Source: a virus
Virus record (IMG/VR): IMGVR_UViG_3300030329_004698
Span: 1 to 34,283 of that record
Length of the DNA stretch: 34,283 nt
Strand: one strand, 5' to 3'
In this document: piece by piece, positions 1 through 34,283 of the stretch
Position numbering within the stretch: position 1 is the stretch's first letter
Layout of the letters: every line of letters starts with the position of its first letter
Translations under genes and position numbers: made by a program
The notes under the pieces: model-generated
Told to the model about the DNA's origin: nothing
Databases searched by the model: none
Seen by the model: the letters and a program-made list of their open reading frames with translations, nothing else

Positions 1-6
1 GTCATA

Positions 7-47
7 TTCATATATATTATCCGTTAGTATTCGTATTTAGTTTGTAA
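7..47 (-). promoter_or_regulatory. 41-bp promoter-like element, copy A
   Basis: Read on the minus strand this is the leftmost of four copies of one 41-bp element (others at 683-723, 1235-1275, 1428-1468). It has the shared left half TTRCAAACYWAWTACGA and right half GATAATAYAWMTGAA around a 9-bp variable centre. It points leftward out of the window, so the gene it would serve is not visible. The stop codon of the 47-aa lipoprotein (37-39) lies inside its left half. Confidence 0.6.
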
Positions 48-180
48 CAACCGTAGTATCTGGTTGTAAAGCGTATGCTGGACAGTAATCTACAAGAGAT
101 TTATTGCTTGTGCATGAAAGTAATGTTGATATTAATAATGCTAACATCACAAAATAGCATATTGTTACTATATTTCTCAT
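37..180 (-). CDS. Small predicted lipoprotein (47 aa)
   Basis: A 47-residue protein starting at the ATG at 180-178 and ending with TAA at 37-39. It begins with a short N-region (MRN), then a hydrophobic stretch (about residues 4-21) and a lipobox-like LLSC with the cysteine at residue 23, as expected for a type II signal peptide. The mature part would be only about 25 residues, with one further Cys. Upstream is the A/T-rich context TAAATAAATATG, 10 nt after the stop of the preceding gene, so it probably shares a transcript with the two genes before it. Tiny phage lipoproteins can block receptors (T5 Llp is the known example), but no sequence similarity is claimed. Function unknown. Confidence 0.6.
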   Translation of the reverse strand: MRNIVTICYFVMLALLISTLLSCTSNKSLVDYCPAYALQPDTTVVTN

Positions 181-190
181 ATTTATTTAT

Positions 191-352
191 TTAATTTGTT
201 ACTAATTCTTGTTGTTCTTCCACTTCATCCAACCACTTATCGAATTCTTTTGATTCAAACAAGTAAAGGTCTTCAGCTATTTTCTTTTGTAATTGCTCGG
301 CTATCATATCGTTATAGTCTTCGATAGCTAGCCACTTATCAGTATTTGGCAT
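191..352 (-). CDS. Small acidic hypothetical protein (53 aa)
   Basis: The reading frame is open from a TTG at 391, which overlaps the upstream gene by 8 nt. I prefer the ATG at 352-350 because it is preceded by CTAAAATTATG, the start context seen throughout the window. That gives 53 residues, beginning MPNTDKW, rich in Glu, Asp and Gln and probably mostly helical (EQLQKKIAEDLYLFESKEF region). There are no membrane segments and no motif I recognise. It sits between the 88-aa gene and the lipoprotein gene on the minus strand, probably transcribed from the 41-bp element at 683-723. The 66-aa TTG version remains possible. Confidence 0.6.
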   Translation of the reverse strand: MPNTDKWLAIEDYNDMIAEQLQKKIAEDLYLFESKEFDKWLDEVEEQQELVTN

Positions 353-383
353 AATTTTAGTATTTAAAGGTTTGTAATTCGGT

Positions 384-650
384 TTAGTCAAGACTTAGCA
401 TAGTGCCATTTCTTCTATCTCTTTCAATAATTTCTTCCATAGCTTTTGTTTCTAAGTCGTGTAGTTTTTTACGTTTATCAGTTGCTTTCTCCCACTCATT
501 TGCATATAGAACTGCATCGTTGAAAGATTTTTCGTAGACAACTTCAGTAAAACCATTAGCGTCTTCAAGTTCTACTCTGTAATAAACATCTTTTATATTT
601 TGTTTAGATACTACCATTTTAGTACCGTTGATTGAGAATTTTTTAGTCAT
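384..650 (-). CDS. Hypothetical protein (88 aa)
   Basis: A soluble 88-residue protein with an ATG at 650-648, the first gene after the promoter-like element at 683-723. The N-terminal half looks beta-rich with alternating hydrophobics (KFSINGTKMVVSK, then VYYRVELEDANGFTEVVYE). The C-terminal half is charged and helical (LYANEWEKATDKRKKLHDL). No family is recognised. Its size and position among other tiny leftward genes suggest an early phage accessory protein, which is inference. Confidence 0.65.
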   Translation of the reverse strand: MTKKFSINGTKMVVSKQNIKDVYYRVELEDANGFTEVVYEKSFNDAVLYANEWEKATDKRKKLHDLETKAMEEIIERDRRNGTMLSLD

Positions 651-682
651 AAGTTTGCCTGTTAGTAAGTTAATAATTTGTT

Positions 683-723
683 TTCAGTTATATTATCTAA
701 TAGTGTTCGTAATTAGTTTGTAA
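683..723 (-). promoter_or_regulatory. 41-bp promoter-like element, copy B
   Basis: Second copy of the 41-bp element, reading leftward. GATAAT lies at 697-692 on the minus strand and the element ends 32 nt before the ATG of the 88-aa gene. TTACAA and GATAAT are separated by 20 bp, longer than a sigma-70 spacer, so a host promoter of the usual type is not an exact fit. Confidence 0.65.
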
Positions 724-780
724 AAGTAGATGATTTGTTTATGAGTTATTTCATAAGTAGCACCTACTGCGCCACATCTC

Positions 781-882
781 TTATAGTCCAATAGTAAACA
801 TATTGTAAACTGTTACGAAAAAGAGTAAAAAAGCGATGATTCCTGCGACTTTGTCAGCATTTTGTATAAATTTTTCAGCCAT
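781..882 (-). CDS. Single-helix membrane peptide (33 aa)
   Basis: A 33-residue frame from ATG at 882-880 to TAA at 783-781. It starts MAEKFIQNADKVAG and continues into one hydrophobic helix (about residues 13-33, IIAFLLFFVTVYNMF) that reaches almost to the C-terminus. The start is preceded by A/T-rich sequence (AAAATTACTATTATGG) matching the initiation context of the other genes, which argues it is real despite its size. It lies downstream of the 76-aa gene, with the stem-loops at 920-996 between them. It would be a single-pass inner-membrane peptide. Function unknown; membrane-acting exclusion or holin-regulator roles are possible but unsupported. Confidence 0.55.
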   Translation of the reverse strand: MAEKFIQNADKVAGIIAFLLFFVTVYNMFTIGL

Positions 883-919
883 AATAGTAATTTTAGTAGT
901 TATTAATAAATTAAAGTGT

Positions 920-961
920 GACATAAGCCTATTAAGTTAGTATAAGTAATAGGCTATTGTC
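920..961. repeat. Inverted repeat / stem-loop between leftward genes
   Basis: AGCCTATT at 926-933 pairs with AATAGGCT at 948-955 around a 14-nt loop, and GACA at 920-923 pairs with TGTC at 958-961 across a 2x2 internal loop. It lies in the gap between the 76-aa gene and the 33-aa membrane peptide. There is no U-tract on the leftward transcript, so it is not a clear intrinsic terminator; RNA processing or attenuation is possible. Confidence 0.5.
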
Positions 962-966
962 ATAGT

Positions 967-996
967 TTTTGTAGAGATTTATATACCTCTACAAAA
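967..996. repeat. 10-bp perfect inverted repeat at the end of a leftward gene
   Basis: TTTTGTAGAG at 967-976 is the exact complement of CTCTACAAAA at 987-996, with a 10-nt loop. The stop codon of the 76-aa gene (979-981) falls in the loop. It is followed on the leftward transcript by another stem-loop at 961-920. No run of U follows, so a terminator role is uncertain. Confidence 0.55.
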
Positions 997-1209
997 TGTT
1001 GGAATATTGTTAGTATTCGTGTAAGACTTGTATTTTTTAAAGCAATTCATGCTTTCAAATCTTTCTTTATTTACTTCGTAAACTTTATCGTGATTATAAG
1101 TAATTGTATCACCTTTTTTGTTTGTGAAAGAAATTACAGTGTTTTTTCCAAGTAAAGACTTTCTTATTACGAATCTTTTAGTAGTTAAAGTGTTGTTAGA
1201 ATTTTTCAT
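979..1209 (-). CDS. Small basic hypothetical protein (76 aa)
   Basis: A 76-residue, Lys- and Asn-rich soluble protein starting at the ATG at 1209-1207, 25 nt after the promoter-like element at 1235-1275. The middle looks like a small beta sheet (RFVIRKSLLGKNTVISFTN, then KGDTITYNHDKVYEV), followed by a charged C-terminal tail containing two cysteines. No membrane segment and no recognised family. Its last codons lie in the inverted repeat at 967-996. Confidence 0.6.
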   Translation of the reverse strand: MKNSNNTLTTKRFVIRKSLLGKNTVISFTNKKGDTITYNHDKVYEVNKERFESMNCFKKYKSYTNTNNIPTFCRGI

Positions 1210-1234
1210 ATCGATTTAATTTAATTAGTTATTA

Positions 1235-1275
1235 TTCAGTTGTATTATCCAAACGTTGTCGTATTTAGTTTGCAA
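1235..1275 (-). promoter_or_regulatory. 41-bp promoter-like element, copy C
   Basis: Third copy of the element, leftward, 5 nt after the stop of the 42-aa gene and 25 nt before the ATG of the 76-aa gene. It has the TTGCAAAC variant of the left half and GATAATACAACTGAA on the right. It probably serves the 76-aa gene and the 33-aa membrane peptide. Confidence 0.65.
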
Positions 1276-1280
1276 GTTTG

Positions 1281-1409
1281 TTAATCTATCTCATCATAGT
1301 TATAATTAACATGTGAGTCATCTTGTTGTATTACCTGATGAGGCTCTACATTGAACTCTTGTTGAGGAGTAGAGAAGATAGATAGTAGTATTATCATTAA
1401 GTAATTCAT
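1281..1409 (-). CDS. Small possibly secreted peptide (42 aa)
   Basis: A 42-residue frame from ATG at 1409-1407 to TAA at 1283-1281. It starts with a short hydrophobic segment (MNYLMIILLSIFSTP), which could be a signal peptide or a membrane anchor, followed by a polar, acidic tail (VIQQDDSHVNYNYDEID at the end). The ATG lies 18 nt downstream of the 41-bp element at 1428-1468 and the next element begins 5 nt after its stop, so it would form a one-gene transcription unit. It is short and the signal segment has no basic N-region, so confidence is moderate. Function unknown. Confidence 0.5.
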   Translation of the reverse strand: MNYLMIILLSIFSTPQQEFNVEPHQVIQQDDSHVNYNYDEID

Positions 1410-1427
1410 CTTATTATTATTATTTAA

Positions 1428-1468
1428 TTCATATATATTATCTGGATATGGTCGTAATAGGTTTGCAA
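1428..1468 (-). promoter_or_regulatory. 41-bp promoter-like element, copy D
   Basis: Fourth copy, the most upstream of the leftward cassette, 18 nt before the ATG of the 42-aa gene. It diverges slightly in the left half (CAAACCTATTACGA) but keeps GATAATATATATGAA. Across the four copies 26 of 41 positions are identical. Confidence 0.65.
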
Positions 1469-1546
1469 ATGAATGAAGAGGGGAAAGAAGAGGGAATATA
1501 ATATTTATATATAATATAATAATATATAGATATAATAGGGAGAGGA

Positions 1547-1568
1547 GGGGATAGGGTAGGGGCTGGGG
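1547..1568 (+). other. G-quadruplex-type motif
   Basis: Four G-runs on the plus strand: GGGG 1547-1550, GGG 1554-1556, GGGG 1559-1562 and GGGG 1565-1568, with loops of 3, 2 and 2 nt. A further GG follows at 1571-1572. This satisfies the usual four-run G-quadruplex pattern in a strongly AT-rich genome, directly after an A/T-only tract. It could be a replication or transcription control structure; in-vivo folding is not known. Confidence 0.6.
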
Positions 1569-1588
1569 CTGGTAGACATGATGGATTA

Positions 1589-1684
1589 GGCGCTGGGCTA
1601 AAACAAAAACGTAAAAACATGGGGAGAAATCATAATGAAGAGGGGGCGCTGGGCTTTTTAAAAACGATTTTATAGGGGAGAATC
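1589..1684 (+). repeat. Two imperfect direct repeats, 56-bp period
   Basis: GGCGCTGGGCT occurs at 1589-1599 and again at 1645-1655. Each is followed by a stretch containing AAAAACG and then GGGGAGAA, so the likeness extends about 40 bp. A weaker relative (GGGGCTGGGGCT) lies at 1559-1570 inside the G-rich run. AATGAAGAGGGG is also repeated at 1472-1483 and 1634-1645. They could be iteron- or operator-like binding sites. Confidence 0.55.
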
Positions 1685-1755
1685 TAGAATTTTAGAGTAG
1701 CGCAATACTACACCTCTATATTTATAATATCCTTTTTTTATGTAATAATATTACT

Positions 1756-1992
1756 ATGGCAAAACAAAAACTATCAGCAAAGGCGAGAGCCGACAAAAAG
1801 AAAAGAGATCTAGCTTTCGCGAAAACATTCGCTAGAAAGAAGAAGAAGGCTGAAAACCAGCGTAAACGTAGAAAAGCTAAGAAAGATGGCAAAAACATAA
1901 GCGGTAAAGACTACGATCACAAGAAAGGCAAATTTGTATCTGTTAAAGCTAACCGTGGTAATTATGGAAAAGGCACTAAAAAAGAGGGGTAG
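1756..1992 (+). CDS. Lysine/arginine-rich small protein (78 aa)
   Basis: The first rightward gene, 78 residues, extremely basic: long runs of Lys and Arg (DKKKRDLAFAKTFARKKKK, KRRKAKKDGK) and almost no acidic residues. It is probably a helical basic N-terminal part followed by a Gly/Lys tail (RGNYGKGTKKEG). Such a protein should bind DNA, RNA or acidic virion surfaces; DNA condensation or binding to packaged DNA are plausible but unproven. It overlaps the start of the next gene by 29 nt, indicating translational coupling. No family name is recognised. Confidence 0.75.
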   Translation: MAKQKLSAKARADKKKRDLAFAKTFARKKKKAENQRKRRKAKKDGKNISGKDYDHKKGKFVSVKANRGNYGKGTKKEG

Positions 1993-2851
1993 TTTCCCTT
2001 ATATAATAGCTTTTGCAGCGCTATTTATTTCTGCATCTGCTGTTTTTTATTCAGTATACGGTTTAAGTAGGTTGTTTGCTGGAGAAAGCACGGCTGTTAT
2101 GATTATGGCTTCATCACTGGAATTTGCCAAATTAGTGGTGGCATCGCTGTTATATCGCTATTGGCGTGAAATAAACAAACTATTACGCTTATATTTCGTA
2201 ATAGCATGCGTTACGCTAATGTTTATTACTTCTGGTGGCATCTATGGATTCTTATCTGGAGCATACCAAGAAGTAAAAATAGAGTCAGAACTGCTAGATA
2301 AGCACGTTTTGATGCTGGAAACCAAGCAAAACCGCTTTAAAGAGCAAGCCGGCGACGAAAAAGAGCTTGTTATATATTATACTGAGGCGTTGTCTAACCC
2401 TACCATGATCCAATATGTAGACAAGGAAACACAACAACTGGTTACAACAACATCGTCTAGACAACGACAACTAATGACATCTCAGTTAAGTGACGCTAAA
2501 ACCAAATTATATAGCTTAAACGACTCGATTGCTCACTATGATATGTTAATTTTAAACAAAATGGTGAGTAATGAAGATCAAAGAGAGCTAGGACCACTGA
2601 AATATGTGGCAAAATCACTTAATACACCTATGGATAATGTGGTTAATTACTTTATACTATTAATAGTGTTCGTATTTGATCCCTTGGCTGTTTGTTTAGT
2701 GATAGTTGCTAACTTTGCATTTTTACGTGTAAATACTATATATATAGAGAAACCACAACCTAACTGGTTCAGGAAGATAGGATTGGGAACAAAGAAACGA
2801 TCTTTCTCTAACTGGTTAAAATATTTCTCTAAACCTAACTTAAACAATTAA
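1964..2851 (+). CDS. Four-helix integral membrane protein with central coiled coil
   Basis: I take the ATG at 1964 (MEKALKKRGSF) rather than the in-frame ATG at 1934, because it gives a positively charged N-terminus directly before the first helix; this yields 295 residues. Hydrophobic segments are FPYIIAFAALFISASAVFY, then about VMIMASSLEFAKLVVASLL, then LYFVIACVTLMFITSGGIY, and near the C-terminus ILLIVFVFDPLAVCLVIVA. Between helices 3 and 4 lies a polar, coiled-coil-like region of about 130 residues with LGPLKYVAKSLNT before the last helix. From memory, proteins with this layout and an FDPLAV motif recur in marine phage genomes as unknown membrane proteins. A role in inner-membrane remodelling or superinfection control is possible but unproven. 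Confidence 0.75.
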   Translation: MEKALKKRGSFPYIIAFAALFISASAVFYSVYGLSRLFAGESTAVMIMASSLEFAKLVVASLLYRYWREINKLLRLYFVIACVTLMFITSGGIYGFLSGAYQEVKIESELLDKHVLMLETKQNRFKEQAGDEKELVIYYTEALSNPTMIQYVDKETQQLVTTTSSRQRQLMTSQLSDAKTKLYSLNDSIAHYDMLILNKMVSNEDQRELGPLKYVAKSLNTPMDNVVNYFILLIVFVFDPLAVCLVIVANFAFLRVNTIYIEKPQPNWFRKIGLGTKKRSFSNWLKYFSKPNLNN

Positions 2852-2871
2852 TTAACCTAAAACCATAAATT

Positions 2872-3165
2872 ATGACTTATTTATACTACAAGACCAGTAC
2901 AATAACTGGCAACCAAAAACCTAACGAAAAAACTTTAGAGCAGTGGAATCACCTTGCAGACAAAAAGAACTGGAGGATAACGCAATTGCCTAACGGTTTT
3001 TACCAAACAGAGGTTTCAAATCCAGAAAATGACAAAGATTGGCACGATATTACTCGTAGAGAAACAATAGAAGGCGCCGAAGCTGCTATAAACGGCAGTG
3101 TTGAACATTTTGCGAAGAAACTAGAGGCTACAAAAGGCCCAAAGGTTGTAAAAACTTTCGAATAA
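2872..3165 (+). CDS. Hypothetical protein (97 aa)
   Basis: A 97-residue soluble protein starting after the context CCATAAATTATG. It contains Trp-rich polar segments (LEQWNHLADKKNWRITQLP, NDKDWHDITRRETIEGAEA) with an alpha/beta feel and no membrane segment. It lies 20 nt after the membrane-protein gene and 28 nt before groEL, so it is in the same rightward operon. No family is recognised, and its position says only that it belongs to the chaperonin-proximal block. Confidence 0.7.
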   Translation: MTYLYYKTSTITGNQKPNEKTLEQWNHLADKKNWRITQLPNGFYQTEVSNPENDKDWHDITRRETIEGAEAAINGSVEHFAKKLEATKGPKVVKTFE

Positions 3166-3193
3166 TCACAAATTTAATAAAATTTAATCAAAT

Positions 3194-4765
3194 ATGGAGT
3201 ACAATTTACCTAGTGAGATTGTAAAAGATCTCAATTTCGGTGATGACGCTAAGATTGCAATAATAGCTGGCGTCGAAAAACTAACAAAAGCCGTAAAATC
3301 CACATTAGGCGCATCTGGGAAATGTGTCATTTACGAAGATGGACGCGGCAAACCGGTGGTCACAAAAGACGGAGTAACCGTTGCCCAAAGCGTAGTCTTA
3401 TACGACCCGGTTGAAAATATTGGAGCTACTTTAATTAAAGAAGCTGCGAATAATACAGTGAAAGAAGCAGGTGACGGTACCACCACGGCTACTGTCCTTG
3501 CTGAAGCACTGATAAAAAAAGTTAACAACGTTAAGTATAAAAATGCTAGCGTAAGAGAAATTAAAGAAGGAATAAAAACAGGACTTGAAAAAGTTAATAA
3601 ATATCTTGAAGAAGCCGCTATTGATGTTACAGGTACTATGCTTAGTGATGTTAGTGCCATTTCTTGTAATAATGACGCTACTCTTGGCGGTATTATCGCT
3701 GAAGCTTACGAAAAAGTAGGTAAAGACGGTGTAGTACTGATGGAGGAGTCAGAAACTGAAGACACTTACGTAGAATTAGTTGATGGTGTGCAGATAGACT
3801 GTGGATTAACTTCACCACATTGGGTAACTAATACAGAAAAACATAAAGCAGAATTAGATAATCCTTATATTTTAATTGTATCTAGTGAAATACCTAATAT
3901 AAGAAAAATACAAGGCGTATTAGAACATGTTATAAAAAAAGGTAGAGCTTTACTTATAGTAGCTCCAGTGGCACAATCAGTTAAAGCTGCGCTAATGATG
4001 AACAAGGTGAAAGGTAATATTAAGATAAATATTATAGATTTACCTGGCTTTGGCCCTACAAAAAAAGACGCTACTGAAGATTTAGCTGTTTTAACAGGGG
4101 CTACAGTTATAAACGAAGAACTAGGAGATGATTTAGATATGATCACTCTAGAATATCTAGGTGAAGTAGAATATGCTACCACTGACGATAGGCACACTGT
4201 TATAACTTTAGGAGATATAACACCTAAGGTTAAAGAAAGAATAAAAGAGGTGAAAGTTAAAATTAAAGATGAAAAGAACGGATTTATAAAAAAGAAGTTG
4301 GAAGATAGGCTGGCCGCTTTATCAGGCTCCGTAGGAATCATAAAAGTAGGGGCTGGTTCTAAAGTAGAACTAAAAGAAAAGAAAGATCGAGTGGAAGATG
4401 CGATCTACGCCACAAAAGCGGCCTTGAAAGAAGGTATCGTGCCAGGTGGTGGAGTTGCTTTGCTCGACGCTTCCCAAAAAATTTCTCCTAACGGAGTTGG
4501 GGAAGAAATACTATTAGAGGCTATAAAAGCTCCTTTTAGAATTATATTGGAAAACGCTGGTATAGAACAAGTATCTGCTAGACCTGATAAAGGTATGGGC
4601 ATAGATGTAGTTACTGGTGAAAGCGTAGATATGATTGAATCAGGTATAATCGATCCGGTTTTGGTAACAAAATCGGCGCTAAAAAATGCTGTTTCGGTTG
4701 TATCAACTATTATATCTGCTGATTGTGTAATTTCAAATATGAGAACAGATGAAAGCAGTAAATAA
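3194..4765 (+). CDS. groEL: Phage-encoded chaperonin GroEL (Cpn60)
   Basis: A 523-residue, essentially full-length GroEL (E. coli 548). All three domains are present. The ATP site has TKDGVT (58-62 region, Asp59 matching E. coli Asp52) and [13 protein letters not shown] (93-105, matching the Asp87 motif). The hydrolytic Asp of VEDA is kept as Asp402, and PGGGVALL (417-424) follows. The apical domain includes [10 protein letters not shown] (199-208), where the substrate-binding Tyr, Tyr and Phe of E. coli are replaced by Leu, His and Trp, suggesting altered client or GroES binding. The C-terminus ends MRTDESSK and lacks the GGM tail. It overlaps groES by 17 nt. It probably folds virion proteins and should form the usual ring; whether it works alone or with host subunits is unknown. 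Confidence 0.96.
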
Positions 4766-5006
4766 TTATATAGTAGTAGAAAATATAAAAGAAGGTCCTA
4801 AAAAAGTAGGCGGTTTAATTTTAACTGAAGAAATAGACAGTGACAATAGGTATATAAAGGCTAACGTTGTATCAGTAGGCAACTTAGTTGAAGGTATTAA
4901 AGAAAAAGATATAGTTTATTATGATAAACACGCTGGACATGGAGTTCAGTATAAAGACATATTATATCAGGTTATCCGCTCGGGTGATGTGGTACTAATA
5001 GATTAG
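4749..5006 (+). CDS. groES: Phage-encoded co-chaperonin GroES (Cpn10)
   Basis: An 85-residue Cpn10-fold protein, slightly shorter than E. coli GroES (97). It has an N-terminal strand ([13 protein letters not shown]), a mobile-loop region with GPKKVGGLILTEE matching the GGI/GGL-type hydrophobic loop that docks on GroEL, and the C-terminal barrel strands (KEKDIVYYDKHAGHGVQY, then ILYQVIRSGDVVLID). The start lies inside the end of groEL, so the two are translationally coupled. The order is groEL then groES, the reverse of the usual bacterial operon. It should cap the phage GroEL and might also cap the host one. Confidence 0.9.
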   Translation: MKAVNNYIVVENIKEGPKKVGGLILTEEIDSDNRYIKANVVSVGNLVEGIKEKDIVYYDKHAGHGVQYKDILYQVIRSGDVVLID

Positions 5007-5076
5007 ACCTAAACCATAATCCGTAAACCTTAAACTTGAAACATAAAACAATTACTAATAATTAAAAATTAAAATT

Positions 5077-5469
5077 ATGGAAGTAGAAAATTTCTTGTAT
5101 TTTGCTAAAACTGGAACTGCAGGTGATGCGGTAACAGATGCTGCTTGTTACCCGGTATCTTCTTTTTTAGGAAGCCAACCGCTTAGCGCTACTACTACAG
5201 GTTTGTATTTTAAAGACTCTACTAATACGGAGCACGCGGCTACTACGTCGGGTAAACACAATCTTGTAACGCTAACACACGCTAACATTTCAGCGACTCC
5301 AAATATACATAAAGAAGTGGCTCGTGCCGTGGCTAGAGTAGCGGCGAATCCTGGAAAAGGAAAAGTATTAACCGTTGTGGACACAGCTAATGGTGTTGTT
5401 GCAGAAGAATTTGAGGCGATAAATGACGCTACTCAAATAACTTGCACTGCTATAGCTATTACACAGTAA
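5077..5469 (+). CDS. Putative virion protein, paralogue family member 1 (130 aa)
   Basis: A 130-residue, Thr/Ala-rich protein starting after AATTAAAATTATGG. It has the pattern CYPVSSFLGSQPL, then GLYFKDSTNTEH, then a helical segment (HKEVARAVARVAANPGKG) and a beta tail. The same layout recurs in the next gene and in the second half of the one after, so these are paralogues. Composition, lack of signal or membrane segments and position in a structural block suggest a capsid decoration or minor virion protein. That role is inference and no named family is recognised. Confidence 0.7.
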   Translation: MEVENFLYFAKTGTAGDAVTDAACYPVSSFLGSQPLSATTTGLYFKDSTNTEHAATTSGKHNLVTLTHANISATPNIHKEVARAVARVAANPGKGKVLTVVDTANGVVAEEFEAINDATQITCTAIAITQ

Positions 5470-5480
5470 AAATTATAGAT

Positions 5481-5837
5481 ATGAAACAAAGAACTTTTAT
5501 GTACTTTAACATGGCTGACCCAGTTGCTTCAAGTTGGGTTGACGATGGTAACATGTACCCAACTAGTAGTTTCCTGGGGATGGATTCAACAGGAGCTAAT
5601 GTTTTTACGATGTATTTTAAAGCATGGAATGGTCATAACGACGCTCCAGATGACATCGCTTGTACTATAGTTAACGGCACTGATGCTGTTGACCAAACAA
5701 ACAGAATTGCCGGAATGGACGCTATGGTGTCTAAGGCAAACACAGTAAATAAAGAAGGTTTCGTAGTTGCTTTTAGCGAAATCGAGAATGTTAAACCAGG
5801 AGGGATTGCCAGCATAGCTGTCACGCTCGACTCTTAA
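5481..5837 (+). CDS. Putative virion protein, paralogue family member 2 (118 aa)
   Basis: An in-frame ATG exists at 5442 inside the previous gene, but I choose the ATG at 5481 (MKQRTFMYFNMADP): it follows TAAAAATTATAGATATG and its N-terminus aligns with the neighbours, giving 118 residues. It shows MYPTSSFLGMDSTG, then TMYFKAWNGHND, then a helical AGMDAMVSKANTVN stretch, matching the neighbours' (C/M)(Y/V)P-x-(S/T)S(F/Y)LG and YFK landmarks. Probably a minor virion or decoration protein, by context only. Confidence 0.7.
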   Translation: MKQRTFMYFNMADPVASSWVDDGNMYPTSSFLGMDSTGANVFTMYFKAWNGHNDAPDDIACTIVNGTDAVDQTNRIAGMDAMVSKANTVNKEGFVVAFSEIENVKPGGIASIAVTLDS

Positions 5838-5849
5838 AAATAATTAAAA

Positions 5850-6665
5850 ATGAAAACACCTTACTTATATTTCGGACGAAAAGGTTACATAGCTACAGCT
5901 GGTGTTGTTAATGGAGTTTATTCTGCTTTAACAAACGCTAACTCAGGTATGTTACCTGTCGTTAAAGATAATTCAACCTTACCTCATTCATTGAGAGTAC
6001 TGTTCAAATCTACTACTACTGTTAGTTCAGTGCGTGGAAACCTTTTACTAACTGCAACAGACGCTACTCAAGTAGATTTTGTTGACGGAAGTGCTCTAAC
6101 AGCCAATACAGCTGCTGGCGAAGTTACAAACATGTCAGGTTTAGTTAAATCGTTTACAGTTGGTTCTGGTGATCAAGTGGTTACTGTGTTAGATGTATCT
6201 GATACTTCTGGTATGACTGTTATAACTGGTGATACAGTTTATATGGAAGAAATGAACTTTTCTTCAACAGTTTTACCTATTAATACTGTTGGTGCTGATT
6301 TATGCGTACCAGCAACATCTTATTTAGGAGCTGAACCTTTAGCTTTTACAGAAGGAGTTGGTGATAACGCAGGGTTATATCACGATGGTACGGCTTTAGA
6401 CGCGACTAGATTATACTTTAAATCTTGTGATGGTTCTCCAGCTGTGGATACAGTTGATTTAGTTCACACTGCAGACAAGTATAAAGATGTTTGCGAAGCT
6501 ATGGAACACCTATGCAACTCTACTGTTTATGATGAAATGATTAAAGTTCACTACTTAACGACAACTACAGGAGCTCTTGAGGACGGACAAGTTCTTCATG
6601 ACGCTTTTAAACAAAGAGGTATCTTAGTTAAAAGATGCTTGATAACTTCAACCGCTAGATCATAG
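5850..6665 (+). CDS. Putative virion protein with inserted beta module, paralogue family member 3 (271 aa)
   Basis: A 271-residue protein. The N-terminus (MKTPYLYFGRKGYIATA) resembles the start of the two preceding proteins and LRVLFKSTTT resembles their YFK strand. A beta segment around residues 90-135 (FTVGSGDQVVTVLDVSD, then MTVITGDTVYMEEM) follows. The second half repeats the family pattern: CVPATSYLGAEPL, TRLYFKSCDGSPAVDTVDLV, CEAMEHLCNSTVYDEM. It therefore looks like a duplicated family member with a module between the copies. Virion surface or decoration function is likely from context but unproven. Confidence 0.7.
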   Translation: MKTPYLYFGRKGYIATAGVVNGVYSALTNANSGMLPVVKDNSTLPHSLRVLFKSTTTVSSVRGNLLLTATDATQVDFVDGSALTANTAAGEVTNMSGLVKSFTVGSGDQVVTVLDVSDTSGMTVITGDTVYMEEMNFSSTVLPINTVGADLCVPATSYLGAEPLAFTEGVGDNAGLYHDGTALDATRLYFKSCDGSPAVDTVDLVHTADKYKDVCEAMEHLCNSTVYDEMIKVHYLTTTTGALEDGQVLHDAFKQRGILVKRCLITSTARS

Positions 6666-6668
6666 TAG

Positions 6669-7109
6669 ATGAGGTTAACCGCGCAAGATTTGCGTGAACT
6701 AAATATCCTAAAGTATTACAGGCTTGTTAGAAAATGGGCCTGTAAGACTTATGGATTAACAGACGCGGATTTAGAATTATTAATTTATTTAGATTGTAAA
6801 AAAAGATTTACACGACAAGAGTTTATAGATGGTACTTACACGTATTCATGGGATAAACAGCGATGGGAAAGATTACGAAATGCAGGCTGGATAGAAGTGT
6901 GGAGACAACGTAACAGAACAACTATAAAATATTCTGTATTTAAAGTATCATTTAGATGTACTCAATTAATAAGCAGAATATATAGAATACTTTTAGGGGA
7001 AGAAGATCTTCCTACTTCAAGTAGAAGCAAATTTTTTAATAACCAATCATATACAGATAAAGTTTACAATAAAGCTATAGATGATATGATTAAAGATAAA
7101 GATAGATAA
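6669..7109 (+). CDS. Winged-helix-like DNA-binding protein (146 aa)
   Basis: A 146-residue basic protein. The N-terminal helices (LRELNILKYYRLVRKWACK) are followed by YGLTDADLELLIYLDC, FTRQEFIDGTYTYSWDKQ, RWERLRNAGWIEVWRQR and a beta wing (RTTIKYSVFKVS), the order expected for a MarR-like winged helix-turn-helix. The C-terminus is basic and polar. It begins 3 nt after the previous stop in a late-type operon. It may be a transcription regulator or a DNA-end-binding packaging factor. The fold call is by pattern only. Confidence 0.6.
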   Translation: MRLTAQDLRELNILKYYRLVRKWACKTYGLTDADLELLIYLDCKKRFTRQEFIDGTYTYSWDKQRWERLRNAGWIEVWRQRNRTTIKYSVFKVSFRCTQLISRIYRILLGEEDLPTSSRSKFFNNQSYTDKVYNKAIDDMIKDKDR

Positions 7110-7130
7110 TAACTTTTAAAATTTAAAATT

Positions 7131-7190
7131 ATGCCAAGAACTTACGGAGGAAAGAAAAAACCTTATAAAAAATTAAAACCAAAAAAATAG
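7131..7190 (+). CDS. 19-aa basic peptide
   Basis: A complete micro-ORF, MPRTYGGKKKPYKKLKPKK, preceded by TTTTAAAATTTAAAATTATG, the same initiation context used by the large genes. Its TAG stop shares one base with the GTG start of the next gene, which supports translation and coupling. Nine of 19 residues are Lys and one is Arg. It could bind nucleic acid or another virion component. Its size makes the call tentative. Confidence 0.5.
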   Translation: MPRTYGGKKKPYKKLKPKK

Positions 7191-7402
7191 TGAATATTTT
7201 TAAAGATAACAACGACTGGAACGAGAAGTCTATTATAGGATTTGTTGCATTTACTATAATGTGTGTAATTATGATAATAGACCTTATTACTGGTTATACA
7301 GGAAAAGATTTAGTAATTAATGAATTTGTATACGATTCATTTGTATTTGTAGTACTAGGATGCTTCGGTATAAGTGGATTAGAAAAATTCGCAAAAAAAT
7401 AA
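7190..7402 (+). CDS. Two-helix membrane protein, holin-like (70 aa)
   Basis: Starts with GTG at 7190, overlapping the TAG of the 19-aa peptide by one base; no ATG gives a sensible alternative. The 70 residues hold a polar N-terminus (MNIFKDNNDWNEKS), a first hydrophobic helix (IIGFVAFTIMCVIMIIDLITG), a short polar turn, a second hydrophobic helix (FVYDSFVFVVLGCFGISGL) and a basic C-terminus (KFAKK). Size and layout fit a class II holin or a holin regulator. It sits directly before a 3-TM holin-type gene. Confidence 0.6.
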   Translation: MNIFKDNNDWNEKSIIGFVAFTIMCVIMIIDLITGYTGKDLVINEFVYDSFVFVVLGCFGISGLEKFAKK

Positions 7403-7403
7403 A

Positions 7404-7796
7404 ATGAGTATATTTAATAAAATTTTATCAAGTGGAGCTGGCGATCTTATAAAAGAGGTCGGTGGTGTTATAGATAACTTACACACGTCTAAAGAAGAAA
7501 AATTAGAAGCTGAAAGAAGAATAAAAGCGATGATTATAGGTTTTGAAGCAGAAATGCAAAAACAAGTAACTAGTAGATGGGAGAGTGATATGAAATCAGA
7601 CTCTTGGCTTTCTAAAAACGTACGACCAATGACGCTTATATTTTTAATAGTATGTACGGTATTATTAATATTTATAGATGCAGGTTTCTTAGAATTCAAC
7701 GTTAAAGATTCTTACGTTGATTTATTACAATTAGTATTAATAACAGTGATCGGGGCTTATTTCGGCGGACGCTCACTTGAAAAAGTAAAAAAATAA
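7404..7796 (+). CDS. Putative holin (3-TM/GTA-type family)
   Basis: A 130-residue protein. The N-terminal part is amphipathic and coiled (HTSKEEKLEAERRIKAMI), then SDSWLSKNVRPMT (about 65-77), two hydrophobic helices (about 76-94 and 107-122) and a C-terminal GGRSLEKVKK. The SDSWLS..RP motif ahead of two helices and the GRS.EK ending match the holin family described from gene transfer agents and many marine phages. It should permeabilise the inner membrane at lysis. No endolysin gene is recognisable nearby. Confidence 0.7.
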   Translation: MSIFNKILSSGAGDLIKEVGGVIDNLHTSKEEKLEAERRIKAMIIGFEAEMQKQVTSRWESDMKSDSWLSKNVRPMTLIFLIVCTVLLIFIDAGFLEFNVKDSYVDLLQLVLITVIGAYFGGRSLEKVKK

Positions 7797-7800
7797 AATT

Positions 7801-8586
7801 ATGGGATATTTTACAAAAGAAATAAAACCAACAATCGCAGCATCAACACAACACGCTGCTGCTTTTACAGCGGGAGATGTTTTATTTGATTGGACAGAAT
7901 TTGAAATACCAAGTGGTGGTGCTAGGTTAGTTGGCGTTACAGCTTTAGTTAGACCTAAGGGAGACGCTGGTCCAACACCGAATAATTTTCCAATGTCTTT
8001 AATATTTGGAAAAGACGGTACTGATCTTCATGCAAATTTATCTTCAACTAGTAGTATTGGTGCTTCAAACGCTGTTGCGTTTTTAACAGGTAAACTAACA
8101 AACGCTATTACAGGTAGTGTTGAAATAGCTACAGCTGATTATATTGGTCCTGACTCTGCTGTTTCTACATCTTGTTTATCTATAGCTACAGTGAATACTT
8201 CTGGTGTAGTTTTAGATAGTGAATACAACTCAGCAACTAATGTAGGATACGATAAGTATTATGTAGCTGGTATTGCAAATGGAGCATTTGATTTTACATC
8301 TATAAATGCTATCGCTGAAGCTGGAGCTGCTGAAGCCGCATCAACACAAGTTATAACAATGGATGGTACTAGTATGGACGTTAGAGAGCATTTCATAGAT
8401 GGAGATATTGTTCATATTGGAACTTCAGTTGGATCACCAGCAGCTGACAGTCTTATAGGAACAATCGCTTCTGCTGATAGCACAACGCAGATTACGTTAG
8501 ATGCTGTTTCGCCAACAGCTTTAGTTGATGGTGACACGTTATACAATATACATCCAATTAAACTAATATTACATTTCGAAAAATAA
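7801..8586 (+). CDS. Beta-rich putative virion protein (261 aa)
   Basis: A 261-residue, Ala/Ser/Thr/Gly-rich protein with no signal peptide or membrane segment, starting after AATAAAATTATGGG. The N-terminal two-thirds look like a beta-sandwich (GDVLFDWTEFEIPSGGARL region, GVTALVRPKG). The last 70 residues form a beta module (REHFIDGDIVHIGTS, TQITLDAVSPTALVDGDTLY) like those in the capsid, connector and nozzle proteins. A virion structural or decoration role is the best guess from composition and context. Confidence 0.65.
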   Translation: MGYFTKEIKPTIAASTQHAAAFTAGDVLFDWTEFEIPSGGARLVGVTALVRPKGDAGPTPNNFPMSLIFGKDGTDLHANLSSTSSIGASNAVAFLTGKLTNAITGSVEIATADYIGPDSAVSTSCLSIATVNTSGVVLDSEYNSATNVGYDKYYVAGIANGAFDFTSINAIAEAGAAEAASTQVITMDGTSMDVREHFIDGDIVHIGTSVGSPAADSLIGTIASADSTTQITLDAVSPTALVDGDTLYNIHPIKLILHFEK

Positions 8587-8598
8587 AACAAATAAACT

Positions 8599-9243
8599 AT
8601 GGGAATAAACTCAACAAGTACATCTTATGGATTTGGGCAGTTAGGTAGTGCTTTTCAAAACCTAGCTAAACCCGTATATCCACCTAAAGACCATGTTATA
8701 TGTGCTATTACTTTTTTAGCGGCTAATACACCTACTGTTTTAGAAACAGAAACATTAGACACTAAGGGTCCTCAATATTTTGGCACTAATGACACTGAGG
8801 CTACAGCGGCAAACTATTTAGGCGTAACTGAAGCTGCTTGTACGGGAGCTAGAACAACAGTATTTCAAACAAACGATACAGTAACTATTAGCGCCGAAAA
8901 TACAAAAATAAAAGTAGGACAAAATGTTTTACTAGTAAACGATAGTGATACTGTAGACGCTGGTTTAACTGTAGACGCTGAAACAGTTACACCTGTCTAT
9001 AACGGTCCAAATGCAACCAGCGTTAAAGTTTTAAAAGTAAATGGTGTAAATATAACACTAGATACAGTTTTATCACCAACAGCATCTCAAACATTAGTTT
9101 TTCTTGATGAGTATCATGGGGCTGGTGGAACAACGGCTGAGGGCGCTACTTATCCAGCTGGGTTAACAATATATGGTAGATGGACCAGTATAACTCCAGC
9201 AGCTGATGCAAATGGAGGTGTAATATGTTATTTTGGTAAATAA
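8599..9243 (+). CDS. Beta-rich putative virion protein (214 aa)
   Basis: A 214-residue protein that begins with a polar segment (MGINSTSTSYGFGQLGSAFQ), then the strand HVICAITFLAANTPTVLE, then a module with NTKIKVGQNVLLVNDSD and SVKVLKVNGVNITLDTVLS, and a Gly-rich C-terminal strand set (IYGRWTSITPAADANGG). It is in the same rightward unit as the flanking virion-type genes, and its TAA shares one base with the next ATG. Function by context only: minor capsid or fibre-base protein. Confidence 0.6.
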   Translation: MGINSTSTSYGFGQLGSAFQNLAKPVYPPKDHVICAITFLAANTPTVLETETLDTKGPQYFGTNDTEATAANYLGVTEAACTGARTTVFQTNDTVTISAENTKIKVGQNVLLVNDSDTVDAGLTVDAETVTPVYNGPNATSVKVLKVNGVNITLDTVLSPTASQTLVFLDEYHGAGGTTAEGATYPAGLTIYGRWTSITPAADANGGVICYFGK

Positions 9244-9983
9244 TGTTAGGTTTAGGAGTAGGCCACAGTATGTACAGTACTACTCATATATGGCGAGATG
9301 ATCTTTCGTTGTATTGTGATGGTACTGGTGATTACGCGGCTGTAACAACTAGTAATATAGGTGATTATGGTTTTAACGATGGAACTATTAGTGCTTGGGT
9401 TAAGGGTGACACATTTGCCGCTGACGGAGTGTTAGTAGATATTATATCAACAACAGAAAACCACGCTATAGAGATATTTTACGACGATAGTGAAGAAGCG
9501 ATAACGTTTGTTAGAACTGACGGTGATACTACATCCACATTAACACACGCTATAACAGATTCAAATATTACAGCTAATTGGTATCATATAGTAGCTACTT
9601 GGCAATACTCAGAACCAGGAGGACGTGGTTCAGGTTTTCACACTTTGTACGTTAATGGTTCAAACGAAGCTACAAATACTACAGCCCTATCATTAGGTGG
9701 AACAGTAAATAAGTTTTTTATAGGTAGAAATGCTACGGCTGCTAATACTTACTGGGATGGTTATATTAACGATGTAGCTCTTTTTAGTGGAGCTCTAAGC
9801 GCTGGTAATGTGCTTGAGGTTTATAACGCTGGTCAACCTAAAAACGAAAAAAACACAGATAACTTGGAGTTGTATTTTACATTTGACGAGTTTGTTTCAG
9901 ATAGCAATACTATAATAGGTAGTTCGCCTAATGAAAACGTTATAACAATATACAACGCGCTTATTAAACAAGTAACACCGTAA
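9243..9983 (+). CDS. LamG/concanavalin A-like lectin domain protein (246 aa)
   Basis: A 246-residue protein filled mostly by a LamG-type jelly-roll. Recognisable elements are LSLYCDGTGDYAAV, FNDGTISAWVKGDTF, NWYHIVATWQYSE, HTLYVNGSNEATN, KFFIGRNATAAN, YWDGYINDVALFSGAL and NLELYFTFDEF. LamG_3-type domains bind glycans and are common on phage fibres and capsid surfaces. A role in host-surface adhesion or virion decoration follows. It overlaps the start of the next gene by one base. Confidence 0.75.
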   Translation: MLGLGVGHSMYSTTHIWRDDLSLYCDGTGDYAAVTTSNIGDYGFNDGTISAWVKGDTFAADGVLVDIISTTENHAIEIFYDDSEEAITFVRTDGDTTSTLTHAITDSNITANWYHIVATWQYSEPGGRGSGFHTLYVNGSNEATNTTALSLGGTVNKFFIGRNATAANTYWDGYINDVALFSGALSAGNVLEVYNAGQPKNEKNTDNLELYFTFDEFVSDSNTIIGSSPNENVITIYNALIKQVTP

Positions 9984-10261
9984 TGATAATTTTTGATACA
10001 GACGAAATAAAATATATTATAATAAAAGCCAGCTTAGTTGATAAATTAGATTTTTCAAAATTATTATCTAACAAAGAGGCTTTAAGATACAACACAAATA
10101 AAAACTTTTTACAATCAAAAAAAACATTTATAAAATTCAAAGGAGAACCACCTGAAGAGTTGAAATACAAAAAACAATATACTACTGATCAAATAAAGAA
10201 AAAGATGAGAGCCAGTTGGGGTCAATGGTATATTAAACCTAAAAAACGAATTAAAAATTAA
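9983..10261 (+). CDS. Hypothetical basic protein (92 aa)
   Basis: A 92-residue Lys/Ile-rich protein starting at an ATG that shares one base with the previous stop. The N-terminus has IIFDTDEIKYIIIKASL, followed by a charged helix and then the C-terminal YTTDQIKKKMRASWGQW and a basic end. No membrane segment. The C-terminal helix-plus-Trp segment is the most distinctive part, but I do not recognise a family. It sits in the short-gene run between the lectin-type gene and the terminase. Confidence 0.6.
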   Translation: MIIFDTDEIKYIIIKASLVDKLDFSKLLSNKEALRYNTNKNFLQSKKTFIKFKGEPPEELKYKKQYTTDQIKKKMRASWGQWYIKPKKRIKN

Positions 10262-10273
10262 ATTAAATTAAAT

Positions 10274-10540
10274 ATGGCAAAAAAAGATAAAGTGGTTGAT
10301 TTAAAACCAAAAGCTGATAAAATAACAGACGAACAATTAAAAAGACTACAAAAAACAGTTAGCGATATAAATCAAATACAAATGGAAATCGGTAGAATAG
10401 AAGTACAAAAACACAATATAGTACATAATCTAGCACACAGTCAAAAAGCCTTAATTGATATGCAAGATGAGTTCAAAAAAGACTATGGTACTTTTGATAT
10501 TAACATAAACGATGGGGTAATAAATCATAAAGATGAGTAA
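10274..10540 (+). CDS. Small coiled-coil protein (88 aa)
   Basis: An 88-residue highly charged protein. After a basic N-terminus (MAKKDKVVDLKPKADK), residues about 18-75 form one continuous heptad-like helix (EQLKRLQKTVSDINQIQME, RIEVQKHNIVHNLAHSQKA), ending in a short beta-like tail. The start is preceded by AATTAAATTAAATATGG. It overlaps the next gene by 8 nt. Probably an oligomeric helical accessory protein; no specific function is visible. Confidence 0.65.
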   Translation: MAKKDKVVDLKPKADKITDEQLKRLQKTVSDINQIQMEIGRIEVQKHNIVHNLAHSQKALIDMQDEFKKDYGTFDININDGVINHKDE

Positions 10541-10754
10541 GTTAATAAGAAAAATCAGTGTAGGTAAAGACTACAAGAACGACGCAATGCATTACTCTGT
10601 TGGTCAAGAGGTTTATGGTGGACATACTATTTGCGATATAATAGAAGAAGAAGATAAGTTTTCTATTTATATTAAAAAAAATAAAGATGTTTTGCCTTGG
10701 AAGGACTTTAATAAAAACATGGCGGTGTCTGTTGAGTATAACTTAGAATATTAA
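10533..10754 (+). CDS. Hypothetical protein (73 aa)
   Basis: A 73-residue protein overlapping its upstream neighbour by 8 nt and its downstream neighbour by one base, clearly part of a tightly packed operon. It looks like a small beta barrel: LIRKISVGKDYKNDAMHYSV, GQEVYGGHTICDIIEEED, FSIYIKKNKDVLPW. No recognised family and no membrane segment. Confidence 0.65.
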   Translation: MSKLIRKISVGKDYKNDAMHYSVGQEVYGGHTICDIIEEEDKFSIYIKKNKDVLPWKDFNKNMAVSVEYNLEY

Positions 10755-11347
10755 TGAAAAGTATTTACAACTTCGTTGTAACACCTAAAGGGAAAAGATA
10801 CAACAATACTAAAAAGATAGATGACAAAGAGCTTATTATAAACGCTGAAATATTTAATCACCAATATATAAATAGAGAAGCTATAGTAATATCAACTCCT
10901 ATAGTAGGTGATGATTTAGATATAAAACCAGGAGACACAGTTGTGGTCCATCATAATGTTTTTAGAAGATGGCATGACATGAAAGGTAGAGAAAGGAACA
11001 GTAGAAGTTATTTTAATGAAAGTACTTACTTGGTCAACCATGATCAGATATTTTTATACAAAAGGAAAAACAACTGGTTATCGCCTAAAAGGTATTGTTT
11101 TATTCAACCTATAAAAGACACAGATCAATTTAACACAGAAGTAGAAAAACCATTAATAGGTATAGTTAAATACTCGGATGGAACTGTAGATGTTGGTGAT
11201 CTTGTAGGGTTTAGACCTAATTCAAAATATGAATTTATTATCGATGGAGTTAGGTTATATCGAGTTTTATCTAATTTTATAACAATTAAATATGAATATC
11301 AAGGAAACGAAAAAGCGTATAATCCAGGCTGGACACAAAGCGGTTGA
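10754..11347 (+). CDS. Putative tandem GroES-like (Cpn10-fold) protein (197 aa)
   Basis: A 197-residue protein that appears to hold two Cpn10-like barrels. The first half lines up with the GroES of this window: MKSIYNFVV with [16 protein letters not shown] with LILTEEI, then IKPGDTVVVHHNVF with IKEKDIVYYDKHAG, and DQIFLYK. The second half has KRYCFIQPI, LIGIVKYSDGTVDVGDLVGF, YEFIIDGVRLYRV and ITIKYE, matching the C-terminal strands of bacterial GroES (GDIV.F then IDG..Y). The lengthened loops and lack of a clear GGI/GGL mobile loop argue against ordinary capping. It ends with the only TGA stop in the window and overlaps the next gene by 56 nt. Role unknown; the fold call needs structure prediction. 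Confidence 0.55.
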   Translation: MKSIYNFVVTPKGKRYNNTKKIDDKELIINAEIFNHQYINREAIVISTPIVGDDLDIKPGDTVVVHHNVFRRWHDMKGRERNSRSYFNESTYLVNHDQIFLYKRKNNWLSPKRYCFIQPIKDTDQFNTEVEKPLIGIVKYSDGTVDVGDLVGFRPNSKYEFIIDGVRLYRVLSNFITIKYEYQGNEKAYNPGWTQSG

Positions 11348-11567
11348 AGAACTAATTAAAGTAGCTAAAGAAGCTATTGTAGATAGTGATGATGATATAT
11401 CAGCTGATAGATTAAAAAACGCAGCAGCTACAAAAAAGCTAGCTATATTTGATGCGTTTGAAATATTAAATAGAATCCAAGAAGAAGAAAACATATTAGA
11501 AGGTAAAGAACCTGAAGAGAAAAAAGAAAGAGTATTTAAAGGATTCGCAGAAGGAAGATCTAAGTAA
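11292..11567 (+). CDS. Probable terminase small subunit or packaging accessory (91 aa)
   Basis: A 91-residue helical charged protein ending in the TAATG overlap with TerL. Segments: MNIKETKKRIIQAGHKAVEE, LIKVAKEAIVDSDDDISADR, KNAAATKKLAIFDAFEILNR, then an acidic/basic tail. Size, helical content and position directly before TerL fit a small terminase subunit, which binds DNA and starts packaging. No helix-turn-helix is certain, so another packaging partner is possible. The start overlaps the preceding gene by 56 nt and has the context AATTAAATATG. Confidence 0.55.
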   Translation: MNIKETKKRIIQAGHKAVEELIKVAKEAIVDSDDDISADRLKNAAATKKLAIFDAFEILNRIQEEENILEGKEPEEKKERVFKGFAEGRSK

Positions 11568-13780
11568 TGTACGAGCAAACTTTATATCAAATAATAGAAC
11601 CCGTAAAAAAGACTACAATAAGTAGACTTAACAAAGGTAAAAAATGGAAGTACGGTTATAACAAAGAACATGATTTAGTTGTTATTTCTAGAACTGGACA
11701 AATAGGCGAGATATACGAAATACAAGGTTTAGCTATAGCTTTGCCTAAAAAACCAAAAGAGATATTTAAACACCCTAAAAACAAATGGGTTAAAATAGAT
11801 CAACCTAAAGAGCTAAGTAAGTTAAAAAATATATTTGACTGGAGAGCTTACCCAGAAGAAGCCAAAGACCAGTGGTATGATTATATAGACGAGGAGTTTA
11901 AAAGAAGAGAAGAAGGTTTCTGGTTTGTAAATAATGGTAAAGCAACCTACATAACAGGCACGCATTACATGTACTTACAGTGGAGTAAAATTGACGTTGG
12001 AGCTCCTGATTTTAGAGAAGCTAACAGGTTGTTTTACATATTCTGGGAAGCTTGCAAAGCTGATAAAAGGTGTTACGGGATGTGTTATTTAAAAAATAGA
12101 CGTTCTGGTTTTTCTTTTATGTCTTCTGCGGAAACAGTTAATTTAGCCACTATATCAAGTGATAGTAGATATGGGATACTTTCTAAAAGTGGTGCAGATG
12201 CTAAAAAAATGTTTACAGATAAAGTTGTACCCATATCGGTTAATTATCCTTTTTTCTTTAAACCAATACAAGATGGTATGGATAGACCTAAAACAGAATT
12301 AGCCTATAGAGTACCAGCTAGTAAGTTTACACGAAAGAAAATAACAAGCAACGAAAAACTTGAAGAGTTACAAGGTTTAGATACAACTATTGACTGGAAG
12401 AACACTGGAGACAATAGCTATGATGGTGAAAAATTAGCGCTATTAGTGCATGATGAAAGTGGTAAATGGGAAAGACCTGATAATATATTAAACAACTGGA
12501 GAGTTACAAAGACATGTTTAAGGTTAGGTAGTAGGATAGTTGGTAAATGTATGATGGGTTCTACTAGCAACGCTCTTGACAAAGGCGGTGACAATTTTAA
12601 AAAACTATATAATGATTCAGATGTTACACAGAGAAATAGAAATGGACAGACAAAGAGCGGTTTATACTCTTTGTTTATACCAATGGAGTGGAACTATGAA
12701 GGATTTATTGACGAACACGGAATTCCTGTCTTTTCTAACCCAGACCATGATGTTATCGGACCCGATGGGGAATTGATAGATATTGGTATAATAGATCACT
12801 GGAACAACGAAGCTGAAGGTTTGAAACAAGATCAAGACGCTTTAAATGAGTTTTATAGACAATTTCCAAGAACAACAGAGCATGCGTTTAGAGACGAGGC
12901 TTTAAACAGTATATTTAATTTAGTAAAAATATACGAACAAATAGATTACAATGAAGAGATGACTAGAACACTTAGTGTATCTACTGGTAGTTTTCAGTGG
13001 GTAAATGGTATTAAAGATACACAAGTTATATTTTATCCAGATCCAAAAGGAAGGTTTAATGTTAGTTGGATGCCGCCTAGTCACTTACAAAACAAAATTA
13101 TATTAAAAAATGGTGTAAGATATCCAGGTAATGAACACATGGGCGCTTTTGGTTGTGATAGTTACGATATATCTGGAACAGTTGATGGTAGAGGATCTAA
13201 GGGGGCTTTACATGGACTAACTAAGTTTTCTATGGAAGACGCACCTTCAAGTTCTTTTTTCTTAGAATATATCGCTAGACCACAAACAGCTGATATATTT
13301 TTCGAAGACGTATTAATGGCTTTGGTGTTTTACGGTATGCCACTTTTAGCAGAAAACAACAAACCTAGATTATTATATTATTTAAGAAGAAGAGGATATA
13401 GAGGTTATTCTATGAATAGACCAGATAGAGTTTGGAATAAGTTGTCAACAACTGAAAAAGAAATAGGAGGTATACCAAATTCAAGTGAAGATATTAAACA
13501 AGCCCACGCGGCAGCTGTTGAGATGTATATACAAAATCATGTTGGAAACATGGGAGATGGAAATTACGGAGGTATGTATTTCAACAAAACGTTAAACGAT
13601 TGGGCTAGATTTGATATAACAAAAAGAACAAAGTTTGACGCTACTATAAGTAGTGGTTTAGCTATAATGGCTTGCAATAGACATCTATACGCACCTAACG
13701 CAAAAATTGAAAAACCGAAACTAAACATAAGTATTGCTAAATATGAAAACAAAGGCAATATATCTAAATTAATAAAATAA
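11567..13780 (+). CDS. terL: Terminase large subunit (DNA packaging ATPase/nuclease)
   Basis: A 737-residue packaging motor. A degenerate Walker A region lies at about 174-186 (CYLKNRRSGFSFM), Walker B at 290-301 (LALLVHDESGKW, with Asp296 and the catalytic Glu297), and coupling motif III at about 327-341 (KCMMGSTSNALDKGG). The linker has the typical FPRTTEHAF (433-441). The RNase H-like nuclease starts with FGCDSYDISG (528-537, metal-binding Asp531/Asp534), with further acidic residues at about 580 and near WARFDITKRTKFD. It threads DNA into the prohead through the portal and cuts it. An N-terminal extension of about 160 residues precedes the ATPase. The ATG overlaps the stop of the small gene upstream. 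Confidence 0.88.
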   Translation: MYEQTLYQIIEPVKKTTISRLNKGKKWKYGYNKEHDLVVISRTGQIGEIYEIQGLAIALPKKPKEIFKHPKNKWVKIDQPKELSKLKNIFDWRAYPEEAKDQWYDYIDEEFKRREEGFWFVNNGKATYITGTHYMYLQWSKIDVGAPDFREANRLFYIFWEACKADKRCYGMCYLKNRRSGFSFMSSAETVNLATISSDSRYGILSKSGADAKKMFTDKVVPISVNYPFFFKPIQDGMDRPKTELAYRVPASKFTRKKITSNEKLEELQGLDTTIDWKNTGDNSYDGEKLALLVHDESGKWERPDNILNNWRVTKTCLRLGSRIVGKCMMGSTSNALDKGGDNFKKLYNDSDVTQRNRNGQTKSGLYSLFIPMEWNYEGFIDEHGIPVFSNPDHDVIGPDGELIDIGIIDHWNNEAEGLKQDQDALNEFYRQFPRTTEHAFRDEALNSIFNLVKIYEQIDYNEEMTRTLSVSTGSFQWVNGIKDTQVIFYPDPKGRFNVSWMPPSHLQNKIILKNGVRYPGNEHMGAFGCDSYDISGTVDGRGSKGALHGLTKFSMEDAPSSSFFLEYIARPQTADIFFEDVLMALVFYGMPLLAENNKPRLLYYLRRRGYRGYSMNRPDRVWNKLSTTEKEIGGIPNSSEDIKQAHAAAVEMYIQNHVGNMGDGNYGGMYFNKTLNDWARFDITKRTKFDATISSGLAIMACNRHLYAPNAKIEKPKLNISIAKYENKGNISKLIK

Positions 13781-13782
13781 AT

Positions 13783-16200
13783 ATGGCAGAGTCTGATATT
13801 AAAAGTTATTTTCCTAGTCAAGTTGTTAGTGACCTTGAAAAGATGAGTTACGAATATGGTTTAAAGGTGGCTAAAGCTATAGAACAAGAATGGTTTAATG
13901 ATAATAGAGATTTAAATAAATACATAGATAATATAAATAACTTTCATAAGTTAAGATTATATGCTAGAGGTGAACAATCTATACAAAAATATAAGGATGA
14001 GTTGTCTATAAACGGCGATTTGTCCTATTTAAATTTAGACTGGAAACCAGTTCCAATTATATCTAAGTTTGTGGATATAGTTGTTAATGGTATAGCTGAA
14101 AGAACATATGATATAAAAGCTTATTCTAGGGATCCGTACGGTGTTGATGAAAGAACTTCATATATGGAATCTATGATGAACGACATGAAACTAAAAGAGT
14201 TTGACAATTTCACTAGTCAAGCTTTTGGTTACAACGGTAGAGAAACAGAAGGAGAGTTACCAGAAACAACAGAAGAACTATCTTTGTTTATGCAATTAAG
14301 TTATAAGCAAAATATAGAACTAGCCGAGGAGCAAGCTATAAATGTATTAATGGATGGGAACAACTACGAGTTAACTGCTAAAAGATTTTATTATGATCTC
14401 ACTGTTTTAGGCATAGGCGCTGTTAAAACCGATTTTAACACATCTGAAGGAGCTACTATAAAATATGTCGATCCAGCTACTTTAGTTTATTCATACACGG
14501 AGTCACCTTATTTTGATGATATATATTATGTAGGAGAAGTAAAGTCTATACCGGTTAATGAACTAGTAAAACAATTTCCTCACTTAACTCATGATGAGAT
14601 AAAAGACGTAATGCAAGACAAGTCTTATAATAGAAATAATTATAATACTAGGCTTTCTACAGATAAAGAAGATAGTAATAGTATTCAGGTGTTGTATTTT
14701 AATTATAAAACTTACACGAATGAAGTTTATAAAATTAAAGAAACTGGAACAGGTGGTACTAGAGCTATACCAAAAGACGATACCTTCAACCCACCGGAGA
14801 ACAAAGAAGGAGACTACGTTAAACTACAAAGAAATATTGAGGTTCTTTATGAAGGCGCTTTAGTGTTAGGTACGGATAAACTTTTAAAATGGGAAATAGC
14901 TGCTAATATGATGAGGCCTAAAAGTGATTTTACTAAAGTAAAAATGAACTATTCAATAGTAGCGCCTAGAATATACAATGGCAAAATAGAATCATTGGTT
15001 GGTAGAATAACTGGTTTCGCTGATATGATTCAATTAACACACTTAAAGTTACAACAAGTGATGTCTAGAATGGTTCCAGACGGTGTTTATTTAGATGCCG
15101 ATGGTTTAGCTGAAATAGATTTAGGTAACGGAACAAATTACAACCCACAAGAAGCGTTAAATATGTTTTTCCAAACAGGTTCTGTTATTGGACGAAGTTT
15201 TACCGCTGATGGTGATATGAATCCAGGTAAAGTACCTATACAAGAAATAACAAGTGGTAGTGGCGGTAATAAAATACAAGCTCTTATAGCTAACTACAAT
15301 TATTACTTACAAATGATAAGAGACGTAACCGGTTTAAATGAAGCTAGAGATGGTAGTATGCCAGATAAAAACGCTTTAGTTGGTGTGCAGAAATTAGCAG
15401 CCGCTAATTCAAACACAGCAACAAGACATATACTACAGTCAGGTTTATTCTTAACAGCTGAGGTTGCTGAGTGTTTGTCGTTAAGAATATCTGATATATT
15501 AGAATACTCACCAACGGCTGATGCATTTGTTAGGTCAATTGGAGCTCACAACGTAGCAACTTTAGATGAAATAAAAGACTTACATTTATATGATTTTGGT
15601 ATATTTATAGAACTATCACCAGATGAGGAAGAAAAAGCCATGTTAGAGAATAATATTCAAATGGCATTACAACAACAGAATATAGAACTAGAAGACGCTA
15701 TTGATGTTAGGGAAATTAAAAACGTAAAACTAGCTAATCAGTTATTAAAAATACGAAGAACTAAAAAACAAGAAAAAGATAGACAGTTACAATTAGAAAA
15801 TATACAAGCTCAATCACAAGCAAATCAACAGTCAGCACAAGCAGCTGCTCAAATTGAGTTACAGAAAAATCAAGCTAAAACACAATCAGAGGCAGAATTA
15901 GCGAAAATACAATTACAGTTAGATTCGCAAAAAATGATGCAAGAGGTTGAGGCTAAAAAACAATTAATGACTTTAGAGTTTCAATACAACATGCAGTTAA
16001 AACAAGCGGAAACAGAAACACTAAGAACTAGAGAAGAAGAAAAAGAAAACAGAAAAGATGAAAGAACTAGAATACAAGCTACACAACAATCTGAAATGAT
16101 TGAACAAAGAAATTTAGGTAAAAAACCTAAAAGGTTTGAATCAGCAGGTAATGATATAATTGGAGGAGGATTTGATTTAGAAGCTTTTTCACCTAGATAA
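13783..16200 (+). CDS. Portal protein
   Basis: An 805-residue protein starting 2 nt after the terL stop, with the classical terL-portal order. Supporting segments: LDWKPVPIISKFVDIVVNGI (about 86-105), a beta/alpha core with YYDLTVLGIGAVKTDFNTSE, ATIKYVDPATLVYSYTE, KWEIAANMMRPKSDF, and a long helical region with RDVTGLNEARDGSMPDKNAL. The last 160 residues are a Gln/Glu/Lys-rich coiled coil, a barrel-like C-terminal extension. The length fits P22- and crAss-type portals rather than the short HK97 type. It forms the dodecameric ring at the packaging vertex. Confidence 0.85.
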   Translation: MAESDIKSYFPSQVVSDLEKMSYEYGLKVAKAIEQEWFNDNRDLNKYIDNINNFHKLRLYARGEQSIQKYKDELSINGDLSYLNLDWKPVPIISKFVDIVVNGIAERTYDIKAYSRDPYGVDERTSYMESMMNDMKLKEFDNFTSQAFGYNGRETEGELPETTEELSLFMQLSYKQNIELAEEQAINVLMDGNNYELTAKRFYYDLTVLGIGAVKTDFNTSEGATIKYVDPATLVYSYTESPYFDDIYYVGEVKSIPVNELVKQFPHLTHDEIKDVMQDKSYNRNNYNTRLSTDKEDSNSIQVLYFNYKTYTNEVYKIKETGTGGTRAIPKDDTFNPPENKEGDYVKLQRNIEVLYEGALVLGTDKLLKWEIAANMMRPKSDFTKVKMNYSIVAPRIYNGKIESLVGRITGFADMIQLTHLKLQQVMSRMVPDGVYLDADGLAEIDLGNGTNYNPQEALNMFFQTGSVIGRSFTADGDMNPGKVPIQEITSGSGGNKIQALIANYNYYLQMIRDVTGLNEARDGSMPDKNALVGVQKLAAANSNTATRHILQSGLFLTAEVAECLSLRISDILEYSPTADAFVRSIGAHNVATLDEIKDLHLYDFGIFIELSPDEEEKAMLENNIQMALQQQNIELEDAIDVREIKNVKLANQLLKIRRTKKQEKDRQLQLENIQAQSQANQQSAQAAAQIELQKNQAKTQSEAELAKIQLQLDSQKMMQEVEAKKQLMTLEFQYNMQLKQAETETLRTREEEKENRKDERTRIQATQQSEMIEQRNLGKKPKRFESAGNDIIGGGFDLEAFSPR

Positions 16201-16231
16201 AAAAAATTATTAACTATTATTATATTATATT

Positions 16232-17422
16232 ATGGCAGAAAATGAAAAAGTAGTTGAAGAAACTACGGAAAAAGTAGTTGAAGAAACTACACAACAAGAA
16301 CAACCAAAAGAGGAAACCCCAAAAGTTGATCTTAGTAAATTTGAAAGTAAAGACGACGATAGTGTCGTTAAAGTAGATTTAAGTAAACCACCAAAAAAAG
16401 AAGAAGATGTTGTTGAAGAGTCAAAGGTTAAAGAAGATTCTGTAAATAAAGAACTTGAAGACAATCAAGAGCAAAAAGAAGAAGAAAAAGAAGTAATTTT
16501 AGAGGAAATAACAAGCGAAGCGACAGCGGAAGAAATTGAAGATGTTAAAGAGGAGGTTGTTAAGGCTGTAGAGGAGGCAGAAGCAACAGGAAAACCTTTG
16601 CCAGAGAGTATAGAGAAGCTTATGAAGTTTATGGAGGATACTGGTGGTGATTTAGAAGACTACGTAAAATTAAATCAAGATATTAGTAAATTAAACGACA
16701 ATGAAGTTGTTTATGAATACTACAAACAAACAAAACCTCATTTAAACAACGATGAGATTAATTTTTTAATGGAGGATTCTTTTTCTTACGACGAAGAGGT
16801 TGATGAGGAGAGAGACATTAAAAGAAAAAAATTAGCGTACAAAGAGCAAGTTGCCAACGCTAGAGCCCACTTAGACGGGCAGAAGTCTAAATACTATGAA
16901 GAAATCAAAGCTGGTTCAAAGCTTACGCCTGACCAACAAAAAGCTGTAGATTTTTTCAATAGGTACAACAAGGAATCTGAAGCGAACAACAAAGTTGTTA
17001 AGCGTAATAGTAATATTTTCGAACAAAAAACAAATCAGTTTTTTGGCGACAAATTCAAAGGTTTTGAATATAATGTCGGTGATAAAAATTACAGGTTTAA
17101 TGTTAAAAATAAAGATGATGTTAAAAAAACTCAAAGCGATTTAAATAATTTCACGTCAAGGTTTGTCGATGAAAATTCAAGTTTAAAAGACGCTAAAGGT
17201 TATCATAAATCTCTTTTTACAGCAATGAACGCCGACGCGGTCGCTAAACACTTTTACGAACAAGGTAAAGCTGACGCTTTAAAAGAAAGTGTGGCAAAAG
17301 CTAAAAACGTTAACATGGATCCACGTCAATCTCATAAAGAGGTTAAAGTTGGTGGTGTTAAAGTTAGAGTGTTAGGCGACGATAGTTCAGATTTTAAGTT
17401 TAAAATTAAAAACAAAAGATAA
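16232..17422 (+). CDS. Scaffolding (head morphogenesis) protein
   Basis: A 396-residue protein between portal and major capsid protein. The N-terminal 130 residues are extremely Glu/Lys/Val-rich and acidic and look disordered, opening with a near-duplicated KVVEETTEKVVEETTQQEQ. The middle is helical (YKEQVANARAHLDGQKSKYY, EEIKAGSKLTPDQQKAVDFF). The C-terminus is basic (VKVRVLGDDSSDFKFKIKNK), as expected for capsid-binding tails of scaffolds. Position, charge layout and length all fit an internal scaffold. There is no sign of a protease domain. Confidence 0.75.
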   Translation: MAENEKVVEETTEKVVEETTQQEQPKEETPKVDLSKFESKDDDSVVKVDLSKPPKKEEDVVEESKVKEDSVNKELEDNQEQKEEEKEVILEEITSEATAEEIEDVKEEVVKAVEEAEATGKPLPESIEKLMKFMEDTGGDLEDYVKLNQDISKLNDNEVVYEYYKQTKPHLNNDEINFLMEDSFSYDEEVDEERDIKRKKLAYKEQVANARAHLDGQKSKYYEEIKAGSKLTPDQQKAVDFFNRYNKESEANNKVVKRNSNIFEQKTNQFFGDKFKGFEYNVGDKNYRFNVKNKDDVKKTQSDLNNFTSRFVDENSSLKDAKGYHKSLFTAMNADAVAKHFYEQGKADALKESVAKAKNVNMDPRQSHKEVKVGGVKVRVLGDDSSDFKFKIKNKR

Positions 17423-17441
17423 CAATTAAAATTTAAAAATT

Positions 17442-18875
17442 ATGGCAATTTCAAGTTACACGCCCTCTGGAAAAGATTACGCTCAAAAGGTAATCGGGGC
17501 GGACAATTACTTAGACCTACAATCAAGTGGGTGGGCACAGCAATTCTTGCCTGACTTAATGGAAAAAGAAGCTGAAGTTTTCGGTAAGAGAACTATCTCA
17601 GGTTTTTTAGCTCAAGTTAGCGCAGAAGAAGCTATGTCAGCTGATCAAGTTATTTGGTCAGAACAAGGTAGATTACATCTAGCTTATGAAGCTTCAGTAA
17701 CAACAGCATCATCTAACACTATGGCTATCACTAAAACCATGGACGGTGTTAATCAAACTACAGATCATGGTATTAACGTTGGTGATATGGTATTAATCGC
17801 TGGTGGTGGACAAACTATCACAGCTCGTGTAAGTGTTGCCGCTTCAAGTTCAGCTGCTATTACATGTTTACCTTATGGTTACCAAAGATTAAGTGACGCG
17901 GGTTTTGTTGATGGTGACGATACTTGTAAGATATTAGTATTTGGTTCTGAATGGGGTAAAGGTACAGAAAACAAGGTTAGATCTAATAAACCTGTATTTA
18001 CTTCATTTACTAACAAACCTGTTATCATAAAAGATATGTATGAGGTCTCAGGATCTGATGCTGCTCAAATTGGTTGGGTTGAAGTATCTGGTGAAGAAGG
18101 ACAAAATGGTTACTACTGGTATTTAAAAGCGGAAGGTGACACAAGAGCTAGATTTACAGACTATTTAGAAATGGTATGTATTGAAGCTGAAAAAACTCAC
18201 GATGATTCTACTATTGATACTGGTGGTGGTGACGTTGGTGAGCTTGGTGGTACTGAAGGTTTATTCAAAGCTATCACGTCTAGAGGACATCAATCTTCTG
18301 GTATTACTGGTGTTAACGCTTCTACTGACCTAGCTGAGTTTGATGCTATGTTAGCCGCGTTTGACGAAAATGGTGCGATTGAAGAAAACATGATGTTTGT
18401 TAATAGAGCAACTGCTCTAGCAATAGATGATATGTTAGCTTCTATGAACTCTTACGGAGCTGGTGGTACTTCTTACGGAGTATTTAACAACTCTGAAGAT
18501 ATGGCTTTAAATTTAGGTTTCACTGGATTTAGAAGAGGTTCTTATGACTTCTATAAATCTGACTGGAAATACTTAAACGACAAGCAAACTAGAGGTGGTA
18601 TTAACGCTGCAGCTACTGGTGGTGAAGCTATCAGAGGTGTTGTTATACCAGCTGGTACTTCTTCAGTTTATGATCAATCATTAGGAAAGAATCTTAAAAG
18701 ACCTTTCTTACATGTTAGATACAGAGCTTCTAATATAGAAAGTAGAAAATTCAAAACTTGGATTACAGGTTCTGTTGGAGCTGTTACTTCTGATTTAGAT
18801 GCAATGACTATGAACTTCTTATCTGAAAGATGCATGGTTACACAAGGAGCTAACAACTTCTGTTTATTAAACTAA
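17442..18875 (+). CDS. Major capsid protein (HK97-fold, with inserted beta module)
   Basis: A 477-residue capsid protein after a classic TTTAAAAATTATGG start context. The N-arm (YAQKVIGADNYLDLQSSGW) leads to a helix and the E-loop-like region (IWSEQGRLHLAYEAS). Residues about 84-168 form an insertion with INVGDMVLIAGGGQTITARV and VDGDDTCKILVFG, resembling modules elsewhere in the window. The core resumes with NKPVIIKDMYEVSGSDAAQI, MMFVNRATALAIDDMLASM and a C-terminal strand set. Gene order (after portal and scaffold), size and a strong terminator right after it support the call. The insertion could sit on the capsid surface. Confidence 0.85.
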   Translation: MAISSYTPSGKDYAQKVIGADNYLDLQSSGWAQQFLPDLMEKEAEVFGKRTISGFLAQVSAEEAMSADQVIWSEQGRLHLAYEASVTTASSNTMAITKTMDGVNQTTDHGINVGDMVLIAGGGQTITARVSVAASSSAAITCLPYGYQRLSDAGFVDGDDTCKILVFGSEWGKGTENKVRSNKPVFTSFTNKPVIIKDMYEVSGSDAAQIGWVEVSGEEGQNGYYWYLKAEGDTRARFTDYLEMVCIEAEKTHDDSTIDTGGGDVGELGGTEGLFKAITSRGHQSSGITGVNASTDLAEFDAMLAAFDENGAIEENMMFVNRATALAIDDMLASMNSYGAGGTSYGVFNNSEDMALNLGFTGFRRGSYDFYKSDWKYLNDKQTRGGINAAATGGEAIRGVVIPAGTSSVYDQSLGKNLKRPFLHVRYRASNIESRKFKTWITGSVGAVTSDLDAMTMNFLSERCMVTQGANNFCLLN

Positions 18876-18883
18876 ACAACTTT

Positions 18884-18927
18884 TAAAAGCGTTGAGGCTT
18901 CGGCCTCAACTCTTTTATTTTTTTATT
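18884..18927 (+). terminator. Intrinsic terminator after the major capsid gene
   Basis: GTTGAGGC (18891-18898), a TTCG tetraloop (18899-18902) and GCCTCAAC (18903-18910) form a perfect 8-bp stem, followed by TCTTTTATTTTTTT. An outer AAAAG/CTTTT pairing across a mismatch lengthens it and makes it potentially bidirectional. It is the clearest terminator in the window. Confidence 0.9.
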
Positions 18928-18948
18928 AATTTTATTATATATTATATT

Positions 18949-19773
18949 ATGGCAGACAAAATTACATTTAGTGATAGTTCTAAAGGACTATCTAAAGAGG
19001 AAACAACAACAAAACAAAAATCCTTTCCAACATACGAAGAAGCAGTGCACGATGGTTGGGAGATAAAAGATAGATTTTATTTACTAAAAGGCAAAGATAA
19101 ACCTTTAAGTAAATTATTAAAAGGATGTAACATACATTATTTTGACGAAGAAAAAGGCTATGAAAGAGAATTAAAGTATACTTCTAATCAAAGAACATGC
19201 TTTGTAGATGAAATGCACGGGGAACAAAGATTAGAACATATTATTTTTAGACGTGGCGTTTTGAACGTTCCTAAGAATAAAACAGTTCTTCAAAAACTTT
19301 TATCTTTATACCACCCTCAAAGAGACAAGATTTATTATGAACATAAACCTTCTGTTGTGGCAGCTAATGAAATAGATATTTTAGAAATGGAAATAGAAGC
19401 TTTAAATGCAGCAAAAGATTTAGATATTGATACAGCGGAGGCTGTTATGAGGGTAGAGATTGGTTCTAAGGTATCAGAGATGAGTTCTAGAGAACTTAAA
19501 AGAGATTTATTAGTATATGCTAAAAGAAATCCACAATTGTTTCTAGATTTGGTAAAAGATGAAAACGTTTTACTTAGGAATTTTGGTATTAAAGCAACTG
19601 AAATGGGGATAATAAAATTATCTCAAGATCAAAGAACATTTAAATGGGGTTCTAATGATAGAAAACTAATGAACGTTCCTTTTGATGAACATCCATATTC
19701 AGCTTTAGCCGCTTGGTTTAAAACTGATGAAGGTATGGAAATCTATTCAAATATAGAAAAAAGATTAAAATAA
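18949..19773 (+). CDS. Conserved-type unknown structural-block protein (274 aa)
   Basis: I start it at the ATG at 18949 (MADKITFSDSSKGLSKEE), preceded by TTATATTATATTATGG. The longer in-frame start at 18892 lies inside the terminator and would add an unlikely hydrophobic leader. The 274 residues begin polar, continue with a beta part (EIKDRFYLLKGKDKPLSKLL, HIIFRRGVLNVPKNKT), and end in a long helical region (DIDTAEAVMRVEIGSKVSEM, LLVYAKRNPQLFLDLVKDEN, GIKATEMGIIKLSQDQRTF). No catalytic motif is visible. The place between capsid and connector genes suggests a head-completion or vertex role. Confidence 0.7.
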   Translation: MADKITFSDSSKGLSKEETTTKQKSFPTYEEAVHDGWEIKDRFYLLKGKDKPLSKLLKGCNIHYFDEEKGYERELKYTSNQRTCFVDEMHGEQRLEHIIFRRGVLNVPKNKTVLQKLLSLYHPQRDKIYYEHKPSVVAANEIDILEMEIEALNAAKDLDIDTAEAVMRVEIGSKVSEMSSRELKRDLLVYAKRNPQLFLDLVKDENVLLRNFGIKATEMGIIKLSQDQRTFKWGSNDRKLMNVPFDEHPYSALAAWFKTDEGMEIYSNIEKRLK

Positions 19774-19780
19774 TCTAACT

Positions 19781-19817
19781 GTAGTGGTATTCGCCCTACG
19801 GGGCGATTACTAACTAC
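19781..19817. repeat. Intergenic stem-loop
   Basis: TCGCCC (19791-19796) pairs with GGGCGA (19801-19806) around a TACG loop. An outer stem GTAGT (19781-19785) pairs with ACTAC (19813-19817), with GTA/TAC between. The sequence after it is A-rich, not U-rich, so it is not a typical terminator for rightward transcription. It may be an mRNA processing or stability element. Confidence 0.6.
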
Positions 19818-19832
19818 AAATTAAAAAAAATT

Positions 19833-20534
19833 ATGGCAGTAAGTGTAGATACAGTATATCAAACGGTTTTAGCGTTGGCTAACAAAGAACAAAGAGGTTA
19901 TATAACTCCACAGGAATTTAACCTACACGCTGAACACGCTCAAATGCATATTTTCGAACAGTATTTTTATGATTTAAATCAATTTAAAAGAACACAAGGT
20001 AACAGTAGTAATTACGCTGATATGACTGATTTAATAGAAGATAAAATACAAATATTTAAAAGAGGAGAAGAAGATATAACTAGTGGTGTTAATATTATAA
20101 CAGGTTTAGATAGCAATCTTTATAGAATATCAGGTGTTACTTATGATACCGATAACGGTGTTAAAACTGTAGAAAGAATAAAACATGAAGAGTATAATGT
20201 AATAAACCAATCACCTTTAACTAAACCAACATCTAATAGACCAGTTTACTGGCTTAAAAACAATATTATAAATTTCGCACCAGATTTAGGGACTTTCCAA
20301 ATACGTTATATAGTTAAACCTAAAGCCCCTAAATGGACGTACACTGTTGTAGATGAAAAACCTTTATACAATCCAAACATACCAGATTTTCAAAATTTTG
20401 AATTACACCCATCTGAACAAGAGCCTCTTGTGGTAAAAATACTACAATTGTCTGGCGTTACTATGAAAGACTACAATCTCGCTCAGGTGGCTTCACAAGA
20501 AGAAACAAAGAATATTCAACAAGAAAAACAATAA
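19833..20534 (+). CDS. Putative head-tail connector/ring protein (233 aa)
   Basis: A 233-residue protein beginning VDTVYQTVLALANKEQRG then YITPQEFNLHAEHAQMHIFE, an all-helical start typical of small connector proteins that sit under the portal. The middle is beta-rich (NLYRISGVTYDTDNGVKTVE, PVYWLKNNIINFAPDLGTFQ, IRYIVKPKAPKW) and the C-terminus helical (EPLVVKILQLSGVTMKDYNL). It precedes another connector-like gene and the giant nozzle-like gene, so a ring or adaptor role is likely. From memory, the N-terminal YITPQEFN block recurs in marine Bacteroidota-type phages. Confidence 0.6.
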   Translation: MAVSVDTVYQTVLALANKEQRGYITPQEFNLHAEHAQMHIFEQYFYDLNQFKRTQGNSSNYADMTDLIEDKIQIFKRGEEDITSGVNIITGLDSNLYRISGVTYDTDNGVKTVERIKHEEYNVINQSPLTKPTSNRPVYWLKNNIINFAPDLGTFQIRYIVKPKAPKWTYTVVDEKPLYNPNIPDFQNFELHPSEQEPLVVKILQLSGVTMKDYNLAQVASQEETKNIQQEKQ

Positions 20535-20538
20535 ATAA

Positions 20539-21876
20539 ATGGGATTATTAGACGGAACAACTCAACAAGAATATTACAAAGGTAATGATTTTGGTAATTA
20601 TCAATTTATCTCTTTAGAAGATATAATAAATCAATTTATGGTGATATATGTTGGTGAAGAGAAAATAATACAAAAAGCTAGAAAAGTAGATGTAGCGTTT
20701 CACGCACAAAGAGCTTTAGCTGAATTATCTTTCGATACTTTTAAATCTGTAAAAGCGCAAGAGATAACCGTGCCAGAAACTTTAGTAATGCCACTTCCTC
20801 AAGATTATATAAATTATACTAAAATATCATGGGTAGGCGAATCTGGTAGAAAACATATTTTACATCCAACGAGAAAAACATCTAACCCGACTGCTATATT
20901 TCAAAACGATAACGACGAATACGCTTTGACAGCTGTCGGAACTTTAACCAATGGTTCTACAACTATTACACTAGATAATGAATATAAAAATATATTAGTT
21001 GGTATGGTTGTATCTGGACCTAATATTCCAAGCGGATCCATAGTAGCTAGTACAGCTAACGCTAGCAATATAACAACTATAACAATATCAGACACAAGTA
21101 GTACGGAGATTTTAGCTACATACACAGGTGACGAAACACTAACATTTACACCACAAGATGGTTCTTTGGTTTTAGAAGAAGAATCTGCCCACGTGTTGGA
21201 AAACGTTACTTGGAGTTTAGAAGAAGACAAAATAACACAATCACCGAATACAGGTGTGTCTAATATAAAAGTAGGCATGTTGGTTTCTCATACAGCTTTT
21301 CCACAAGGAACAACTGTTGTGGACGTAAACGGCGCTGTTATAACCACATCGAATATAGCTACAGCTGCGTCTACATCAGCAACTAACGAGGTAACTTTTA
21401 TAAATCCAGATGGTGATTCATCTACATGGGGTTCTTATAAATCAACAACTCCATCTGAAAATAAAATAAATGATTACAACTACGATGATGATAGATACGA
21501 TTTAAACCTTGGTCAAAGATACGGGATAGATCCTATGCGTTCTCAAGTAAATGGATCTTTTTACATAGACGAACTTAAAGGTAAAATACATTTTAGTTCT
21601 AATATTTCTAGTAAAACTGTGATACTAGATTATATAAGTGATAGTTTAGGTACAGATGAAGAGATGAGGGTACATAAATTCGCGGAAGACGCTATGTATA
21701 AACATATTTTATGTGATATCGTATCTACAAGAAGAGGCGTTTCCCCAGGACTTTTAAGACAATACAAAAAGGATAAATTCGCGGCAAAAAGAATAGCAAA
21801 ACTAAGATTATCAAATATTAAAATAGAAGAAATAACTCAAATACTTAGAGGCAAATCTAAGTGGATAAAACATTAG
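20539..21876 (+). CDS. Putative tail connector protein with two beta modules (445 aa)
   Basis: A 445-residue protein. The N-terminal helical/beta core (FISLEDIINQFMVIYVGEEK, DVAFHAQRALAELSFDTFKS, VPETLVMPLPQDYINYTKIS) resembles podovirus tail-tubular or ring proteins. Two consecutive insertions follow at about 131-204 (NILVGMVVSGPNIPSGSIVA) and 220-289 (SNIKVGMLVSHTAFPQGTTV). The core resumes with FYIDELKGKIHFSSNISSKT and a helical end (HKFAEDAMYKHILCDIVSTR). It lies between the 233-aa connector-like protein and the nozzle-like protein, fitting the lower tail ring. Confidence 0.65.
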   Translation: MGLLDGTTQQEYYKGNDFGNYQFISLEDIINQFMVIYVGEEKIIQKARKVDVAFHAQRALAELSFDTFKSVKAQEITVPETLVMPLPQDYINYTKISWVGESGRKHILHPTRKTSNPTAIFQNDNDEYALTAVGTLTNGSTTITLDNEYKNILVGMVVSGPNIPSGSIVASTANASNITTITISDTSSTEILATYTGDETLTFTPQDGSLVLEEESAHVLENVTWSLEEDKITQSPNTGVSNIKVGMLVSHTAFPQGTTVVDVNGAVITTSNIATAASTSATNEVTFINPDGDSSTWGSYKSTTPSENKINDYNYDDDRYDLNLGQRYGIDPMRSQVNGSFYIDELKGKIHFSSNISSKTVILDYISDSLGTDEEMRVHKFAEDAMYKHILCDIVSTRRGVSPGLLRQYKKDKFAAKRIAKLRLSNIKIEEITQILRGKSKWIKH

Positions 21877-21879
21877 CAT

Positions 21880-24800
21880 ATGCCAGAAATTAAAAACGCT
21901 TTCACTCGAGGTAAAATGAATAAAGATCTCGATGAAAGGTTAATACCAAATGGAGAGTATAGGGACGCTATGAACGTTCAAGTTTCTACTTCTGAAGGAG
22001 CAGATGTAGGTACAGTGCAAAATATATTGGGTAATACTAGAGTTGAGAATATAGTTCCAGATGGCGGGGCGTTTAAATGTATTGGTAGTGTTATTGATGA
22101 AAAAAATAACAAATTATACTGGTTTGTAACAAGTGATAATGTAGATGCTATAATAGAACACAGAAAGGGTTACGAATCAGCTCCAGTTATAGTCGACACT
22201 AAAGCCGGTACAGCTAACGCGGTGCTAAAGTTTACAGACAAAATAATAACAGGTATAAATATAGTAGATAGTATGTTGTTTTGGACAGACAACACAAACG
22301 AACCTAGAAAAATAAACATAGAAAGAGGTAAACTTGGAACACAAACTGGTAGTATAGATTCAAGCGTAGCTGTTCATACTAAATTAGTTGTTAACGACGA
22401 AATATTAAAAGATTACTTCACCGCTTCAGTTACAGTTGGTACAACTTCACAAAACATAGATGTATCAGATGCTTCTAATTTAGAAGTTGGTATGTCTTTA
22501 GATAGTATAGCTGGTGTCGCTCAAAGTAGTGTCACAATAGACGCAATAACAGGTAACTCTATATCTTTTAATACACAGGTTGTTGTTGCTAGTGCTGATG
22601 AATTAATATTTTCTAAACCTATAGATATAACAGAAGAACACATTACCGTTATTAAGAAAAAACCTTCTAAAGCGCCTTCTGTAAAAGTAAATACAGGAAC
22701 TGATTTGCCAAAACCTAGTTTGTTTGAGAAAACATTTTTAAGGTTTTCATGTAGATACAAATACGCCGACGGTGAATATTCTGCTTTTGGTCCTTTTACA
22801 GATATTATTTTTGATGCTAGTTATACTGAAAAGTATGATGTAGATACTGCTTTTTCTGTTAAAGAACCTTATAACGCTGCTATGGTTAACAACATAGAGT
22901 CAATTGAACTAACTGATTTTGTGTCACCGGACATGCCTTTAGATGTTGTTCAAATTGATATCTTATACAAACAAGAGGATTCTCCTATTGTTTACTCTAT
23001 GACTAGTATTAAATCTAATGATCCTGAATGGAGCGAAGATGGATCAAACCAAGATACTAGTTATAATTCTAAATACAAAGGTAAATATATATTAAAATCT
23101 GAAAATATATACGCTGCTCTTCCAGAAAATCAAACATTAAGACCATGGGACAATGTTCCTAAAAAAGCCTTATCACAAGAGATAACAGGTAGTAGATTAA
23201 TATATGGTAACTACACTCAAAACTACAATATAGGTAAAGATACACTAGGTGATATTATAAAACCTGGTTTAGACATAAACTACAATATAAGAAACCACGT
23301 TAGTGACTTTAAAGATGGAGGTTTACCTTCTTTAAAATCTCAAAGAAATTATCAATTAGGTGTCGTTTTTGGTGATGAATACGGTAGAGAAACACCCGTA
23401 TATACATCTACAAACGCTGCTGTTAAGATACCATGGGAAGATAGACGTTTTGGTAAAACTGCTAGTAATTCTCTTCAATTAACAACGAACTTAACATCAC
23501 AGGTTCCTAGTTGGGCAAGTTATTATAAATTTTATATAAAAGAAACTTCTGGAGAGTATTATAACTTAGTGATGGATAAAGTTTACGTTCCAACTATAGA
23601 TATAAACGAAAGTGAAAGTCATAACCATATATGGATTTCTTTCCCATCATCTGACAGAAACAAATTAACAGAAGAAAATCATTTAATTTTAAAAAAGAAA
23701 ATAGGAACTGGAGAGGTTCAAGTAGAAACAGAAAACAGATTTAGAATATTAGAAATAAAAAACGAAGCCCCAGATTCTATTAAATATAAATATGTAAGTT
23801 TAGGTTCAGTAAAAAATACAGAAGGCACAGACACTAATAGATTAACGACAATACAGACAGAATATACACTTTTCCCTAGTTCAAGTTACAGGATAGATGA
23901 GCAAACTAATTATATTGAGGTAAATAGAGATGTTTGGCAAAATGATTTTAAAAACGGACCGTTAATGGTAGGAACTGTATTTGACCCATGGAATGAACAT
24001 GTTTATGTTTCTTGGGAAAAGAAAACTGGAGACACGGTGGAAGGATCTAAAAGATATAGAGTTATGGCTATGCCTTATGTACACTCTTATAAAGATGTAG
24101 TAGAAAGTAAAGATCAAGATTACAAAATGACCTTAGAAGAAACTATTTCAGAAAAAGACGCTTTAATAGCTTACGATGACGGTACAGATTTACATGATGA
24201 TTTAACTTTTAAAGTAGAAAGAAAGGTTGAAAAAGACATGGATGAATTTTCAGGTAGGTTCTTTGTTAAAATAGCTTCGGATGACAATACGGGTTCTACT
24301 ATAGAGCACGGCGTTACAACAGAACTATTAGATGATTATGTAGCATCGGTACAACAAAATTCTTATTGGTTTGTAGATGAGTATACTAATACTCAAACTT
24401 ACACGAGCGGTATAATAAACCCAACTTGGCAGTGGACTATGCCTACCAACGACAATGATTCTATTACCGGTGTTGACACCTTAGCTAACACTGAAGCTGA
24501 GTGGGACGCTTTAATAACAAGTATAGGAGCTAACGCTAATATTTTCATAATAGATAATTCACACTTTGCTGCTGGGCAAAACTCATTAAATAACTACGCT
24601 AAAAATGCTGGTAATATAATGAGAGGCACTACTGATCAATACCCTGTAGTGCAATGGACAGATAAACTATACCCTCAGGTTTCGGGTAGTCCAGCTGTTA
24701 CAAGTATAATTGCAAGCCAAGTAAACGCTAATGGGTATAGATGGTGGCCTTTTGATAAAAACTACGGTTCAAGTGGCGTTTTAACTAGTCTTGTTATACC

Positions 24801-27800
24801 ACACACGGATACTATAATAACAAATCAAGACGAAAATTACGCTGTTAACGGTTTAGAAGGTATTATAACAACCCAAACCGCACACACTAATTCTGACAAT
24901 GATGGTTATAGAACGTGGCGTCAAGAAGGGGATTTGGCTACAGTTGGTGATTCAGATGCACAATACTCTTTTGACACAACTTACGGTGAACCTGGAGAAA
25001 CTGGTAGGCATTTTATACATTTATCGTTTTTAGCACCGGGTGATGATTTAGTTGATGATACTATAGATATAGACGGTAACGCTTATTTAAAAGGTAAAAA
25101 CAGTTTAGCTAAACATTTACAAGGTATATGGGGAGGTGGTGTTTTTTGTAAAACAGACGGTTCTGATTTTGGAAACTCTGATGAGCGTATAATTGAAATG
25201 GAAGGTAATTATGATAACAACAACGAACCACAAGCTGACACTCCAGCACCAGGTGTGGGTAAAGGTTACAACGAAAATTATGCGTTAAAACACGATAATC
25301 AATGGAACCCGTCTTATCCTGCTAGTAGAGACCCTAAGGGAGAGGTAAGAGATTTTGTAGCTAACATAAACGTTGGTAATAAATTTAAATTCTCAGGTGA
25401 TTCAACAAATACTATTTACACTATATTATCAAAGTCAATAAAAAAATTATATAACCACACACCTTGGAGAAGAAGAAAAATATATGATGGTACAAACTGG
25501 GTATATGGAGGAGATAGTGTTGAAGAAGCAGCGGTAACTTGGGGCGCTAGTGCTAACGGTAGTGGTAAACCAGACGATGATGCTACAGCCACTGGTACTC
25601 CAGCAGCTGATTTACAAACAAAAATCAAAGACTTTGGTAAAGCAAATAACAGAAGAATATGTTATATTATTGAAGTTGATAAAGATCCTAAAAGCGAAAC
25701 TTATAAACCTATAGATGGATCAACACTTGATGTAGGTGCTTCAACTAAAATACAATTTATAGAAACTGATCCCGCTTCTTTAGCTGGTCGTGCATCAAAA
25801 AATCCAGCTATATGGGAAACAGAACATGGTAAACCCACTGATTTAGATATATACTATGAAGCCAGCGATAATATACCTGCTAAAATAAACGAAATAAACG
25901 CTGAAGTTTTCGCGCCTGTTGGATGTAAGGTGGAATTTATAGATATACCTGAAGCTAGAAACGGACAAACCAACATAGTAGGAGACGTAAACTTAGAATC
26001 ATGGGATGGTTTAAATATTCACGAACTAGTAAGTTTCACTTTAAACCCAGGGTTTAACATTAAAGACGCAGCTGGTAGTGATATAGATTACAGAGGACGT
26101 CAGTTGAGATTTTTCAAAAAAGATGGTAGTTATGTTACTGCGGCTGTTTACCCAACAGATGATGATGGTACTTATGTAACACAGTTCCACGTGATCTCTG
26201 TGGCTGACCCTGATTTTGATATAGGTTTAAGTTGGTATAATTGTTTTTCGTTTGGTAATGGTATAGAGTCTGATAGAATTAGAGACGAGTTTAATCAAAT
26301 GCAAATATTAAACGGTGCTAAAGCTTCTACTACAACCGAAGAACCATACGAAGAAGAAACAAGAAAACATGGTTTAATTTATTCTGGTATATACAACTCT
26401 AACTCTGGTATAAACAATTTAAACCAATTTGTAATGGCTGAAAAAATCACCAAAGAGTTAAATCCTACTTTTGGTGAAATACAAAAACTTTTTCAAAGAA
26501 GAACAAGTTTAGTGGCTTTCTGTGAAGATAGAGTTATTAGTATTCTTTCAAACAGAGATGCTTTATTTAACGCTGATGGCAATCCTCAACTTATATCATC
26601 TAGTGCCGTACTGGGTGACGCTACACCTTTTATTGGAGATTACGGTATATCAAAAAATCCAGAATCTTTTGCTAAAGAAACTTATAGAGCTTATTTTGCT
26701 GACAAACAAAGAGGAGCTATATTAAGGTTATCTAATGATGGTATAACACCTATATCTGACGCTGGTATGCATGATTGGTTTAGAGATAATTTACCGGATG
26801 CAGGTAGCGTTATTGGAACATATGACGAATACAAAAAAGATTATAATTTAACATTAACAGACCCTGTATCAGAAAATTTATTAGTTAACGCATCTATAGA
26901 TGATGGTGAACCTGTTGTTGGAGGAGTGGCAGCTGGTACTATATTGCAAAACGGGCCACTAACAAACGGTAATTCTTTTATGTTACCTGCTATAACACAA
27001 GAAGACAACACAAGTTCTTTCTGGATGGATATAAATAACGAACAGTTAAACACAGAAACAACTATAATAAATTATCCAGAGTTGTTACCTGGAGCTATAC
27101 AACCTTATGTGCCTTATGTAGCACCCGTAATTGGAGTAACGGCTCAAGACACGGAATTTGAAGTGTTAGGCGTTTATAGTGGTAAAAGAATAGTTAATTA
27201 TAACTTTGTGCAAAGTTCTTCTACGTTTGACCCTTTTGCTAACGATACTCATGGTACACCTCAGGCATCTGTAGGTAGAACACATCGTTACCCAAACACA
27301 GCGTTGCAAGGTAGTGGTAACACAAGTAATACAAGCATTTCAGGAAGCCACGTTTATAGAAAACAAAACGAAGGTAACATGTTCCACAATTGGAAAACAA
27401 ATGCAGATGGTAACGGTAATGGTAACTCAGGTAATACTACTAAACTTGGTATAGTTTGGTGGCATGACGGTACGGTGTCAGAAGACTACGATGCTGCCCC
27501 TAACAACAACCCACAGCTTCTTGATACTGGTGGTTCAGGTATAAACTTAACAAACACAACTTATTGTACTTTTCCTGGCGCTTATAATGCCGCCTTCGAT
27601 GTAACAACTAGTGCTGATTCTGTTTATAACGGCACTACTGTTTTAAATAACACTTGGTATGATGCCATCGGTAACGTGTTCGAGCCTAAACAAAACACTA
27701 TATTTAATGGTGAAGAAATACAAATAGAATTTGGCGTGTTCACTCCAGATCCAGATGGTATTATTTCTGATAATACTGCTTGGGATGATGATGCTGACGA

Positions 27801-30555
27801 AGGAATTAGATCTGGATTTTTTGTGGTTTTAGAAGACGGTGCTACTGGTGCTCAAGTTCCAAATAGCGTGTTAATAGACCCAGCTACAGGAAGTAATCCT
27901 TTTCAAGAAACAGCTAACACTCCTCATAGTGCTAGCTTTACACACGGAATAAACGTACAGGATGGTTGGTCAACAAACTCTAAACACGTTTTTAGTAGGT
28001 TGCCTAGAAAAGACACTATTAGAGTCCACTATGTTAATTATAAATTTTACGATGCAACCCTTGGTGACAACGAAGGCGTTGTTGTTGAAGATTTAAAAGT
28101 TAATTTAGCTTTTTACACAGGTTCGAAATCAAAACAATCAGTACATATATTGCGATGGTTTCAAATAAGAAAAATACTACAAATGAAGACATCAGCTGTT
28201 GCGGCTGTGACACCAGTAACCGAGGTACAAGAAGTGTTACAAGTGCCTTCAACTACTATACCAGCATGGACAAGTGTTAACCACAATTTGGTTGATTGGA
28301 ATTTATCAGGAACAAACTTTACACAACATAGTGCGGCTGTAGGGCTTTACGGTAATGAAACCGCAACTGGCACGCCTACTTCTTATTATATACAAAACGC
28401 TGATCCATCACAAGCGCCTGTTTCGGTAACAGCTGGATCGTCACAATTAATAATACCACCTGGACTAACATATGACGCTGGAAACGGTTCACCAAACTCA
28501 GGAAGTTTATCAGGAACAGCACCAGCTTCACAAAACTTATCTGATGGTGTATACACAACAGACGATAAAATAATTATAGATTCCGCTGGCAGCACCGTTT
28601 CTTTAACTCAAGATATATCAAACAGTACTTGGCAATCTGATAATTGGTACTTGATAGATATAGCTTACGATACGGCTCCTAGCGATTACGGTCAAAGCGG
28701 TGGTTCAAGTATAATAGCTTATGCTGTTTTAGACGCAGCCGCTGTAGCTGACACAACACCTGCAAATTATATTGGAACTGTTAGAGAAGATTTAAGTGGT
28801 GTTAAAAGTATTGAGTTACAAGCGGGTGTAAGTAGAATAGCTGACCAATATACAGATAGCGACGCTACACCTGAAACAGTTTATAGAGCTATATTTAAAA
28901 CGCCAACTAACTTACAAAACAGCTTAAGCACTGATGTATTAGAATTAAAATTTGATAATTTTGTTGGTGAAATTAAAAAAGTAACACTAATAAATATATC
29001 TGAAACCAGTACAACGGGACAAATAACAGATTGGGTTGCTGATTCACAAGGATTAAATCACGTACATTCGTTATCTTCACCAACAGCTTTCTTTAAAAAC
29101 GGTAAATACAATTGGGTAAGTGCAAAAGATACTTTATCACTAAAACAATCGTTTAGCCCTAGCATAGGAACAGAAGCTACCGCCACATCTAACGGTGGAT
29201 GGGAGCTTAGATTTTCTGTAACAGAAGCTGTAAACGAGTACGGCACGCCTGTTACACCTATAAGTGGTAAACTAGAAGGTTACGTAACTAGCGCCCATGA
29301 TGGTACAAGTTGGAGGGGTTTTAAATTCGCTGGAATACAAGACACGGGAAATTATATTATAACAAGTAACTTTGATGGTACTGGTGGTTATGGCCCACAA
29401 GGTGCAGCGCTACCAATGAGTATCAAAAAAGATGGTGTAGATTATAGTAGCACTGGTTCTATATTAGATTATACTGGTACCGATATACCAACGTCTGATC
29501 AGATCAAGTTTAACCCAACTTCTGTAGCGGATTTTACAGGCGCTATAAACAATATTGTACTAATAAACAAAACCAATTTTATAAGCGGTGGAACTGCTTA
29601 TGCTTGGGAGTTTGAAGGATTTGACACTGGAATATATGATTTTATACAGTTTAACGATACAAATTTAAATATACAATTTAACGATGCTCCAAGATTTCTT
29701 CCTGGTGCAGTTATAGATGATACAGTTAGACTACAACAATATATTCCACAAGTAATATCTGTTAACGAGAAATACAAAATACAATTTAAACACAATATAA
29801 CTAATAACAAAGCTATAGGTTACTATTATTACAATAACAATGGTGAGGGTTTTGAACATATAGTTTATGGCAATGGAGCTTTAACAAACCACAGCGCCGA
29901 GCATGTTATTGGAGACGCTACACATAGTGGTAATAAACAAAAAAACACTTTTGTTATTTTTGTAGAAACAAACACTGTTACTGGTACTTTAGACGATATT
30001 TCTATGCAACAAGTTTTTGATTATGAACCAACAACAGTAACATATAATGAAAATGTAAAAGGATGGGTTAGTTTTAAATCTTTTTTACCAGAACAAGGCG
30101 TTAGTTTAGCTAAAAAATATTACACAATGAAAGACGGAGAGTTATGGGAACATCATAACGAAAATGAAGAAAGAAATTTATTTTATGGAATACGTTTATC
30201 TGGTGGTAAAGACAACTCTACATTAACAGCTGTATTAAACGCACAGCCGTCAACTATAAAAATATATAATACTTTAAATTACGAGGGAACCCAATCTCAA
30301 GTACAAGAATACTCTAGTAAAACGGAATACGGTTATACTGTTAGTACGGCTAATACGCATAACTTACAGTCTGGAGGTAAAGACGGGTGGTACGTTGATT
30401 ATATACAAACAGATAAACAAGAAGGAACTATAAAAGAATTTATTGAGAAAGAAGGTAAGTGGTTTAACTACATAAGAGGTAACGAAAACGATATAAAAAC
30501 TTCTGATTTTAGTTTCCAAGGAATAGGTATAATTAATCAGATAAATAACGTTTAA
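21880..30555 (+). CDS. Giant nozzle/muzzle-like tail protein (2891 aa)
   Basis: A single 8.7-kb frame without interruption. The N-terminus (KNAFTRGKMNKDLDERLIPN, GEYRDAMNVQVSTSEGADVG, TVQNILGN) is the typical opening of podovirus nozzle/tail-hub beta-propeller proteins. A beta module sits at about 181-248 (NLEVGMSLDSIAGVAQSSVT). A conserved core near 1600 includes AFCEDRVISILSNRDALF, YRAYFADKQRGAILRLSNDG and ISDAGMHDWFRDNL. Residues about 1750-2710 hold beta-sandwich segments, with strand ends such as GEIKKVTLINIS (about 2360), GAINNIVLINKT (about 2554) and GTLDDISMQQV (about 2702), like carbohydrate-binding modules. The end (KGWVSFKSFLPEQGVSLAKK) resembles the nozzle core again. It probably closes the tail tip and binds the host surface; no enzymatic motif is seen. 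Confidence 0.75.
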   Translation: MPEIKNAFTRGKMNKDLDERLIPNGEYRDAMNVQVSTSEGADVGTVQNILGNTRVENIVPDGGAFKCIGSVIDEKNNKLYWFVTSDNVDAIIEHRKGYESAPVIVDTKAGTANAVLKFTDKIITGINIVDSMLFWTDNTNEPRKINIERGKLGTQTGSIDSSVAVHTKLVVNDEILKDYFTASVTVGTTSQNIDVSDASNLEVGMSLDSIAGVAQSSVTIDAITGNSISFNTQVVVASADELIFSKPIDITEEHITVIKKKPSKAPSVKVNTGTDLPKPSLFEKTFLRFSCRYKYADGEYSAFGPFTDIIFDASYTEKYDVDTAFSVKEPYNAAMVNNIESIELTDFVSPDMPLDVVQIDILYKQEDSPIVYSMTSIKSNDPEWSEDGSNQDTSYNSKYKGKYILKSENIYAALPENQTLRPWDNVPKKALSQEITGSRLIYGNYTQNYNIGKDTLGDIIKPGLDINYNIRNHVSDFKDGGLPSLKSQRNYQLGVVFGDEYGRETPVYTSTNAAVKIPWEDRRFGKTASNSLQLTTNLTSQVPSWASYYKFYIKETSGEYYNLVMDKVYVPTIDINESESHNHIWISFPSSDRNKLTEENHLILKKKIGTGEVQVETENRFRILEIKNEAPDSIKYKYVSLGSVKNTEGTDTNRLTTIQTEYTLFPSSSYRIDEQTNYIEVNRDVWQNDFKNGPLMVGTVFDPWNEHVYVSWEKKTGDTVEGSKRYRVMAMPYVHSYKDVVESKDQDYKMTLEETISEKDALIAYDDGTDLHDDLTFKVERKVEKDMDEFSGRFFVKIASDDNTGSTIEHGVTTELLDDYVASVQQNSYWFVDEYTNTQTYTSGIINPTWQWTMPTNDNDSITGVDTLANTEAEWDALITSIGANANIFIIDNSHFAAGQNSLNNYAKNAGNIMRGTTDQYPVVQWTDKLYPQVSGSPAVTSIIASQVNANGYRWWPFDKNYGSSGVLTSLVIPHTDTIITNQDENYAVNGLEGIITTQTAHTNSDNDGYRTWRQEGDLATVGDSDAQYSFDTTYGEPGETGRHFIHLSFLAPGDDLVDDTIDIDGNAYLKGKNSLAKHLQGIWGGGVFCKTDGSDFGNSDERIIEMEGNYDNNNEPQADTPAPGVGKGYNENYALKHDNQWNPSYPASRDPKGEVRDFVANINVGNKFKFSGDSTNTIYTILSKSIKKLYNHTPWRRRKIYDGTNWVYGGDSVEEAAVTWGASANGSGKPDDDATATGTPAADLQTKIKDFGKANNRRICYIIEVDKDPKSETYKPIDGSTLDVGASTKIQFIETDPASLAGRASKNPAIWETEHGKPTDLDIYYEASDNIPAKINEINAEVFAPVGCKVEFIDIPEARNGQTNIVGDVNLESWDGLNIHELVSFTLNPGFNIKDAAGSDIDYRGRQLRFFKKDGSYVTAAVYPTDDDGTYVTQFHVISVADPDFDIGLSWYNCFSFGNGIESDRIRDEFNQMQILNGAKASTTTEEPYEEETRKHGLIYSGIYNSNSGINNLNQFVMAEKITKELNPTFGEIQKLFQRRTSLVAFCEDRVISILSNRDALFNADGNPQLISSSAVLGDATPFIGDYGISKNPESFAKETYRAYFADKQRGAILRLSNDGITPISDAGMHDWFRDNLPDAGSVIGTYDEYKKDYNLTLTDPVSENLLVNASIDDGEPVVGGVAAGTILQNGPLTNGNSFMLPAITQEDNTSSFWMDINNEQLNTETTIINYPELLPGAIQPYVPYVAPVIGVTAQDTEFEVLGVYSGKRIVNYNFVQSSSTFDPFANDTHGTPQASVGRTHRYPNTALQGSGNTSNTSISGSHVYRKQNEGNMFHNWKTNADGNGNGNSGNTTKLGIVWWHDGTVSEDYDAAPNNNPQLLDTGGSGINLTNTTYCTFPGAYNAAFDVTTSADSVYNGTTVLNNTWYDAIGNVFEPKQNTIFNGEEIQIEFGVFTPDPDGIISDNTAWDDDADEGIRSGFFVVLEDGATGAQVPNSVLIDPATGSNPFQETANTPHSASFTHGINVQDGWSTNSKHVFSRLPRKDTIRVHYVNYKFYDATLGDNEGVVVEDLKVNLAFYTGSKSKQSVHILRWFQIRKILQMKTSAVAAVTPVTEVQEVLQVPSTTIPAWTSVNHNLVDWNLSGTNFTQHSAAVGLYGNETATGTPTSYYIQNADPSQAPVSVTAGSSQLIIPPGLTYDAGNGSPNSGSLSGTAPASQNLSDGVYTTDDKIIIDSAGSTVSLTQDISNSTWQSDNWYLIDIAYDTAPSDYGQSGGSSIIAYAVLDAAAVADTTPANYIGTVREDLSGVKSIELQAGVSRIADQYTDSDATPETVYRAIFKTPTNLQNSLSTDVLELKFDNFVGEIKKVTLINISETSTTGQITDWVADSQGLNHVHSLSSPTAFFKNGKYNWVSAKDTLSLKQSFSPSIGTEATATSNGGWELRFSVTEAVNEYGTPVTPISGKLEGYVTSAHDGTSWRGFKFAGIQDTGNYIITSNFDGTGGYGPQGAALPMSIKKDGVDYSSTGSILDYTGTDIPTSDQIKFNPTSVADFTGAINNIVLINKTNFISGGTAYAWEFEGFDTGIYDFIQFNDTNLNIQFNDAPRFLPGAVIDDTVRLQQYIPQVISVNEKYKIQFKHNITNNKAIGYYYYNNNGEGFEHIVYGNGALTNHSAEHVIGDATHSGNKQKNTFVIFVETNTVTGTLDDISMQQVFDYEPTTVTYNENVKGWVSFKSFLPEQGVSLAKKYYTMKDGELWEHHNENEERNLFYGIRLSGGKDNSTLTAVLNAQPSTIKIYNTLNYEGTQSQVQEYSSKTEYGYTVSTANTHNLQSGGKDGWYVDYIQTDKQEGTIKEFIEKEGKWFNYIRGNENDIKTSDFSFQGIGIINQINNV

Positions 30556-30557
30556 AC

Positions 30558-31808
30558 ATGAATAAAAAAATAATATCTTCTTTTGATATAGATTTAAGTA
30601 ATTTACCAGCGGTTGCTACCACTAGATCTTTAACTGTTAGCGGTGATAAAGATGCTGAATTTATACTTAATGCGTACGACGCTTCTGGTAATTTTTACAA
30701 CTTCACTAGTAACGCTTTTGCTGCGGGTTTTTCGTCTCAAAACAATTTAGTAGTAAAATTAAATGGTAGTGATTTTATACGTAATATATCTTTTCCAGCA
30801 TCTAGTTCTGCTACGTATACTTTATTATTGTTAGCTAAACCTAACACGAACACAGAGTTATCTGTAGGTGGTAATACGGTAACAGCTACTAGAGTTATAT
30901 CTCAAGTTGGTAACGCTCAGATTACATTTACTTTAGATTCTGGAACAGTCGATGCTTCTAGTTACGCTGGTACGTTAACAGACACTAATGTAACCTCAAC
31001 TGGTTCACCAATATCTGTATCTAAAACACCAGTTCAAGTGCGTTGGACAGTTACAAACGCTAGCAGTGATGCTAGAGGTTATGGACTTAGAATAGATCCT
31101 GATAAATTATTTCTTCCAGGCACACGTGCGGAAGATATTAACTGGGATTCATCGTGGTTTTATCAAACTACGGAAACTGTAGATGGTACAACTTCTAGTT
31201 CAACAAGTGTAGTTGTCGATGATTTAACCAACTTAGCTGTTGGTATGGAGTTAACTTATAAAACAGGAACAACCGCTGCAGCCGCTGGAACAAAAATAAC
31301 AGCTATAGATGTGAACACTAAAACGTTAACTTTATCAGTGGCTAACTCTTTAACAGACGGAAACACAATGACTTTTAGGGCTTATGGATCTAAAGTTATA
31401 GAAAAAGCTACCGGTATGAGTATTGATTTTGGTAGCTTTGATGTAACATCCGCGGCATTAACAAAAACAGTTAGAGCTGATTCAGACGGTGATTTTACAC
31501 CTTCAACAACTATAACTTTAAACGGTACCTATGGTATCTCTGGCGGTAACGTTGTAACTTATGCAGGTGCTAGGGTTGATAGTTCAGCTTCTAACGCTGT
31601 TTCAACCGTTAGTGCTAGTTCTTCAGCTGGGAGCATAGTAGTACAAAACGCTCAAACACTAAGAGCTGGAACTTTATTAACCTTTAAGGGTAGTACACAA
31701 AGCATAAAAATAATAGGTGACCCAATTATAAAAAAATATCCAAGCAGTAACACTACTGTTTATTTAGATTTAAATAAATTTATAACAATAGGAACAGACG
31801 GATCATAA
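30558..31808 (+). CDS. Beta-rich virion protein (416 aa)
   Basis: A 416-residue Ser/Thr/Ala-rich protein 2 nt after the nozzle-like gene. The N-terminal domain has TRSLTVSGDKDAEFILNAYD and FYNFTSNAFAAGFSSQNNLV, a pattern I associate with phage virion proteins. A central part includes VQVRWTVTNASSDARGYGLR. At about 203-277 there is a beta module (VVVDDLTNLAVGMELTYKTG, TKTLTLSVANSLTDGNTMTF), and a second, similar unit ends the protein (VVQNAQTLRAGTLLTFKG). Likely a tail accessory or fibre-base protein; function unproven. Confidence 0.65.
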   Translation: MNKKIISSFDIDLSNLPAVATTRSLTVSGDKDAEFILNAYDASGNFYNFTSNAFAAGFSSQNNLVVKLNGSDFIRNISFPASSSATYTLLLLAKPNTNTELSVGGNTVTATRVISQVGNAQITFTLDSGTVDASSYAGTLTDTNVTSTGSPISVSKTPVQVRWTVTNASSDARGYGLRIDPDKLFLPGTRAEDINWDSSWFYQTTETVDGTTSSSTSVVVDDLTNLAVGMELTYKTGTTAAAAGTKITAIDVNTKTLTLSVANSLTDGNTMTFRAYGSKVIEKATGMSIDFGSFDVTSAALTKTVRADSDGDFTPSTTITLNGTYGISGGNVVTYAGARVDSSASNAVSTVSASSSAGSIVVQNAQTLRAGTLLTFKGSTQSIKIIGDPIIKKYPSSNTTVYLDLNKFITIGTDGS

Positions 31809-31819
31809 AAAAATAAATT

Positions 31820-32176
31820 ATGGCATTAAAATCAATAACATTATCAAACCCAATAAGTAATATTTCTTTACAAGTAGGAGATACGGTTTACTCTGCGCCA
31901 GCACCAACACAAGTTGGATCGACAGGTATATGGGAATCGAGTGGTGATCCAGTAAAAGCTGGTACAGTAAAAAGTATAAGTGGTAATTCTGTAACAATAG
32001 AAGAAGCTGTTGATTTTAACGCTAATGTAGGGGATTTTTTAATGTTCTCTAAAAACAAATCAGCTAATAACACCAGTTTAGTGGGTTATTTTGCTGAGGT
32101 TAAGCTTAGAAATAACTCTACAGAGAGAGCTGAGCTTTTTACTTTAAGCTCTGAAGTAGCTGAATCTAGTAAATAA
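31820..32176 (+). CDS. Stand-alone beta-module protein (118 aa)
   Basis: A 118-residue protein that consists almost entirely of the module found as insertions elsewhere: SITLSNPISNISLQVGDTVY, KAGTVKSISGNSVTIEEAVD and NVGDFLMFSKNKS, followed by GYFAEVKLRNNSTERAELFT. It starts after AAAAATAAATTATGG, 11 nt from the previous stop. It may be a tail accessory or decoration protein. The stand-alone form supports the module being a true folding unit. Confidence 0.65.
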   Translation: MALKSITLSNPISNISLQVGDTVYSAPAPTQVGSTGIWESSGDPVKAGTVKSISGNSVTIEEAVDFNANVGDFLMFSKNKSANNTSLVGYFAEVKLRNNSTERAELFTLSSEVAESSK

Positions 32177-32222
32177 TACACAAAAAGTGTAATTATAATA
32201 CAATAGAATCAAATTAAATTAA

Positions 32223-32621
32223 ATGAAAACTAGATTATTCGACAAAAACAAAGATTATAACACTTTGTGTGAATGGTGGGAAGACTGGGGAATGAAACAA
32301 CATCCCACTGAAGCCTTATCACAAACAGGTATAATAATTAGTGAAGACAACATAGACATATGTAGTGGTTTTATATACAGTACAGATAGTTACATAGCTT
32401 GGGTTGAATTCATAACATCAAATAAAAAAGCAACAAAAGAACAAAGAAAAAAAGCCTTAATAAAATTAGTTCAATCTATATTAGAAAAAGCTAAATCTAT
32501 GGGGTTTAAGCTCGTTATGTGTTTTGGGTTAGAAAATAAATATCCAATAATATCAAAAGAAATAAAGAAACAAGCAGACGTGACAGTTAAAAACATGTTT
32601 TTACATTATAAAATACTATAA
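32223..32621 (+). CDS. Putative GNAT-fold acetyltransferase-like protein (132 aa)
   Basis: A 132-residue alpha/beta protein. YNTLCEWWEDWGMKQHPTEA, then the strand pair TGIIISEDNIDICSGFIYST and SYIAWVEFITSNKKATKEQR, then a long helix (KALIKLVQSILEKAKSMGFK) and a strand (LVMCFGLENKYP) follow the GNAT order. The Q/RxxGxG acetyl-CoA loop is degenerate (KATKEQRKKALIKL), so activity is uncertain. Small GNAT-like proteins of this type are frequent beside tail genes in marine phages. A substrate cannot be inferred. Confidence 0.6.
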   Translation: MKTRLFDKNKDYNTLCEWWEDWGMKQHPTEALSQTGIIISEDNIDICSGFIYSTDSYIAWVEFITSNKKATKEQRKKALIKLVQSILEKAKSMGFKLVMCFGLENKYPIISKEIKKQADVTVKNMFLHYKIL

Positions 32622-32643
32622 TAACAATTAAAAATTTAGAATT

Positions 32644-33384
32644 ATGCCAGGAGCAGCAATACCATTAGCGGGGAAAATAGCATTAGGAATGACAGGCGTG
32701 GGTATGATAAAATCATCTCAAGCGCAAAAAAAAATGACTCAACAGTCTGACGAAGCTTTACAGGCTCAACTTAAATTACAAAAAGAGCAAAGAGCTAGAT
32801 TAGACGAACAGAAGAAAATATATGAAGAGTTTCAATATACAAACCCGTACGCTAACGTTAAAAATTACTTTGGAAATTTAGAAAATCCTTATGAAGATTT
32901 AACAGTTAATCAACAAGCAGCAAGGTTTCAAATGCAACAAGCATCTCAACAGAGAGCTAACATAATGGAAACACTACGTGGCGCGGCTGGCACAAGTGGT
33001 GTAGCTGCTTTAGCTCAAACCTTAGCACAACAATCCGCTAAACAAGCACAAATGGTTTCTGCTGATATAGCTAGACAAGAACAAGCTAATTTACAAGCAA
33101 GAGCAAAAGCTCAATTATCGTTAGATACTTTAGAAGCAAAAGGAGCAACAATGGCGGAACAAGCTAAAATGGGTGGAGAAGCTATGGTACAACAAGCCGA
33201 GGCTTCTAGAGAAGCAACGTTACTTGGTATAGAATATGGCGCTTTAACAGGTGCTAATATGGGCGCACAGCAAGCTTATGCTAACCAAATGTCTAGTATG
33301 GTAGCGGCACAACAAATGACAGCTGATAGATGGTCAGCGGGTGCTGATATATTTACAACAGCTGAAAAATTAGACTGGTTTTAA
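32644..33384 (+). CDS. Putative internal virion/ejection protein (T7 gp14-like)
   Basis: A 246-residue protein with a Gly/Ala-rich hydrophobic N-terminus (AAIPLAGKIALGMTGVGMIK), then a long Ala/Gln-rich helical region (SQAQKKMTQQSDEALQAQLK, RFQMQQASQQRANIMETLRG, AAGTSGVAALAQTLAQQSAK). Small proteins with this layout form the outer part of the DNA-ejection conduit in podoviruses, T7 gp14 being the model. The N-terminal segment could insert into a membrane. The neighbouring large protein may be a further ejection protein. Confidence 0.6.
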   Translation: MPGAAIPLAGKIALGMTGVGMIKSSQAQKKMTQQSDEALQAQLKLQKEQRARLDEQKKIYEEFQYTNPYANVKNYFGNLENPYEDLTVNQQAARFQMQQASQQRANIMETLRGAAGTSGVAALAQTLAQQSAKQAQMVSADIARQEQANLQARAKAQLSLDTLEAKGATMAEQAKMGGEAMVQQAEASREATLLGIEYGALTGANMGAQQAYANQMSSMVAAQQMTADRWSAGADIFTTAEKLDWF

Positions 33385-33418
33385 TAAAAAACAAATAACA
33401 TTAAAAAAATAAAATATT

Positions 33419-34283
33419 ATGGCAAGTAAAGGAACAGGTGGTTTAACTGGAAGAGCTGACCCAACATTGGTAGCCGCGGCTACGCGTGCTGGCATGGCGG
33501 ACACTCCACCAGATTTAAGTACACAATACGGAGATTTAGCTAAAGTTTGGGGTGGTTTTTTTGAAAACACGGCAAAAATGAATAAAGCCCTAAGAGATAA
33601 GCGTGATCTAATAAACAAAAATCTAGATGAAATCTTTGAAGACTGGGACGAGTTGGCGGCGAATTTGAAAAATGAAAACGAGTTTGAAGAATTAAACAAG
33701 TTAATCACGGCACAGCGTCAAGAATTTATAGATAACAACGGTTTCGCTAATGATCCAGATGGTTTGAATAAGTGGAATCGTAAAAACATGCAAAGGTTGC
33801 AGGCGTTAGAAATAGTTGATGAAGGTATTAACGCTTATCAAACGGTTATAAAATCTGGTGAGTTTACAAAGCACGGCCAAACAACGGCCGAGTTAGCAAT
33901 GACTAATAATATAATAGCTTACCATAAAAACGAGAACGGCACGGCTGGGACAGCTAATATATCTTTTCAAAAAAATATTGATAATAATTTTAGGACTGAT
34001 TTTTTAATTAATGGAAAAAAATTACAAACTGAAGACTTTGAAAAATATAAAAAAAAACTAGGGGAGTACTACCAAAGAGAAGTAGATGCCGGAAATATAA
34101 AAGATGGAGACGTTATACGTTATGAAGACATGAACGGTGATTACGCGTACATTTCAAAAATAGATAATGAATATAAAATAAGAAGGGCTAAAGATTATAA
34201 AAAACACATAAAGCTTAAAGACCACGAGGTTCAAAGTAGCTTTGTAGAACTATACAACAACAATATAAATACAGCTGGTAGCG
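33419..34283 (+). CDS. Large virion-associated protein, cut by the window end
   Basis: A frame from ATG at 33419 (MASKGTGGLTGRADPTLVAA), preceded by AAAATAAAATATTATGG, and open for all 288 complete codons to the last base; the C-terminus is missing. The visible part is helical and charged (WGGFFENTAKMNKALRDKRD, EFEELNKLITAQRQEFIDNN) with later mixed segments. Following a gp14-like gene in a podovirus-type order, it is probably a large internal or ejection protein carried in the capsid. This is from position only; no lytic transglycosylase or protease motif is visible in the part seen. Confidence 0.6.
   Translation, partial: MASKGTGGLTGRADPTLVAAATRAGMADTPPDLSTQYGDLAKVWGGFFENTAKMNKALRDKRDLINKNLDEIFEDWDELAANLKNENEFEELNKLITAQRQEFIDNNGFANDPDGLNKWNRKNMQRLQALEIVDEGINAYQTVIKSGEFTKHGQTTAELAMTNNIIAYHKNENGTAGTANISFQKNIDNNFRTDFLINGKKLQTEDFEKYKKKLGEYYQREVDAGNIKDGDVIRYEDMNGDYAYISKIDNEYKIRRAKDYKKHIKLKDHEVQSSFVELYNNNINTAGS

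What the first reader, a model, noticed from the sequence alone, without database searches (positions are those of the whole stretch)
3194..5006. Complete phage chaperonin pair in reversed order: groEL then groES
Both chaperonin partners are phage-encoded, overlap by 17 nt, and are ordered groEL-groES, opposite to the usual bacterial groES-groEL. GroEL keeps the ATPase residues but has changed substrate/GroES-contact residues in the apical [10 protein letters not shown] region (Tyr, Tyr and Phe of E. coli become Leu, His and Trp) and lacks the GGM tail. This suggests long phage-specific evolution rather than recent capture, and perhaps specialised folding of its own capsid or giant tail protein.
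Basis: partly seen in the sequence, partly recalled or inferred. Interest (0 to 1): 0.65.

Follow-up and report, generated by a model that had tools for sequence, protein, structure and literature searches.

The report
Phage-encoded chaperonin with two lids
This marine phage carries its own protein-folding machine (a divergent GroEL with its GroES lid, genes in reversed order) plus an overlooked second, double-domain lid protein; the pair itself is a known kind of phage module, but the missing ring-to-ring contact and the second lid make it an unusual variant worth testing.

Summary
A 523-aa GroEL (3194-4765) and an 85-aa GroES (4749-5006) overlap by 17 nt in the order groEL-groES. That order holds in all 81 family members (window plus 80 IMG/VR loci) and in none of 73 adjacent bacterial pairs, but it is not unique: Elemovirus and phage ctfjg026 share it. 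The family is one fully supported clade outside the sampled bacteria, beside chaperonins of other Bacteroidota phages, so long phage ownership is supported. ATPase residues are intact and the genes are under purifying selection.

Family-wide, the ring-ring contact segment (463-464 region) is deleted (81/81; 0/80 bacteria), the D83-K327 pair is charge-swapped, R197-E386 is lost, and L234Q and L259K put polar residues in the substrate/GroES groove. I infer a mainly single-ring, roofless-lid chaperonin dedicated to phage proteins.

A homologue exists even in phi19:3, which lacks GroEL, beside a single Cpn10. The client protein is unknown. New variant of a known kind.

The parts
3194..4765 (+). 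groEL: 523-aa group I chaperonin subunit, no GGM tail, N-terminal extension of about 8 residues
   Evidence: AlphaFold2 model matches GroEL structures
3788..3823 (+). apical segment [12 protein letters not shown] (E. coli Y199/Y203/F204 positions changed to L/H/W; R197 changed to C)
   Evidence: (81-member alignment), control
4556..4579 (+). site of the six-residue deletion at the ring-ring contact (E. coli about 460-467, including S463 and V464)
   Evidence: 81/81 family, 0/80 bacteria; helix missing in the model
4749..4765 (+). 17-nt overlap of groEL end and groES start (different frames)
4749..5006 (+). groES: 85-aa single-domain co-chaperonin, without the roof hairpin
   Evidence: hhalign to bacterial GroES E=7e-13
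4788..4859 (+). GroES mobile loop with hydrophobic motif GGLIL
   Evidence: alignment; G22, L23 in 80/81
10754..11347 (+). tandem (Cpn20-like) co-chaperonin, 197 aa, two GroES-fold domains
   Evidence: PHROG 13932 E=2.6e-18; hhalign to bacterial GroES E=2.5e-5; predicted fold matches Chlamydomonas Cpn20 7ekq_R, Foldseek E=8e-5, Z 9.1 over 157 residues
10790..10873 (+). mobile-loop-like segment of domain 1 (KELIIN motif), low-confidence/flexible in the model
11072..11299 (+). domain 2 of the tandem protein: GroES barrel, loop motif deleted
11567..13780 (+). terminase large subunit (context)
   Evidence: PHROG 6681 E=9e-176; nearest isolate relatives

Best explanation
The locus is a phage-owned group I chaperonin system of marine Bacteroidota-type phages. 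SHOWN: an intact groEL-groES pair, overlapping, in reversed order, conserved and under purifying selection, of old phage descent, with intact ATPase residues; a third gene upstream of terL encodes a tandem GroES-like protein. INFERRED: (1) the GroEL ring hydrolyses ATP and encloses a client under the small GroES, whose GGLIL mobile loop docks on the remodelled apical groove; groove and loop evolved together, so the pair works with itself and poorly with the host partner. (2) Since the ring-ring contact segment is deleted in every member, the functional form is mainly a single heptameric ring. (3) GroES without roof hairpin leaves a more open dome, as in T4 gp31. (4) The tandem protein is a second lid, alone or mixed with the single-domain GroES. 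(5) The clients are late virion proteins, judging only by the location among late genes.
For: Families and ORFs. Conservation of the pair in 81/81 loci and overlap. dN/dS about 0.05-0.25. Old phage clade. ATPase residues kept, ring-contact deletion 81/81 against 0/80 bacteria, D83K with K327D (charge-swapped pair; KD or RD in 61 of 81), R197C/E386K, L234Q 81/81, L259K/R 81/81. The predicted GroEL fold matches GroEL but has no helix between residues 455 and 467. GroES mobile loop kept, roof missing; T4 gp31 likewise lacks roof loops (PMC6318259). Tandem GroES. A related phage GroEL (phi38:1 gp054) is detected by mass spectrometry in infected cells (PMC13288928).
Against: No biochemical test. 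Ring state cannot be read from sequence with certainty: the proven single-ring AR9 chaperonin has no such deletion, and R452 and E461 may still be present in the window protein, depending on the alignment. Polar residues in the groove could weaken both client and GroES binding. phi14:2 has a GroEL with no detectable Cpn10, so a phage GroEL need not use a lid. The client is only guessed from gene position.
Confidence: 0.72

Rival explanations
1. The tandem GroES-fold protein at 10754-11347 is not a lid but a head/packaging or assembly protein that merely uses the GroES barrel.
For: It lies just upstream of terL in every relative examined; a homologue exists in phi19:3, which has no GroEL; domain 2 has lost the loop motif; no significant Pfam or NCBIfam match.
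Against: Both domains match GroES structures individually and the whole matches Cpn20; homologues in phi19:3 and phi38:1 pass the Pfam Cpn10 cut-off; domain 1 keeps a flexible loop with a hydrophobic motif. phi19:3 could use host GroEL, as T4 gp31 does.
Confidence: 0.35
2. The GroEL is an ordinary double-ring chaperonin; the deletion only reshapes the ring interface.
For: R452 is kept in the window protein and E461 may be; phage EL makes double rings that separate on ATP binding (PMC7185714).
Against: S463 and V464 positions are deleted in 81/81 and in none of 80 bacteria; the segment's helix is missing in the model; E434 loop is shortened; the 105-109 contact is variable.
Confidence: 0.35
3. 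Recent capture of a host groE operon followed by fast change.
For: Nearest non-phage sequences are only 39-43% identical but include Flavobacteriia; long branches could pull the phage proteins out of the bacterial tree.
Against: Clade support 100 with other phage chaperonins outside bacteria, AU test p 2.8e-5, diversity within the family (down to 71% identity), reversed gene order.
Confidence: 0.06
4. The chaperonin acts on host proteins or on defence rather than on virion proteins.
For: No client is known; in Pervagoviridae the GroEL gene sits with replication genes, not with virion genes.
Against: In this family it sits at the start of a long same-strand late block; T4 and EL precedents concern capsid and lysis proteins.
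Confidence: 0.2

Closest known systems
Elemovirus (Flavobacterium phages elemoA-F) and phage ctfjg026 (MW202828) chaperonin modules
   Same: groEL followed directly by groES in reversed order; a tandem Cpn10-like gene upstream of terL; related terminase (64% and 45% identity)
   Different: GroEL only about 37-38% identical; overlap lengths differ; both keep the 460-467 segment at full length
Pervagoviridae (phi38:1, phi40:1, Calle) chaperonins
   Same: phage-owned GroEL, single Cpn10 and tandem Cpn10 upstream of terL; shortened 460-467 segment
   Different: Cpn10 lies upstream of GroEL with one gene in between; GroEL among replication genes
Virioplankton GroELs of Marine et al. 2017 (ISME J 11:2479)
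   Same: marine phage GroELs divergent from bacteria; from memory of the abstract, gene order tracks GroEL phylogeny
   Different: paper not held, so whether this very family is included could not be checked
Giant-phage chaperonins EL, OBP and AR9
   Same: phage-encoded group I-like rings, reported to work as single rings at least in part
   Different: much more distant; reported to need no co-chaperonin, whereas this family carries its own GroES
T4 gp31
   Same: phage co-chaperonin lacking the roof loops; made for a capsid protein
   Different: gp31 uses host GroEL; here the phage brings its own GroEL
Chloroplast/apicoplast Cpn20
   Same: two GroES domains in tandem, found together with a single-domain Cpn10; predicted fold matches along the whole length
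   Different: about 16-18% identity; domain 2 of the phage protein lacks the binding loop, while both loops are reported kept in Cpn20 (PMC3542282)

Membership tests
Group I chaperonin (GroEL/Cpn60) | full-length Cpn60 profile match with three-domain fold | tested here: met
   PF00118 positions 1-488 of 490, E=1.4e-57; NCBIfam NF000592 474.8 bits over cut-off 397, though below the TIGR02348 equivalog cut-off; Foldseek E down to 5e-45 to GroEL
Group I chaperonin (GroEL/Cpn60) | catalytic and nucleotide residues (D52, D87, T89-91, D398, D495) | tested here: met
   conserved wherever covered in 81 members; P33 is A in all
Group I chaperonin (GroEL/Cpn60) | double-ring contact residues E461, S463, V464, R452, E434 | tested here: not met
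   463-464 deleted 81/81, 434 region deleted, R452 not conserved in the family; this is not a strict criterion, as single-ring group I proteins exist
Group I chaperonin (GroEL/Cpn60) | ATP-driven ring with GroES-dependent folding | not testable with these tools
   needs purified protein
GroES/Cpn10 (4749-5006) | Cpn10 profile above cut-off and mobile loop with hydrophobic tripeptide | tested here: met
   PF00166 31.8 bits over 21.1; GGLIL loop
GroES/Cpn10 (4749-5006) | roof hairpin | tested here: not met
   nine residues shorter than the enterobacterial GroES at the roof; some bacterial GroES here are shortened too, and T4 gp31 also lacks it
Cpn20-type tandem co-chaperonin (10754-11347) | two GroES-fold domains in one chain | tested here: met
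Cpn20-type tandem co-chaperonin (10754-11347) | binding loop in both domains | tested here: not met
   domain 2 has a seven-residue gap over the loop motif; hence 'works like', not 'is', Cpn20
Cpn20-type tandem co-chaperonin (10754-11347) | co-chaperonin activity with a Cpn60 | not testable with these tools
   needs a complementation or binding assay
Giant-phage (EL/OBP/AR9) chaperonins | function without co-chaperonin | not testable with these tools
   presence of a conserved linked GroES argues against it

The most novel reading that the evidence does not exclude
The phage builds a mixed lid from one single-domain and several double-domain co-chaperonins (as proposed for chloroplasts, three Cpn20 plus one Cpn10 giving seven domains) on a single-ring GroEL with a remodelled groove, i.e. 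a chloroplast-like hetero-oligomeric chaperonin system that arose independently in phages.
Probability: 0.15. Interest if true: 0.75.

Novelty: new variant of a known kind. Interest (0 to 1): 0.42.

Why it matters
Phage chaperonins studied so far (EL, OBP, AR9) are reported to work without a lid, and T4 gp31 is a lid that borrows the host ring. This family has both ring and lid, lacks the ring-ring contact, and carries a second tandem lid protein. It would be a compact natural system for asking whether one ring is enough for encapsulation, how a client-specific groove evolves together with its lid, and whether double-domain co-chaperonins arose outside plastids.

Tried and rejected
Hypothesis that the tandem protein strictly accompanies a phage GroEL: rejected, phi19:3 has it (with a single Cpn10) but no GroEL; Gundel has neither. 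Recent host capture: rejected by tree and AU test. Phe-to-Trp as a family hallmark: rejected, 4/81. Sequence search of the tandem protein against the PDB found no relative; only profile and fold comparison did. Internal repeat between the two halves of the tandem protein was not detectable by profile comparison. Nineteen of 80 loci showed no tandem gene, but those stretches end within about 6.0 kb of groEL, and in the window the gene starts 5.99 kb downstream, so its absence there is undecided. Of the tandem-gene loci, three with at least 6 kb upstream showed neither GroEL nor GroES and one showed GroES only, also undecided, as the stretches may be too short. The main paper on virioplankton chaperonins is not held; what is said of it is from memory. 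E. coli numbering was taken from a Salmonella GroEL (L086), near-identical by general knowledge. The exact gap placement in 460-467 differs between two alignments; both remove 462-464.

Full report
CHECK. The window is a 34,283-base virus record of IMG/VR. The GroEL ORF 3194-4765 and the GroES ORF 4749-5006 are real, in the order groEL-groES with a 17-nt overlap, and match Cpn60 and Cpn10 above Pfam cut-offs. A scan of IMG/VR found 181 encoding loci; the best 80, 71-89% identical, were kept. All 80 have the same order; the overlap is 14 nt in 44 and 17 nt in 22 of the 81 members, and a few others are 4-29 nt. L026 alone carries a 146-aa ORF between the two genes. In 80 bacterial loci, 73 have an adjacent GroES and all 73 are groES-groEL. 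Pairwise dN/dS values of 0.05-0.25 show constraint on both genes and on the third gene below.

NOT UNIQUE. Among isolates, groEL-groES order is annotated in Elemovirus and in ctfjg026 from Manatee Spring. Panino has a Cpn10 two genes downstream of groEL. Pervagoviridae (phi40:1, Calle) and Immutovirus have the Cpn10 upstream. From memory, Marine et al. 2017 reported for virioplankton that GroEL-GroES order follows GroEL phylogeny and that viral GroELs are divergent; that paper is cited in held papers but is itself not held.

DESCENT. In a tree of 63 proteins the family is one clade (SH-aLRT 100) and joins phi14:2, Pervagoviridae, ctfjg026, Elemovirus and Panino outside all 38 bacterial rows, while Vibrio-phage GroELs nest with Salmonella and Bacteroides-phage GroELs fall in the Bacteroidota. 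Holding the family, five other phage GroELs and Immuto together with the Bacteroidota is rejected, p-AU 2.8e-5. Long branches warn against reading the order of the deep forks. The closest non-phage GroELs are 39-43% identical.

ANATOMY OF GroEL (E. coli numbering). Kept: T30, G32, K51, D52, D87, T89-T91, D398, G415, D495. Changed family-wide: P33A; Y199 to L/I/M; Y203 to H/N (two keep Y); L234Q (81/81); L259 to K/R (81/81); V263 to M/L; V264M; R197 to C/S/V; E386K (81/81). D83 and K327 are mostly swapped in charge (K or R at 83 with D at 327 in 61 of 81), which keeps a possible salt bridge with opposite polarity; the bacterial controls are D or E at 83 and K at 327 in 80/80. A net six-residue deletion falls in 460-467 and removes the S463/V464 contact in 81/81, against 0/80 bacteria; the 434 loop is also shortened. 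The AlphaFold2 model (mean pLDDT 75.7) has helix 446-454 and then no helix until after 468, and matches GroEL structures over the full length. From established knowledge, 199, 203, 204, 234, 237, 259, 263 and 264 line the polypeptide- and GroES-binding groove, and R452, E461, S463 and V464 are the positions changed in the single-ring mutant SR1. Hence the inference of altered specificity and a mainly single ring. Against certainty: AR9, a proven single ring, has no such deletion.

ANATOMY OF GroES. The 85-aa protein keeps the mobile loop (GGLIL; G22 and L23 in 80/81) and lacks nine residues of the roof region relative to the enterobacterial GroES. T4 gp31 also lacks roof loops, which is thought to help it take gp23 (PMC6318259).

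THE THIRD GENE. ORF 10754-11347 (197 aa), upstream of terL, hits PHROG 13932 'co-chaperonin GroES' at 2.6e-18. Its profile matches bacterial GroES at E=2.5e-5, mainly through domain 2, while domain 1 is closest to the small GroES (E=2.2e-4). The AlphaFold2 model (pLDDT 79.4; residues about 11-40 flexible) matches the Chlamydomonas Cpn20 chain 7ekq_R over its length (Foldseek E=8e-5; Z 9.1, 157 residues), and each half matches single GroES chains and domain 1 also gp31. Domain 1 has a loop with a hydrophobic motif (KELIIN); in domain 2 the loop motif is deleted. The gene was found in 61 of 80 loci; the other stretches end too early to tell. Homologues stand in the same place in ctfjg026, Elemovirus, phi38:1, Panino and phi19:3. 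phi19:3 has no GroEL but a single Cpn10 as well, so the tandem gene tracks the single Cpn10 better than GroEL in this small sample. In plastids Cpn10 and Cpn20 are reported to form seven-domain mixed lids (PMC3542282, PMC5780408). A phage counterpart is possible but untested, and the missing loop of domain 2 speaks against a simple copy.

FUNCTION. The best-supported view is a phage-dedicated chaperonin with co-evolved lids that folds late phage proteins. Shown: genes, conservation, descent, intact catalytic residues, remodelled groove, ring-contact deletion, tandem lid fold. Inferred: single ring, mutual specificity, mixed lid, client. Evidence that such chaperonins are made: phi38:1 GroEL is seen by mass spectrometry in infected cells and in virion samples (PMC13288928).

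VERDICT. Observation confirmed; interpretation partly supported; new variant of a known kind.

Noticed in passing
L026 3220-3660: A 146-aa ORF sits between groEL and groES in one relative; by eye it has an HxD...H pattern like a 2OG-Fe(II) oxygenase, but Pfam gives no significant match.
   Followed up: partly
window 5077-6665: The ORFs directly after groES share a P-x-[ST]-S-[FY]-L-G motif (two of them BLASTP E=1e-7 pairwise); probably paralogous small structural proteins.
   Followed up: partly
L256 6987-7589 (phi19:3 gp101): A Pachyviridae phage with no GroEL carries two Cpn10-type genes, one of them tandem; it may serve the host GroEL as T4 gp31 does.
   Followed up: partly
window 21880-30555: A single 2891-aa ORF (about a quarter of the window) follows the head genes; probably a giant virion or tail protein, not examined.
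   Followed up: no
window 7404-7796: Holin-like protein (PHROG 3427, E=1.6e-30) between structural genes.
   Followed up: no
L259 3976-5448 (phi14:2): A Crassvirales phage encodes a shortened GroEL (490 aa) and has no detectable Cpn10 in its genome.
   Followed up: no
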